Shown here: positions 1-64,000 of the stretch, in pieces
Layout: each line of letters opens with the position of its first letter
Position numbering within the stretch: the first letter of the stretch is position 1
Assembly: GCF_900105495.1 (NCBI RefSeq)
Contig: NZ_FNTF01000002.1
Location: forward strand, 967,501-1,031,500
DNA length: 64,000 nt
Direction of reading: 5' to 3'
Origin: Pseudomonas frederiksbergensis
GTDB lineage: Bacteria; Pseudomonadota; Gammaproteobacteria; Pseudomonadales; Pseudomonadaceae
Notes under the pieces: model-generated
The model's database searches: none
Told to the model about the DNA's origin: nothing
The model's input: the letters and a program-made list of their open reading frames with translations, nothing else
Translations under genes and position numbers: made by a program

Positions 1-34
1 CGCCTTTGTTCACATCCCAATGAGGTGTTACCCG

Positions 35-910
35 ATGCGCGCTTTACTCGTGCTGTTCAGTTTGCTGCTGTCGATGTCGTTGTCTGCGGCGGAAAAACTT
101 CAGGTAGTCACCAGTTTCAGCATCCTCGCCGACATGACCCACCAAGTCGGCGGCGACCATATCCAGATCACCAACATGGTCGGCCCTGATGCCGATGCTC
201 ACACGTACGAGCCGACACCGGACGACGCCAAGGCGTTGCTCAAAGCCAAACTCATCATCAAAAACGGCTTGGGTTTCGAGCCATGGCTGGACCGCCTGGT
301 GACCAGCACCGAGACCCAAGCGCCAGTGATCAGCGCGAGCCGCGGCGTCATCCCGCGCGCCCTGGATGAAGATGGCGAGACGATTCCCGACCCGCACGCC
401 TGGCACAATCTGGCGAACGCTGAGCTGTATATCGGCAACATCACCAAGGCGCTGACCGCCGCCGACCCGACGAATAAAGCCGACTACGAACGCAACAGCC
501 AGGCTTACCTGAAAAAGGTCTACGCGCTGCTTGCCGAAGCCAAGGCCAAACTCGGCTCGCTGCCACCGGGCAATCGCAAAATCGTGACGTCCCATGACGC
601 CTTCGGTTACCTCGGTCAGGCTTACGGTATCGACTTCATGGCGCCTCAAGGCCTGTCCACTGAACGTGAACCGTCAGCCGCCGAAGTCGCTGCACTGATC
701 ACCCAGATTCGCCAGGCCAAGGTCAAAGCGGTGTTCATGGAAAACATCAAGGATGCCCGCCTGCTCAAGCAGATTGCCGATGAAAGCGGCGCGCACATCG
801 GTGGCACGTTGTACTCCGATGCGCTCGCGGCGACCGGTCCGGCCAGCACCTTCATCGGGTTGTTCGAGTACAACCTCAACATCCTGTACAACGCGCTGAG
901 CAAGCCATGA
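35..910 (+). CDS. Metal ABC transporter substrate-binding protein (ZnuA/TroA family)
   Basis: This is a periplasmic cluster A-I metal-binding protein that would deliver Zn or Mn to an ABC permease. An N-terminal signal peptide (about residues 1-18, ending near SLSAA) is followed by the fold's expected ligands: His in DAHTYEP, His in DPHAWH, Glu in the EREPS segment and Asp in YSDAL. This His-His-Glu-Asp set, with no His-rich loop, is closer to Mn/Zn proteins such as PsaA/MntC than to classic ZnuA. I chose the ATG at 35 rather than 20 because GAGGTG lies just upstream and it opens directly with the signal peptide. No permease or ATPase gene is in the window, so its partners may lie to the left. 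Its stop overlaps the next start (ATGA). The neighbours suggest zinc-starvation expression; the metal itself is inferred. Confidence 0.85.
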   Translation: MRALLVLFSLLLSMSLSAAEKLQVVTSFSILADMTHQVGGDHIQITNMVGPDADAHTYEPTPDDAKALLKAKLIIKNGLGFEPWLDRLVTSTETQAPVISASRGVIPRALDEDGETIPDPHAWHNLANAELYIGNITKALTAADPTNKADYERNSQAYLKKVYALLAEAKAKLGSLPPGNRKIVTSHDAFGYLGQAYGIDFMAPQGLSTEREPSAAEVAALITQIRQAKVKAVFMENIKDARLLKQIADESGAHIGGTLYSDALAATGPASTFIGLFEYNLNILYNALSKP

Positions 911-1467
911 TCCGCAAGAACCCTTCCGGTGATTTGCCGGTGATCGCGGAATCTGCCTACGTGGATAAAACCGCCATCATCTGCGGCAAAGTGGTAATCG
1001 GTGAGAACGTCTTCGTCGGCCCTTACGCGGTGATTCGGGCCGACGAAGTAGATGCCTCGGGCGAGATGGAGCCGATCACCATCGGCGCCAACTCGAACAT
1101 CCAGGATGGCGTGGTGATCCACTCCAAGTCCGGGGCGGCAGTGACCATCGGCGAATTCAGTTCCATTGCCCACCGCTCGATCGTTCATGGTCCGTGCAAG
1201 GTTGGCGACCGGGTGTTTATCGGGTTCAACAGCGTGCTGTTCAACTGCGTAGTGGGTGACGGTTGCGTGGTGCGGCACAACTCGGTGGTCGACGGTCGCG
1301 ACCTGCCCGAAGACTTCTATGTGCCCTCCACCACCCGCATCGGCCCGAAGACAGATCTGTCGCAGTTCCCACCGGTGAGCGTCAGCGCCTCGGAGTTTTC
1401 CGAGGACGTGGCGCGCACCAACGTCGATCTGGTGCGCGGCTACAAAGCCCTGCAGAACGAGTTCTGA
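907..1467 (+). CDS. Gamma-carbonic anhydrase-like left-handed beta-helix protein
   Basis: A 186-residue hexapeptide-repeat protein of the gamma-carbonic anhydrase family (CO2/bicarbonate interconversion; many members are uncharacterised). Repeats of the I/V-G-x-N/F type run through about residues 20-140. All three metal-ligand histidines are present: one in NIQDGVVIHS and two in SSIAHRSIVHG. It is therefore not a ligand-free version. Known gamma enzymes can work with iron or cobalt, which would suit zinc shortage, but that is inference here. The start overlaps the preceding stop by 4 nt and the dihydroorotase start follows by 2 nt, so the three genes are an operon. The same gene pair next to dksA2/folE2 is part of the Zur regulon in P. 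aeruginosa (PA5540-PA5541 region). Confidence 0.85.
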   Translation: MIRKNPSGDLPVIAESAYVDKTAIICGKVVIGENVFVGPYAVIRADEVDASGEMEPITIGANSNIQDGVVIHSKSGAAVTIGEFSSIAHRSIVHGPCKVGDRVFIGFNSVLFNCVVGDGCVVRHNSVVDGRDLPEDFYVPSTTRIGPKTDLSQFPPVSVSASEFSEDVARTNVDLVRGYKALQNEF

Positions 1468-1469
1468 CC

Positions 1470-2807
1470 ATGAGCAGTGTGCTGATTCGCAATGCCCGGC
1501 TGGTGAACGAAGGCCGGGAGTTTGACGGTGATCTGTTGGTGAGCAACGGGCGAATCGTGAAGATCGCCAGCAGCATCCACGGCGAAAACGCCGACGTGGA
1601 AATCGATGCCCAAGGGGAATGGCTGCTGCCCGGAATGATCGACGACCAAGTGCACTTCCGCGATCCAGGCTCGCCAGACAAGGGCAGCTTCTACAGCGAA
1701 TCGCGGGCTGCGGTGGCCGGTGGCATCACCAGCTTCATGGACATGCCCAACACCCATCCGGCGACCCTGACCCTCAGCGCATTGGCCGACAAAAAGCATC
1801 GGGCGGCGATCAGCTCTGTCGCCAATTACGGCTTTCATTTCGGCGTGAGCAACGACAATCTCGACACCGTTGCCAGTCTCAATCCCTGTGAAGTTGCCGG
1901 CGTCAAAGTGTTCATGGGTGCTTCCACCGGCAATATGCTGGTGGATGACCCGAGGATTCTCGAGCGGCTATTCGCCGAGGTGCCGACCCTTTTGTTGGCC
2001 CACTGCGAACACACGCCCAGCATCGACGCCAATGCCGCGAACCTGCGTGACTTGTTCGGCGAACACCTTCCAGCGGCGGCCCACCCGCTGATCCGTAACG
2101 CCGAGGCCTGCTTTCGCTCCTCCTCAATGGCGGTAGACCTGGCCAGGCGTCACGGCACCCGACTGCACGTTCTGCACCTGACCACTGCCCGCGAACTGGC
2201 GTTGTTTGAAGACAAGCCGCTGGCCCAGAAACGCATCACCGCCGAAGTCTGTCTGCACCATTTGTTGTTCGATGATCGGGATTACCCGAGCCTCGGCAAC
2301 CTGATCAAGTGCAACCCGGCGATAAAAACCCAGGCCGACCGCGATGCCTTGCGTGAAGCACTGCTGAGCCATCGCCTCGACGTGATAGGCAGCGATCACG
2401 CGCCTCACACCTGGGCTGAAAAACAGAGGCCGTACAGCCAGGCGCCTTCCGGTTTGCCATTGGTGCAGCACGCCCTGCCCGCACTGCTGGAATTGGTCGC
2501 GGATGCGATTGTGCCGATCACTACGCTCGTCGCAAAAACCAGTCACCGGGTTGCCGATCTGTTCGCCATTCCCGACCGCGGTTATCTGCGCGAAGGCTAT
2601 TGGGCTGACCTCGTTATGATCAAACCCGAACCCGGCGGCGTCGCCGTTTCCCAGCAGCCGATCCTGTCTCAATGCGGCTGGACACCTTTTGCCCGACAGC
2701 GTTTTCGCCACAGCGTCAGCACCACGATCGTGTCGGGGCAAATTGCCTGGCACGACCAACGTCTTAATGACAACTGCCAGGGTTTACCCCTACGGTTTAT
2801 GCGCTAG
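1470..2807 (+). CDS. Dihydroorotase paralogue (class I, PyrC-like)
   Basis: This amidohydrolase of 445 residues would interconvert carbamoyl-aspartate and dihydroorotate in pyrimidine synthesis. The start is ATG 1470, 2 nt after the previous stop; an in-frame extension upstream is not coding because it overlaps the carbonic anhydrase gene. Motifs seen: DDQVHFRDPG (residues 58-67), the carboxylatable Lys in KVFMGAS, His in LLAHCEH and LHVLHLT, and Asp in IGSDHAPHT. The usual HxH metal motif reads Q60-V-H62, so one ligand of the buried metal site is replaced; I recall the same QxH variant in other bacterial dihydroorotases. Its position among zinc-starvation genes suggests a low-zinc stand-in for the housekeeping enzyme. 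That it is active is likely but not shown. Confidence 0.85.
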   Translation: MSSVLIRNARLVNEGREFDGDLLVSNGRIVKIASSIHGENADVEIDAQGEWLLPGMIDDQVHFRDPGSPDKGSFYSESRAAVAGGITSFMDMPNTHPATLTLSALADKKHRAAISSVANYGFHFGVSNDNLDTVASLNPCEVAGVKVFMGASTGNMLVDDPRILERLFAEVPTLLLAHCEHTPSIDANAANLRDLFGEHLPAAAHPLIRNAEACFRSSSMAVDLARRHGTRLHVLHLTTARELALFEDKPLAQKRITAEVCLHHLLFDDRDYPSLGNLIKCNPAIKTQADRDALREALLSHRLDVIGSDHAPHTWAEKQRPYSQAPSGLPLVQHALPALLELVADAIVPITTLVAKTSHRVADLFAIPDRGYLREGYWADLVMIKPEPGGVAVSQQPILSQCGWTPFARQRFRHSVSTTIVSGQIAWHDQRLNDNCQGLPLRFMR

Positions 2808-2824
2808 CACTCGGGAGCACCGTC

Positions 2825-3706
2825 ATGATCCACATTACCCTGAGCGATGGTTCACTGCGTGAATACGACCAGCCACTGTCGGTGTACGAGCTCGCCGCAA
2901 GTATCGGACCGGGACTGGCGAAAGCGGCGGTGGCCGGCCGGGTAGACGGCATCCTGGTGGACTGTGAATACATGATCGAAGCCGATGCCCGGGTCAGCAT
3001 CGTCACGCCTCAAGAGCCCGACGGGCTGGAGATCCTGCGACGCTCCTGTGTACTGATGCTGGCCATGGCCGTGAAACAACTCCATCCCCAGGTGCAATTG
3101 CACGCAGGAACGGCGCTGGGCGACGGGTTCTTTCATGAGTTATCTGCCGAGCAACCCTTAACGCGAACAGACCTGCCACTAATCGAAGCCCGTATGCAGA
3201 CGCTGGCGGCGACCAATCACTCGATTCGCCGTCAAGAAAAGACGCCGCTGTACCGCCTGGGGAACGTCGAATCTACGACTGCCGACCCGCATGTTCCCGC
3301 GACCAGAGTGCTGCAAGCGTTCACCCTCGATCACATCAGCAGTACGTTGCCGCAACGGATTTACGGTACGTGCTGGTCCTGCCAACAAGAGCTTGATAAC
3401 TGGCGGACACCGCCACACGTCATGATCGTCAGCATGGACCAACGTCAGGCGGATTACGCGCAGTCGGTAACCGAGGCATTGCGCAGAAGTGGCGTGCGCG
3501 CCCGTGCGGACCTGCGTCACGAGAAAGTCCGCCAAAAAATTCGCGAGCACAGTCGGCACGTGCCGTATCTGCTGGTGATCGGGGAGAAAGAAAAAGTAGG
3601 TAAGTTTGTCAGTGTGCGCAGTCGCGCTGGAGAGGATTTCGGAAGGATGAGCGTTGAGACGGTGTGTGAGTGGTTGAATCAGGCCCGCTCCCACACGGTC
3701 GTGTAG
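2825..3706 (+). CDS. Threonyl-tRNA synthetase-like protein lacking the catalytic core
   Basis: An intact 293-residue ORF, not a pseudogene by appearance, with GGGAG upstream of the ATG. Residues 1-62 are a TGS domain and 66-190 match the ThrRS N2 editing domain up to the QRIYGTCW segment. Residues 196-288 match the C-terminal anticodon-binding domain (VRARADLRHEKVRQKIREH, VPYLLVIGEKE). The roughly 310-residue class II catalytic core, with its three motifs and its zinc site, is missing cleanly at about residues 193-196. Editing-site residues are also lost: the HxxxH pair is R73/L77, and the D-x-C-x3-H motif reads S150, T152, H156. It cannot charge tRNA or edit by the known mechanism. It may still bind tRNA-Thr or the thrS leader. 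It ends the zinc-scarcity operon, 17 nt after the dihydroorotase gene. Confidence 0.85.
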   Translation: MIHITLSDGSLREYDQPLSVYELAASIGPGLAKAAVAGRVDGILVDCEYMIEADARVSIVTPQEPDGLEILRRSCVLMLAMAVKQLHPQVQLHAGTALGDGFFHELSAEQPLTRTDLPLIEARMQTLAATNHSIRRQEKTPLYRLGNVESTTADPHVPATRVLQAFTLDHISSTLPQRIYGTCWSCQQELDNWRTPPHVMIVSMDQRQADYAQSVTEALRRSGVRARADLRHEKVRQKIREHSRHVPYLLVIGEKEKVGKFVSVRSRAGEDFGRMSVETVCEWLNQARSHTVV

Positions 3707-3718
3707 GGCGCGGGCCTG
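3680..3718. terminator. Branched inverted repeat over the end of the ThrRS-like gene
   Basis: A 9-bp stem, CAGGCCCGC (3680-3688) with GCGGGCCTG (3710-3718), encloses a second hairpin, ACACG-GT-CGTGT (3693-3704). It covers the TAG stop of the ThrRS-like gene and sits between convergent genes. There is no strong T-tract, so it may be a degenerate REP-like element or a weak bidirectional terminator. Confidence 0.4.
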
Positions 3719-3729
3719 CTGACGAGTTT

Positions 3730-4251
3730 TTAAGCTCTCGGCTTGACGGTCCCGCAATCCTGCCCCAACCACACGGCGCGGCTTTCGAGGCTACCCTTCT
3801 GCTGAATACCGGTAGCGTTGAACGTGCCGTTAACCTTGGTAGTGAACTCACGATCGCTAAGGAAAGTGGCGACGCCAGCGCCCTGCGCTTTCGGACAGCT
3901 GAAGCGGAATTTCCACTGATTACCGGTGCGGTCGGTGATTTCCTGCTTGCAGCCCGACTGCGGATCGGTCAGCGGAATGTCGTCGGTCTTTACCTGTTCC
4001 GGCGTCAAGCACGCCCGAATCCCTTTACCGCCCATGGTGATGCCCTGTTTTTCGAGCTGCGCGCGCTGCTGAGGGGTCATCTGGCTCTGTATCTGGCCAA
4101 GGATCAGCTGCAAATCCGGGAGGTTCTGGTCATCGACCTTCATGTTGCTTGTGGTCATTTCCCACAAACCGGGCTGCAACATCTGCGCCTGAGCGGCCAC
4201 AGGAAGTGACAAACCAACAGCCATGGCCAAACCCAGCAGACGAACGTTCAT
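3730..4251 (-). CDS. DUF3617 family exported protein
   Basis: A 173-residue protein with a clear signal peptide (about residues 1-22, ending VAAQA). It is followed by the DUF3617 signature PGLWEMTTS, a middle stretch rich in Gln, and two conserved cysteine-containing segments (RACLTPEQV and SGCKQEITD, then FSCPKA and GQDCGTV). These cysteines could form periplasmic disulfides. Function of the family is unknown. It is convergent with the ThrRS-like gene and divergent from cls, with 132 bp to the latter, and appears to be a single-gene unit. Confidence 0.85.
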   Translation of the reverse strand: MNVRLLGLAMAVGLSLPVAAQAQMLQPGLWEMTTSNMKVDDQNLPDLQLILGQIQSQMTPQQRAQLEKQGITMGGKGIRACLTPEQVKTDDIPLTDPQSGCKQEITDRTGNQWKFRFSCPKAQGAGVATFLSDREFTTKVNGTFNATGIQQKGSLESRAVWLGQDCGTVKPRA

Positions 4252-4383
4252 CGAGTAACTCCTGATCAGTTGTGGCCGTTAGACGTCAGCCAGTGGCTTC
4301 GGTTCATGGGCCAATTAAATAGCGACATTCTGCACGGAACATGGTCTGTTAAGCATTGAATCTTCAGGAGCAAGGCATGCCCC

Positions 4384-5823
4384 ATGGATTACTTTGGACC
4401 GCATATTTTCGGCTACATGATTGCACTGCTTCACACGCTGGGCCTGGTCGCTGCCCTCCACGCCGTGCTCACCGTCCGGACCGCCCAGGGATCAATCGCC
4501 TGGGCCCTGTCGTTGGTGTTTATTCCCTACCTCACGCTCATCCCCTATCTGGTCTTCGGCCGCAGCACCTTCGATGGCTACATCAAGGCCCGGCGCCAGG
4601 CCAACGAAGAAATGCGCAAGGCGATCTCCGAACTCAACTGGCGTCCTTGGGTAGAAGAGGCGCTGACCGCTCGCGCCTCAAGTGCCTACGCGTCCTTGAG
4701 GGCCATGCCGAAACTGGGACGGATGCCGTGCCTGGCGAACAACGAAGTGCGTTTGTTGATCGATGGCCAGGCCACCTTCAACGCCATATTTGAAGCCATC
4801 AGCAACGCGAAGGAAGCGGTACTGATTCAGTTTTTCATCATCCACGACGATCGCCTCGGGCAACGCCTGCAAACCTTGCTGCTGAAGAAAGCCGCCGAAG
4901 GCGTGGCGGTTTATTTGTTGTACGACCGCATCGGCAGCCATTCCCTGCCTCACAGTTACGTGCAGCCACTGCGCGATGCCGGCGTCGAAGTCAAAGCCTT
5001 TGCCACCCGCAGTGGCTGGCTCAACCGCTTCCAGGTCAACTTCCGCAACCACCGCAAGATTGTGGTGGTCGATGGAGTGCTGGGTTTCGTCGGTGGGCAC
5101 AATGTCGGCGACGAATACATGGGCGAGAAACCTCCGCTGGCACCGTGGCGCGATACCCATGTGCAAGTCCGCGGGCCAGTGGTGGCCTGCATGCAGGAAT
5201 CTTTTGCCGAAGACTGGTTTTGGGCTGCCCGCTCATTGCCGCCGCTGATTCTGCCGGACGTTTACCCGGACGATGGCGTGCTCTGCCAATTGCTCGCCAG
5301 CGGCCCGGCGGATTCCTACGAAACCTGTTCGTTATTCTTCGTCGAAGCCATCCACGCCGCCACCGAACGAGTGTGGATCACCAGCCCCTATTTCATCCCT
5401 GACGAAGCTGTGTTCGCTGCGTTGCGGCTGGCTGTTCTGCGCGGTGTCGATGTGCGATTGCTCCTGCCCTCACGACCGGACCACCGAATCGTCTACGCCG
5501 CTTCCAGCCTTTATGCCTTCGAAGCCGTGCGCGCCGGTGTGCGGGTGTTCCGCTACGAGCCGGGCTTCCTGCATCAGAAAGTGGTGTTGATCGACAGCGA
5601 AATCAGCGCCATTGGCAGTGCCAATCTGGACAACCGCTCGTTCCGGCTGAATTTTGAAGTGATGTTGTTGACGGTCGACAGCGCCTTTGCCGCCGAAGTA
5701 GAACAGATGCTCAACGATGACTTCGCCCAGGCTCACGAGATTGCCAAAGAAGAAAGCCGGGAGACCCGCCGCCTGCAACAAATCGGCATGCGGGTCGCCC
5801 GGCTTATTTCCCCGATCCTTTAA
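4384..5823 (+). CDS. clsA: Cardiolipin synthase A
   Basis: Condenses two phosphatidylglycerols into cardiolipin plus glycerol at the inner membrane. The 479-residue protein has two N-terminal membrane segments (about residues 5-25 and 35-57) and two phospholipase D HKD motifs. These are [10 protein letters not shown] near residue 222 and [10 protein letters not shown] near residue 397, each followed by the typical [11 protein letters not shown] stretch. The length fits ClsA. AAGG lies 8 nt before the ATG. The TAA stop interlocks with the stop of the convergent cfa-type gene (they share 5821-5822), with no room for a terminator. Confidence 0.92.
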
Positions 5824-7007
5824 GGGTTGTAGATATCGTCTCGCGTCCATGGCAGTTCATGGCTGCCATCGGGGTGGGTTTTTACCGCGAGAATCTGGTG
5901 CAGATTGATCCAGCCCTTGGCGAATGCGTAGGCGCATCCCGCCAGGTACAGCCGCCAGATCCGCAACGCCTGCTCTGGCACCAGCCTGGAAGCCGCTTCC
6001 AGATTGTCTTCCAGGCGTTCGCTCCAATGGTCCAGCGTACGCGCGTAATGCAGGCGCAGACTTTCGACGTCGACAATCTCCAGCCCAGCTTCGCTGATCT
6101 CGGCAGAGATCATCGACAGGTGCGGCAGCTCGCCATTGGGGAACACATACTTCTCGATGAATTCGCCGGCACCGCGCCCCACCGGACGGCCGTCGATGTG
6201 TTTGGCGGTGATCCCGTGGTTCATCACCAGGCCACCCTCCTTCACCGCACCGAACAAGGTCTTGCAGTACTCGGCCAGATTGGCGTGGCCGACGTGTTCG
6301 AACATGCCGACACTGACCACTTTGTCGAAGCGCCCGTCCTGAGGCAGGTCACGGTAGTCCAACAGTTGCAGTTCGATCAGGTCGTCCAGGCCTTCGGCGG
6401 TCACCCGTTCACGGGCGAGTTCCAGTTGCGCTTTACTGAGCGTGATCCCGAATACCTTCGCGCCAAACTCCCGGGCGGCATAGCGTGCCAGCCCGCCCCA
6501 ACCGCAGCCGACATCCAGCAGATATTCCCCCGGTTGCAGCCGCAGCTTGCGGCACAGGTGGCGGAATTTGGCTTGCTGGGCTTGTTCCAGCGTTTCGCTG
6601 CCGGTCTCGAAATAGGCGCAGGAATACGCCATGTCACTGTCGAGCCATAGCTGATAAAACGCGTTGGATAGGTCGTAGTGGTAGGAAATCGCCTTGGCGT
6701 CGGTTTCCTTGTCGTGAACGGTGCGCACCGGCTGACTGTCGTCGTCCTCGCTCACCAGCGCCTGGCTCCATTCATCGCAGACGCGAATCACGTCGCTGAT
6801 GGAGCCTTCCAGCTCAAGTTTACCTTCGACAAACGCCGCTCCGAGCGCGTCCAGGCTTGGGTGAGTGAACTGGGTAACCATTTGTGGGTCCTTGACCACA
6901 ATAGTGACGCTGGGCGTCGGCCCCAGATTGAATTCATGGCCGTCCCAGAGTCGCAGGCGTAACGGTAGCTGCAGATTCTGTAAGGCCGGAGGAAGGTGCG
7001 CGAGCAT
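5820..7007 (-). CDS. cfa: Cyclopropane-fatty-acyl-phospholipid synthase family methyltransferase
   Basis: A SAM-dependent enzyme that methylenates cis double bonds of membrane phospholipid acyl chains, typically in stationary phase. It has 395 residues. The SAM-binding glycine motif [10 protein letters not shown] is at 163-172, preceded by the conserved [15 protein letters not shown] region (about 109-123) and followed by [13 protein letters not shown]. The N-terminal about 90 residues form the usual less conserved lipid-binding part. Several cfa paralogues occur in pseudomonads, so this may not be the main stationary-phase enzyme. Its 3' end interlocks with clsA, a neighbour that also modifies phospholipids. 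Confidence 0.85.
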
Positions 7008-7234
7008 GGAGAGTCCCTCTAGTTTCAGACCGTCTGATGTGAGGGTAGACCATCCTTGAAAAATAGCTGGCTAACGAATTGATCGCCCTTTTCCATGATT
7101 CGTAACGCTCGAACCCACCGTCGCGAATTCACAAAAGTGATTGCCCTCACGTAGATGACTACGAATTCGTCGTACAGTTCTGAAAACTTCAAACCGCCCG
7201 GGATCGCGCTATTTAGAGCATTCACCCGGCGGCC
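7008..7234. other. Intergenic region between the P-type ATPase gene and cfa
   Basis: 227 bp between two minus-strand genes, more AT-rich than its surroundings. It contains a 10-bp palindrome ACGAATTCGT near 7160 and a GTGATTGCCCTCAC imperfect inverted repeat near 7137. It probably holds the cfa promoter. The 66-codon minus-strand ORF here lacks a convincing RBS and family resemblance, and I do not call it. Confidence 0.4.
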
Positions 7235-9145
7235 TCAATCCTCATCCTCAAGCTTGAGCAAGGGTTCCTGAAAACGCAGTAAACGCCCGGCGTTCCCCAA
7301 CACCAGCAGCGTGCTGAAATTGTGCAATAGCGCAGCAATCATCGCACCCGCAGCGCCAAGCCAGCCGAAAGCGGCGAAAGCTACAATCGCCAGCGTCCAG
7401 CCCAGACCGATGATCACGTTAACCTGCAAGGTGTGCCGGCATTGGCGACTCAAGCGCACACACGTGCCGAGTCGACGCAGGTCGCTGCCGATCAGCACGA
7501 TGTCGGCCGAAGCCAGCGCAATGTCCGCCCCGCCTGCGCCCATGGCGACGCCAACCACCCCGGCCTTGAGCGCCAGCGAATCGTTGATCCCGTCTCCCAC
7601 GACCATCGGCCGGAAGCCGCTGCCGATTTCCTTCAGCACGCGATTGAGTTTGTCCTCGGGCAACGCTTGAGCTTCAACGTCGCTGATCCCGACATTACGC
7701 GCCAAGGTGTGTGCGACGCTTTGCCGATCACCTGTCAACAGCAACTGCCGGCCCAACCCCAATTCACGTAGCTCGCTCAAGGCAAATCGAGCCTCGGGTT
7801 TGACGCTGTCAGCCAACAACAACCAGGCAAGGAATTCACCGTTGAGCGCCAGTCCGGCAATCGGGCCATCGTGGTCGGGGACATTTGAAGTGGCGATACC
7901 CAATTGCGCGAATAACTCCGGACGACCGAGCGCCGCCTCGCCCTGCTCCGTCATCGCCACCACGCCCAACCCCTGACGCTCGTGGATGTCGGAGAGCAGC
8001 AGGAAATGTTCCTGGGTGACCAACCCGGCGAGCGCGCGGCTGACCGGATGACTGCTGGCTGAACCGAGGCTGGCAGCGAGTTTAAGGACGTGACTGCGAT
8101 CCTCGAGCGGACTGTCGATGGATTGCAAACGCAAGGTGCCAAAGGTCAGGGTTCCGGTCTTGTCGACCACCAGTGACGTCAGGTCTGCCAACTCTTCGAG
8201 GAACGCGGAGCTGCGAATCAGAATCCCGTGCCGAGCGGCCACCGCCACCCCGGCAATCGCCGTGGCGGGTGCCGACAACACCAGCGCGCAAGGACAGGCC
8301 GCCACTAACACGGCGAGCATGGCCTGGGCATCGTTAGTGACGAACCAGGTCACGGCGGCCAGCAGCAACACCAGCACCATGTAGCTGCCGGCGTAGCGTT
8401 CCAGCAAACGCGTGATCGGTGGTTTGGAACGCTCGGCACTTTGCATCAGCGCGATGACTTTGCCGAGGGTCGACTCATTGCCGGTGCGAGTCACCTCGAT
8501 GCGCAGCAGACCGTCGAGGTTGATCGCGCCGCCGAAGACTTGCATGCCGACGCCCGCCTCCATCGGCACCGATTCGCCAGTAATCGAAGCGGTGTCCAGG
8601 CTCGCCTGACCCGACAACACCCGACCATCCGCCGGCACTCGATCACCTGCGCGCACCTCGACCAGGTCGCCCGCCTTGAGTGTGCCGTTATCGACTTCGA
8701 CGATAGAGCCATCGGCCTGAACTTTGCGCGCGTGGCTGCGCGTCAGTTTGCCGAGGGCGCGAATCGCCTCCTGCGAGCCGATCACGCTGCGCTCTTCCAG
8801 CACGTGACCGAAGATCATGATGATCGGCAGCAACGCCGCGGTCAGCAGATCACCCGTGGCCCACGCCCCGAGCATCGCCAGGGCGATCAACTGATCAGTG
8901 ATCCCGTGCAGGCTCGGGTAACGCAGGCTGTACCAGGCTGAACGCATCACGGGCACGGCGACCAATAACGAAGCAAAGCCCAGCAGCAATTGACTGACGC
9001 CCGTCTGCTCCGGCGACAACCAGCGCCAGGTCAGGCCGAGCGCGAGCAGGCCAAGTGCGAGCATGGCCAAGGTCAACTGGCGGGCGGCGCTGCGTTGTTC
9101 AGCCGAGGACAACATGCTCGGTGCGGCGGCGGTTGGGGTGGTCAT
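7235..9145 (-). CDS. hmtA: P1B-type heavy-metal ATPase, HmtA-like
   Basis: This is a 636-residue P1B-type ATPase. It shows TGES (189-192), the CPC metal motif in TM6 (284-286), the phosphorylated Asp in DKTGT (D328), the SSHPVSRAL motif near 375 and GDGINDS near 520; eight TM segments are predicted. There is no N-terminal GMTCxxC metal-binding domain, and the last TM carries HNFST instead of the Asp of ZntA/CadA pumps. In P. aeruginosa, HmtA (PA2435) is reported to import Zn and Cu and sits beside HflK/HflC-like genes; that matches the operon here. The gene overlaps the upstream SPFH gene by 4 nt. A Zur box upstream of the operon fits uptake rather than export. The family is certain; orthology to HmtA is inferred. 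Confidence 0.8.
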   Translation of the reverse strand: MTTPTAAAPSMLSSAEQRSAARQLTLAMLALGLLALGLTWRWLSPEQTGVSQLLLGFASLLVAVPVMRSAWYSLRYPSLHGITDQLIALAMLGAWATGDLLTAALLPIIMIFGHVLEERSVIGSQEAIRALGKLTRSHARKVQADGSIVEVDNGTLKAGDLVEVRAGDRVPADGRVLSGQASLDTASITGESVPMEAGVGMQVFGGAINLDGLLRIEVTRTGNESTLGKVIALMQSAERSKPPITRLLERYAGSYMVLVLLLAAVTWFVTNDAQAMLAVLVAACPCALVLSAPATAIAGVAVAARHGILIRSSAFLEELADLTSLVVDKTGTLTFGTLRLQSIDSPLEDRSHVLKLAASLGSASSHPVSRALAGLVTQEHFLLLSDIHERQGLGVVAMTEQGEAALGRPELFAQLGIATSNVPDHDGPIAGLALNGEFLAWLLLADSVKPEARFALSELRELGLGRQLLLTGDRQSVAHTLARNVGISDVEAQALPEDKLNRVLKEIGSGFRPMVVGDGINDSLALKAGVVGVAMGAGGADIALASADIVLIGSDLRRLGTCVRLSRQCRHTLQVNVIIGLGWTLAIVAFAAFGWLGAAGAMIAALLHNFSTLLVLGNAGRLLRFQEPLLKLEDED

Positions 9146-10200
9146 TGTGCAGCTCCCTGAATGATCAGGCGGGAATCGTCTTTCGGATTGACCGTGGTCA
9201 CCGAACCGGCCTGACCGAGAATCTTCGGCATCCGCTCGCGATAGATGCGCAGCAGCATTTGCGGGTCGGTCCCTTGTTGTTGCGCCTTGGCCAGGCTCAA
9301 CACCGTGGCCGTGTCCGCCGAGGCTTTGGCCAGCCGTTCGCTCGCTTGGGCGTGAGCGACTTGCAGCGTGCGATCGGCTTGTTCGTTGGCGGTCTGAGTC
9401 AGTTTCTCCGCTTCGGTGCGAGCATTGGCCACGGCTTTGTCGGCTTGTTGACTGGCGGTCAGAACAGCGTTGAAAGCGTTGACCGCGGGCCCGGGCAGAC
9501 TCGATTGCACGTCGACTCGTGCCACTTCAATGCCTAACCCCTGCCCGGTCGCGGTCAGGTCAGCCAGGCGCCGATTGATGCCTTGCACCAGATCACCGCG
9601 TAGCCGTTCGCGCCGTTCGGCAGCCTGTTTATCCGCACCGATGAGTTCTGGGCGCGCCACCAGAATGGTGTCCAGATCTCGTGCGGCAGTGAGGGTCACC
9701 GCGCTGCGAGTCACCAATCGATCCAATGCCGGCAACACATGTTCGCCTTGCAGGACGAAGGCATAGGGCTCGGTGACTTTGTAGAAAACCCGCACATCCA
9801 GTTGCACCACGCCCGCGTCACCGGTGAGCAGATATCCCGAGCCGGCGAGTGCATCGCTGATCGGTGTGGCGAAACTCGCCACTCGGTCTGCCTGCAATGC
9901 TGCATCGGTGCGCAACAGGTTTTCCACCCGACGCTCCATCACCCGATCCGCCGCGGGCAACAAAATCACCTGCTCAAACGGACGGGGCCAGGCCAATAGC
10001 AGACCCGCATTCTGGATGCGATCCAGTGCGCCGAAGTGCAAAACCACCGCGCGATTTTGCGGATCAATCTGCCGCACATTGGAAAATGCCCACACCAAAG
10101 CGGCCAGCACTGTCACGGCATAAAGAGCCAAAAAAGCCAATCGCCCCGCCTGAATCCAGGGACTGCTTAACTCGTTTGTTCCACGTGGAACTAATTTCAT
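9142..10200 (-). CDS. SPFH/band-7 protein, HflK-like
   Basis: This 352-residue protein has one N-terminal TM (about residues 18-42), then an SPFH domain (about 45-230) and an Ala/Gln/Lys-rich helical coiled-coil tail (about 230-310). Such proteins form oligomeric membrane rings. True HflK/HflC regulate the FtsH protease; here the genomic partner is a metal ATPase, so a scaffold or quality-control role for that transporter is inferred. It is the third gene of a four-gene operon with 4-nt overlaps on both sides. A near-perfect parS site lies in its first codons and encodes LVPRGT. Confidence 0.8.
   Translation of the reverse strand: MKLVPRGTNELSSPWIQAGRLAFLALYAVTVLAALVWAFSNVRQIDPQNRAVVLHFGALDRIQNAGLLLAWPRPFEQVILLPAADRVMERRVENLLRTDAALQADRVASFATPISDALAGSGYLLTGDAGVVQLDVRVFYKVTEPYAFVLQGEHVLPALDRLVTRSAVTLTAARDLDTILVARPELIGADKQAAERRERLRGDLVQGINRRLADLTATGQGLGIEVARVDVQSSLPGPAVNAFNAVLTASQQADKAVANARTEAEKLTQTANEQADRTLQVAHAQASERLAKASADTATVLSLAKAQQQGTDPQMLLRIYRERMPKILGQAGSVTTVNPKDDSRLIIQGAAQ
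10177..10192. other. parS centromere-like site (15/16)
   Basis: TGTTCCACGTGGAACT matches the ParB-binding palindrome TGTTCCACGTGGAACA at 15 of 16 positions. It lies in the 5' codons of the HflK-like gene, about 34 kb left of oriC. Confidence 0.85.
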
Positions 10201-11231
10201 GGCTGCGACCCGGACTTGTTATCGAGGGTCGGCGGACCGTCAACCAACACCCGGAACGGCGCGGCGTCCGTGCGCAGAATCAGTTTTGTGCCGGGCGTGA
10301 CGATCGTGCCTAGTGTGTCGAGGGAGCGCAGCAGGTTGTAGAGCTGTGGCGATCCGGCGTAGGCACGACCGTAAATTTGTGCGGCTTCGACGCGCGATTG
10401 CGCTTCAATATCGGCCGCTTTCACCGTCGCATCGGCTTGTACGATTCGTGCATCACGCTCGGCGGCAGAACGGATTTGCGCCGCTTCGCGCTTGCCGATG
10501 GCTGTGCGTTCGGTGGCGATTGTTTCACGCTCGGCACGCATGCGATCAACCGTAGCGGTGAGGGTTACCGACGGCAAGGTCAGACGCTCGATGCCGACTT
10601 GCAGCACCCGCACGCCGTAAGTGGTGAGTAGCTGCTGATCGATTTGCTGACGCAACTGCGCTTCAAAGTCAGCGATGCGTACTTGGTTGGCGTCAGTGTT
10701 CACCAGGTTAGCCAGATCAAAACTGCTGGCCGTGGTTTCCAGCGCCGACCCCACAAACGTGCGAATCTGCCGCGCGGCTTCGTCTGGCTGATTCTGTACG
10801 GCGCGCATGAAGCGTTGCACGTTGTCCGGATCGCCCTGAACCTGCCAGGCCACATAAGCCTGAACGATGATGCGCAAACCGTCCCGCGTACCCACGTCCT
10901 GTAAACCACTCGAGGTCGTGCGCAGTCGCAGATCGACAGGAATCGCCGCTTCAAAAGGAGCAGGCCAGCGCCAGCCAAGACCTGGTTCCAGCAATACCCG
11001 CGACGGATTACCGAAACGCGTGATCACCGTGGCCTCCCCCGAACGCACTTGAACCAGGCTCGCCGCCGCGATGGCGAACGCCACCAGCAACGCTGCCCAG
11101 CCCATTCGCCGCCATGGGAACGGGCCCGCTTCCTGGGGATCACCGTGGTGGTGATGGCCGTGATGATGTCCGCCATGACCGTGATCGTGGCCAGTGTGGT
11201 CATCGTGATCGTGAGTGTGCGACTGGCTCAA
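10197..11231 (-). CDS. SPFH/band-7 protein, HflC-like, with His-rich N-terminus
   Basis: This 344-residue protein starts with a very His-rich cytoplasmic segment (residues 3-31, alternating His with Asp/Gly). One TM follows (about 44-62), then an SPFH domain (about 65-245) and a helical tail. The His-rich segment is not a normal HflC feature and could bind zinc or another transition metal. It is operon position 2, overlapping both neighbours by 4 nt. The high C-terminal Ala/Glu content fits the coiled coil expected for ring assembly. Role in metal sensing, storage or delivery to the ATPase is inference. Confidence 0.8.
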   Translation of the reverse strand: MSQSHTHDHDDHTGHDHGHGGHHHGHHHHGDPQEAGPFPWRRMGWAALLVAFAIAAASLVQVRSGEATVITRFGNPSRVLLEPGLGWRWPAPFEAAIPVDLRLRTTSSGLQDVGTRDGLRIIVQAYVAWQVQGDPDNVQRFMRAVQNQPDEAARQIRTFVGSALETTASSFDLANLVNTDANQVRIADFEAQLRQQIDQQLLTTYGVRVLQVGIERLTLPSVTLTATVDRMRAERETIATERTAIGKREAAQIRSAAERDARIVQADATVKAADIEAQSRVEAAQIYGRAYAGSPQLYNLLRSLDTLGTIVTPGTKLILRTDAAPFRVLVDGPPTLDNKSGSQP

Positions 11232-13210
11232 TTGGCAGCTCCTGGCTGAGCGGTTTTACGCGCCGGCGCCGGATCAGCCGGCAGCGTGAAGGTACGGAGG
11301 TCAATGGTCGGCGCGTTACTGCTGCCGCCCAGGCGATGATCGAGCACCAGCGATTTGGCATTGGCCAAGCCCTGGGACAGTTGACTCAAGTACTGCTCCA
11401 GCACGAAGGCCTGGCCGGCGCTGGCGTAGGCTTTTTGCTCGGCACTGAATTTCAGGTCAGCCGCTTGGGCGGTGGCGTTGATTTCACGTGCGCTGGCCGT
11501 CGCTTGATCGCGAGCGATGCTGGCCTGCAATTGCGCCTGGTTGGTGGCTTGCGCCGCCGCCCCACGCTCGCGGGAAATCAATGCCTGGGCGCCAATCTGC
11601 GCAGCCTGGACGCCGTGATAAGCATTGGCGGCACGGGCCGGCGGATGAATCGCCTCGACCACGGTGGCGAGAATTTCCACGCCGCTGTCGAGTTTGTGCA
11701 GGTCAGCCTGTACCGCCCGGCCAATCTCTTCGGCGAGCCCGACCCTGTCCGCGCCGAGCAAACCGTCGAGGGTACGCGAGGCGAAATCGTGGACCAGAAT
11801 CCGGCTGGCGGTGCTGCGAATCAGCGTCGGGACATCGGCACTGTTGTAGGTCGCCGCCAACGCCGCTTGATCGCTCAGGCCGATGCGGTAGACGAAACGC
11901 ACGTCCATGTTGACGATCTGGAAGCTCTGCTTGTCGGCTCGACTGCTGGCGATAACCTGGGATTTGTCATTCACATGGCTCGCGTCCCACAAGCGATTGG
12001 CAATCGCGGGCGCCGGGCCTTCAGCGGGATCGGCCACGACCGGCGCCGGTGTGTCGCCCACACTGGTGGCCAACTCGTGGACCACACCGTTCTCGACGCT
12101 CAACACTCGGCCCAACGGCCAAGGCAAACCTGCGTGCAAACCGGGACCGAACACCTCCACCGGTTTGCCGAATCGCTCGTAGATGCCCCGCCCTTGCATG
12201 GGGATTTCGTGAATGCCGGTAAGTGACCAGCCCACTATCGAAACCACGGCCAGCACCGGCAAAAAAGCCCGACGCATGTAGGTGAAAGCCCAGATCTGTC
12301 GCAGGTCGATGCCGAAGCGGTTGTGCAATTCGTGCTGCAATGCCAGCAAAGGTTGCGGCGGCCAGCGCAGCATGTCGGCGACGAAGCTGCGCGCCAGCAA
12401 CGCCGGTTCGAGTTGTTCGCGCTGCGGGCTGAACAATGACAGCATCGCGCGCAGCAGCAGCTCGGCGGCGACCAACCCTGGTAGCAAACCCATCAGTACC
12501 GCCAGACGCACCGGCCAGACCGAGGTTTCGCTCCCAAGCAACAGGCACAAAGCGCTGAGCACCAGACCAATGATCGCCACTCGAGTCAGCTGCGCCAGCG
12601 ACGCTGCTTCGGGCCACTGGGCGGCGTTTTCCTGTGCCAGTTGTCGCTCCAACACCAACAAACCGAAAGCCAGCAACAAGGACAGCGCTGCACCGACACT
12701 GGCCGACACTCCCAGTGCGGCTGGCGGCAGTGCAAGGTTCCAGACCTGTTCGATGCTCACCAACGTCAACAGCGACCAACCCGCGAGCCACAGTGTCGGC
12801 GCGCCGATCTGCACCAGCATTCGCAACCATCGCTGGCTGAGCCTATCCAGCAGCCGTTCGTACCAACCCACCGGGGCAACGACTTCGTCAGCAACGACAA
12901 CCTGCACCACTGGGTTCAATGCCCGCGCACGCCACTGCGTCACCCACCAGGCCGATTGCAAACCGGCGACCAGCACCAGCAAACCGGCGCTCTGATTGAC
13001 CAGCAACGCGGGCCACAGGGACTGTGGCGCAAACAACCCAACAAAAAACGCCAGCAACCAACCAATTACCGCCAGAGCGCCGAGACCGATTGCGAACTGA
13101 CGCAATCGCCGCCCTTGAAAAACCGCCTGCTGGAAACGCGGCAGCCCGGCTACTTGCGTCCCATCGACATCGAGATCGACTTGCATACCACCCCAGTTAT
13201 CGTTGCTCAT
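11228..13210 (-). CDS. Large polytopic membrane protein with C-terminal SPFH domain (HflK-like)
   Basis: This 660-residue protein has an N-terminal half with about six hydrophobic segments (between residues 38 and 245) and another TM near 315-335. An SPFH/HflK-like domain (about 340-560) and an Ala/Gln-rich helical tail follow. The first gene of the metal operon. The start may be codon 9 (ATG at 13186), which has a GGGGTGG sequence just before it; the ATG at 13210 has no clear ribosome binding site and lies only 5-10 nt from the Zur-like box. The fusion of a multi-TM domain to an SPFH domain is unlike HflK itself. I cannot assign a molecular function. Confidence 0.75.
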   Translation of the reverse strand: MSNDNWGGMQVDLDVDGTQVAGLPRFQQAVFQGRRLRQFAIGLGALAVIGWLLAFFVGLFAPQSLWPALLVNQSAGLLVLVAGLQSAWWVTQWRARALNPVVQVVVADEVVAPVGWYERLLDRLSQRWLRMLVQIGAPTLWLAGWSLLTLVSIEQVWNLALPPAALGVSASVGAALSLLLAFGLLVLERQLAQENAAQWPEAASLAQLTRVAIIGLVLSALCLLLGSETSVWPVRLAVLMGLLPGLVAAELLLRAMLSLFSPQREQLEPALLARSFVADMLRWPPQPLLALQHELHNRFGIDLRQIWAFTYMRRAFLPVLAVVSIVGWSLTGIHEIPMQGRGIYERFGKPVEVFGPGLHAGLPWPLGRVLSVENGVVHELATSVGDTPAPVVADPAEGPAPAIANRLWDASHVNDKSQVIASSRADKQSFQIVNMDVRFVYRIGLSDQAALAATYNSADVPTLIRSTASRILVHDFASRTLDGLLGADRVGLAEEIGRAVQADLHKLDSGVEILATVVEAIHPPARAANAYHGVQAAQIGAQALISRERGAAAQATNQAQLQASIARDQATASAREINATAQAADLKFSAEQKAYASAGQAFVLEQYLSQLSQGLANAKSLVLDHRLGGSSNAPTIDLRTFTLPADPAPARKTAQPGAAN

Positions 13211-13215
13211 ATCGC

Positions 13216-13237
13216 AATTCGTTACGATATAACGAAA
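13216..13237. promoter_or_regulatory. Candidate Zur operator
   Basis: The stretch CGTTACGATATAACG (13220-13234) is a near-perfect palindrome, extended outward by TT...AA. It matches the gammaproteobacterial Zur pattern (TGTTATAATATAACA core). It lies directly upstream of the SPFH/ATPase operon, at or just before its translation start. Zinc-bound Zur would repress, so the operon would be induced by zinc starvation. The divergent lpd gene starts 160 bp away. Confidence 0.65.
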
Positions 13238-13398
13238 GCCGTGAAATTTCCGTTCTTAAATGCTGCATCTAAAAGCGCTCAACCTGTCGCTTGGCTGAAG
13301 CCTTGACCGAACTGCCGCGCAACGCACATATTACGCTCGTAATTTTATCCAGGAACTACGGTTACCCATTCCGATCCGATTCACTCCAGGAGTACACC

Positions 13399-14799
13399 AT
13401 GAGCATCTATGACGTCGTGATTCTGGGCGGAGGCCCCGGCGGTTATAACGCGGCGATCCGCGCCGGTCAGTTGGGCCTCAGAGCAGCCTGCATAGAAGGA
13501 CGCGCCACGCTCGGCGGCACCTGCCTGAACGTCGGGTGCATGCCGTCAAAAGCGTTGCTGCATGCTTCCGAACTCTACGACGCTGCCATGGGCGCGGAAT
13601 TCGCCAACCTGGGGATCGAAGTCAAACCCACACTCAACCTCGCGCAGATGATGAAACAAAAGGATGAAAGCGTTGCCGGGTTGACCAAGGGCATCGAGTT
13701 TCTGTTTCGCAAAAACAAAGTCCACTGGATCAGGGGCTGGGGCCACATCGACGGGCCCGGCAAAGTCACGGTGACCGACAACCAGGGCGGCAAGACCGAA
13801 CTGACCGCGAAGAACATCATCATCGCCACCGGCTCCGAGCCCACTCCCCTGCCCGGCGTAGACATCGACAACAAACGCATCCTCGATTCGACGGGCGCAC
13901 TGTCGCTGGCTGAAGTGCCCAAGCATCTGGTGGTGATCGGCGCTGGAGTGATCGGTCTGGAGCTGGGTTCGGTGTGGCGGCGTCTGGGCGCTCAGGTGAC
14001 GGTAATCGAGTTTCTCGACCGGATCTGCCCCGGTGTGGACAGTGAAGCCGGCAAAACCCTGCAACGTTCGTTGAGCAAGCAGGGCATCGACTTCAAATTG
14101 AGTTGCAAAGTCACCAGCGCCACACCCTCGGCGACCGGCGTTCAGCTCAGCGTCGAGCCCGCGGCTGGTGGCACGGCCGAAACGATTGAAGCGGACTACG
14201 TGCTGGTATCCATCGGACGCCGGCCTTACACCCAAGGCCTGGGGCTGGAGAACGTTGGCCTCGCCACGGATAAACGCGGCATGCTCGCCAACAAGCGCCA
14301 TCGCACTGAAGCGGCTGGTGTCTGGGTGATTGGCGACGTCACGTCCGGGCCGATGCTCGCCCACAAGGCCGAAGACGAGGCCATGGTCTGCATCGAGCAG
14401 ATTGTCGGCAAGGCGGCCGAGGTCAACTACGACCTGATCCCCAATGTGATCTACACCAAACCCGAGCTGGCTAGCGTCGGCAAGACCGAAGAACAGCTCA
14501 AGGCCGAAGGTCGCGCCTACAAGGTCGGCAAGTTTCCCTTCACCGCCAACAGCCGGGCCAAGATCAATCACGAAACCGAAGGCTTCGCCAAAGTGCTGGC
14601 CGATGAGCGCACCGACGAGATTCTCGGCGTGCACCTGGTGGGTCCAAGCGTCAGTGAAATGATTGGCGAATATTGCGTAGCCATGGAGTTCAGCGCTTCT
14701 GCCGAAGACATCGCCCTGACCTGCCATCCACACCCGACCCGCTCCGAGGCCTTGCGCCAGGCGGCGATGAATGTGGAGGGGATGGCGACGCAGATGTAA
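13399..14799 (+). CDS. lpd: Dihydrolipoyl dehydrogenase
   Basis: An FAD/NAD disulfide oxidoreductase of 466 residues that reoxidises dihydrolipoyl groups of 2-oxoacid dehydrogenases or the glycine cleavage system. Seen are the FAD motif GGGPGGYNAA, the redox-active pair in GGTCLNVGCMPSK, the NAD motif GAGVIGLELGSVW and the C-terminal HPHPTRSEA with the catalytic His. The start at 13399 was chosen for CCAGGAG 8 nt upstream. No E1/E2 genes adjoin, so it is a stand-alone paralogue (LpdG/Lpd3 type), followed by a structured repeat. Confidence 0.9.
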   Translation: MSIYDVVILGGGPGGYNAAIRAGQLGLRAACIEGRATLGGTCLNVGCMPSKALLHASELYDAAMGAEFANLGIEVKPTLNLAQMMKQKDESVAGLTKGIEFLFRKNKVHWIRGWGHIDGPGKVTVTDNQGGKTELTAKNIIIATGSEPTPLPGVDIDNKRILDSTGALSLAEVPKHLVVIGAGVIGLELGSVWRRLGAQVTVIEFLDRICPGVDSEAGKTLQRSLSKQGIDFKLSCKVTSATPSATGVQLSVEPAAGGTAETIEADYVLVSIGRRPYTQGLGLENVGLATDKRGMLANKRHRTEAAGVWVIGDVTSGPMLAHKAEDEAMVCIEQIVGKAAEVNYDLIPNVIYTKPELASVGKTEEQLKAEGRAYKVGKFPFTANSRAKINHETEGFAKVLADERTDEILGVHLVGPSVSEMIGEYCVAMEFSASAEDIALTCHPHPTRSEALRQAAMNVEGMATQM

Positions 14800-14812
14800 T
14801 GGTGTTGCCCCT

Positions 14813-14923
14813 GATCGTTCCCACGCTCTGCGTGGGAATGCAGCCCGGGGCGCTCCGCGTCCCTTCCGAAGCCGAACGCGGAGCGTCCGTTGAGGCATTC
14901 CCACGCAGAGCGTGGGAACGATC
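14813..14923. repeat. 111-bp structured repeat, copy A
   Basis: The ends are perfect 29-bp inverted arms beginning GATCGTTCCCACGC, and each arm is itself nearly palindromic (CCCACGCTCTGCGTGGG). The inside contains a second inverted pair around CGCTCCGCGT/ACGCGGAGCG. It fills the gap between lpd and the convergent Lrp gene and may end both transcripts. A second copy of the same length and orientation, with about 5 mismatches, is at 57089-57199. It looks like a non-autonomous REP-like element. Confidence 0.9.
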
Positions 14924-15400
14924 TTAGTTCGCGGGTAAATGTTCCAGCGGCAACGCCCCCGGGGTCTTCACCGTATGAATCGCAAAGTTGCTGCGGATGT
15001 CGCTCACGCCCGGCAACTTCAGCAACCGCCCCGTGAGAAAACGGTCATAGGCGCGCAGGTCCGGCACCACCACTTGCAGCAGAAAATCCGATTCCCCTGA
15101 CACCAGAAAAGCCGAAATCACCTCGGGCAACGCGGTCACGGCCAGGCGAAAGGCTTCGGCCTGTTCATCGTTGTGCCGTTCGACCTTGACCCCGACAAAC
15201 ACCGTCAGCCCAAGCCCCACTTCGTCGCGATCCAGATTGGCCTGGTAACCGCGTATGACCCCGGCTTCTTCAAGCATCCGTACCCGGCGCAAACAAGGCG
15301 AGGCGGACAGGCCGATCTCGTCAGCCAGTTGCACATTGCTCAGGCGACCGTCCCGTTGCAGGGCTGCGAGAATCTTGCGGTCATAGGCGTCGAGTTTCAT
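14924..15400 (-). CDS. Lrp/AsnC family transcriptional regulator
   Basis: This 158-residue protein has an N-terminal winged helix-turn-helix (about 5-60, with LSNVQLADEIGLSASPCLRRVRMLE) and a C-terminal RAM/ligand domain (about 65-145, with SGESDFLLQVVVPDLRAYDRFL). Members bind amino acids and control their metabolism or transport. The divergent neighbour is a LysE-type amino-acid exporter 145 bp away, so it probably controls that gene from the shared intergenic region. Confidence 0.92.
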   Translation of the reverse strand: MKLDAYDRKILAALQRDGRLSNVQLADEIGLSASPCLRRVRMLEEAGVIRGYQANLDRDEVGLGLTVFVGVKVERHNDEQAEAFRLAVTALPEVISAFLVSGESDFLLQVVVPDLRAYDRFLTGRLLKLPGVSDIRSNFAIHTVKTPGALPLEHLPAN

Positions 15401-15545
15401 GATTTGGCAGATCCTGATGGTTTTCCTGCAATTGAGTGGCAGGTTATGCCAACCACAAGCATTTTAGAAGCGAACTACGCAACCACCTGCCCCGCCCTTC
15501 GCCCATAGACTGGCCGTACCGAATCGACAACGAAGGGGGTGCAAC

Positions 15546-16175
15546 GTGGCAGGACTCTGGGTGTTTTTCATGGCGCTGGCGGTGGTCTATCTGTTGCCGG
15601 GCCCGGACATGATCCTGCTGTTGCAGACCGGCGCTCGTCAGGGCAAAGGCGCGGCGTTGGCCACTGCGGTGGGTCTGGGCATTGCCCGCGGTTGCCATGT
15701 GGCCTTGGCAGCGTTGGGGTTGGCGGCACTGTTCAAGGCTGCGCCCTGGACGTTCGACGTGGTACGCCTGGCCGGGGCCGCCTATCTGCTGTGGATCGGC
15801 ATTCAATGCCTGCGAACCACTATGCTGCCGAATTTGCACGGAGCAGACGCCACCACCGAGAAACCTCGCTGGCGCGCAGCGATCCAGCGCGGTTTGCTGA
15901 CTAACCTGCTCAACCCCAAAGCCTTGCTGTTCTGTTCGGTGCTGCTGCCACAATTCATCGATCCACACGACGGACCGGTGCTCGCGCAATTTGCGACCCT
16001 CGGGATTGTGCTGGTCGGTGTCGGTTTGCTGTTCGACAGTGCTTACGCACTGACCGGCGCAGCGCTGGGCCGTTGGCTGCAACGCAGTCCTTCAGCCCAG
16101 CGCGTGCAGCAGTGGCTGTTCGGCAGCTTGTTGATCGGCTTCGCCGTGCGGCTGACCTTTGTGCAACAAGCCTGA
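15546..16175 (+). CDS. LysE/RhtB family amino-acid exporter
   Basis: This 209-residue inner-membrane protein has about six TM segments and the family signature LLPGPDMILLLQTGARQGKGAALATAVGLG near the N-terminus. It exports amino acids or related metabolites; the substrate is not readable from sequence. The start is GTG 15546, preceded by AAGGGGGTG. Probably controlled by the divergent Lrp-type regulator. Its TGA is directly followed by the stop codon of the convergent TPR gene, with no spacer. Confidence 0.9.
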   Translation: MAGLWVFFMALAVVYLLPGPDMILLLQTGARQGKGAALATAVGLGIARGCHVALAALGLAALFKAAPWTFDVVRLAGAAYLLWIGIQCLRTTMLPNLHGADATTEKPRWRAAIQRGLLTNLLNPKALLFCSVLLPQFIDPHDGPVLAQFATLGIVLVGVGLLFDSAYALTGAALGRWLQRSPSAQRVQQWLFGSLLIGFAVRLTFVQQA

Positions 16176-18296
16176 TTACGCCAGCGCCTTGCGCTTGCGG
16201 CGATTGATCAGCACCAGCGCTACCGCTGTAAACACAACAACGCCGCCCGCTTGCAGCCATTTTTTGTAAGGTCGCAAGGCCGAGCGAACAGGGTCCAATG
16301 CCTGGGTTACATAACGTTTGTCAGCGTTCTGGAAATCAGGATAGGGACAATGGAGACCGAAGTTCACTGCCCAATACACGTACGGCCCTTCTTTGACATA
16401 GCGTTGGTAGAAGGCGCTTTCTTCTTCAAGGCTGCTGTTCCACCCCGCCGCATCACACAGCACTGCCGCAAAGGCCGCACTGGAATGCGGCAAATTGTCC
16501 GCTGCGCGACTGGCTAATGCGGTGGCGACAAAACGATAGTGGTAGCGCTGATCGGGCAGGGCTGCGCTTGCCAGCTGACGTTTGACTTCACCTTCAGCCA
16601 CTAATGAACCGACCTTGAGTTCGCTGTTTTCGAGACTGTAATTACCACCGAAGGTCGCGTAATCCGGGGACATCTCGTAGCCCAACAACTCCATTCCGTC
16701 GAAACGCGCCAGTGTCGCTGCTTGGTAATAAGCGAATGCCCGTTTGGTCGGCCACCATTTGGATTCGGCGTCGTGGCGCCACTGCCCGTACCACGTAGCC
16801 TTGTGTTGCAACTCGACGTTCTCGAAGTACGCCGGTGCCTCGTCGTACCGCTCTTCGCGCAGTAAGCGCCGCCCGAGCAAATTGCGCAGTTTCGCCGCCA
16901 CCGGTAACTGCACATAGTTGTCGCGATCCTGCTGAGTCAGAGGGGGCGGTGCCGGCACTTGAGTGTCGACGTATTGCTTGAGCTCATCGACGGTCAACAC
17001 CCGCTCGGCGACCGTGGCGGCGTCGAACCAGTAGATATCCTTACTGCGATAAAGCTGATCGAACGCTTGCAGGTAATCCCCGCGTTGCAACGCCAGGATC
17101 GCGCTTTCACCCTCGACCCGGCACTTGGGCTGAAGCGTTTCGAAGTCCCAGTCTGGCGTGCGCCGCTCGCCCCACGACTCATTCTGCGGGAAGGCCTGGG
17201 CAGCCTTGGCGTATGCCGCGGCAGCCGCGTTTTTATCGCCATCGCGCACGGCCAGTTTGGCCCGCAGCCACCACGCCAGTCCGCCATCACCGGCGTGTTC
17301 GAGGAACGCCTTGGCGCTGGCGTAATCACCCTGTTGATAATTCACCGCCGCCAGGCGATCCGCGTTATCGAGGCTGCCGCGGGTGCTGTTTTGCAGCAGT
17401 TTGATCAGTTTCAATTCGTTCGGCGGTTGATCACCGAATGACCAGCCCAGTCGGCTGATCAACGACGCGGTCACCAGTTGCTGCACTGGTTTGCCCTCGA
17501 GCAACACGGCCAGTTGATCCTCCGGCAGTGCCGCGAGGTCGGCTACCAGCAGTTTCAGCGAGGTGTAACCCACCGCCGAACCCTGCAGGTTTTGCGTGGC
17601 ATAAAGTTCGATAGCGCGGTTCCAGTCGCCGGCCGTGCGGGCGACGCGGGCTTCTTCGCCGAGGCTGGCGACGCCCAGCTCCAGAGGGTCACTGAAGCCG
17701 TCGATGCTCAGTTGACGGGCCTGCTCGAAGGCCTTTGCCGATTGAGCCAACACGTCAGGGCCAGCGTCCGCTTCGGAACTCATGGCAAACAGCGCCCGAC
17801 CTAGCGAATAAGCCGCCCACGTGCTGCGCAACACCCGTTGATCCGCCGGCAGTGCCAGCACCTTTTGGAAGTACTCGGCGGCCAGTCCATGATCGCCGGC
17901 ATTGAATGCCACAGCGCCGGCCAGATAGAGCTTGAGCTCCGGCGGAAGGCTCGCGCCCTGACTCTCGACCTCCTGCGCATCGGTCAGGCTGCGCAACTGT
18001 TTCACCCGCGCTTGCTGCTCAGCCGTCAAACCGGATTGCTCAGCCTTATCCCGCTGTTCTGCGTAGTCGGGCGCCTCCATGTTATAGGCAGTTTCGCTGA
18101 CGTTCTTCAGCCCGGCGACCGCATGCCCGAGGCGACTGATTTCAAACCTGAAATTTCCTTCCGGCAGTTCCGCCAGCGACTGACCGCGGTTGTCCAGCAG
18201 ACGCATCGGGAAATCCGGCCCACAGGCCAGTGCCGAACCCAGCGGCAGGCTGAGGCTCAGGCAAAGCAGATGGCGGGGCCAGTTACGGGTCAACAT
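16176..18296 (-). CDS. Exported TPR-like protein with C-terminal membrane anchor
   Basis: A 706-residue protein of unknown function. The start at 18296 was chosen for GGAGGT 5 nt upstream and an immediate signal peptide (about 1-24, ending SALA, then Cys). The body has repeated helical segments resembling tetratricopeptide/Sel1 repeats (for example AAEYFQKVLALPADQRVLRSTWAAYSLGRALF). The C-terminus has a single TM (VVVFTAVALVLI) followed by a basic RRKRK tail, indicating a periplasmic body with a short cytoplasmic end. It overlaps the upstream DUF3142 gene by 14 nt, so the two are translationally coupled. Confidence 0.8.
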   Translation of the reverse strand: MLTRNWPRHLLCLSLSLPLGSALACGPDFPMRLLDNRGQSLAELPEGNFRFEISRLGHAVAGLKNVSETAYNMEAPDYAEQRDKAEQSGLTAEQQARVKQLRSLTDAQEVESQGASLPPELKLYLAGAVAFNAGDHGLAAEYFQKVLALPADQRVLRSTWAAYSLGRALFAMSSEADAGPDVLAQSAKAFEQARQLSIDGFSDPLELGVASLGEEARVARTAGDWNRAIELYATQNLQGSAVGYTSLKLLVADLAALPEDQLAVLLEGKPVQQLVTASLISRLGWSFGDQPPNELKLIKLLQNSTRGSLDNADRLAAVNYQQGDYASAKAFLEHAGDGGLAWWLRAKLAVRDGDKNAAAAAYAKAAQAFPQNESWGERRTPDWDFETLQPKCRVEGESAILALQRGDYLQAFDQLYRSKDIYWFDAATVAERVLTVDELKQYVDTQVPAPPPLTQQDRDNYVQLPVAAKLRNLLGRRLLREERYDEAPAYFENVELQHKATWYGQWRHDAESKWWPTKRAFAYYQAATLARFDGMELLGYEMSPDYATFGGNYSLENSELKVGSLVAEGEVKRQLASAALPDQRYHYRFVATALASRAADNLPHSSAAFAAVLCDAAGWNSSLEEESAFYQRYVKEGPYVYWAVNFGLHCPYPDFQNADKRYVTQALDPVRSALRPYKKWLQAGGVVVFTAVALVLINRRKRKALA

Positions 18297-19479
18297 TCGA
18301 ACCTCCTTGATCAATATGCGCGCAACGAGCCCAACCCATGGCGCGCTGCCCGCCCGCCGGTATTCGACCGTCGCGCAGGCGGGTGAAGGTAAGCAGATCC
18401 GGCCGCTGTTGCAATGCATAACCGGCCAGCGCATCGGCACCGTCACAGCCCTGCACCGCGAGAGTCAGGCGTTCGGGCCAGGCGCTGTCGAGGTTGCCCT
18501 GATTGCTGAGGCTGATGTCGTAGAGATCGTTCTGCACCGAGAGTTTCAACGCCAGTCGACTGTCGAGGGCATCGCCGCGCGCCACGGCGCCCAGGGTCGT
18601 CAGGCTCCAGGCCCGGCGGTCGCTCGCCAGCGGCAAACGAAACCAGATCAGTCCTGCAAGATGAGCGGGCGGATCGTTGCGCAACTCGGTCGCGAGCCGA
18701 CTCAGTTGCTGCGGGTCGGCCAGCAATTCCCGGCGCTTGCCGCCTCGTTCTATCGGCACTTCGCTTTCCACTACCGGCGCACTGCCCTCTCCCGGAAACA
18801 ACGCCACGCCATAAGCCGGCAGCGCCAGATAGAAAGGTTTGGCAGCGATGCGGCTCCAGGCCTTGGTCCATTGCCTAGCCTGATCCGCGTCGAACAAGCC
18901 AAGACGCGGATCGCTCACCGCGTGTACCTGCAACACGCTGCTGTCGACTGTGGATAACAATGCCGGCAACTCGGGGCTGTCGAGCCAGGCCGGCAACGCG
19001 GTAATGCTCAACGGCAGAGAGGCAGGCAGAACTGCGCGCAGGTGCATAAGAAATTCGCGGTAGGCCGGTAGCCGAGCATTACCGGCATCGTGGTCGATTT
19101 CCACGCCGGAGAGATTCAACCCCTGCCCTTGCCAATCGCCGAGGACTTGCCGGATCTGCGCGGTGACTACGTCCCGATCCAGCGACTTGAGTTGGCCATC
19201 AAGACGAATCACCGCGATCAGTGGTCGCCCATCGCGTTTGAGCAGCGCCGGGTCAATCCGCGCCCGGCTCCAACCCGCCTCGGGGAATGCCTGCAAGGCC
19301 AGCACCCGCAGGGTGGAAAAGTCAGCGCGGCTGTCCCTCAGCGCTGATTCGTGGGCCGGTGTCCATTGCCGTTGCCAGACGTAAAGTTGCTGATCAAGCG
19401 GTGGCGCGTCCTGTCGTTCGCAACCGCTGAGCAACGCCATCATCGCCAGCAAACCGATCATGCGAATGAAAAAAACCAT
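18283..19479 (-). CDS. DUF3142 lipoprotein
   Basis: A protein of about 398 residues with a lipoprotein signal (MIGLLAMMALLSGC, Cys near residue 20). It then matches the DUF3142 family, with repeated motifs suggesting a TIM-barrel glycoside-hydrolase-like fold (LSGVEIDHDAGNARLPAYREFL, LPLSITALPAWLD, KPFYLALPAYG). The EIDHD stretch could carry catalytic acids; no activity is established. The start at 19479 is a choice among several Met codons; 19461 is also possible. It overlaps the downstream TPR gene and probably works with it at the cell envelope. Confidence 0.75.
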   Translation of the reverse strand: MVFFIRMIGLLAMMALLSGCERQDAPPLDQQLYVWQRQWTPAHESALRDSRADFSTLRVLALQAFPEAGWSRARIDPALLKRDGRPLIAVIRLDGQLKSLDRDVVTAQIRQVLGDWQGQGLNLSGVEIDHDAGNARLPAYREFLMHLRAVLPASLPLSITALPAWLDSPELPALLSTVDSSVLQVHAVSDPRLGLFDADQARQWTKAWSRIAAKPFYLALPAYGVALFPGEGSAPVVESEVPIERGGKRRELLADPQQLSRLATELRNDPPAHLAGLIWFRLPLASDRRAWSLTTLGAVARGDALDSRLALKLSVQNDLYDISLSNQGNLDSAWPERLTLAVQGCDGADALAGYALQQRPDLLTFTRLRDGRIPAGGQRAMGWARCAHIDQGGSNVDP

Positions 19480-19504
19480 CAAAAGTCTTATCCCTGAAAT
19501 GCAG

Positions 19505-19528
19505 AAAGGGCCTCTCAAGGCCCTTTTT
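19505..19528. terminator. Bidirectional hairpin terminator
   Basis: AAAGGGCCT-CTCA-AGGCCCTTT is a perfect 9-bp stem, with a T-run on the + side and a weaker one on the minus side. It separates the oxidoreductase gene from the downstream DUF3142 gene. Confidence 0.7.
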
Positions 19529-19590
19529 CGCTCTGCTCGCTACCCTACTTAGCCAGTGGCTTGCGGGCAATGATCACCGGTGCTGAATCA

Positions 19591-21621
19591 TCAAATATCC
19601 AATACCAAAGGTTGCGATCCCTGCGCCGGAATCGCACAGCAAATCAGCACCTGTCCGTCGTCCGGCACTTCGGCTGGCGGCTGTGGATAATTCACCTGCC
19701 CGCTGATCAGCCGGGTCTTGCAGGTCCCGCAGGAACCGCCGCGACAGCTGAATTCCGGGCGCAATCCACGGCTTTCCGCCAACTCCAGCAAACTGCCACC
19801 GTCCGGTTGCCAGCGCGCCTCTTTAGCCGAGCGCTGAAACACCACCGGCACCGAGGTGGTAGCAGCGGGCGGTTGCTCGATGACCACCGAGTCGGGGTCC
19901 GGCACTCGGCGCAAGGTCGAGGGGCCGAAGGTTTCGGCGTGAATCCTTGCATCACGGATGTGCAGTTCCCGCAGGCCGTCGTACAGCCCTTGGGTAAAAC
20001 TGCCCGGACCGCATAGGACAAAATCCAGCTGATCGTAGTCCTCCACTTCAAGGAGGGTCTTGAGCAACGCAGTGTCGATCCGCCCTGTCAGGTCAAAATC
20101 CTCACCCTCCAAGGCCCCGGCTTCCGGCTGACTCACCAGACGCAACACCCTGACCGCATCCCCTGTGTCCTCGAGCAAACGATCCAGCTCAGGACGAAAC
20201 ACTTGATCGGCCAACGTGCGCGAACTCTGGAAAAACCAGGTCGGCCGGATGCGGCGGGTGCGCAGGCCCTGGTAAACCACCTCGCGCAGCATCGACAGCA
20301 ACGGCGTGATGCCGACACCGGCCGCCAGAAGCACCAGCGGCCGACGCTCATCAGGTGCCACGGTGAAATGCCCCTGAGGCGCACGGGCCTCCAACAGATC
20401 ACCGACGCGCACCTGTTCATGCAGGTGCGAAGACACCAAGCCTTCACGCTTCACACTGATGCGGAAAAAATCATCCGACGGCGCACTCGACAGGCTGTAC
20501 GTGCGGATGTGCACCTCGCCGGCAATGTTGAAGCGCAGCGGCAAATGCTGCCCGGCCTGAAACACTGGCAACCCCGCGCCGTCGGCAGGTTCCAGATAGA
20601 TCGAGCGGATGTTGTGGCTTTCCTCTTTAATGCGCGCCACCCGCAGCGGCCGCCAACGATCGCCCAAGGCCTGGGCTTGCAGACGGGCGTTGGCCTGCTC
20701 CCACGTGCCAGTGAGCAAACTGGTGGGTGACACGCCGTCGAAGCGCCAGCGCAGAGCAAGCGCGGCGGGCCGACGCACAACGCGTTCCACCTCGAATGTC
20801 CACAAGCGCTCGGCCCCTTGAAACGCCTCGATCTGCGGCCCTTCAAGAATGACTTCGGTGCGACCGCTGAGGTGCAGCAGGTCTCCCGAATTGAAATCGA
20901 TAAACAGCAAACCGGCCCGGGGATTGAGCAACAGGTTGCCCAAGGTGTTGAAAAACAGGTTGCCGGCGAAATCCGGAATGGTCAGGCGATTGCCTTCTAC
21001 CTGTACGAAACCGGCCTGGCCGCCGCGGTGAGAAACGTCCACCGAGCGTTGGCCATCAACGTCGACGTAACTGGCGACAAAGAATGTATCGGCTCCCGCG
21101 ATCAGGGATTTGGCCGCTTCATCCAGCCCGTTGAGGTGTTGTGCGATGCGAGTCGACGGCTCCGCCAATGGCACCGAGCGAAACTGCCGCAATTGGATGT
21201 ATTGCGGGCAATTGCCGAAAGACTGCTCAACCGCCACATCGAAGCCGCTCGCCGTCATCGCGCCGACTCGGCCGTTGAGACGATTGCGGCGCCGGGTGTG
21301 CAGTTCGATCCCCAGCAGCCCAATCGCTGCGCCCTCCGTTAATTGCGCCGGATCATCAGCCCCCGGCAGGCTGCTAAATTGCAGCGCACCCGGCGTTGGC
21401 GAGTGAGCGAAACCCGGTGGCCCTTCAAGAATACTGGCCCAGGGATTACCGTCGGCATCCACCGCGCCGTACAGCATGAACGGCAATTGCTCATAAAACG
21501 TGCGGTGCTGATCCGGCATCTCGCGACGAATCACCTTACGACCGAGCACCTCCATTCGCTCGGCAATGCCCACATGAACCTGCAATTGTTTTTCGCCGGC
21601 GTGCCAGGGTGAACGATCCAC
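19591..21621 (-). CDS. Three-domain flavin/iron-sulfur oxidoreductase (PNPOx-FNR-2Fe2S fusion)
   Basis: A fusion of about 676 residues. The N-terminal about 300 residues resemble pyridoxamine-phosphate-oxidase-like flavin-binding proteins (SPWHAGE, FFVASYVDVDGQRSVDVSHRGG). Then come a ferredoxin-reductase FAD/NAD module (IRTYSLSSAP, LLAAGVGITPLLSML, FVLCGPGSF) and a C-terminal plant-type [2Fe-2S] ferredoxin (CRGGSCGTC plus a later Cys in LICCAIP). I set the start at GTG 21621, with AGGGGAG 8 nt upstream, rather than the earlier TTG. It could pass electrons from NAD(P)H through FAD and 2Fe-2S, or between the two flavin domains. The physiological substrate is unknown. Confidence 0.85.
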   Translation of the reverse strand: MDRSPWHAGEKQLQVHVGIAERMEVLGRKVIRREMPDQHRTFYEQLPFMLYGAVDADGNPWASILEGPPGFAHSPTPGALQFSSLPGADDPAQLTEGAAIGLLGIELHTRRRNRLNGRVGAMTASGFDVAVEQSFGNCPQYIQLRQFRSVPLAEPSTRIAQHLNGLDEAAKSLIAGADTFFVASYVDVDGQRSVDVSHRGGQAGFVQVEGNRLTIPDFAGNLFFNTLGNLLLNPRAGLLFIDFNSGDLLHLSGRTEVILEGPQIEAFQGAERLWTFEVERVVRRPAALALRWRFDGVSPTSLLTGTWEQANARLQAQALGDRWRPLRVARIKEESHNIRSIYLEPADGAGLPVFQAGQHLPLRFNIAGEVHIRTYSLSSAPSDDFFRISVKREGLVSSHLHEQVRVGDLLEARAPQGHFTVAPDERRPLVLLAAGVGITPLLSMLREVVYQGLRTRRIRPTWFFQSSRTLADQVFRPELDRLLEDTGDAVRVLRLVSQPEAGALEGEDFDLTGRIDTALLKTLLEVEDYDQLDFVLCGPGSFTQGLYDGLRELHIRDARIHAETFGPSTLRRVPDPDSVVIEQPPAATTSVPVVFQRSAKEARWQPDGGSLLELAESRGLRPEFSCRGGSCGTCKTRLISGQVNYPQPPAEVPDDGQVLICCAIPAQGSQPLVLDI

Positions 21622-21684
21622 AACGACTTCTCCCCTGCGCCATCGGCGCAGTGTGAACAACCCGACAATGACGGGCCGTAAGCA

Positions 21685-22311
21685 TCAGGCGGTTTTTTGC
21701 AGACCGACCAGAGTGCGCGGCATGCCGACAAACCCTGGCAAGGCTTCGATCCGTGCCAGCCAGGCGCGGATGTTCGCGTAGTCCTCCAGCGACACGTTGC
21801 CTTCTGGCGCATGGGCGATATAGCTGTAGGCAGAAACGTCGGCAATGGTTGGCTCGGTGCCAGCCAGATAAGGCGTTGCGGCCAGTTCCTGATCGATCAC
21901 TTTGAGCACGGTGTGGGAATAAGCGATCACTTCTTCAGCGTTGTAAGCCGCCCCAAACACCGTGATCAGCCTCGCCCTGGCGGGGCCAAAGGCAATCGGC
22001 CCTGCGGCAATCGACAACCAGCGCTGAACCTTGGCCGCCCCGACCGGATCGGTTGGCAGCCAACGTCCGTCGCCATATTTTTGCGCCAAATAAACCAGAA
22101 TCGCGTTGGAATCGGCCAGCACCACGCCTTGATCATCGATGACCGGAACCTGGCCAAACGCATTGAGCGCGAGGAAATCCGGCTGTTTGTGCGCGCCCTT
22201 GGCCAAGTCGACAAATACCAACTCGGTGGGCAAATGCAGCAGGGACATCATCAGCTCTATGCGGTGAGCGTGGCCGGAACGTGGGAAGTTGTAGAGTTTG
22301 ATCGCTTGCAT
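21685..22311 (-). CDS. Glutathione S-transferase family protein
   Basis: This 208-residue protein has the thioredoxin-like N-terminal domain ([21 protein letters not shown], with the cis-Pro context QVPVIDD and the glutathione-binding [10 protein letters not shown]). An all-helical C-terminal domain containing [11 protein letters not shown] follows. It conjugates or binds glutathione; substrate unknown. The start at 22311 has CGGAG upstream. It lies 63 bp upstream of the oxidoreductase gene on the same strand and downstream of a LysR regulator gene; the three may form a redox/detoxification unit. Confidence 0.9.
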
Positions 22312-22442
22312 GGTCGACTCCGCTGGGTGGTGGCGCTGTTGAACAGTGTTCAGCACCGATGGGGGGCTATCTTCCACCCGCACCCAAAACAACAGAATAA
22401 CCAGCCAACGCAATCCATTATTTCACCCAGCGAAATAAACCA

Positions 22443-23345
22443 TCAGGCCTGCAAGGACGGATGCTCACGCAGCGCGCTCACCGCAAAATCCACAAAACTG
22501 CGAATCCGCGCAGGGGCCTTGCGCCCGCCCTGATAGACCACATGGATAGGCAATGGCGGCAGTTCGAAGTCCGCCAGAACGATTTCCAGCTCACCGGAAG
22601 CGACTTTGCTCGCGACCTGATAAGACAGAACCCGGGTCAGCCCCAAGCCCAGGCACGCCGCCGTAATCGCCGCCTGATTGGCCGTCACCACCAGGCGCGG
22701 CGTGGGTCGAACAGTCAGCGTCTCTCCCCCTTCGAGGAACGGCCAGGTTCTCGACTGCCCGATAGAGGACGTCGCAACAACCGGCACCTGAGCCAGATCC
22801 TGAGGATGTCGAGGTCGACCATGGGCCGTCAGGAACCCCGGCGAGCCGCAAATCACCCGCCGAACCTCACCCACGCGAATCGCATGCTGATTACTGTCGG
22901 GCAACTCACCTATACGCACAGCGACATCGATGCCCTCCTCGACCATGCTGACCACTCGATCGACCAGCAACCCATTGATGCTGACTTCAGGAAACTGCGT
23001 CAGATAATTCACCATTACAGGCGTGACAAACAGCTCACCGAACAACACCGGCGCAGTAATCGTCAGTTGCCCACGCGGTTGGGTATGACTGCCCGCCGCC
23101 GAATCCTCGGCTTCCTGCACCTCGGCGAGAATCCTCCGACAGTCTTCCAGGTAACGCTGACCCGCCTCACTCAAATGCACACTGCGGGTAGTTCGCGTCA
23201 GCAGCACCGTGCCGATGCGTTTCTCCAGCGCTGCTACCGCACGGGTGACGCTAGCAGCCGACAGGCCCAAACGCCGCGCCGCCGCCGAGAAGCCTTGGTC
23301 TTGGGCGACGGCAGCGAAGACCTGCATTTCCTGGAATCGGTCCAT
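22443..23345 (-). CDS. LysR family transcriptional regulator
   Basis: This 300-residue LTTR has an N-terminal helix-turn-helix (GFSAAARRLGLSAASVTRAVAALEKRIG) and a C-terminal periplasmic-binding-protein-like effector domain (about 90-295). It belongs to the subgroup often annotated near GST/quinone or efflux genes. It is oriented with, not divergent from, the GST gene, 131 bp upstream of it. A glmS terminator lies just before it. Effector and targets are unknown; the GST gene is the obvious candidate. Confidence 0.9.
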   Translation of the reverse strand: MDRFQEMQVFAAVAQDQGFSAAARRLGLSAASVTRAVAALEKRIGTVLLTRTTRSVHLSEAGQRYLEDCRRILAEVQEAEDSAAGSHTQPRGQLTITAPVLFGELFVTPVMVNYLTQFPEVSINGLLVDRVVSMVEEGIDVAVRIGELPDSNQHAIRVGEVRRVICGSPGFLTAHGRPRHPQDLAQVPVVATSSIGQSRTWPFLEGGETLTVRPTPRLVVTANQAAITAACLGLGLTRVLSYQVASKVASGELEIVLADFELPPLPIHVVYQGGRKAPARIRSFVDFAVSALREHPSLQA

Positions 23346-23366
23346 GGGCGTGTCCTCAATTCAGAT

Positions 23367-23398
23367 AAAAAAAATCGCAACCGAAGGCTGCGATTTTT
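23367..23398 (-). terminator. Rho-independent terminator of glmS
   Basis: On the minus strand, AAAATCGCA-GCC-TTC-GGT-TGCGATTTT followed by further T residues forms a strong hairpin with U-tail 26 bp after the glmS stop. Confidence 0.9.
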
Positions 23399-23423
23399 AA
23401 TGTTTCCATCACCTGTGGATAAC

Positions 23424-25256
23424 TTATTCCACCGTCACCGACTTCGCCAGGTTACGCGGTTGGTCAACGTCGGTGCCTTTCAACACGGCAACGTAATACG
23501 AGAGCAACTGCAGCGGAATGGTGTAAAGGATCGGCGACAGGATGTCGTGGATGTGCGGCATTTGCACAACATGAGTGCCTTCGCCATTGGTCATGCCAGC
23601 TTGTTCGTCTGCGAAGACAATCAGCTCGCCGCCACGGGCGCGGACTTCCTGGAGGTTGGATTTCAACTTCTCCAGTAGCTCGTTGTTTGGTGCCACGGTG
23701 ACCACTGGCATGTCGTTATCCACAAGCGCCAACGGGCCGTGTTTCAGCTCGCCGGCCGGATAGGCTTCGGCGTGGATGTAGGAGATTTCCTTGAGCTTGA
23801 GCGCCCCTTCCATTGCCACCGGGAATTGCGCACCACGACCGAGGAACAGGGTGTGGTTTTTCTCGGCGAACAGCTCGGCGATTTTTTCGACGGTACCGTC
23901 CATGGCCAGGGCTTCGCCGAGGCGGGTTGGCAGGCGACGCAACTCTTCGACCAACGTGGCTTCGATGCCGTTGGCCAACGTGCCGCGAACCTGGCCCAGG
24001 GACAAGGTCAGCAACAGCAGACCGACCAATTGAGTGGTGAACGCTTTGGTCGAAGCCACACCGATTTCGCGACCGGCCTGGGTCAGCAAAGTCAGGTCGG
24101 ATTCACGCACCAATGAGCTGATGCCGACGTTGCAAATCGCCAGGCTCGCGAGATAACCCAACTCTTTGGCGTTACGCAGTGCAGCCAGGGTGTCGGCGGT
24201 TTCGCCGGACTGGGAAATGGTCACGAATAACGTGTCGGCCTGTACCACTACCTTGCGGTAGCGGAACTCGCTGGCGACTTCGACCTGGCACGGGATGCCG
24301 GCCAGTTCTTCGAGCCAGTAACGAGCAACCATACCGGCGTGGTAGCTGGTACCGCACGCGACAATCTGCACGTTACGCACTTCGGCGAACAGCTCGGCTG
24401 CCTGTGGACCGAACGCTTCCACCAGCACTTGATTGTGGCTGATGCGACCTTCCAGGGTGCGCTGCACCACCACCGGTTGCTCATGAATTTCCTTGAGCAT
24501 GTAGTGGCGGAATTCACCTTTATCAGCGGCTTCGGCGCCATCGCGGTACTGCACCGACTCACGCTCGACCACTTGGCCGCTCACGTCCCAGATCTGCACG
24601 CTGTCGCGGCGAATTTCGGCGATATCGCCTTCTTCCAGGTACATGAAGCGATCAGTGACCTGACGCAGGGCCAACTGATCGGAAGCCAGGAAGTTTTCAC
24701 CCATGCCCAAACCGATGACCAGCGGGCTGCCGCTACGGGCGGCGACCAGACGGTCCGGTTGCCGAGCACTGATCACCGCCAGACCGTAAGCACCGTGCAA
24801 ATCTTTGACAGTAGCCTTCAGGGCCACGGTGAGATCGGGCAGATCCTTGAGTTTGTGGTGCAACAGGTGAGCAATGACTTCGGTGTCAGTGTCCGAGGTG
24901 AACACGTAACCCAAGGCTTTCAGTTGATCGCGCAGGGCGTCGTGGTTCTCGATGATGCCGTTGTGCACCACCGCCAGATCATCGGAAAAATGCGGGTGAG
25001 CGTTGCGCTCGCACGGCGCACCGTGGGTGGCCCAGCGGGTGTGGGCAATACCCAGGCGGCCGACCAGCGGCTCTTCAGCCAGCGCCAGTTCCAATTCACT
25101 GACCTTGCCCGGTCGCCGCAGGCGCACAAGCTGTTCGTCATTGGTGTAGATCGCCACCCCTGCACTGTCATAGCCACGGTATTCCAGGCGTTTCAAGCCT
25201 TCGAGCAGGATGGCGGTAATGTTACGTTCTGCGACTGCGCCGACAATTCCACACAT
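23424..25256 (-). CDS. glmS: Glutamine--fructose-6-phosphate aminotransferase (isomerizing)
   Basis: Makes glucosamine-6-phosphate from fructose-6-phosphate and glutamine, the first step to UDP-GlcNAc. The 610-residue protein has the N-terminal glutaminase domain with nucleophile Cys2 (MCGIVGAV) and the THGAP/NAHPH context. Two SIS sugar-isomerase domains follow (about 290-600; [18 protein letters not shown]). The C-terminus ends KSVTVE as usual. It follows the DeoR-type regulator gene by one nucleotide, so the two are co-transcribed, and glmU lies further upstream. Confidence 0.97.
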
Positions 25257-25257
25257 G

Positions 25258-26034
25258 CTATTTCTCCTGACTGACAGCCGCGAGGATCAAGTTGATTCCG
25301 CGGGCCTGTATCTGATCCCGTGCCTCGAACGGCAGGCGATCATCGGTAATAAGGGTATGGACGCTGCTCCAGGGCAGCTCCAGGTTGGGAATCTTGCGGC
25401 CGATTTTGTCGGCCTCCACCATGACAACCACTTCCCGGGCGACTTCTGCCATGACCCGGCTCAGCCCAAGCAGTTCGTTGAAGGTGGTGGTGCCGCGAAC
25501 CAGGTCGATGCCATCGGCACCGATGAACAACTGGTCGAAATCGTATGAGCGTAGTACCTGCTCGGCCACCTGCCCCTGAAAAGACTCGGAGTGCGGGTCC
25601 CAAGTGCCGCCGGTCATCAACAGGACCGGCTCATGCTCAAGTTCGCACAAGGCATTAGCGACGTGCAGGGAGTTGGTCATCACGACCAGGCCCGGCTGCT
25701 GGCCGAGTTCCGGAATCATCGCCGCCGTGGTGCTGCCGCTGTCGATGATGATCCGCGCATGCTCGCGAATCCGCCCAACGGCGGCGCGAGCGATGGCTTG
25801 TTTGTATTTGGATATCGGCTGACCGAGGTCGGCTACGAGTTCTTGAGGCAAGGTGATCGCTCCGCCATAACGGCGCAGCAGCAAACCGTTGCTCTCAAGC
25901 GCGGCGAGATCTTTGCGGATCGTGACTTCCGACGTTTCGAAGCGCTTGGCCAGCTCATCCACACTGACTTCGCCCTGCTCATTGAGCAAGGCGAGGATGT
26001 TGTGACGGCGTTGAGGTGTATTGCGTTTCGACAT
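25258..26034 (-). CDS. DeoR family regulator of amino-sugar synthesis (GlmR-like)
   Basis: This 258-residue protein has an N-terminal DeoR winged helix ([35 protein letters not shown]) and a C-terminal sugar-phosphate-sensing domain (about 75-250; [21 protein letters not shown]). Placed directly before glmS (1-nt gap) and after glmU, it probably controls glucosamine-6-phosphate synthesis. A sugar phosphate is the expected effector for the family. Confidence 0.9.
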
Positions 26035-26130
26035 GGCTTAAGTTTCGATTCGAAAGATAGCGGAAGCAATCAAAACCTATTGGCGAAACAACGTCAAGCG
26101 CGGGGCGATAAAAAGACCTGCGGATAAAAG

Positions 26131-26195
26131 CATCGCGGGCAAGCCCTCTCCCACAGGTTTTGCGAGATCCATGTGGGAGCGGGCTTGCCCGCGAA
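26131..26195. repeat. Inverted REP pair (REPIN)
   Basis: Two REP units face each other: TCGCGGGCAAGCCCTCTCCC (from 26133) and GGGAGCGGGCTTGCCCGCGA (to 26194), separated by about 15 bp. They are classical Pseudomonas REP sequences and lie in the glmU to glmR gap. Confidence 0.9.
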
Positions 26196-26248
26196 TTCGA
26201 TGGTGCTGCCTGTGAATAACTTAAGCAGGTCACAAATATGTGGATAAC

Positions 26249-27616
26249 TCAGCTTTTCTTAATCTTCTCCGGTCTTTTCCAACCATCGATATTCTTCTGC
26301 CGTGCACGACCCACGGCCAACTGCAAGTTATCCACATTCTGCGTAATGGTCGAACCCGCCGCCGTGGTCGCACCCGAAGAGATATCCACAGGCGCAACCA
26401 ACGAGTTGTTGGAACCGATGAACACATCTTCACCCAGCACGGTTTTCCACTTATTGGCACCGTCGTAGTTGCAGGTGATGGTGCCCGCGCCGATGTTGGT
26501 ACGCGCGCCAATCTCTGCATCGCCCAGATAGGTCAGATGACCGGCCTTGGCACCTTCGCCCAGGTGAGCGTTTTTCAACTCGACAAAGTTACCCACATGG
26601 GCACGAGCTTCCAGCACAGTACCTGGACGCAAACGCGCGAACGGGCCGGCGTCGCTGCCTTCACCGAGCACCGCGCCATCGATGTGGCTGTTAGCCTTGA
26701 TCACCACGCCTTTGCGCAAGGTGCTGTCCTTGATCACGCAGTTCGGGCCGATCACCACGTCATCCTCGATAACGACCTTGCCTTCGAGGATCACGTTGAT
26801 GTCGATCAGCACGTCGCGGCCGACGGTGATTTCACCGCGTACATCGAAACGAGCAGGATCACGCAGGGTCACGCCCTCAGCCATCAACCGACGACCAGCG
26901 CGCAGTTGATAGTGACGCTCAAGCTCGGAAAGCTGCTTGCGGTCGTTGGCGCCCTGCACTTCCATGGCGTCATGCGGTTGCTCGGTGGCCACCACCAGAC
27001 CGTCACTGACTGCCATCTCGATCACGTCGGTCAGGTAGTACTCGCCCTGAGCGTTGTTGTTCGAAAGACGGCTCATCCAGCCAGCCAATTGCGCGAACGG
27101 CAGCGCCAGAATGCCGGTGTTGCCTTCAGTGATCGCACGTTCGGTTTCGTTGGCGTCTTTCTGCTCGACGATGGCTGTCACTTTGCCCTCGGCGTTGCGG
27201 ACAATGCGGCCATAGCCCGTCGGATCATCCAGTTCTACTGTCAACAAACCCAATTGCTGCGGCGCTACTTGCTTGAGCAGACGTTGCAGGGTCTCGACTT
27301 CGATCAATGGCACGTCGCCATAAAGAATCAGGACGGTGTCGGACTCAATGAAAGGCACCGCTTGAGCAACGGCGTGGCCAGTCCCAAGCTGTTTGTCCTG
27401 CAGGACGAAATTCAGATCATCAGCCGCCAGACGCTCGCGCACCGCATCGGCGCCATGCCCGATCACCACGTGGATGCGTTGTGGATCAAGTTGCCGGGCG
27501 CTGTGGATAACATGGCCTAGCATCGAGTTGCCGGCAATCGGATGCAGCACTTTCGGCAGTGCCGAACGCATGCGAGTGCCTTGACCAGCAGCGAGAATAA
27601 CGATTTCTAAAGACAT
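26249..27616 (-). CDS. glmU: Bifunctional UDP-GlcNAc pyrophosphorylase / GlcN-1-P acetyltransferase
   Basis: Catalyses the last two steps to UDP-GlcNAc, the precursor of peptidoglycan and LPS. The 455-residue protein has the N-terminal uridylyltransferase domain ([17 protein letters not shown], residues 8-24) and the C-terminal left-handed beta-helix acetyltransferase (about 250-455; [14 protein letters not shown]). The length is normal. It lies downstream of the atp operon terminator and upstream of glmR-glmS, so amino-sugar genes are grouped here. Confidence 0.97.
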
Positions 27617-27676
27617 GACTGGCTACCAATCCTGGGTGGTCAGCGGCTGCGACCAGGTTTTGAATTCTAAAAAGAA

Positions 27677-27702
27677 AAAAGGGTAGCCGAGGCTACCCTT
27701 TT
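27677..27702 (-). terminator. Rho-independent terminator of the atp operon
   Basis: AAAAGGGTAGCC-GA-GGCTACCCTTTT forms a perfect 12-bp stem. On the minus strand it is followed by a T-rich run, 30 bp after the atpC stop. Confidence 0.9.
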
Positions 27703-27731
27703 TAATCAATCGCACAACAAGCGGTGGCCTA

Positions 27732-28157
27732 TTAGTGGCCGAACTTCTTGCGGATCTGCTGGACGGTGCGCAGCTGAGCTGCAGCCTCGGCCAGACGTGC
27801 GGCAGCAGAACCGTAATCGAATTCTGCACCTCGTTCATGCAAGGCCTTCTCGGCAGCCTTAACGGCTTCCTGAGCGGAGGCTTCGTCCAGGTCGGCAGCA
27901 CGTTGCACAGTGTCGGCAAGTACCTTGACCATGTTCGGCTGAACCTCGAGGAAACCGCCGGAGATGTAATACACCTCCTCTTCCCCGCCCTGCTTGATCA
28001 GGCGGATAGGACCCGGCTTGAGATTAGTGATCAGCGGCGCGTGACCCAGGGCGATACCAAGATCACCCAGTGCACCGTGCGCAACCACCATCTCGACCAG
28101 GCCGGAAAAGATTTCCCCTTCCGCGCTGACGATATCGCAATGGACTGTCATAGCCAT
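27732..28157 (-). CDS. atpC: ATP synthase F1 epsilon subunit
   Basis: This 141-residue central-stalk subunit couples rotation and inhibits ATP hydrolysis. The N-terminal beta-sandwich begins [17 protein letters not shown], and the C-terminal two-helix domain spans about 90-141. It is the last gene of the atp operon, 45 bp after atpD. Met3 is an alternative start; GAGG 8 nt before Met1 favours the first. Confidence 0.97.
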
Positions 28158-28202
28158 CTGATTGCCTCAACCTAAATTAGCGCCCGTTGCCGGGCGCCGG
28201 GA

Positions 28203-29609
<1,407 letters not shown>

Positions 29610-30470
29610 TTAAACCGCGGCAGCGCCGCCGACGATTTCCGAGATCTCTTGGGTGATCGCAGCCTGACGCGCCTTGTTGTAGACCAGCTGCAAATCGCTG
29701 ATCAAATCACCGGCGTTGTCGGTAGCGTTCTTCATCGCGATCATCCGCGCAGCTTGTTCAGCCGCGTTGTTCTCGACCACCGCCTGGTAGACCTGCGACT
29801 CGACGTAACGGACCATCAAGCCGTCAAGCAGCTCTTTGGCATCCGGTTCGTAGAGATAGTCCCAGTGATGCTTGAGCGATTTATCCGCGGTCGCCTCCAG
29901 TGGAATCAACTGCTCCACAGTAGGCTGTTGCGTCATGGTGTTGATGAACTTGTTGGACACCACGGACAGGCGATCAATACGGCCGTCCAGGTAGGCATCC
30001 AGCATCACCTTGACGCTGCCAATCAGATCATTGATCGACGGCTCTTCGCCCAGGTGGCTGATAGCTGCAACGACGTTGCCGCCGAAGTTGCGGAAGAAAG
30101 CCGCACCCTTGCTACCAACAACACACAGGTCGATCTCGACGCCGTTTTCGCGGTTTACCGCCATGTCCTTGACCAGGGCCTTGAACAGGTTGGTGTTCAA
30201 GCCACCACACAGACCACGGTCACTGCTCACTACGACATAACCGACGCGCTTGATTTCACGCTCGATCATGAAGGGGTGGCGATATTCCGGGTTGGCGTTG
30301 GCCAAATGACCAATAACCTGGCGGATGCGCTCCGCGTAAGGACGGCTAGCAGCCATGCGCATTTGTGCCTTGCGCATTTTACTGACCGCCACTTTTTCCA
30401 TGGCGCTGGTAATCTTTTGCGTGCTTTTGATGCTCGCAATCTTACTGCGAATCTCTTTTGCGCCTGCCAT
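29610..30470 (-). CDS. atpG: ATP synthase F1 gamma subunit
   Basis: The 286-residue rotor shaft. It is recognised by the N-terminal helix ([36 protein letters not shown]), the [13 protein letters not shown] motif and the C-terminal helix ([21 protein letters not shown]). Normal length and position between atpA and atpD. Confidence 0.98.
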
Positions 30471-30520
30471 GTAACACCTATCAGGTTAGCAAGCGGGAGC
30501 CTTGCGGCTCCCGCTGCGGC

Positions 30521-32065
30521 TTACCAGGTTTGGGTGGCCTTGAACTTCTCGATACCGGCTTTCATGCCAGCGTCGATTTCGTCATTGAAGTCACCCTTCA
30601 CGTTGATCTTCGCCATCAAATCGGCGTGATCGCGGTTGAAGAAAGCAATCAGCGCTTGTTCGAAGCTGCCGATCTTGGCGATTTCAACGTCAGTCAGGAA
30701 CCCACGCTCAGCGGCATACAGCGACAGCGCCATGTCAGCGATCGACATTGGTGCGTATTGCTTCTGCTTCATCAGCTCGGTAACGCGCTGACCATGCTCA
30801 AGTTGCTTACGGGTCGCTTCGTCCAGGTCAGAAGCGAACTGGGCGAATGCCGCCAGTTCACGGTACTGAGCCAGAGCGGTACGGATACCACCGGAGAGCT
30901 TCTTGATGATCTTGGTCTGAGCGGCACCACCCACACGGGATACCGAAACACCGGCGTTCACAGCAGGACGGATCCCGGAGTTGAACATGGCCGATTCCAG
31001 GAAGATCTGACCGTCGGTGATGGAAATCACGTTGGTCGGAACGAACGCGGAAACGTCGCCAGCCTGGGTTTCGATGATCGGCAGTGCGGTCAGGGAACCG
31101 GTTTTGCCGGTCACTGCGCCGTTGGTGAACTTCTCTACGTACTCTTCCGAAACGCGGGATGCGCGCTCCAGCAGACGGGAGTGGAGATAGAACACGTCGC
31201 CTGGGTAAGCTTCACGGCCTGGTGGACGGCGCAGCAGCAGGGAAATCTGGCGGTAAGCCACTGCTTGCTTGGACAGATCGTCATAAACGATCAGTGCGTC
31301 TTCACCGCGGTCGCGGAAGAATTCACCCATGGTGCAACCGGAGTACGGTGCCAGGAACTGCAGTGCTGCAGATTCCGAAGCGCTCGCAGCCACGACGATG
31401 GTGTTAGCCAGTGCGCCGTTTTCTTCCAGCTTGCGAACCACGTTGGCGATGGTCGATTGTTTCTGACCGATCGCTACGTAGACGCAGAAAATGCCGCTGT
31501 TTTTCTGGTTGATGATCGCGTCGATCGCCAGAGCGGTTTTACCGATCTGACGGTCACCGATGATCAGCTCACGCTGGCCACGGCCGACAGGGATCATGGC
31601 ATCGACAGCCTTGTAGCCAGTCTGTACAGGCTGGTCTACCGACTTACGCCAGATCACGCCTGGAGCAACTTTCTCGACCGCATCGGTCTCGGTGTTGTTC
31701 AGCGGACCTTTGCCGTCAACTGGGTTACCCAGTGCGTCGACTACGCGACCCAGCAGTTCCTTACCAACCGGAACTTCGAGGATGCGGCCGGTGCACTTGG
31801 CGCTCATGCCTTCAGCCAGAGACTGGTAGGAGCCCAATACAACGGCACCTACGGAGTCTTGCTCCAGGTTGAGAGCCATACCGAAGACGCCGCCCGGAAA
31901 CTCGATCATCTCGCCGTACATGACGTCGGCCAGACCGTGAATCCGCACGATACCGTCAGATACGCTGACGACAGTGCCTTCGTTACGGGCTTGGGAGGTC
32001 ACATCGAGCTTGTCGATGCGGCCCTTGATAATTTCACTTATTTCGGAAGGATTGAGTTGCTGCAT
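30521..32065 (-). CDS. atpA: ATP synthase F1 alpha subunit
   Basis: The 514-residue non-catalytic nucleotide-binding subunit. It has Walker [14 protein letters not shown] (about 169-181), [11 protein letters not shown], the arginine-finger region ([17 protein letters not shown]) and an N-terminal membrane-proximal segment ([14 protein letters not shown]) that binds delta. Intact. Confidence 0.98.
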
Positions 32066-32086
32066 TGCTCTGCTGCCCCTTCAAAC

Positions 32087-32623
32087 TCAAGATTTCAATG
32101 CTTCGGCAAGGTTTGCGAGTTTTCCGCGAACCGAGCCATCGATTACCAGGTCGCCGGCGCGGATGACAATGCCCCCAATAAGGGATTTGTCTTCCTCGAC
32201 TTGCAGGCGCACTTCCCGGTTGAGTCGTGCACTGAGAACCTTGGCGAGTTTGTCTTGCTGTTCTTGGTTCAATGCAAAAGCACTGGTGACTTCAACGTCT
32301 ACCGATTTCTCTTGTTCGGCCTTGTACAGGTCAAACAGAGCGGCGATCTCCGGCAACAGCGGGAGACGGTCGTTTTCGGAAACGACGTTAATGAAGTTCT
32401 GTACCTTCACATCAAACTTGTCGCCGCACACGTCAATAAACGTGGCGGCCTTGTCTGCGCTCGTCAGTCGCGGGGCCTTGAGCACGCGCTGCATGGTGTC
32501 ATCTTGCGACACTGCTGCAGCCAGGCCGAGCATGGCTGACCAAGAGGCCAGTTGCTGGTGGGCCTGGGCGTGCTCGAAGGCTGCCTTAGCGTAAGGTCGG
32601 GCCAACGTGGTCAATTCTGCCAT
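32087..32623 (-). CDS. atpH: ATP synthase F1 delta subunit
   Basis: The 178-residue peripheral-stalk subunit (OSCP type) links F1 to subunit b. It opens with [13 protein letters not shown] and ends with the conserved [27 protein letters not shown]. It lies 21 nt before atpA and 12 nt after atpF in the operon. Confidence 0.97.
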
Positions 32624-32635
32624 GATCGCCCTCGC

Positions 32636-33106
32636 TTAAATTTCAGCAGCCAGTTTGTTTACCAGCTCCGCGTGCGCGTTTTGATCGATTGTGGCACCCA
32701 GGATCTTCTCGGCGCCGCCAACGGCCAGAGCACCCAATTGGGCACGCAGCGCGTCTTTGACACTGTTCAGTTCCTGCTCGATCTCGGCCTGAGCCTGAAC
32801 CTTCACACGGTCAGCGTCGATACGGGCTTTTTCAACAGCCTCTTCAACGATCTGGTTACCGCGTTTCTTGGCTTGCTCAATGATTTCAGCTGCCTGAGCT
32901 TTTGCTTCGCGCAGTTGATGACCCGCTTTCTCTTGGGCCAACTCCAGGTCGCGAGCTGCTCGGCTGGCAGCATCCAGTCCATCCGCGATCTTCTTCTGAC
33001 GTTCGTGCAAAGCCGCGATGACCGGAGGCCACACGAACTTCATGCAAAACAGTACAAAAATGAAGAACGCAACGGACTGGCCAATCAGGGTTGCATTAAT
33101 GTTCAC
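32636..33106 (-). CDS. atpF: ATP synthase Fo b subunit
   Basis: The 156-residue peripheral stalk has one N-terminal TM (about 5-25, [23 protein letters not shown]) followed by a long charged helix (about 30-150). The start is GTG at 33106, with GAGGTG upstream. Normal length. Confidence 0.97.
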
Positions 33107-33162
33107 GCCAACACCTCGCTCGTTCGTTGCACATCACACCAATTACTCGAAGGTTCGAGCAA

Positions 33163-33435
<273 letters not shown>

Positions 33436-33507
33436 TTACGTCGTATGGTTTAGGTTTTTTAGATTTTAAAGCGGTAAAACAAATCGTTTCATAGCCCTGT
33501 TCGGGCA

Positions 33508-33529
33508 CCCACTCGTTTGACCGAGTGGG
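33508..33529. other. Intra-operon hairpin between atpB and atpE
   Basis: CCCACTCG-TTTGAC-CGAGTGGG is a perfect 8-bp stem with no T-tract, within the unusually wide 133-bp atpB-atpE gap. It could stabilise the mRNA upstream of atpE, the subunit needed in about ten copies. Confidence 0.55.
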
Positions 33530-33553
33530 ACATCAGACTAGTCGAGACTGGTC

Positions 33554-34847
<1,294 letters not shown>

Positions 34848-34994
34848 CGTTTTTGCTCCCCAATGATCGGCTGCCGGAATTCAATAACTTGGCATAATTT
34901 GTGCCGACAAAATGCGCGCAGAGTATAGGGGCGGTTCTGCCCCTATTCAACTGTCAGGTAGTATTTCCGACTGCACGCTACATGAGGAAATGTT

Positions 34995-35867
34995 TCAGCG
35001 AATGTGCGCAAGTACACCTTGAAGCTCGTCGAGGGAGTTGTAACCGATCACCAACTGCCCCTTCCCCTTTTTTCCGTGGCGAATCTGCACCGCAGAGCCT
35101 AGGCGCTCAGCCAGACGCTGTTCGAGTCGAGCGATATCCGGGTCCGGCTTTACCGGTTCAGCAGGTTCCTGTTTACCGCTCAACCACTGGCGAACCAGTG
35201 CTTCAGTCTGGCGAACGGTCAGCCCCCGTGCGACAACGTGTCGCGCCCCTTCAACCTGTTGATTTTCCGGTAAACCGAGCAAAGCACGGGCATGACCCAT
35301 TTCCAGGTCGCCGTGGGACAGCATGGTTTTGATGACTTCCGGCAACGCGATCAAGCGTAGCAGGTTGGCCACAGTCACGCGGGATTTGCCCACGGCTTCG
35401 GCCACTTGTTGCTGAGTCAGCTGGAATTCCTGCTGCAAACGCTGCAACGCAACCGCTTCTTCGATCGGATTGAGGTCTTCACGCTGGATGTTCTCGATCA
35501 GCGCCATGGCGATCGCGGTTTCATCCGGCACATCGCGAACCATCGCCGGGATGGTTTCCTGACCCGCTTGCTGGCTGGCGCGCCAGCGGCGTTCGCCGGC
35601 GATGATTTCAAAGCGACCGCTGCCAATCGGACGAACCACGATCGGTTGCATCACACCTTGAGCCTTGATCGACTGTGCCAGTTCTTCCAGCGCCTGAGGA
35701 TCCATATCCCGTCGCGGCTGATACTTGCCGCGCTGGATCAGGTCCAGGGGCAGGTGCTGCAGCTCACGCTGATCGGCCTGCACCGCTTGTTCTTCCAGCG
35801 AGCTGACAGTCGGACCGCTCAGCAGTGCATCCAGTCCACGTCCGAGACCTCGTTTCTTGACGGCCAT
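34995..35867 (-). CDS. parB: Chromosome partitioning protein ParB
   Basis: A 290-residue CTPase DNA-binding protein that loads at parS and spreads to form the partition complex. It has the N-terminal ParB/Srx domain with GERRWRASQQAG and PAMVRDVPDE-type motifs (about 85-120). The central helix-turn-helix is TQQQVAEAVGKSRVTVANLLRL. The C-terminal dimerisation domain comes last. Three parS-like sites are in this window (10177, 47385, 48015). It follows parA by 9 bp. Confidence 0.97.
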   Translation of the reverse strand: MAVKKRGLGRGLDALLSGPTVSSLEEQAVQADQRELQHLPLDLIQRGKYQPRRDMDPQALEELAQSIKAQGVMQPIVVRPIGSGRFEIIAGERRWRASQQAGQETIPAMVRDVPDETAIAMALIENIQREDLNPIEEAVALQRLQQEFQLTQQQVAEAVGKSRVTVANLLRLIALPEVIKTMLSHGDLEMGHARALLGLPENQQVEGARHVVARGLTVRQTEALVRQWLSGKQEPAEPVKPDPDIARLEQRLAERLGSAVQIRHGKKGKGQLVIGYNSLDELQGVLAHIR

Positions 35868-35876
35868 GGGGATTCC

Positions 35877-36674
35877 TTAAGTTGCCTGAGCAGCGGCAGT
35901 GCGTGAGTTTTTGCGTTGACGACGAACCATCTCGCCCGCCAATGCCAGATAGGCAATGGCGCCCCGGGATGATTTGTCGTACGCCAGCGCCGGCATGCCA
36001 TAGCTTGGTGCTTCAGCCAGGCGGATGTTGCGCGGAATCACCGTGTCGTAGAGCTGCTCGCCGAAATGTTCCTTGAGCTGCGCCGAAACATCGTTCATCA
36101 GGCTCAGGCGCGGGTCATACATGGTCCGCAACAGGCCTTCGACTTTCAGGTTCGGGTTCAGCAACTCGGCGATACGCTTGATGTTATCCACAAGGTCGCT
36201 CAAGCCTTCGAGCGCGAAGTACTCGCACTGCATGGGGATAATCACCCCATCAGCGGCGACCAAAGCGTTCAGTGTGAGCATCGACAACGACGGCGGACAG
36301 TCGATCAAAATGTAATCGTAGTTTTCACGGATCGGTGCCAACGCACTGCGCAGACGGCTTTCCTTCATCTGCATTTCCAGCAGAACCACTTCGGCCGCGG
36401 TCAGGTCGCGGTTGGCCGGCAGCAGTTGGTAACCACCGTGCTCGGAGTAGTGCATGGCCTGGGCCAGATCGCACTCGCCGATCAGCAGGTCGTAGACCGA
36501 GTTTTCCAGGCCGTGTTTATCCACACCGCTACCCATGGTGGCGTTGCCCTGTGGATCGAGATCGATCAACAGCACCCGACGCTTGGTAGCGACCAGGGAA
36601 GCTGCGAGGTTGATGCAGGTGGTGGTCTTGCCCACACCACCCTTTTGGTTCGCTATCGCGAATACCTTAGCCAT
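35877..36674 (-). CDS. parA: Chromosome partitioning ATPase ParA
   Basis: A 265-residue deviant Walker ATPase that positions ParB-parS complexes. The Walker A motif is KGGVGKTTTCIN (residues 11-22), with LIDLDPQGNATMGSG and LIDCPPSLSMLTLNAL. I start at ATG 36674; the ORF opens six codons earlier at a TTG, which is unlikely. It follows rsmG by 18 nt in the mnmG-rsmG-parA-parB gene order. Confidence 0.96.
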   Translation of the reverse strand: MAKVFAIANQKGGVGKTTTCINLAASLVATKRRVLLIDLDPQGNATMGSGVDKHGLENSVYDLLIGECDLAQAMHYSEHGGYQLLPANRDLTAAEVVLLEMQMKESRLRSALAPIRENYDYILIDCPPSLSMLTLNALVAADGVIIPMQCEYFALEGLSDLVDNIKRIAELLNPNLKVEGLLRTMYDPRLSLMNDVSAQLKEHFGEQLYDTVIPRNIRLAEAPSYGMPALAYDKSSRGAIAYLALAGEMVRRQRKNSRTAAAQAT

Positions 36675-36692
36675 TCTTGCTTGTGTTCCCAA

Positions 36693-37337
36693 TCATGCCG
36701 TGCGGCGCAGTATCAGCAGATGGCGTTGGCCTTGGCAACCGGGTACGGCCAGGGCGTGTTCGCTATCGAGGTGGAAGTCTGCCGGCAATGCTACCAGCTC
36801 ATCGGCGGGATGAACGCCCTTCATTGCCAGCCAACGTGTTTCGGTGTCGCCGAGGTGGCGAGTCCAGTTGCTGAAGTTCTCCATGCTGCTGAACGCCCGG
36901 GAAATGATCCCGTTGAAGGGCTGAGCAGGTTGAAAAGCTTCGACGCGACTGTGGATAACTTGCAGGTTATCCAGTTTGAGTTCGAGTTTGACCTGTGTCA
37001 GGAAGCGGGTTTTCTTGCCGTTGCTGTCCAGGCAAGTCACCTGGGACTCAGGAAACAGGATGGCCAACGGAATACCCGGCATGCCCCCACCGCTGCCAAC
37101 GTCCAGCCAGCGGCCGTTTTCGACGAACGACATCACGCTCAAACTATCGAGCAAGTGACGGGAAACCATTTCATCCGGATCGCGTACGGCGGTCAGGTTG
37201 TAAGCCTTGTTCCATTTTATCAACAGGGCCAGGTAACCCAGCAGCTGAGCATGCTGGGTTTCTGTCAGCGTGACACCAAGCTGGCGAGCACCTGTGGATA
37301 ACTCTTCTGCGTGTTGCGAGGTGACCAACGAACTCAA
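36693..37337 (-). CDS. rsmG: 16S rRNA (guanine-527-N7)-methyltransferase
   Basis: This 214-residue SAM-dependent enzyme methylates G527 of 16S rRNA. The SAM motif is [19 protein letters not shown], and the N-terminal helix is [20 protein letters not shown]. It overlaps the mnmG end by 4 nt, so translation is coupled. Normal length. Confidence 0.96.
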
Positions 37338-39235
37338 GCGCTTTGCTCCAACTGACGGCCCGCGCCGCGTTTTTTCAAATGAATCATCAACAGCGAAATC
37401 GCTGCCGGCGTCACACCCGGGATGCGCGACGCCTGGCCCAAAGTCTCTGGACGGGTCGCACCGAGCTTGCTCTGGATCTCTTTGGAGAGACCGGAAATAT
37501 TCGTGTAATCGATATCCACAGGCAGTTTTGTGTCTTCGCTGGCCCGCAGACGAGCGATTTCATCCTGCTGGCGATCGATGTAGCCGGCGTATTTGGTCTT
37601 GATTTCGACCTGCTCGGCGACTTGTGGATCTTCTGCACCGCCACCGGTCACGGCGATCAGACCAGCGTAGTCGATTTCCGGACGGCTCAGCAGGTTGAGC
37701 AAGTTGTATTCGTGGGTCAGCGGCGTACCGAACTTCTCGGAAATCGCATCGCCTTGTTCGGTGCCCGGACGAACCCAGGTACTTTTCAGGCGTTGCTCTT
37801 CCAGCGTGATGCTTTCGCGTTTGGTGCAGAAAGCAGCCCAACGCGCGTCATCCACCAAGCCCAGTTCGCGACCTTTTTCGGTCAAGCGCAGGTCGGCGTT
37901 GTCTTCGCGCAGGATCAGGCGGTATTCGGCGCGGGATGTGAACATCCGATAGGGTTCCTGGGTACCCAGGGTAATCAGGTCGTCGACCAATACGCCGATG
38001 TACGCTTCGTCGCGACGCGGACACCAAGCATCTTTGCCCTGAGCCCGCAGTGCGGCGTTGGCCCCGGCCAGCAAACCCTGGGCGCCGGCTTCTTCGTAAC
38101 CGGTGGTGCCGTTGATTTGCCCGGCGAAGAACAGACCGCCGATGACTTTGGTTTCCAGGTTGTACTTCAGGTCACGCGGGTCAAAGTAATCGTATTCGAT
38201 GGCGTAACCCGGACGAACGATGTGCGCGTTTTCCATGCCGCGAATCGATTGCACGATCTGCAGTTGCACGTCGAATGGCAGCGATGTGGATATCCCGTTC
38301 GGGTACAGCTCGTTAGTCGTCAGGCCTTCCGGTTCGATGAAGACCTGATGGCTGTCCTTGTCGGCAAAGCGATGGATCTTGTCTTCGATCGACGGGCAGT
38401 ACCGCGGACCGATGCCTTCGATCAACCCGGCATCGGAATACATCGGCGACCGATCCAGGTTGGCGGCAATGATTTCGTGGGTACGGGCGTTGGTGTGGGT
38501 AATCCAGCAGCTGACCTGTTTCGGATGCTGCTCTTTGGAACCCATGAACGACATCACCGGGATCGGTGTATCGCCGGCTTGCTCGGTCATCACCGAGAAA
38601 TCCACCGAACGTCCGTCGATACGCGGCGGCGTACCGGTTTTCAAGCGACCGACGCGCAATGGCAACTCACGCAAACGGTGAGCCAGGGCGATCGACGGTG
38701 GATCACCGGCACGGCCACCGGAAAAATTCTGCATTCCGATGTGGATAAGTCCACCGAGGAAGGTGCCAGTGGTCAACACCACGGAATCCGCGAAGAAACG
38801 CAGGCCCATTTGGGTGACAACACCGCGCACTTGTTCCTGCTCGACGATCAGGTCGTCGGCAGCCTGTTGAAATATCCACAGGGTCGGCTGGTTTTCGAGA
38901 ATTTCGCGGACAGCGGCCTTGTACAGAACCCGATCAGCCTGAGCGCGGGTTGCCCGCACGGCCGGGCCTTTGCGGCTGTTCAATACGCGAAATTGAATAC
39001 CGCCTTTATCGGTAGCCATGGCCATCGCGCCGCCGAGGGCATCGATTTCCTTGACCAGATGGCTTTTGCCGATCCCACCGATAGCGGGGTTGCAACTCAT
39101 GGCACCGAGGGTTTCCACGTTATGCGTCAGCAACAGGGTTTTTGCACCCATGCGTGCTGAGGCCAGTGCTGCCTCGGTACCGGCATGACCGCCGCCGATG
39201 ACGATCACTTCAAAACGGGAAGGGAAATCCACCAC
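37334..39235 (-). CDS. mnmG: tRNA uridine-5-carboxymethylaminomethyl modification enzyme MnmG
   Basis: This FAD enzyme of 633 residues acts with MnmE to modify U34 of several tRNAs. Seen are the FAD motif [14 protein letters not shown] (residues 12-25), the GidA signatures [22 protein letters not shown] and [21 protein letters not shown] region, and the C-terminal helical domain. It is the first gene of the mnmG-rsmG-parAB group, next to an origin-like segment, with a TATACT hexamer at 39305-39310 as a possible -10. Confidence 0.97.
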
Positions 39236-39783
39236 GCACCTCGTGCCTGCTTCAGTTAGGTAATCCGGAATAGGTTGGTCTCAGGTTTTTGGACCTGGTC
39301 GGCAAGTATAGGGACTTCGCCCTTCCTAAAGAACCCTTTGCACAAAATTTAACCAGCTGTGGAGAAGTCGCGGTTATAGAAATTAAAAAGAGAGAAATTT
39401 ATTAAATCTTTGTTTTTATGTTTATTTCTACTGAGCCACCTTTCTGTGGATAGATCGCTACAAGCCTCTATATTCAATGTGTACAGAGATTCAAAACCCT
39501 GTGGTCATGTACCAATGAGGCCCTTGGATAACCGGTTTAAGCCTGTGGATGAAAGGGGTGCTTATCCACAGGGGCGGTTATCTTCAGTTTTGAGGCCCTG
39601 TTATCAACTGCCCTTAGTGGCAGTTATTCACAGGGCTTAATCCACAGAAAACTGCTAAATGAGCAAATCCAGGACACGGAAAATCCGCTCAAGCAGAAAG
39701 AATCGGCTCGGCACTGGAAGAGAATTCAAGAAAAGGAGGGAACAGACAGGCACGAATGGCCTGTCTGTGGACAACGGAGAGTC
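39236..39783. other. Origin-like segment between mnmG and mnmE (degenerate duplicate of oriC)
   Basis: There is no credible gene in these 548 bp. An AT-rich tract (39375-39428) is followed by DnaA-box-like 9-mers. These are TGTGGATAG 39445, TGTGGATGA 39544, TTATCCACA 39562 (perfect), TTATTCACA 39624 (fits TTATNCACA), TAATCCACA 39638 and TGTGGACAA 39766. Motif spacing matches the rpmH-dnaA region: from TATAGAAATTAA the first box is +70 and the perfect box is +187 in both. A second origin-like segment at this position has, as I recall, been described in P. aeruginosa. It may be a functional origin, a DnaA titration site or a relic. Confidence 0.75.
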
Positions 39784-41154
39784 TTATTTACCGATACAGA
39801 AGCTGGAAAAGATCCGCCCCAGCAGATCATCGGAGCTGAATGCACCGGTGATTTCACCCAAAGCGTGTTGGGCCTGGCGCAAATCCTCGGCCAACAGTTC
39901 GCCGGCACCCGCCAGGGTCAGCTGCGCACGGCCGTGCTCAAGGGAAGCACTGGCGTGACGCAACGCTTCAAGGTGACGCCTGCGAGCACTGAAGCTGCTT
40001 TCAGAGGTCTGTTCGTAGCCCATGCAGGCCTTGAGGTGGTCCCGCAGCAACTCCAACCCTTCACCTGCAGACCTGGCACTCAGGCTGATGGTGACATGGC
40101 CATCCTCGCTGACTTCCAGGGCAATGGCTTCGCCCGTGAGGTCTGCCTTGTTACGGATTAGCGTAACTTTCGCCGGGTCGGGACGGATTTCCAGAAATTC
40201 AGGCCATAACGCGAACGGATCAAGAGCCTCAGGAGCGGTGGCATCGACTACCAAAAGGACTCGATCAGCCTCGCCAATCGCTTTCAGCGCCCGTTCGACG
40301 CCGATTTTTTCCACCTGGTCATCGGTGTCTCGAAGACCTGCGGTGTCGACCACGTGCAGCGGCATGCCATCGATGTGGATATGTTCACGGAGAATGTCCC
40401 GGGTGGTGCCGGCAATCTCGGTCACGATAGCGGCTTCACGACCGGCCAGTGCATTCAACAGGCTGGATTTACCGGCATTTGGCCGCCCGGCGATCACCAC
40501 GGTCATCCCGTCTCGCAGCAAGGCACCCTGCCCGGCTTCACGCAGCACTGTGGATAATTCGTCGCGCACTTTGTCGAGCATGCTCAGTACGTGGCCATCG
40601 GCGAGGAAATCGATTTCTTCTTCCGGGAAGTCGATCGCCGCTTCGACATAGATGCGCAGGCCAATCAGTTGCTCGGTGAGGTTATGCACACGTTCGGAGA
40701 ATGCACCTTGCAATGAACGCAGGGCATTTCGTGCAGCTTGTGCAGAACTCGCCTCGATCAAGTCGGCGATGGCCTCGGCCTGAGCCAGATCGAGCTTTTC
40801 ATTGAGGAACGCGCGCTCGCTGAATTCACCCGGCCGGGCCAGACGACAGCCCAGTTCCAGGCAACGCTTGAGCAGCATATCCAGAACGACGGGACCGCCG
40901 TGGCCCTGGAGTTCCAGCACATCTTCGCCGGTAAATGAGTTCGGGCCCGGAAAATACAGGGCGATGCCTTGATCCAGCACCTCATCGTTCTCACTGAGGA
41001 ACGGGCCGTAGTGGGCAAATCTTGGCTTGAGTTCACGACCGCTGAAGGCCTTGGCCGCAACACTTGCCAGCGGCCCGGAAATACGGACGATGCCCACACC
41101 GCCGCGACCTTGAGCGGTGGCGACGGCTGCGATGGTTTCACGAGGAACGCTCAT
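39784..41154 (-). CDS. mnmE: tRNA modification GTPase MnmE
   Basis: This 456-residue GTPase is the partner of MnmG. It has an N-terminal folate-binding domain ([23 protein letters not shown]), the G1 motif [24 protein letters not shown], and the C-terminal CIGK with its catalytic-site Cys. I start at ATG 41154; the longer ORF opens at a TTG. The yidC terminator lies 33-58 bp upstream, so the gene needs its own promoter or read-through. Confidence 0.96.
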
Positions 41155-41186
41155 AAAGCGGTATCCAGACAAAAGTGACAGATAGC

Positions 41187-41212
41187 AAAACGCCCCACTA
41201 GGGGGCGTTTTG
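41187..41212 (-). terminator. Terminator of the rpmH-rnpA-yidD-yidC operon
   Basis: AAAACGCCCC and GGGGCGTTTT form a 10-bp stem (41187-41196 with 41202-41211), 22 bp after the yidC stop, on the minus strand. Confidence 0.85.
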
Positions 41213-41233
41213 AGTGGTTATCCACAGAGTAAG

Positions 41234-42922
41234 TTACGCCTCGGCTTTTTTGGTAGCCGCTTCGATCTTACGCGTGATGTACCACTGTTGGGCGATCGAC
41301 AAAACGTTGTTCACTACCCAATACAGAACAAGACCGGCCGGGAACCACAGGAAGAAGAAGGTGAAGATGATTGGCATCATTTTCATGACCTTCGCCTGCA
41401 TCGGATCCGGAGGAGTCGGGTTCAACTGCTGCTGGATGAACATGGTTACGCCCATGATGATCGGCAGAATGAAGAACGGATCCTTGATCGACAGGTCAGT
41501 AATCCACAGCATGAACGGCGCTTGGCGCATTTCAACGCTTTCCAGCAGAACCCAGTACAGCGAAAGGAAAACCGGCATCTGCACGAGGATTGGCAAGCAA
41601 CCACCCAGCGGATTGATCTTTTCTTTCTTGTACAGCTCCATCATGGATTGCGACATTTTCTGCCGGTCGTCGCCATGTTGCTCTTTCAGCGCGGCCAGTT
41701 TCGGTGCCACTGCACGCATGCGCGCCATGGATTTGTAACTGGCAGCCGACAGCGGGAAGAAAATCCCTTTGATCAGCATGGTCAGGAAGATGATCGACCA
41801 GCCCCAGTTACCGACGATTGCGTGGATGTGTCCCAGCAACCAGAAGATGGGTTGGGCGATGAACCAAAGAATGCCGTAATCGACGGTCAGTTCCAGACCT
41901 GGGGACAACTCTTTCAGCACAGCCTGGCTTTTCGGACCCGCGTACAGAACAGCACTGGTTTCGGCTTTTGCACCTGGCGCAACGCTCATTGCCGGGCCGG
42001 TATAACCGATGATGTAGTTGCCCTTGCTGTCTTTACGGGTCTGGACGATGTTGTTTTCGCCCTTGGCCGGAATCCATGCGGTCACGAAGTAGTGCTGCAA
42101 CCAGGCAACCCAACCACCGGTGACGGTTTCCTTGAGCTGAGCCTTGTCCATGTCGCTCATCGACACTTTCTTGTACGGCTCGTTACTTGTCCACAGGGCA
42201 GCACCGAGGTAAGTCGCGGTACCGGTGGCGGTGGTCGAGGAAGGATCGCCGCTGGCGTCACGCTTGAGTTGCGCGAACATCGCACCAGACCAGGGCTGCG
42301 CACTCTGGTTGTCGATCAGGTAGGAAACGGTTACGTCGTACAGGCCACGTTTCACGGTGAAACGCTTGATGTAGTTGACGCCGTCCTTGCTGAACTTCAG
42401 GTCTGCGACCAATTGGTCCTGACCGTCAGCCAGTTGATAAATCTTCTTCTCCGAGGAGTAAACCGGGCGACCGGCAGGACTGGCGTCCGGACCGTTGGTG
42501 CCGATCAAACCGCTTTGAGCCAGATAAGTCCGCTCGTTGCCGTTATCGAACAACTGGAATGGAATTTCCGGATGGTCCTGGCGACGTGGATACAGCGGCA
42601 GCGTCAACTGCGCAACATCACCACCTTGTGGATCGATTGCCAGGTTGAGCACATCCGTTTTGATCTGGATGAGGTCTTTGCTTGCAGCTACTGGTGTTTC
42701 AGCAGGTGCAGTTGCACTGGTATCGCTTGGGGCGCGGGGAATGTCGTCACTGACAGAAGCATTATTGCCAGTCGCCGTATCCGGTAGGCCCGGTGCGGTA
42801 GTACTGGAAGCAACATTCTGAGTCGGCAGGGCAGCCTGGCCATAGTCCTGGTTCCATTTAAGAACCATAACGTAGGACACGATTGCCAGGGCGACGATCA
42901 GGATCGTGCGTTTGATATCCAT
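41234..42922 (-). CDS. yidC: Membrane protein insertase YidC
   Basis: This 562-residue insertase folds inner-membrane proteins, alone or with Sec. It has an N-terminal TM (about 5-22), a large periplasmic beta domain (about 60-345) and five C-terminal TMs. The latter include the WGWSIIFLTMLIKGIFFPLSAASYKSMARM segment with the conserved membrane Arg/Lys region, and a basic C-terminal tail. It ends the ribosomal-protein/RNase P operon, 2 nt after yidD. Confidence 0.97.
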   Translation of the reverse strand: MDIKRTILIVALAIVSYVMVLKWNQDYGQAALPTQNVASSTTAPGLPDTATGNNASVSDDIPRAPSDTSATAPAETPVAASKDLIQIKTDVLNLAIDPQGGDVAQLTLPLYPRRQDHPEIPFQLFDNGNERTYLAQSGLIGTNGPDASPAGRPVYSSEKKIYQLADGQDQLVADLKFSKDGVNYIKRFTVKRGLYDVTVSYLIDNQSAQPWSGAMFAQLKRDASGDPSSTTATGTATYLGAALWTSNEPYKKVSMSDMDKAQLKETVTGGWVAWLQHYFVTAWIPAKGENNIVQTRKDSKGNYIIGYTGPAMSVAPGAKAETSAVLYAGPKSQAVLKELSPGLELTVDYGILWFIAQPIFWLLGHIHAIVGNWGWSIIFLTMLIKGIFFPLSAASYKSMARMRAVAPKLAALKEQHGDDRQKMSQSMMELYKKEKINPLGGCLPILVQMPVFLSLYWVLLESVEMRQAPFMLWITDLSIKDPFFILPIIMGVTMFIQQQLNPTPPDPMQAKVMKMMPIIFTFFFLWFPAGLVLYWVVNNVLSIAQQWYITRKIEAATKKAEA

Positions 42923-42924
42923 GA

Positions 42925-43170
42925 TTACTCGGCCATCGAAGAAGAACGGGAGGTAGGGATAGATGGAACCGGGTCATAACCACCGGGATTCCACGGATGA
43001 CAGCGACCTAAACGACGAAAGGCCAGCCAGCCACCGCGCAGAAGACCATGATTTTCTATGGCTTCATACGCGTAGCAGGAACAACTGGGGTAGAAACGAC
43101 AGTGACTGGCCATCAGAGGACTAATGGCATAGCGATAAAACTGGATCGGAACGAGTGCCAGTTTACGCAT
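42925..43170 (-). CDS. yidD: Membrane protein insertion efficiency factor YidD
   Basis: An 81-residue protein with the family signature [38 protein letters not shown]. It helps insertion of inner-membrane proteins with YidC. It overlaps rnpA by 8 nt and yidC follows after 2 nt, so the genes are tightly coupled. Confidence 0.95.
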
Positions 43171-43564
43171 CGGGACTGTCTACCCCTACAGTTTCGGTTT
43201 TGACTGCTGGTACCGGCGTGCTGCGTGCCAGACGCTTCCAGAGTTTGCCGAAATGCTGAATCAATTCGGGGTTTTCTACGTCACCCAAACCTTTGCGCGC
43301 GACGATAACGATGTCCCAGCCGGCCAGTGAGTCCTGGTTCAGACGGAACGATTCGCGCATCAGACGTTTGAGGCGATTGCGCTCGACGGAGAGCTTTACG
43401 CTCTTTTTCCCGATAACCAACCCGAGACGGGGGTGATCAAGATCGTTGTTGCGCGCAAGGAGCAGGAGATTTTTCCCCGGAACCTTGCCGGTAGGGGAGT
43501 CAAAGACGGCCTTGAAATGCCGGGGAGTAAGCAGACGCTTTTCCCGACTGAAGTCCTGACTCAC
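43163..43564 (-). CDS. rnpA: Ribonuclease P protein component
   Basis: This 133-residue protein subunit of RNase P has the RNR motif ([18 protein letters not shown]) and the [22 protein letters not shown] core. I start at GTG 43564 ([10 protein letters not shown]), matching the usual Pseudomonas N-terminus; the in-frame extension upstream overlaps rpmH antisense-like and is not coding. GGAG directly abuts the GTG, so spacing is unusually short. It lies 16 nt after the rpmH stop. Confidence 0.9.
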
Positions 43565-43580
43565 CTCCAGTGCCGGATTA

Positions 43581-43715
43581 TCAAACTGCCAGACGCGCAC
43601 GACCTTTGGCGCGACGACGCGACAGGACGGCACGACCGTTCTTGGTAGCCATGCGAGCACGGAAACCGTGGGTACGAGCGCGTTTGATAGTGCTTGGTTG
43701 GAAAGTACGTTTCAT
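43581..43715 (-). CDS. rpmH: 50S ribosomal protein L34
   Basis: A 44-codon gene: [20 protein letters not shown] at the start and [12 protein letters not shown] at the end, the classical L34 protein. ATG at 43715, TGA at 43581-43583. It is the first gene of the operon running left from oriC, with a strong promoter at 43777-43805. Confidence 0.97.
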
Positions 43716-43776
43716 TGTCGTGTTACCTGGTTCGTCCACAACGGGCCGGAATGGCCCCCGTTTTAAGAGACCGGGG

Positions 43777-43805
43777 ATTCTAGAGAAAGCAAGCCTCTAG
43801 GTCAA
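43777..43805 (-). promoter_or_regulatory. Sigma-70-type promoter of rpmH operon
   Basis: On the minus strand, TTGACC (43800-43805) is separated by exactly 17 bp from TAGAAT (43777-43782), 62 bp before the rpmH start. Near-consensus hexamers and ideal spacing. Confidence 0.75.
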
Positions 43806-44205
43806 TTTCCAACCAGCGTTTCCTTATAAATAGATCTCCAGGCGTTTTTCCTGCCGAGCGCCTTGGCTAGATATAGAAATTAAGAAGGAAAGTATTTAAA
43901 GCTTTTCTGTAAAGCTTATAAAAGCTAGGGGCGCGATCATCTGTGGATAACTGCCATTAGCCCTTTAAAGCCGTGATGTACAGAGAATGACAACTACGGT
44001 GGAAAACAGTGGTAACCCTGTGCTGCACTGTCGGATAAGCTGTGTGTGAAAGAGGTACTTATCCACAAGGCGGTTATCCACCGAGTTTCCCCCCCAGTTG
44101 TGCAACGACCTTAGACCCGGTTATCCACAGAGCTTATGCACAGACCGCTGGTCGTCTTTTTTTCATATAAATCACCGATTCTTCCTAGGAGGTGAACAAC
44201 CTTCG

Positions 44206-44237
44206 TGTGGATAAGTCGGGGCCTGGTCGGCTACAAT
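44206..44237 (+). promoter_or_regulatory. Candidate dnaA promoter overlapping a DnaA box
   Basis: TGGATA (44208-44213), an 18-bp spacer and TACAAT (44232-44237) lie 46 bp before the dnaA GTG. The -35 element falls inside the perfect DnaA box TGTGGATAA (44206-44214), which would give DnaA autorepression. Confidence 0.45.
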
Positions 44238-44282
44238 GGCCGCTTGTTTTTGCCTCACCGGCTTTCAACTTAGGGGATATCC

Positions 44283-45800
44283 GTGTCAGTGGAACTTTGG
44301 CAGCAGTGCGTGGAGCTTTTGCGCGATGAGCTGCCTGCCCAACAATTCAACACTTGGATCCGTCCACTACAGGTCGAAGCCGAAGGCGACGAGTTGCGTG
44401 TCTACGCACCGAATCGTTTTGTTCTCGACTGGGTCAACGAAAAGTATCTGGGCCGCGTTCTTGAGCTTCTGGATGAGCATGGCAATGGCCTGGCGCCGGC
44501 GCTGTCCTTATTAATAGGTAGCAAACGCAGTTCGGCACCACGTGCCGCCCCGAATGCTCCGCTGGCCGCCGCTGCTTCGCAGGCGCAAGCCGCTCAAGCA
44601 CCTGTCAGCGCCCCGGCGCCATCCCAGGCCGCTCCGACCAAGCGTGCGACACAAAAAGTTGCCGAGGTTAATGAAGAGCCATCGCGCGACAGCTTCGACC
44701 CGATGGCCGGGGCCAGTTCGCAACAAGCTCCTATTCGTGCCGAACAGCGTACGGTGCAAGTCGAAGGCGCGCTCAAGCACACCAGTTACCTGAACCGCAC
44801 CTTCACTTTCGAAAACTTCGTCGAGGGCAAGTCCAACCAACTGGCCCGGGCTGCGGCCTGGCAAGTGGCGGACAATCCAAAGCACGGTTACAACCCGCTC
44901 TTCCTTTATGGTGGCGTCGGCTTGGGTAAAACCCACTTGATGCACGCTGTGGGTAACCACCTGTTAAAGAAGAATCCGAATGCCAAGGTTGTGTACCTGC
45001 ATTCCGAGCGTTTCGTGGCCGACATGGTCAAGGCCTTGCAGCTGAACGCCATCAACGAGTTCAAGCGCTTCTACCGTTCGGTGGATGCGTTGCTGATCGA
45101 TGACATTCAGTTCTTCGCCCGCAAGGAACGTTCCCAGGAAGAGTTTTTCCACACCTTCAACGCACTGCTTGAAGGTGGCCAGCAGGTCATTCTTACCAGT
45201 GACCGCTACCCGAAAGAAATCGAAGGCCTTGAAGAGCGCCTCAAATCCCGCTTCGGCTGGGGCCTGACGGTAGCCGTCGAGCCGCCGGAACTGGAAACCC
45301 GCGTGGCGATCCTGATGAAAAAGGCCGACCAGGCCAAAGTCGATCTGCCCCATGACGCGGCGTTCTTTATTGCCCAGCGTATTCGTTCCAACGTCCGTGA
45401 GCTGGAAGGCGCGCTCAAACGCGTGATCGCCCACTCGCACTTCATGGGCCGCGATATCACCATCGAGTTGATTCGCGAATCCCTGAAAGATCTGTTGGCA
45501 CTGCAAGACAAATTGGTCTCTGTGGATAACATTCAGCGCACCGTCGCCGAGTACTACAAGATCAAGATCTCCGACTTGTTGTCCAAACGTCGTTCGCGTT
45601 CGGTCGCTCGTCCGCGTCAGGTCGCCATGGCGTTGTCCAAAGAACTGACCAACCACAGCTTGCCGGAAATCGGCGATGTGTTTGGCGGCCGGGACCACAC
45701 GACTGTTTTGCACGCCTGCCGCAAGATCAATGAACTTAAGGAATCCGACGCGGACATCCGCGAGGACTACAAGAACCTGCTGCGTACACTGACCACTTGA
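44283..45800 (+). CDS. dnaA: Chromosomal replication initiator DnaA
   Basis: This 505-residue AAA+ initiator binds DnaA boxes and opens oriC. Domain I is [29 protein letters not shown], followed by an Ala/Pro/Gln-rich linker (about 85-165). Walker A is [13 protein letters not shown] (about 210-222). Domain IV carries the DNA-binding signature ([19 protein letters not shown] and [11 protein letters not shown]). The start is GTG 44283, with AGGGGAT upstream. A perfect DnaA box at 45521 lies inside the gene. First gene of dnaA-dnaN-recF-gyrB. Confidence 0.98.
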
Positions 45801-45839
45801 TGAACACCAGCGCAGCTTATTAAGGCAAGGGACTAGACC

Positions 45840-46943
45840 ATGCATTTCACCATTCAACGCGAAGCCCTGTTGAAACCCCTGCAACTGGTCGCAGGCGTCG
45901 TCGAGCGCCGACAGACCTTGCCGGTGCTCTCCAACGTGCTGCTGGTTGTCGAAGGCCAGCAACTGTCGCTGACCGGTACCGACCTGGAAGTCGAGCTGGT
46001 CGGTCGTGTACAACTCGAAGAGCCTGCTGATCCAGGTTCCATCACTGTGCCTGCGCGCAAGCTGATGGATATCTGCAAAAGCTTGCCCAACGATGCGCTG
46101 ATCGACATCAAGGTCGACGAGCAGAAGCTTGTGGTGAAGGCCGGCCGTAGCCGCTTCACCCTGTCGACCCTGCCGGCCAATGACTTCCCGACGGTGGAAG
46201 AAGGCCCTGGCTCGTTGACGTGCAGCCTTGAGCAAAACAAGTTGCGTCGCCTGATTGAACGCACCAGCTTCGCCATGGCCCAGCAGGACGTGCGCTACTA
46301 CCTCAACGGCATGCTGCTGGAAGTTTCCGAAGGCATCATCCGCGCCGTGGCCACCGATGGTCACCGTCTGGCCATGTGCTCGATGAAGGCTGATATCGGT
46401 CAACCGGACCGTCACCAGGTCATCGTGCCACGTAAAGGTATCCTTGAATTGGCGCGCCTGCTGACTGAGCCGGACGGCATCGTCAGCATCGTCCTGGGTC
46501 AACACCACATTCGTGCGACCACTGGCGAGTTCACCTTCACTTCGAAACTGGTCGACGGGAAATTCCCCGACTACGAGCGTGTTCTGCCCAAAGGTGGCGA
46601 CAAGCTGGTACTCGGCGATCGTCAGGCCCTGCGTGAAGCCTTCAGCCGTACCGCGATTCTGTCCAACGAGAAGTACCGCGGCATTCGTCTGCAACTGGCC
46701 AATGGTCAGCTGAAGATTCAGGCGAACAACCCGGAACAGGAAGAAGCGGAAGAAGAAGTCGGCGTTGAGTACAACGGCGGCAATCTGGAAATCGGCTTCA
46801 ACGTGAGTTATCTGCTCGACGTATTGGGCGTGATGACCACTGAGCAGGTTCGTTTGATCCTGTCCGACTCCAACAGCAGCGCGCTGGTGCAAGAGTCCGA
46901 CAACGATGACTCGGCCTACGTTGTCATGCCGATGCGTCTGTAA
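45840..46943 (+). CDS. dnaN: DNA polymerase III beta sliding clamp
   Basis: The 367-residue ring-forming clamp has three repeated domains. It opens MHFTIQREALLKPLQLVAGVVERRQTLPVL and ends VVMPMRL, the conserved clamp terminus. It lies 39 bp after dnaA with AAGG before the ATG; normal length. Confidence 0.98.
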   Translation: MHFTIQREALLKPLQLVAGVVERRQTLPVLSNVLLVVEGQQLSLTGTDLEVELVGRVQLEEPADPGSITVPARKLMDICKSLPNDALIDIKVDEQKLVVKAGRSRFTLSTLPANDFPTVEEGPGSLTCSLEQNKLRRLIERTSFAMAQQDVRYYLNGMLLEVSEGIIRAVATDGHRLAMCSMKADIGQPDRHQVIVPRKGILELARLLTEPDGIVSIVLGQHHIRATTGEFTFTSKLVDGKFPDYERVLPKGGDKLVLGDRQALREAFSRTAILSNEKYRGIRLQLANGQLKIQANNPEQEEAEEEVGVEYNGGNLEIGFNVSYLLDVLGVMTTEQVRLILSDSNSSALVQESDNDDSAYVVMPMRL

Positions 46944-46963
46944 TCATGCTCAGCAGAAGCTAG

Positions 46964-50490
<3,527 letters not shown>

Positions 50491-50510
50491 TCCAGCAAAC
50501 CTGCCAAACG

Positions 50511-50545
50511 AAAAAGGCCAACGCTTGAGCGTTGGCCTTTTTTTT
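50511..50545 (+). terminator. Rho-independent terminator of gyrB
   Basis: AAAAAGGCCAACGCT-TGA-GCGTTGGCCTTTTTTTT, a very stable stem with a long T-run, 20 bp after the gyrB stop. Confidence 0.95.
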
Positions 50546-50596
50546 AACCGAAATTTGCGTCCGTTAACCCGGTGATTGCTGCCGAACCGAAGGCAT

Positions 50597-50628
50597 AAAA
50601 AAACCGGCTATATCAGCCGGTTTTTTTA
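50597..50628. terminator. Second, bidirectional terminator
   Basis: AAAAAACCGGCT-ATATC-AGCCGGTTTTTTT works in both directions, ending the minus-strand acyltransferase gene and backing up the gyrB terminator. Confidence 0.9.
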
Positions 50629-50629
50629 C

Positions 50630-50756
50630 ATCCGAAAAAAACTTATGCACTTTTTTTGGTTTTTTAATTGTTTATAAAATATCTATATAAATCATAGAGT
50701 TAAAAACTAAATTAGACGCTTTTCAACAAAACGGTACACAGGTTATCCACAGAATC
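50630..50756. other. AT-rich tract with DnaA-box-like motifs
   Basis: About 90 bp (50630-50720) of strongly AT-rich DNA, flanked by TTATGCACT (50643) and a perfect TTATCCACA (50744). It resembles an unwinding element but shows no spacing match to the two origin segments. No gene seen. Confidence 0.4.
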
Positions 50757-51536
50757 TCAGACAGCGATTTGATCGTTGGCAGAAGGGGCCGCAGGAGCGG
50801 CCGGCAGCGAACCCATTTCACGTTGCATCTGTTCGTTCCAGGCTTGGACCCGGTCATTCAGCTCGGCAATCGCTCGCGGCCCGCTGCCCTCGGCATACAT
50901 GGGGGCGCCGATGATTACGGTAATCACGCCCTGCTTCTTCGCCCAACCGGTTTTCGGCCAGAACTTGCCAGCATTGTGCGCAATCGGCAGCACGGGAAGC
51001 GCGGCGTTCACGGCTAAAGCGGTACCACCGCGAGAGAACTTTCCGATGGTGCCGTAAGGAACGCGTGTTCCCTCAGGGAAGATCAGGACCCAGACGCCGT
51101 CTTTCAGCAATTCATCGCCCTTCTTCGCCACATGCTTGAGTGCCGCTTTCGGATTGTCGCGATCGATGGCGATGGGTCGCAGCATGGCCATGGCCCAGCC
51201 GAAGAACGGAACGTAGAGCAGCTCGCGCTTCAGTACCTGGCTCAATGGCTCAAAGTAGGCGGATAGAAAGAACGTCTCCCAGGTGCTCTGGTGGTTCGAC
51301 TGAATTACGCAGGGCTGGTCGGGCACGTTCTCGGCGCCCTTCACTTCGTAGCTGATACCTAGAAAGACTTTGCTCAGCCACAGTGCGCAGCGGCACCAGT
51401 ACACGTTGATGAAGCGATAACGCGCCTTGAACGACAGAAAAGGCGCGATAAAAAAGCTCAGGCTGCACCAGAGTAAAGAGGTGGTGCCCAACAACAGATA
51501 AAAGAGGAAAGTTCTGATGGCCTGCAGTATCGACAT
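50757..51536 (-). CDS. 1-acyl-sn-glycerol-3-phosphate acyltransferase (PlsC family)
   Basis: A 259-residue membrane acyltransferase making phosphatidic acid from lysophosphatidic acid. It has an N-terminal TM (about 8-30). The catalytic motif is NHQSTWE, an H-x4-E variant of H-x4-D, with IFPEGTRVPYG as the phosphate-binding motif. P. aeruginosa has a gene of this family at the same place (PA0005). The C-terminal about 20 residues are Ala-rich and variable. Confidence 0.9.
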   Translation of the reverse strand: MSILQAIRTFLFYLLLGTTSLLWCSLSFFIAPFLSFKARYRFINVYWCRCALWLSKVFLGISYEVKGAENVPDQPCVIQSNHQSTWETFFLSAYFEPLSQVLKRELLYVPFFGWAMAMLRPIAIDRDNPKAALKHVAKKGDELLKDGVWVLIFPEGTRVPYGTIGKFSRGGTALAVNAALPVLPIAHNAGKFWPKTGWAKKQGVITVIIGAPMYAEGSGPRAIAELNDRVQAWNEQMQREMGSLPAAPAAPSANDQIAV

Positions 51537-51619
51537 AGCGACGTTTACCGTTGCGGGCTCTGCCCGTCTATATAAAGCGCACTCCCGATCAAATCCCTGG
51601 TCAGGACAATCGAAGCACT

Positions 51620-52153
51620 CTAATTGTGGATAAGTTCTGCGGCAATCGCCGCCAGATCGTCAAAAATCAAGGTGCCTGCCGGTAGGGTCTTGCCCAAAGT
51701 CTTTTCGCCTTTCCCGGTCTTTACCAAAACTGGCTGAGAATCGACGGCTTTGGCGGCCTCCAGGTCACCAAGGGTGTCGCCGACAAACCAAACATTGGTC
51801 AGCGATACGTTGTAATGCGCGGCGATGGTTTTCAACATCCCGGGTTTTGGTTTGCGGCAATCGCAACCATCGTCCGGCCCGTGCGGGCAATAGACGATCA
51901 GCCCGACTTCACCGCCCTGCTCCGCCACCAGGGAGCGCAAGCGCTCATGCATGGCGTCCAGGGTGGCGATGTCGTAATAGCCGCGAGCGATGCCCGACTG
52001 GTTGGTAGCCACCGCTACCGTCCAGCCGGCCTTGCTCAACTGCGCGATGGCTTCGATCGAACCCGGGAGCGGAATCCACTCCTGCACCGACTTGATGTAA
52101 GCGTCGGAGTCGTAATTGATCACCCCGTCCCGATCGAGAATCAGCAGTTTCAA
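51620..52153 (-). CDS. gmhB: D-glycero-beta-D-manno-heptose 1,7-bisphosphate 7-phosphatase
   Basis: This 177-residue HAD phosphatase is in the ADP-heptose pathway for LPS inner core. The catalytic motif is LDRDGVIN (about 6-13), the zinc-binding segment is YCPHGPDDGCDCRKPKPGM, and FVGDTLGDLEAA is also seen. The start at TTG 52153 has GAGGGG 7 nt upstream; upstream codons in the same frame overlap glyS. It follows glyS by 10 nt. Confidence 0.93.
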   Translation of the reverse strand: MKLLILDRDGVINYDSDAYIKSVQEWIPLPGSIEAIAQLSKAGWTVAVATNQSGIARGYYDIATLDAMHERLRSLVAEQGGEVGLIVYCPHGPDDGCDCRKPKPGMLKTIAAHYNVSLTNVWFVGDTLGDLEAAKAVDSQPVLVKTGKGEKTLGKTLPAGTLIFDDLAAIAAELIHN

Positions 52154-52163
52154 CAGCAGCCCC

Positions 52164-54218
52164 TCAACCCAGCAGCGAAATGTCGGCGACGCCGAGGAAC
52201 AGCCCACGCAGACGTGACAGCAGCGCATAACGGTTGGCGCGGACCTTGGCATCTTCAGCGTTGACCATCACGGCTTCGAAGAACGCATCCACTGGCTCGC
52301 GCAAGGCAGCCAGACGTGCCAACGATTCGCTGTACTGACGCGCCGCAGCCATCGGCTGGACAGCCTGGTCAGCTTGCTGGATCGCCGAGTACAGGGAGAA
52401 CTCATTGGCATTGTCGAAGTACTTGGCTTCAACGACTGAAGGAACAGAGCCTTCGACCTTGCTCAGCAAGTTCGAAACGCGCTTGTTCACCGCGGCCAGG
52501 GCAGCGGCTTCCGGCAATTTGCGGAACGCTTCTACCGCTTGTACGCGCTGATCGAAGTCCAGCGCCGAACCCGGTTTCAGGGCACGGACCGACAGGTAAG
52601 TCCCGACATCCACGCCTTCGTCTTCGTAACGTGCACGCAGACGGTCGAAGATGAACTCCAGCACCGAATCGTTGAGGCCGGCCGCCTTCACCTTGGTACC
52701 GAACGCATTCACGGCAAACGCCACGGCGTCGTTCAGGTCGAGGTCGAGCTTCTTGTCGATCAGGATGCGCAACACGCCGAGTGCAGCACGGCGCAGGGCA
52801 TACGGGTCTTTGCTACCGGTTGGCAGCATGCCGATACCGAAAATGCCCACCAGCGTGTCGAGCTTGTCAGCGATGGCCACGGCCGCACCGGTCAGGGTGG
52901 TCGGCAGTTCAGCACCGGCACCGCGCGGCATGTACTGCTCGTTCAGCGCCAGAGCGACTTCTTCCGGCTCGCCATCGTTGAGGGCGTAGTAGTAACCGGC
53001 GACACCTTGCATCTCCGGGAACTCACCGACCATTTCGGTCGCCAGGTCGCACTTGGACAGCAGGCCTGCACGGGACGCCCACGCGGCGTTACCGCCAATG
53101 CGTTGAGCGATGAACGCGGCGAGTTTGGAAACGCGCTCGGCCTTGTCGTAGACGCTGCCGAGTTTTTCCTGGAACACCACGTTCTGCAGACGCAGGTTGA
53201 AGTCTTCGAGCTTCTGCTTCTTGTCTTGCTTGAAGAAGAACTCGGCGTCGGTCAGGCGTGGACGAACCACTTTCTCGTTACCGGCGATGATCTGCTGCGG
53301 GTCTTTGCTTTCGATGTTGGCCACGGTAATGAAACGTGGCAGCAACTTGCCGTCGGCATCCAGCAGGCAGAAGTACTTCTGGTTGTCCTGCATGGTGGTG
53401 ATCAGGGCTTCTTGCGGCACATCGAGGAAACGCTCTTCGAACGAGCACACCAGCGGCACCGGCCATTCAACCAGCGCGGCGACTTCGTCGAGCAGCGCTG
53501 GCGGCACGATCGCCGTCCCTTCCTGCATCGTCGCCAGCTCTTCAACGCGCTTGCTGATCAGCTCGCGACGCTCATTGGCATCGGCCAGTACGTAAGCGGC
53601 ACGCAGGTCAGTCAGGTAGTTGGCCGGCGAGGTGATGCGCACGCTTTGCGGGTGATGGAAGCGGTGACCACGGGAATCGCGACCGGCTTTCTGAGCGAGG
53701 ATTGTGCAATCGATGACCTGGTCACCGAGCAGCATCACCAGCCATTGGGTCGGACGAACGAATTCTTCCTTGCGAGCACCCCAGCGCATGCGCTTGGGAA
53801 TCGGCAGGTCGTTCAGGGAATCTTCGACGATGGTCGCCAGCAGGCTCGCGGTCGGTTTGCCGGCGATGCTCTGGCTGTAACGCAGTTTCGGGCCGCTTCG
53901 ATCGATTTCGCTCAGGTCCACGCCGCACTTCTTGGCGAAGCCCAATGCCGCTTGAGTCGGATTGCCTTCGGCATCGAACGCGGCCTGACATGGCGGGCCA
54001 TCGAGGTTGATGCTGCGATCCGGCTGCTGAGTCGCCAGATCGGTGATCAGCACGGCCAGACGACGTGGCGCGGCGTAGACGGTTTTGGTCTCGTAGTTCA
54101 GGCCAGCGGCTTGCAGGCCCTTGTCGATACCGGCCAGGAACGCGTCGGCCAGGGTGTTCAGGGCTTTGGGTGGCAGCTCTTCGGTGCCCAGTTCAACCAG
54201 AAAATCCAGAGCACTCAT
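52164..54218 (-). CDS. glyS: Glycine--tRNA ligase beta subunit
   Basis: The 684-residue beta subunit of the alpha2-beta2 GlyRS, responsible for tRNA recognition. It opens [19 protein letters not shown], contains the HD-type domain and ends with the anticodon-binding helical domain ([25 protein letters not shown]). Overlaps glyQ by 4 nt. Normal length. Confidence 0.97.
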
Positions 54219-55168
54219 TGTGCAGCCTCCAGCTTAGCCAACACTTCGTCACGCAGGTCCGGGGTCGCCATCGGGAAGCCCAGCTTGGCGCGAGCCAGCA
54301 GATAGGCTTGCGCAACGGAACGCGCGAGGGTGCGGACACGCAGAATGTATTGCTGACGCGCGGTCACCGAAATCGCCCGGCGCGCATCCAGCAGGTTGAA
54401 GGTATGGGACGCCTTCAACACCATTTCGTAGCTCGGCAATGGCAGCGGCTGGTCGAGTTCGATCAGGCGCTTGGCTTCACTTTCGTAGAAATCGAACAGT
54501 TCGAACAGCTTCTCGACGTTGGCGTGTTCAAAGTTGTAGGTCGACTGCTCCACTTCGTTCTGGTGGAACACGTCGCCGTAGGTCACCTTGCCGAACGGGC
54601 CGTCAGCCCAGACCAGGTCGTAGACCGAGTCCACGCCTTGCAGGTACATGGCCAGGCGTTCGAGGCCATAAGTGATCTCGCCGGTCACCGGGTAGCACTC
54701 GATGCCGCCCGCTTGCTGGAAGTAAGTGAACTGCGTCACTTCCATGCCATTGAGCCAGACTTCCCAGCCCAGGCCCCAGGCGCCCAGTGTTGGCGATTCC
54801 CAGTTGTCTTCAACAAAGCGAATGTCGTGGACCAGCGGGTCCAGGCCGACATGCTTGAGGGAGCCCAGGTACAGTTCCTGGAAGTTGTCCGGGTTCGGCT
54901 TCAGCACGACCTGGAACTGGTAGTAGTGCTGCAGACGGTTCGGGTTTTCGCCGTAGCGGCCGTCAGTCGGGCGACGACTGGGCTGCACATAAGCGGCGTT
55001 CCAGGTTTCCGGGCCAATGGCGCGCAGAAACGTGGCAGTGTGGAAAGTCCCGGCGCCTACTTCCATATCGTAGGGCTGAAGTACCACGCAACCTTGCTCG
55101 GCCCAGTATTGCTGGAGGGCGAGGATCAAGTCTTGGAAGGTACGCACGGCTGGCGTAGGCTGGCTCAC
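54215..55168 (-). CDS. glyQ: Glycine--tRNA ligase alpha subunit
   Basis: The 317-residue catalytic subunit, with [46 protein letters not shown] at the start and the conserved [25 protein letters not shown]. The start at GTG 55168 (SQPTPAV) has AGGTGA upstream. Divergent from tag with 81 bp between, which must hold both promoters. Confidence 0.97.
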
Positions 55169-55249
55169 GAAATTCACCTGTTTCTTGGGCTGCGATTTAA
55201 AGAGCGGGAGTATACCCGATTCGGTCCTGCGCACGCCCCCTGGAGCCTT

Positions 55250-55807
55250 ATGCCACGCTGCTTTTGGTGTTCTGAAGATCCGCTGTACATGGCTTATCAC
55301 GATCAGGAGTGGGGCACGCCGCTACGCGATGCGCAGGGATTGTTCGAGTTGCTTTTGCTCGAAGGGTTCCAGGCCGGCCTTTCCTGGATCACCGTGTTGC
55401 GCAAACGTGAGCGATATCGCGAAGTGCTGTTCGGCTTCGACGTACAGCGCGTGGCGCAAATGAGCGACGCCGAAATCGATGAATTGATGCTCGATCCGGG
55501 CATCATTCGCAATCGCCTCAAACTCAATGCAGCCCGGCGCAATGCCCAGGCCTGGCTGGCGCTGGAGGACCCAGTTGCGTTTCTCTGGTCCTTCGTCGAC
55601 GGCAAGCCTGTGATCAATCATTTCAAGGATCGCAGCGAAGTGCCGGCCGTGACGCCGACCGCCGTGGAGATGAGCAAAGGCCTGAAAAAGGCCGGCTTCA
55701 CGTTCGTCGGTCCGACTATTTGTTACGCACTGATGCAGGCCTCGGGCATGGTCATGGACCACACCCGGGATTGCGATCGCTACGCGGCGCTGGCGAACGG
55801 CGGTTAG
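55250..55807 (+). CDS. tag: DNA-3-methyladenine glycosylase I
   Basis: This 185-residue repair enzyme excises 3-methyladenine. It has the zinc-snap Cys and His at the N-terminus ([22 protein letters not shown]), [22 protein letters not shown] core, and the second zinc pair in DHTRDCDRY. The start at 55250 has GGAG 6 nt upstream; the much longer in-frame ORF upstream is antisense to glyQ/glyS and not coding. Confidence 0.95.
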
Positions 55808-55847
55808 AATAGCCGCCTCGCGCACAGCACAAGATCAGGAGTGACCT

Positions 55848-56735
55848 GTGGATAAGTTGAAAGGCGCCTTGCTGGTAGGCGCTCTGCGTCTGTTTGCCTT
55901 GCTTCCGTGGCGGGCAGTACAAGCCGTGGGCTCGGTCATCGGCTGGGTCATGTGGAAAACCCCGAACCGTTCCCGCGATGTGGTGCGGATCAATCTCGCC
56001 AAGTGTTTCCCGGACATGGACCCGGCCGAGCGTGAGCGTCTGGTCGGCCAGAGCCTGAAAGACATCGGCAAATCCCTGACCGAAAGCGCCTGTGCCTGGA
56101 TCTGGCCGGCCCAGCGCTCCATCGACCTGGTGCGTGAAGTCGAAGGGCTCGACGTATTGAAGGACGCACTCGCCTCCGGCAAAGGTGTCGTCGGCATCAC
56201 CAGTCACCTGGGCAACTGGGAAGTGTTGAACCACTTCTATTGCAACCAGTGCAAACCGATCATTTTTTATCGTCCGCCAAAGCTGAAGGCTGTGGATGAT
56301 TTGCTGCGCAAGCAGCGGGTGCAATTGGGCAACCGGGTGGCCGCTTCCACCAAGGAAGGCATCCTCAGCGTCATCAAGGAAGTGCGTAAAGGGGGGGCAG
56401 TGGGCATTCCCGCTGACCCGGAACCGGCCGAATCCGCCGGGATCTTCGTGCCGTTCTTCGCCACTCAGGCGCTGACCAGTAAATTCGTACCGAACATGCT
56501 GGCTGGCGGCAAAGCGGTCGGCGTGTTCTTGCATGCCCTGCGATTGCCGGACGGTTCGGGTTACAAAGTGATTCTCGAAGCCGCGCCAGAGGCCATGTAC
56601 AGCACCGATACCGAAACGTCCTGCGCGGCCATGAGCCAGGTGGTCGAGCGCTATGTGCGGGCGTATCCGAGCCAGTACATGTGGAGCATGAAGCGCTTCA
56701 AGAAGCGGCCGCCGGGTGAAGAACGCTGGTACTGA
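55848..56735 (+). CDS. Lipid A biosynthesis lauroyl/myristoyl acyltransferase
   Basis: A 295-residue LpxL/HtrB-family inner-membrane enzyme adding a secondary acyl chain to lipid A. It has an N-terminal TM (about 8-25), the catalytic HLGNWE motif near residue 120, and the conserved IPADPEPAESAGIFVPFFATQALTS region. The start is GTG 55848, with AGGAG upstream, and the start codon lies inside a perfect DnaA box (55847-55855). It is 40 bp after tag. Confidence 0.9.
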   Translation: MDKLKGALLVGALRLFALLPWRAVQAVGSVIGWVMWKTPNRSRDVVRINLAKCFPDMDPAERERLVGQSLKDIGKSLTESACAWIWPAQRSIDLVREVEGLDVLKDALASGKGVVGITSHLGNWEVLNHFYCNQCKPIIFYRPPKLKAVDDLLRKQRVQLGNRVAASTKEGILSVIKEVRKGGAVGIPADPEPAESAGIFVPFFATQALTSKFVPNMLAGGKAVGVFLHALRLPDGSGYKVILEAAPEAMYSTDTETSCAAMSQVVERYVRAYPSQYMWSMKRFKKRPPGEERWY

Positions 56736-56752
56736 TGCTGGCTGTGGATAGA

Positions 56753-57067
56753 TCAGTGCGCCTGACGCTCAAGCTTCTTCAGAAACACGGTCATTTCCTT
56801 TTCGGCCTGCTTGTCGCCATGGGCGCGAGCAGCGTCCAGGCCCTGTTCCCACGCCTGACGTGCGGACGCGAAATCCTTCAGCCCCAGATGCGCCTTGCCC
56901 AATAGCTTCCACGCTGCCGAATATTTCGGATCGAATTCGACGCAGCGCTGGAAATGCTCGGCGGCCTTCGCGTATTCCCCAAGATCCAGATAACCCTTGC
57001 CCAGGCCGAAGCGCAGCAATGAGTTATCCACACCCTTGGCGAGCATTTTTTCCAGGGATTCGATCAT
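56753..57067 (-). CDS. Small tetratricopeptide-repeat protein
   Basis: This 104-residue cytoplasmic-looking protein has two to three TPR units (LRFGLGKGYLDLGEYAKAAEHFQRCVEFDPKYSAAWKLLGKAHLGLKDFASARQAWEQGL). It probably mediates protein-protein contact; partner unknown. Homologues sit at the same place in other pseudomonads. It is convergent with the lipid A acyltransferase gene and lies just left of the structured repeat. Confidence 0.9.
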   Translation of the reverse strand: MIESLEKMLAKGVDNSLLRFGLGKGYLDLGEYAKAAEHFQRCVEFDPKYSAAWKLLGKAHLGLKDFASARQAWEQGLDAARAHGDKQAEKEMTVFLKKLERQAH

Positions 57068-57088
57068 TGGTATTTCCCCTCAGTCAGT

Positions 57089-57199
57089 GATCGTTCCCAC
57101 GCTTCGCGTGGGAATGCAGCCCGGGACGCTCCGCGTCCCATCTGAAGCCGAACGCGGAGCGTCCGTTGAGGCATTCCCACGCAGAGCGTGGGAACGATC
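57089..57199. repeat. 111-bp structured repeat, copy B
   Basis: Same length and orientation as copy A (14813-14923). The right arm is identical; the left arm carries a two-base change in its inner loop (CTTC for CTCT), plus about three other differences. It sits between the TPR gene and trkA. Confidence 0.9.
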
Positions 57200-57201
57200 A
57201 G

Positions 57202-58575
57202 TTAGAAGAAGCTCAACCCCACATGGAACAGCTTTTCCACATCCCGAATATGCTTTTTATCCACAAGGAACAGAATCACGTGGTCGCCGGCTTCGATCAC
57301 CGTGTTGTCGTGGGCAATGATCACTTCTTCGTCGCGGATAATTGCGCCGATGGTGGTGCCCGGCGGCAGGCCGATGTTCTCGATGGCCTTGCCGATCACC
57401 TTGCTCGACTTCTCATCACCGTGGGCAATCGCCTCGATGGCTTCCGCCGCGCCGCGGCGCAATGAGTGCACGCTGACGATATCGCCGCGACGCACGTGGG
57501 CCAGCAAGGTGCCGATGGTCGCCAATTGCGGGCTGATGGCGATGTCGATGTCGCCACCCTGGATCAGGTCGACGTAGGCCGGGTTGTTGATGATGGTCAT
57601 CACCTTCTTCGCACCCAGGCGCTTGGCCAGTAGCGAAGACATGATGTTGGCTTCGTCGTCGTTGGTCAGGGCCAGGAAGATATCGGCGTCGGCAATGTTC
57701 TCCTCGATCAGCAAGTCGCGGTCGGAGGCACTGCCCTGCAACACCACGGTGCTGTCGAGGGTGTCCGAGAGATGACGGCAGCGCGCCGGGTTCATCTCGA
57801 TGATCTTCACTTGGTAACGGCTTTCGATGGCCTCGGCCAGACGTTCACCGATCTGCCCGCCGCCAGCGATGACGATGCGCTTGTAGCTCTCGTCGAGCCG
57901 GCGCATTTCGCTCATCACGGCGCGAATATTCGCCTTGGCGGCGATGAAAAAGACTTCATCGTCGGCCTCGATCACCGTATCGCCTTGCGGCAGGATCGGC
58001 CGATCACGCCGGAAAATCGCCGCCACACGGGTTTCGACATTCGGCATGTGCTCACGCAACTGACGCAGTTGCTGACCCACCAGCGGGCCGCCGTAATACG
58101 CCTTGACCGCCACCAATTGGGCTTTGCCTTCGGCGAAGTCGATTACCTGCAAGGCGCCCGGATGCTGGATCAGGCGCTTGATGTAATTGGTGACCACTTG
58201 CTCCGGGCTGATCAGCACGTCCACCGGAATGGCTTCGTTGTCGAACAGCTCGGAACGAGTCAGGTACGCCGCTTCACGAACCCGGGCGATTTTGGTCGGG
58301 GTGTGGAACAGGGTGTGGGCAACCTGGCAGGCCACCATATTGGTTTCGTCGCTGTTGGTTACCGCCACCAGCATGTCGGCGTCGTCCGCGCCGGCTTGAC
58401 GCAGCACCGTCGGCAACGAGCCGCGGCCCTGCACTGTGCGGATGTCCAGCCGATCGCCGAGGTCGCGCAGGCGTTCGCCGTCGGTGTCGACCACAGTGAT
58501 GTCATTGGCCTCGCTGGCCAAGTGTTCTGCCAGCGAACCGCCGACCTGCCCTGCGCCGAGGATGATGATTTTCAT
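57202..58575 (-). CDS. trkA: Trk system potassium uptake regulatory protein TrkA
   Basis: The 457-residue NAD(H)-binding peripheral subunit of the TrkH/TrkG K+ channel. It has two RCK halves: [17 protein letters not shown] at residue 3 and [17 protein letters not shown] near 235, each followed by a RCK-C domain. The channel subunit is not in the window. It lies 21 bp after rsmB. Confidence 0.96.
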
Positions 58576-58596
58576 CCAGTCACTCCTTAAAACCCA

Positions 58597-59907
58597 TTAA
58601 CCGCGTGCGGCGGCGATCTTGATCAACTTGGCGTAGTAGAACCCGTCATGGCCGCCGTCCTGTGCCAGCAATTGGCGACCGTGAGGTTGCTTGATGCCGG
58701 CTTGAGTCGCGAGGTCCAGTTCACGGGCGCCCGGCGTGCGAGCGAGGAAGGCCTCGATGACTTCGGTGTTCTCGGTCGGCAGCGTCGAGCAGGTGGCGTA
58801 AAGCAGAACACCGCCTACTTCCAGAGTTATCCACATGGCGTCGAGCAGCTCGCCTTGAAGCACCGCCAGAGCAGCGATGTCGTCTGGTTGGCGAGTCAGC
58901 TTGATGTCCGGGTGACGACGAATGACACCGGTGGCCGAGCATGGTGCGTCCAGCAGAATGCGCTGGAACGGTTTGCCGTCCCACCAGGTGGCGGTATCGC
59001 GGCCGTCGGCGGCGATCAGCTCGGCGCTCAGGCCCAGGCGTGCGAGGTTTTCCCGCACTCGCACCAGACGCTTGGCTTCCAGGTCCACCGCCACCACGCC
59101 CGCGAGTGCCGGCTCGGCTTCAAGAATGTGGCAGGTCTTGCCGCCCGGTGCGCAGCAGGCGTCCAGTACCCGCTGGCCCGGTGCCAGGTCGAGCAGATCG
59201 GCGGCCAGTTGCGCGGCTTCGTCCTGCACGCTGATCCAGCCTTCGGCGAACCCCGGCAAACTGCGCACGTCGGAAGCGGTGTCGAGAATGATGCCGTCCC
59301 GACTGTAAACACACGGCGTGGCGGCAATGCCGGCGTCGGTCAGCAACCCGAGGTAAGCATCGCGGCTGTGATGCCGACGGTTGACCCGCAGGATCATCGG
59401 CGGATGCGCGTTGTTCGCCGCGCAAATGGCTTCCCACTGTTCAGGCCAGAACGCCTTGAGTGATTTTTGCAGCCAGCGCGGGTGGGCAGTGCGCACCACC
59501 GGATCGTGTTCCAGCTCGGCCAGCAGCGCTTCGCTTTCACGCTGGGCGCGGCGTAGCACGGCATTGAGCAAGGCCTTGGCCCAGGGCTTTTTCAGCTTGT
59601 CGGCGCAACCCACGGTTTCACCGATGGCGGCATGCGCCGGAACCCGTGTGTAGAGCAACTGGTACAGACCGACCAGCAACAGCGCTTCGACATCGGCGTC
59701 GGCTGCCTTGAACGGCTTTTGTAGCAACTTGGCCGCCAACGCCGACAAACGCGGCTGCCAACGCGCGGTGCCGAACGCCAGGTCCTGGGTGAAGCCGCGG
59801 TCGCGATCTTCGACCTTGTCCATTTGTGTTGGCAGGGAACTGTTGAGTGAGGCTTTTCCGTTAAGAACAGCAGCAAGTGCCTTGGCGGCGGCCAGACGTG
59901 GATTCAT
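58597..59907 (-). CDS. rsmB: 16S rRNA (cytosine-967-C5)-methyltransferase
   Basis: This 436-residue enzyme has an N-terminal NusB-like RNA-binding domain (about 1-135) and a SAM methyltransferase domain (about 165-430). Motifs are [15 protein letters not shown] and [19 protein letters not shown] with the catalytic cysteines. It overlaps fmt by 4 nt. Confidence 0.97.
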
Positions 59908-60863
59908 TGAGCGTCCGCCGCTTGACCGAGGACGGTGCCGACGGCGAATTTCTCACGACGGCTGTTGAACAAGTCGCTGAAGTTCAGCGCCTTGCCGCCG
60001 GGCAATTGCAGACGAGTCAGACACAGGGCTTGTTCACCGCAGGCGACGATCAAGCCGTCCTTGCTGGCGCCGAGGACTTCACCGGGAGCGCCCTGCCCTT
60101 CGGCGAGGCTGGCGGCCAGAACCTTCAGGGCTTCGCCGTTCAGCGTGCTGTGGCAGATCGGCCATGGGTTGAAAGCGCGAACCAGGCGTTCCAGCTCAAC
60201 CGCCGGACGGCTCCAGTCGATGCGCGCTTCGTCTTTGTTCAATTTGTGCGCATAAGTGGCGAGGCTGTCGTCCTGGACTTCGCCTTCCAAAGTACCCGCG
60301 GCGAGGCCGGCGATCGCCTGAATTACCGCTGGCGGACCCATTTCCGCCAGACGGTCGTGGAGGCTGCCGCCAGTATCTACCGCGGTAATCGGCGTGGTGA
60401 CTTTGAGCAGCATCGGCCCGGTGTCGAGGCCCAGTTCCATGCGCATCACGGTCACACCGCTTTCGCTGTCGCCCGCTTCAACGGCGCGCTGGATCGGCGC
60501 CGCACCGCGCCAGCGTGGCAGCAGCGAGGCGTGGCTGTTGATGCAGCCCAAACGCGGAATATCCAGCACCACTTGCGGCAGGATCAGGCCGTAGGCAACC
60601 ACGACCAGCAAGTCCGGCTTGAGCGCGGCCAATTCAGCCTGAGCGTCTTCGTTGCGCAGGGTTGGCGGTTGCAGCACCGGGATGTTGTTTTCCAGAGCCA
60701 ACTGCTTGACCGGACTTGGCATCAACTTTTGCCCGCGACCCGCCGGACGGTCCGGTTGGGTGTAGACCGCGACGATCTCGTAAGGGCTGTCGAGCAGGGC
60801 CTTGAGGTGTTCGGCGGCGAATTCCGGGGTGCCGGCAAAGACGATGCGCAGTGGCTCAGTCAT
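59904..60863 (-). CDS. fmt: Methionyl-tRNA formyltransferase
   Basis: This 319-residue enzyme formylates initiator Met-tRNA. It has the N-terminal formyl-transferase domain ([35 protein letters not shown] with catalytic His) and the C-terminal OB-like domain. Located between def and rsmB, the usual translation-start cluster. Confidence 0.97.
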
Positions 60864-60883
60864 TCAAAAGGTCTCGCAAAAGA

Positions 60884-60908
60884 AAAAGGCTTGCCGCAGC
60901 AAGCCTTT
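60884..60908 (-). terminator. Terminator between def and fmt
   Basis: AAAGGCTTGC-CGCA-GCAAGCCTTT, followed on the minus strand by a T-rich stretch. It suggests that fmt-rsmB-trkA have a separate promoter or depend on read-through. Confidence 0.75.
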
Positions 60909-60920
60909 GAAAGGAGGGCA

Positions 60921-61427
60921 TCAAGCGTTCTGGCGATGGAGCTTTTCCAGTTTCTTCTTGATTCGGTCGCGTTTGAGATTGGACAGGTAGTCGACGAACA
61001 ATTTGCCATTCAGGTGGTCGCATTCATGCTGGATGCACACGGCGAGCAGGCCTTCGGCGATCAGTTCGTAAGGCTGGCCGTCGCGGTCCAGGGCCTTGAT
61101 CCTGACCTTCTGTGGGCGATCGACGTTTTCGTAGAAACCCGGCACCGAGAGGCAGCCTTCCTGGTATTGCTCCATCTCGTCGGTCAGGGTTTCGAACTCG
61201 GGGTTGATGAACACCCGTGGTTCGCTGCGGTCTTCGGAGAGGTCCATCACGACGATACGTTTGTGCACGTTGACCTGGGTCGCGGCGAGGCCGATGCCTG
61301 GCGCTTCATACATTGTTTCAAACATGTCATCGACCAACTGACGCACTTCGTCGTCCACTACGGCCACTGGTTTGGCGATAGTGCGCAGGCGCGAATCGGG
61401 GAATTCGAGGATGTCTAAAATGGCCAT
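60921..61427 (-). CDS. def: Peptide deformylase
   Basis: The 168-residue metalloenzyme removes N-formyl groups from nascent proteins. The three motifs are [17 protein letters not shown] and HECDHLNG, with Cys and two His metal ligands. I start at ATG 61427 ([10 protein letters not shown]); the longer ORF has no RBS. Divergent from the LysM gene. Confidence 0.97.
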
Positions 61428-61597
61428 AAGCTCAATTGCTGCACATGTGAGGTAATGTCGGGTCGATGGCCTGGCGGGTCCGAAGATGCAGGCTACCGTT
61501 GTAAAACGTAGCTCCTTCTCTTTTGGTAAAGGGTCAGGAGCGAGCCACGAGGGCTCTGGCGTTCTACGCGAATGCACATAATAAAGGGATTCACCGC

Positions 61598-62623
61598 ATG
61601 AGGAAATCACTACTCGCCTTGCTCCTTCTGGCCTCGGCCGGTTTTGCGCACGGGCAAGTGCAACTCAGGGAAGGTTTTCCACAGCAATACACCGTGGTAT
61701 CCGGTGACACACTCTGGGACATATCCGGGAAATACCTTCGTGAGCCGTGGAAATGGCCGGAGCTCTGGCAGGCCAATCCACAGATCGAAAACCCCAATCT
61801 CATCTACCCCGGCGACTCACTGTCGTTGGTCTATGTCAACGGGCAGCCGCGTCTGACCCTCAACCGCGGCGCTTCCCGGGGCACCATCAAGCTGTCGCCA
61901 CGCATCCGCAGCAGCCCGGTTGCCGATGCGATCCCGAGCATTCCACTGCAATCGATCAACAGTTTTCTGCTGAGCAACCGCATCGTCGACAAGGTCGAGG
62001 ATTTCGACAAGGCGCCTTACATCGTCGCCGGCGATGCCGAACGCGTGCTCAGTGGCACCGGTGACCGAATCTTCGCTCGCGGCCATTTCGACCTGGCTCA
62101 ACCGGTTTACGGCATCTTCCGTCAGGGCAAGGTCTACACCGATCCTGACACTAAGGAGTTTTTGGGGATCAATGCCGACGACATCGGCGGGGGCGAAATT
62201 GTGGCCACTGAAGGCGACGTTGCTACCCTGGCGCTGCAACGCACCACTCAGGAAGTTCGCCTCGGCGACCGCTTGTTCAGCGGTGAAGAGCGCTCCATCA
62301 ACTCGGCCTTCATGCCCAGTGCGCCAAAAACCGAGATCAATGGGCTGATCATCGACGTGCCGCGCGGGGTTACCCAAATTGGCGCGCTGGATGTGGTCAC
62401 GCTGAACAAGGGTCAGCGCGATGGCCTGGTCGAAGGCAACGTCTTGGTGGTGATGAAGACCGGCGAGACCGTGCGGGACCGGATCACCGGTCAACCACTG
62501 AAAATCCCGGATGAGCGCGCCGGTCTGCTGATGGTTTTCCGCACCTACGACAAGCTCAGCTACGGTCTGGTGCTCAATGCATCACGCTCCCTGGCGGTGC
62601 TGGACAAGGTGCGAAATCCTTAA
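61598..62623 (+). CDS. LysM-domain exported protein
   Basis: A 341-residue protein with a signal peptide (about 1-19, ending AHG) and a LysM domain (about 30-80: [28 protein letters not shown]) that would bind peptidoglycan. A long uncharacterised C-terminal part follows (about 100-341). It is conserved at this place in pseudomonads (next to dprA). The ATG at 61598 has AAAGGG upstream. Role in the cell wall is inferred only. Confidence 0.92.
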
Positions 62624-62702
62624 CAGGCTCCACAAGTTACCAACAGAGTTATCCACAGCTTATTCCCGTTTGAACGGGGCTCATAACGATCAAGGATGAT
62701 CC

Positions 62703-63803
62703 ATGTCGCTGTCTGCTTTTGCACCGGTTTCCCCTGCGGAACTGGAAGCTCGTTTACGTTTGCATCGCCTGCCGGAACTCGGTCCTGTGCGTTTCAAGAA
62801 ATTGCTTGAGGCCTTCGGCTCGGCGTCCAAGGCTATCAGCGCGCCGGCCAGTGCCTGGCGTTCGCTGGGTTTGCCCCTCGCTTGCGCAGAGGCCAGGCGC
62901 TCCAGTGAAATCCGTGATGGCGCGAGCCATGCATTGGCCTGGTTAGAGCGCCAGGGCCAGCATTTATTGATGTGGGACCAACCTGACTACCCGGCACTGC
63001 TGGCGGAAATCAGTGATGCGCCGCCGCTGTTATTCGTGGCGGGCGATCCCGGCATTCTGGAAAAGCCGCAACTGGCGATGGTCGGCAGCCGTCGCGCTTC
63101 GCGGCCGGGCATGGACACCGCAGCGGCTTTTTCCCGCAGTCTGGCCGGTGCCGGTTTTGTCATTACCAGCGGCCTGGCGCTGGGCATTGATGCCGCCGCC
63201 CATCAAGCCGCTTTGGACGTGGGCGGTCGAACGGTCGGTGTACTTGGCACGGGACTTGAAAAGTTTTATCCACAGCGCAATCGACGGCTGGCAGACGCCA
63301 TGATCGCCTCGGGCAGCGCAGTGCTTTCGGAGTTTCCGCTGGACGCCGGGCCGACCGCCAGTAACTTCCCCCGGCGCAATCGGATCATCAGCGGTTTATC
63401 CCTGGGCGTACTGGTGGTGGAGGCAAGTGTCGCCAGCGGTTCGTTGATCACCGCGAGGCTGGCGGCGGAACAAGGGCGCGAGGTGTATGCGATCCCAGGG
63501 TCGATTCATCACCCGGGCGCAAAGGGGTGTCATCAGCTGATTCGCGACGGCGCGGTGCTGGTGGAAACCATCGAGCATATCCTTGAAGCATTGCGCGGCT
63601 GGCAGCATTTGCCGTTATCCACAGCGACACCTGCGGTGACACATCCGTTGCTCATGCTGCTGCATGCCGCGCCTCACACCAGTGAAGCGTTGTCCGTCAC
63701 CAGCGGCTGGGCCTTGCCGAAAGTGCTGGCAGCGTTGACCGAGCTGGAAATGGACGGCCGGGCAGTCTGCGAAAGCGGGCGTTGGTTTGCGCGGGTGAGC
63801 TAG
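62703..63803 (+). CDS. dprA: DNA processing protein DprA
   Basis: This 366-residue protein loads RecA on incoming single-stranded DNA in natural transformation. It has a SAM-like N-terminal region (about 10-70), the Rossmann-fold core with VGSRRASRPG, GLALGIDAAAH and NFPRRNRIISGLS, and a C-terminal winged-helix domain. Starts 79 bp after the LysM gene; the gap contains a DnaA box (62649) and a small CCCGTT-TG-AACGGG inverted repeat. Confidence 0.96.
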   Translation: MSLSAFAPVSPAELEARLRLHRLPELGPVRFKKLLEAFGSASKAISAPASAWRSLGLPLACAEARRSSEIRDGASHALAWLERQGQHLLMWDQPDYPALLAEISDAPPLLFVAGDPGILEKPQLAMVGSRRASRPGMDTAAAFSRSLAGAGFVITSGLALGIDAAAHQAALDVGGRTVGVLGTGLEKFYPQRNRRLADAMIASGSAVLSEFPLDAGPTASNFPRRNRIISGLSLGVLVVEASVASGSLITARLAAEQGREVYAIPGSIHHPGAKGCHQLIRDGAVLVETIEHILEALRGWQHLPLSTATPAVTHPLLMLLHAAPHTSEALSVTSGWALPKVLAALTELEMDGRAVCESGRWFARVS

Positions 63804-63857
63804 GTTTTATAAGGAAGATCGGTAAACTGCGCAGAGCCTTATTCCGGAGAGTTTTTC

Positions 63858-64000
63858 ATGGTCAACAGTTGGCGTGTGCAACAAGCCGCACGAGCCATTC
63901 GCGCAGGCGCGGTGATTGCCTACCCAACCGAAGCGGTCTGGGGTCTGGGTTGCGACCCGTGGGACGAAGAGGCGGTCTATCGCCTGCTGGCGATCAAGGG
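63858..64000 (+). CDS. tsaC: Threonylcarbamoyl-AMP synthase TsaC (partial, 5' end)
   Basis: The gene runs off the window. The first 47 codons read [20 protein letters not shown] and then [26 protein letters not shown], the YrdC/Sua5 signature for the t6A tRNA-modification pathway. CGGAGAG lies upstream of the ATG. It follows dprA by 54 bp. Confidence 0.93.

Follow-up and report, generated by a model that had tools for sequence, protein, structure and literature searches.

The window analyzed here is a 64,000-nucleotide stretch of the genome of Pseudomonas frederiksbergensis (RefSeq assembly GCF_900105495.1, contig NZ_FNTF01000002.1, positions 967,501 to 1,031,500). The genes at its start, all on the plus strand, encode a ZnuA-like zinc-binding ABC component (20..910; Pfam ZnuA, E 1.9e-83); a gamma-class carbonic anhydrase-like protein with hexapeptide repeats (907..1467), for which the best NCBIfam models, CcmM and carbonic anhydrase, both scored below their cut-offs; dihydroorotase PyrC2 (1470..2807; NF006688, 700.7 bits, cut-off 535); and, starting 17 bases beyond the end of pyrC2, a 293-amino acid ORF (2825..3706), a paralog of threonyl-tRNA synthetase (ThrRS) that lacks the catalytic core and is denoted here the coreless protein. 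An earlier note on this DNA had placed the ORF at the end of an operon of zinc-scarcity paralogs, a description that is right for the part of the operon inside the window. Just upstream of the window, on the same strand of the same genome, Pfam identifies folE2 and an ABC ATPase; in the same stretch lies a membrane-protein gene that, judging from its position and appearance, we take for the permease. Divergent from the folE2 operon are a COG0523 (cobW/yciC-type) gene and a DUF1826 gene, and two Zur-like palindromes are visible by eye in the divergent intergenic region. No promoter or terminator patterns were found in window positions 2600-4400, and nothing in positions 1-12000 matched Rfam at E up to 1. 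A P-type ATPase gene (7235-9145) and a Band 7 protein gene (9142-10200), both on the minus strand, lie downstream of the operon.

The gene order (folE2, pyrC2, yciC and znu genes) and the Zur-like box characterize the cluster as a putative Zur-type operon. Among the 56 coreless loci of the one-genome-per-species scan described below, 50 have, in the 260-base region preceding folE2, a Zur-like box that deviates from a 19-letter consensus at no more than 4 positions, mostly 49 bases ahead of the folE2 start codon. In a control of 50 shuffles per region that kept base composition only, the mean was about 8 mismatches and the per-locus minimum ranged from 4 to 7; in L036 and L037, the best shuffle equals the 4 mismatches observed. 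The box has more than 4 mismatches in five loci where folE2 is present (L022, L029, L031, L038, L049), and L034 has no folE2 match. The Zur box is covered, together with folE2, pyrC2 and the carbonic anhydrase gene, in a review of Pseudomonas zinc homeostasis whose main text mentions neither tRNA nor thrS (PMC10393844); a review of Zur gives thrS2 for Anabaena, with none in the rows for P. aeruginosa and P. protegens (PMC6103462).

The coreless protein consists of a TGS domain (residues 1-63, 2825..3013; Pfam TGS at 2-61), a remnant of the N2 editing domain (residues 64-190, 3014..3394) and an anticodon-binding domain (residues 193-287, 3401..3685), all encoded on the plus strand. Pfam at E up to 1 detects TGS and HGTP_anticodon (199-285) and no other domain; the editing-domain signature, tRNA_SAD, is matched by 11 of the 20 coreless proteins scanned. 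Pairwise comparison matches residues 4-137 to the same positions of E. coli ThrRS and residues 192-287 to 535-631. Multiple alignment with E. coli thrS (L137) sets the join between residue 192 (E. coli 231) and residue 193 (E. coli 536), at 3398..3403, so that the protein is ThrRS 1-231 (gapped) fused to 536 onward in E. coli numbering, and the 304 residues of the catalytic core (E. coli 232-535) are gone. The earlier description of a 293-residue ORF with TGS and anticodon domains and the core removed is thus borne out, whereas its figures, about 310 residues skipped and a join at residues 193-196, give way to these. The editing domain has lost a further 30 residues, K156 among them, and 9 more are missing, including W206-G208. 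Alignment also confirms that, as had been read from the sequence, R73, L77, S150 and T152 replace H73, H77, D180 and C182. On the survival of H186 (as H156) and on these extra losses, the earlier note was silent. In the anticodon-binding domain, R240, E256 and R265 are the counterparts of E. coli R583, E600 and R609, which we take to be anticodon-contacting residues, and H232 stands in place of N575, presumably near the anticodon site. With 98.8 bits, the protein falls below the cut-off of the ThrRS equivalog TIGR00418 (383.65); by descent it belongs to the ThrRS superfamily, with the TGS and HGTP anticodon domains in the ThrRS order and a place in the ThrRS phylogeny.

The one-genome-per-species scan, which is sensitive to close relatives only, detected 56 coreless loci, all titled Pseudomonas. 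In a survey of 398 genomes of the genus, the coreless gene was found in at least 55, counting that of the window. At least 16 genomes (group A) encode a full-length second ThrRS (ThrRS2) with an N-terminal part that shares 61-69% identity with the coreless protein, and at least 10 (group B) a more distant full-length ThrRS2 with 51-56% identity; for the housekeeping ThrRS of the window's genome, identity over the N-terminal part is 48%. These numbers are lower bounds because at most six candidates were scored per genome; the counts were made by eye, and part of the loci of the 55 genomes were fetched singly. In 54 of the 55 genomes, there is one main match, with an open frame of 293-373 codons, and in the remaining one (G108), a split match lies inside a single 324-aa ORF. 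Some genomes, such as G025, G122, G134 and G157, have 4 matches and possibly encode further ThrRS outside the Zur operon. Among the matches listed for 369 gammaproteobacterial genomes, no coreless ThrRS was recognized outside Pseudomonas; a few short frames in this set, for example in G715 and G501, are probably truncated where contigs end. In a profile search, the readable organism names among the matches listed (120 of 215) are all Pseudomonas except for one compost metagenome, one name being incomplete; among another set of matches listed (120 of 324 relatives), all proteins are 284-338 aa long and contain the TGS and anticodon domains. The search for homologs with the same missing core, suggested in the earlier note, thus yielded 79 distinct coreless proteins, a conserved family and not a sequencing gap. 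A published description of this coreless family was not found in the open-licence literature searched.

The 79 proteins (272-324 aa, 52-99% identical to the 293-aa protein) represent 94 coreless sequences; a locus with a frame break (L058) and a piece of a housekeeping gene (L003) were removed before the protein counts. They were aligned with 38 full-length references, namely 16 group-A, 10 group-B and 12 housekeeping ThrRS, one of the latter from E. coli. The class II catalytic core is absent throughout the coreless family: the zinc ligands C334, H385 and H511 and the catalytic residues are present in 38/38 full-length proteins and in 0/79 coreless ones, in agreement with the earlier claim that the core with the essential zinc is deleted. 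A new zinc site at C183/C186 was considered and ruled out, the second cysteine being unconserved (S in L029 and L118). H73 is replaced by R in all 79 proteins and H77 by L in 75 and by S in 4; K156 is lost in 78 and C182 in 75, being retained in just 4, while H186 survives in 75. By sequence, the editing site is dead. All 79 proteins retain R583, E600 and R609 of the anticodon domain, and 76 retain K577; N575 is kept in 54 and is H in 19, including the 293-aa protein. E584 occurs in every one of the 38 full-length proteins but in only 34 coreless ones. Given the changes at N575 and E584, specificity may have drifted. Among the residues invariant in the 38 full-length proteins, those kept in at least 90% of the coreless ones number 15 of 18 in TGS, 18 of 25 in the anticodon domain and 23 of 45 in the N2 editing domain.

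A tree built on the shared columns unites all coreless proteins in a single clade (UFBoot 100), nested among the group-A full-length ThrRS2 (support 97). DUF3617 and phospholipase D-like genes follow the coreless gene in all 65 fetched loci besides the window's own, and the same pair follows ThrRS2 in 16/16 group-A loci, whereas both are found in 0/10 group-B loci. Because coreless and group-A loci share these downstream genes, the core was evidently lost in place. Most simply, the coreless gene would have originated by a single in-frame loss of the core in the ancestor of some Pseudomonas lineages. Of the four members compared, the 293-aa protein, L120 (52% identical) and L105 share the 231/536 join, and L123 has 226/541; L105 looks like a likely intermediate because it still contains a stretch of the editing domain that is missing from the other coreless proteins. 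The zinc ligands are kept by the ThrRS2 of both groups (16/16 A, 10/10 B), so the coreless protein, having a parent that retains them, is no simple zinc-free replacement paralog. This parent, a full-length ThrRS2 with zinc ligands in the same slot, was missing from the earlier account. In L102, about 2.7 kb (6287-8967) separate pyrC2 from the full-length ThrRS2, compared with some 30-60 bases in its relatives.

In 12 loci (L014, L016, L022, L027, L036, L037, L039, L040, L041, L044, L059, L119), representing partly dependent events, no matches to znuCBA, carbonic anhydrase and pyrC2 are left, and 110-221 bases separate folE2 from the coreless gene behind it; L038 is similar, with a partial folE2 match, and would be a thirteenth. 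Inspection by eye suggests that, in L014, L016, L022, L036, L039 and L041, a sequence resembling the end of pyrC2 persists roughly 90 bases ahead of the coreless gene, the rest of pyrC2 being lost; this remnant may mark where a deletion ended or belong to the translation signal of the coreless gene.

The coreless genes evolve under purifying selection. By pairwise counting, the pooled omega (dN/dS) for 35 non-overlapping pairs is 0.109, with a whole-gene maximum of 0.23, and the individual domains give 0.094 (TGS), 0.121 (editing remnant) and 0.102 (anticodon domain). For the housekeeping ThrRS (5 pairs), the corresponding values are 0.081, 0.034 and 0.057, with 0.05 overall; the coreless omega is about twice as high, which indicates weaker constraint than on the housekeeping enzyme. 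Compared with the group-A parents, a small sample of only 6 pairs with values of 0.203, 0.084 and 0.227, constraint has moved from the editing part to both end domains. The single frame-broken copy in the 56 loci is that at 10001-10895 of L058.

The thrS leaders of 11 Pseudomonas genomes share a nearly invariant 3' stretch with two possible hairpins. Hairpin 2, GTGACC TTTGGTAGG GGTCAC, lies just 5' of the ribosome-binding site and is part of the predicted best fold of all 11 leaders, with a 3-base GGU loop and the flanking bases paired; we read it, via a U-G closing pair, as a potential anticodon-like 7-base loop, U-U-GGU-A-G. Hairpin 1, located upstream (CCTGCC-xCTGTxx-GGCAGG), has a UGU-containing 7-base loop and is absent from the fold predicted as best for L126, L128 and L130. 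At the same position as hairpin 2, the E. coli thrS leader contains GTGATC TTTCGTGTG GGTCAC, which folds with a 7-base loop and which we identify, from sequence and position, as the probable operator domain II. E. coli ThrRS has been reported to bind anticodon-like hairpins of the thrS leader and to exclude the 30S subunit (PMC11088916, PMC3858243). In the window's genome, the thrS leader occupies positions 2258-2373 of the thrS locus (L107), and its hairpin resembles the E. coli operator. Both Rfam matches in this locus are on the opposite strand, with none in the leader. A cspA thermoregulator-like Rfam match at 1141-1541 of L107, on the minus strand, scores 71 bits, below the gathering score of 78.

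A search for the hairpin pattern in 369 gammaproteobacterial genomes, allowing at most 2 mismatches, matched 38 genomes, against 3 for the reversed control. Among the 30 loci returned from the 38 matching genomes (L142-L171), the hairpin lies 9-48 bases before thrS in 29, and L155 has none. L156 has two tandem operator-like hairpins before thrS, at positions 1464 and 1501 of the reverse complement. Stem pairs vary among the 20 distinct hairpins: C-G in 16 and T-A in 4; G-C in 19 and C-G in 1; G-T in 12, A-T in 7 and A-C in 1. All four letters occur as the first base of the anticodon-like triplet; the search pattern fixed its G and T, whose conservation therefore carries no weight. Genomes without the coreless gene, in Pseudomonas and in other genera, conserve the hairpin too; by this comparison, it is older than the coreless protein and not specific to it. 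For the coreless protein, the window's genome offers a candidate RNA target in the thrS leader.

Zinc sparing is usually explained by the swap of a zinc protein for a zinc-free one. A zinc-independent (C-minus) replacement takes over the function of the zinc enzyme, of which the coreless protein appears incapable, having no catalytic domain; the earlier contention that it cannot replace ThrRS is supported. The whole catalytic domain has been lost, yet selection is strong, and zinc starvation would therefore require some other role of a ThrRS, be it the binding of RNA, the binding of ribosomes or a partnership with other subunits. Sequence comparison shows the architecture of the coreless protein, a common origin within the locus, strong purifying selection, and the disappearance of zinc, catalytic and editing residues from a chain that still has its TGS and anticodon domains. 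These data give good support to a non-catalytic protein that derives from ThrRS, belongs to a Zur-type operon and is maintained by selection; rather than being a broken gene, it probably serves as a regulator that binds RNA.

Our preferred reading, to which we give a probability of roughly 0.4, is that the coreless protein is a non-catalytic RNA-binding protein induced by zinc starvation and acting on tRNA-Thr and/or the thrS operator. Because the anticodon domain was kept, binding to tRNA-Thr-type hairpins is the best inference, and a tRNA-Thr or thrS-leader ligand fits both the retained anticodon-domain residues and the operator-like hairpin. Production would begin when zinc runs short and Zur leaves the operon. 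Through an anticodon-binding domain that would still recognize hairpins of the NGU anticodon type, the protein would bind tRNA-Thr, one or more anticodon-like hairpins in the thrS leader, or both, and would adjust the synthesis of ThrRS or the use of tRNA-Thr while ThrRS, a zinc enzyme, is short of metal. By analogy with E. coli, we propose that the coreless protein represses thrS: in this favored form, the anticodon domain would grip the hairpin on the mRNA, and the N-terminal domains would provide bulk against the 30S subunit. Repression would reduce the demand for the zinc enzyme, although the direction of the effect is a guess. More doubtful is the strict version, a repressor-only synthetase, in which a ThrRS2 of the zinc operon has turned into a zinc-starvation-induced translational regulator that throttles ThrRS through the thrS operator and/or tRNA-Thr; if true, it would spare zinc by lowering demand and not by providing a zinc-free substitute. 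The thrS leader is a ready RNA target for testing, and, because related species still have full-length, likely intermediate (L105) and coreless forms at a single locus, the transition from enzyme to non-enzyme can be tested step by step as well.

The dimer core of E. coli ThrRS comprises the catalytic and anticodon domains, and one tRNA contacts both monomers (PMC11088916); by analogy, a lone anticodon domain without such a core may bind weakly. Retention of the anticodon domain, one part of that core, is also compatible with a partner of the housekeeping ThrRS, perhaps of its zinc-free monomers, which the coreless protein would inhibit or stabilize in a variation on the Anabaena T1/T2 mixed dimers, where low zinc dissociates T1 and T2 is able to pair with T1 (PMC4787780). 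However, a partner without the catalytic contribution to the interface, and with an editing site that its sequence marks as dead, would supply neither synthesis nor trans-editing, and we consider this role unlikely.

A ribosome-associated zinc-starvation factor, similar to mL39 and no longer reading anticodons, seems to us distinctly improbable. A Foldseek search with the first predicted model retrieved six mitoribosome chains over 223-238 columns with TM of 0.43-0.47, two of them (4ce4_c and 4v1a_c) named mL39 and the other four assigned to mL39 from their chain labels; the family profile matches mL39 at E 0.022 over residues 39-175, and mL39 sits around the exit-tunnel region (PMC5203842). 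With a second predicted model (L123), however, mL39 is not in the Foldseek top 50; the sequence match is weak and stops short of the anticodon domain, and a ribosomal role has no obvious need for the conserved residues of that domain. No text linking mL39 to ThrRS was found in the literature searched.

A free-standing trans-editing factor for mischarged tRNA-Thr, comparable to the archaeal ThrRS-ed, would likewise be a core-free ThrRS relative with an anticodon domain, and NF011500 (Ser-tRNA(Thr) hydrolase) does match residues 189-285 at 1.3e-7; but this match covers the anticodon domain only, with 30.9 bits against a cut-off of 362, and the editing residues are gone (H73 and H77 in 79/79, K156 in 78, C182 in 75), and this very improbable role is rejected. 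A decaying ThrRS2 remnant carried along in the operon, to which the frame break in 1 of 56 loci, the varying losses in the editing domain and an omega about twice that of the housekeeping ThrRS might point, is ruled out by selection and distribution and hardly credible: instead of uniformly full-length homologs and relaxed selection, by which the earlier note would have recognized a decayed fragment, there are 79 intact, distinct coreless proteins with an omega of 0.11 over 35 pairs, none above 0.23, and the gene was retained behind folE2 in 12 loci (13 with L038) after its neighbors had left.

Among the known systems closest to the coreless protein is the group-A ThrRS2, which occupies the same operon slot (16/16), has the 61-69% identical N-terminal part (16/16) and includes the coreless clade in its midst. 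The group-B ThrRS2 likewise lies behind pyrC2, but the same two downstream genes are never both present. Unlike the coreless protein, the ThrRS2 of both groups are 629-650 aa long and possess every zinc, catalytic and editing residue inspected. In the account of Haas et al. (2009), the ThrRS paralogs of Zur regulons keep the zinc residues, no coreless form is named, and no ThrRS appears in the Zur regulon of P. fluorescens (PMC2770081, section 10). Anabaena T2 is also a ThrRS paralog, induced by low zinc and impaired in proofreading (PMC4787780), but it is an active full synthetase, whereas the coreless protein has no catalytic domain. mL39 resembles the coreless protein as a ThrRS-like chain without the catalytic core, with a predicted fold match of TM up to 0.47; it is, however, a mitochondrial ribosomal protein that is only weakly similar in sequence. 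The archaeal ThrRS-ed shares the core-free design, but its editing domain, a structural homolog of DTD, works in editing (PMC7373986), whereas the bacterial editing residues are gone from the coreless protein. The principle proposed for the coreless protein is that by which E. coli ThrRS represses thrS, an anticodon domain acting on leader hairpins (PMC11088916); the E. coli repressor, however, is the full dimeric enzyme, whereas the coreless protein is a putative dedicated non-enzyme under zinc control.
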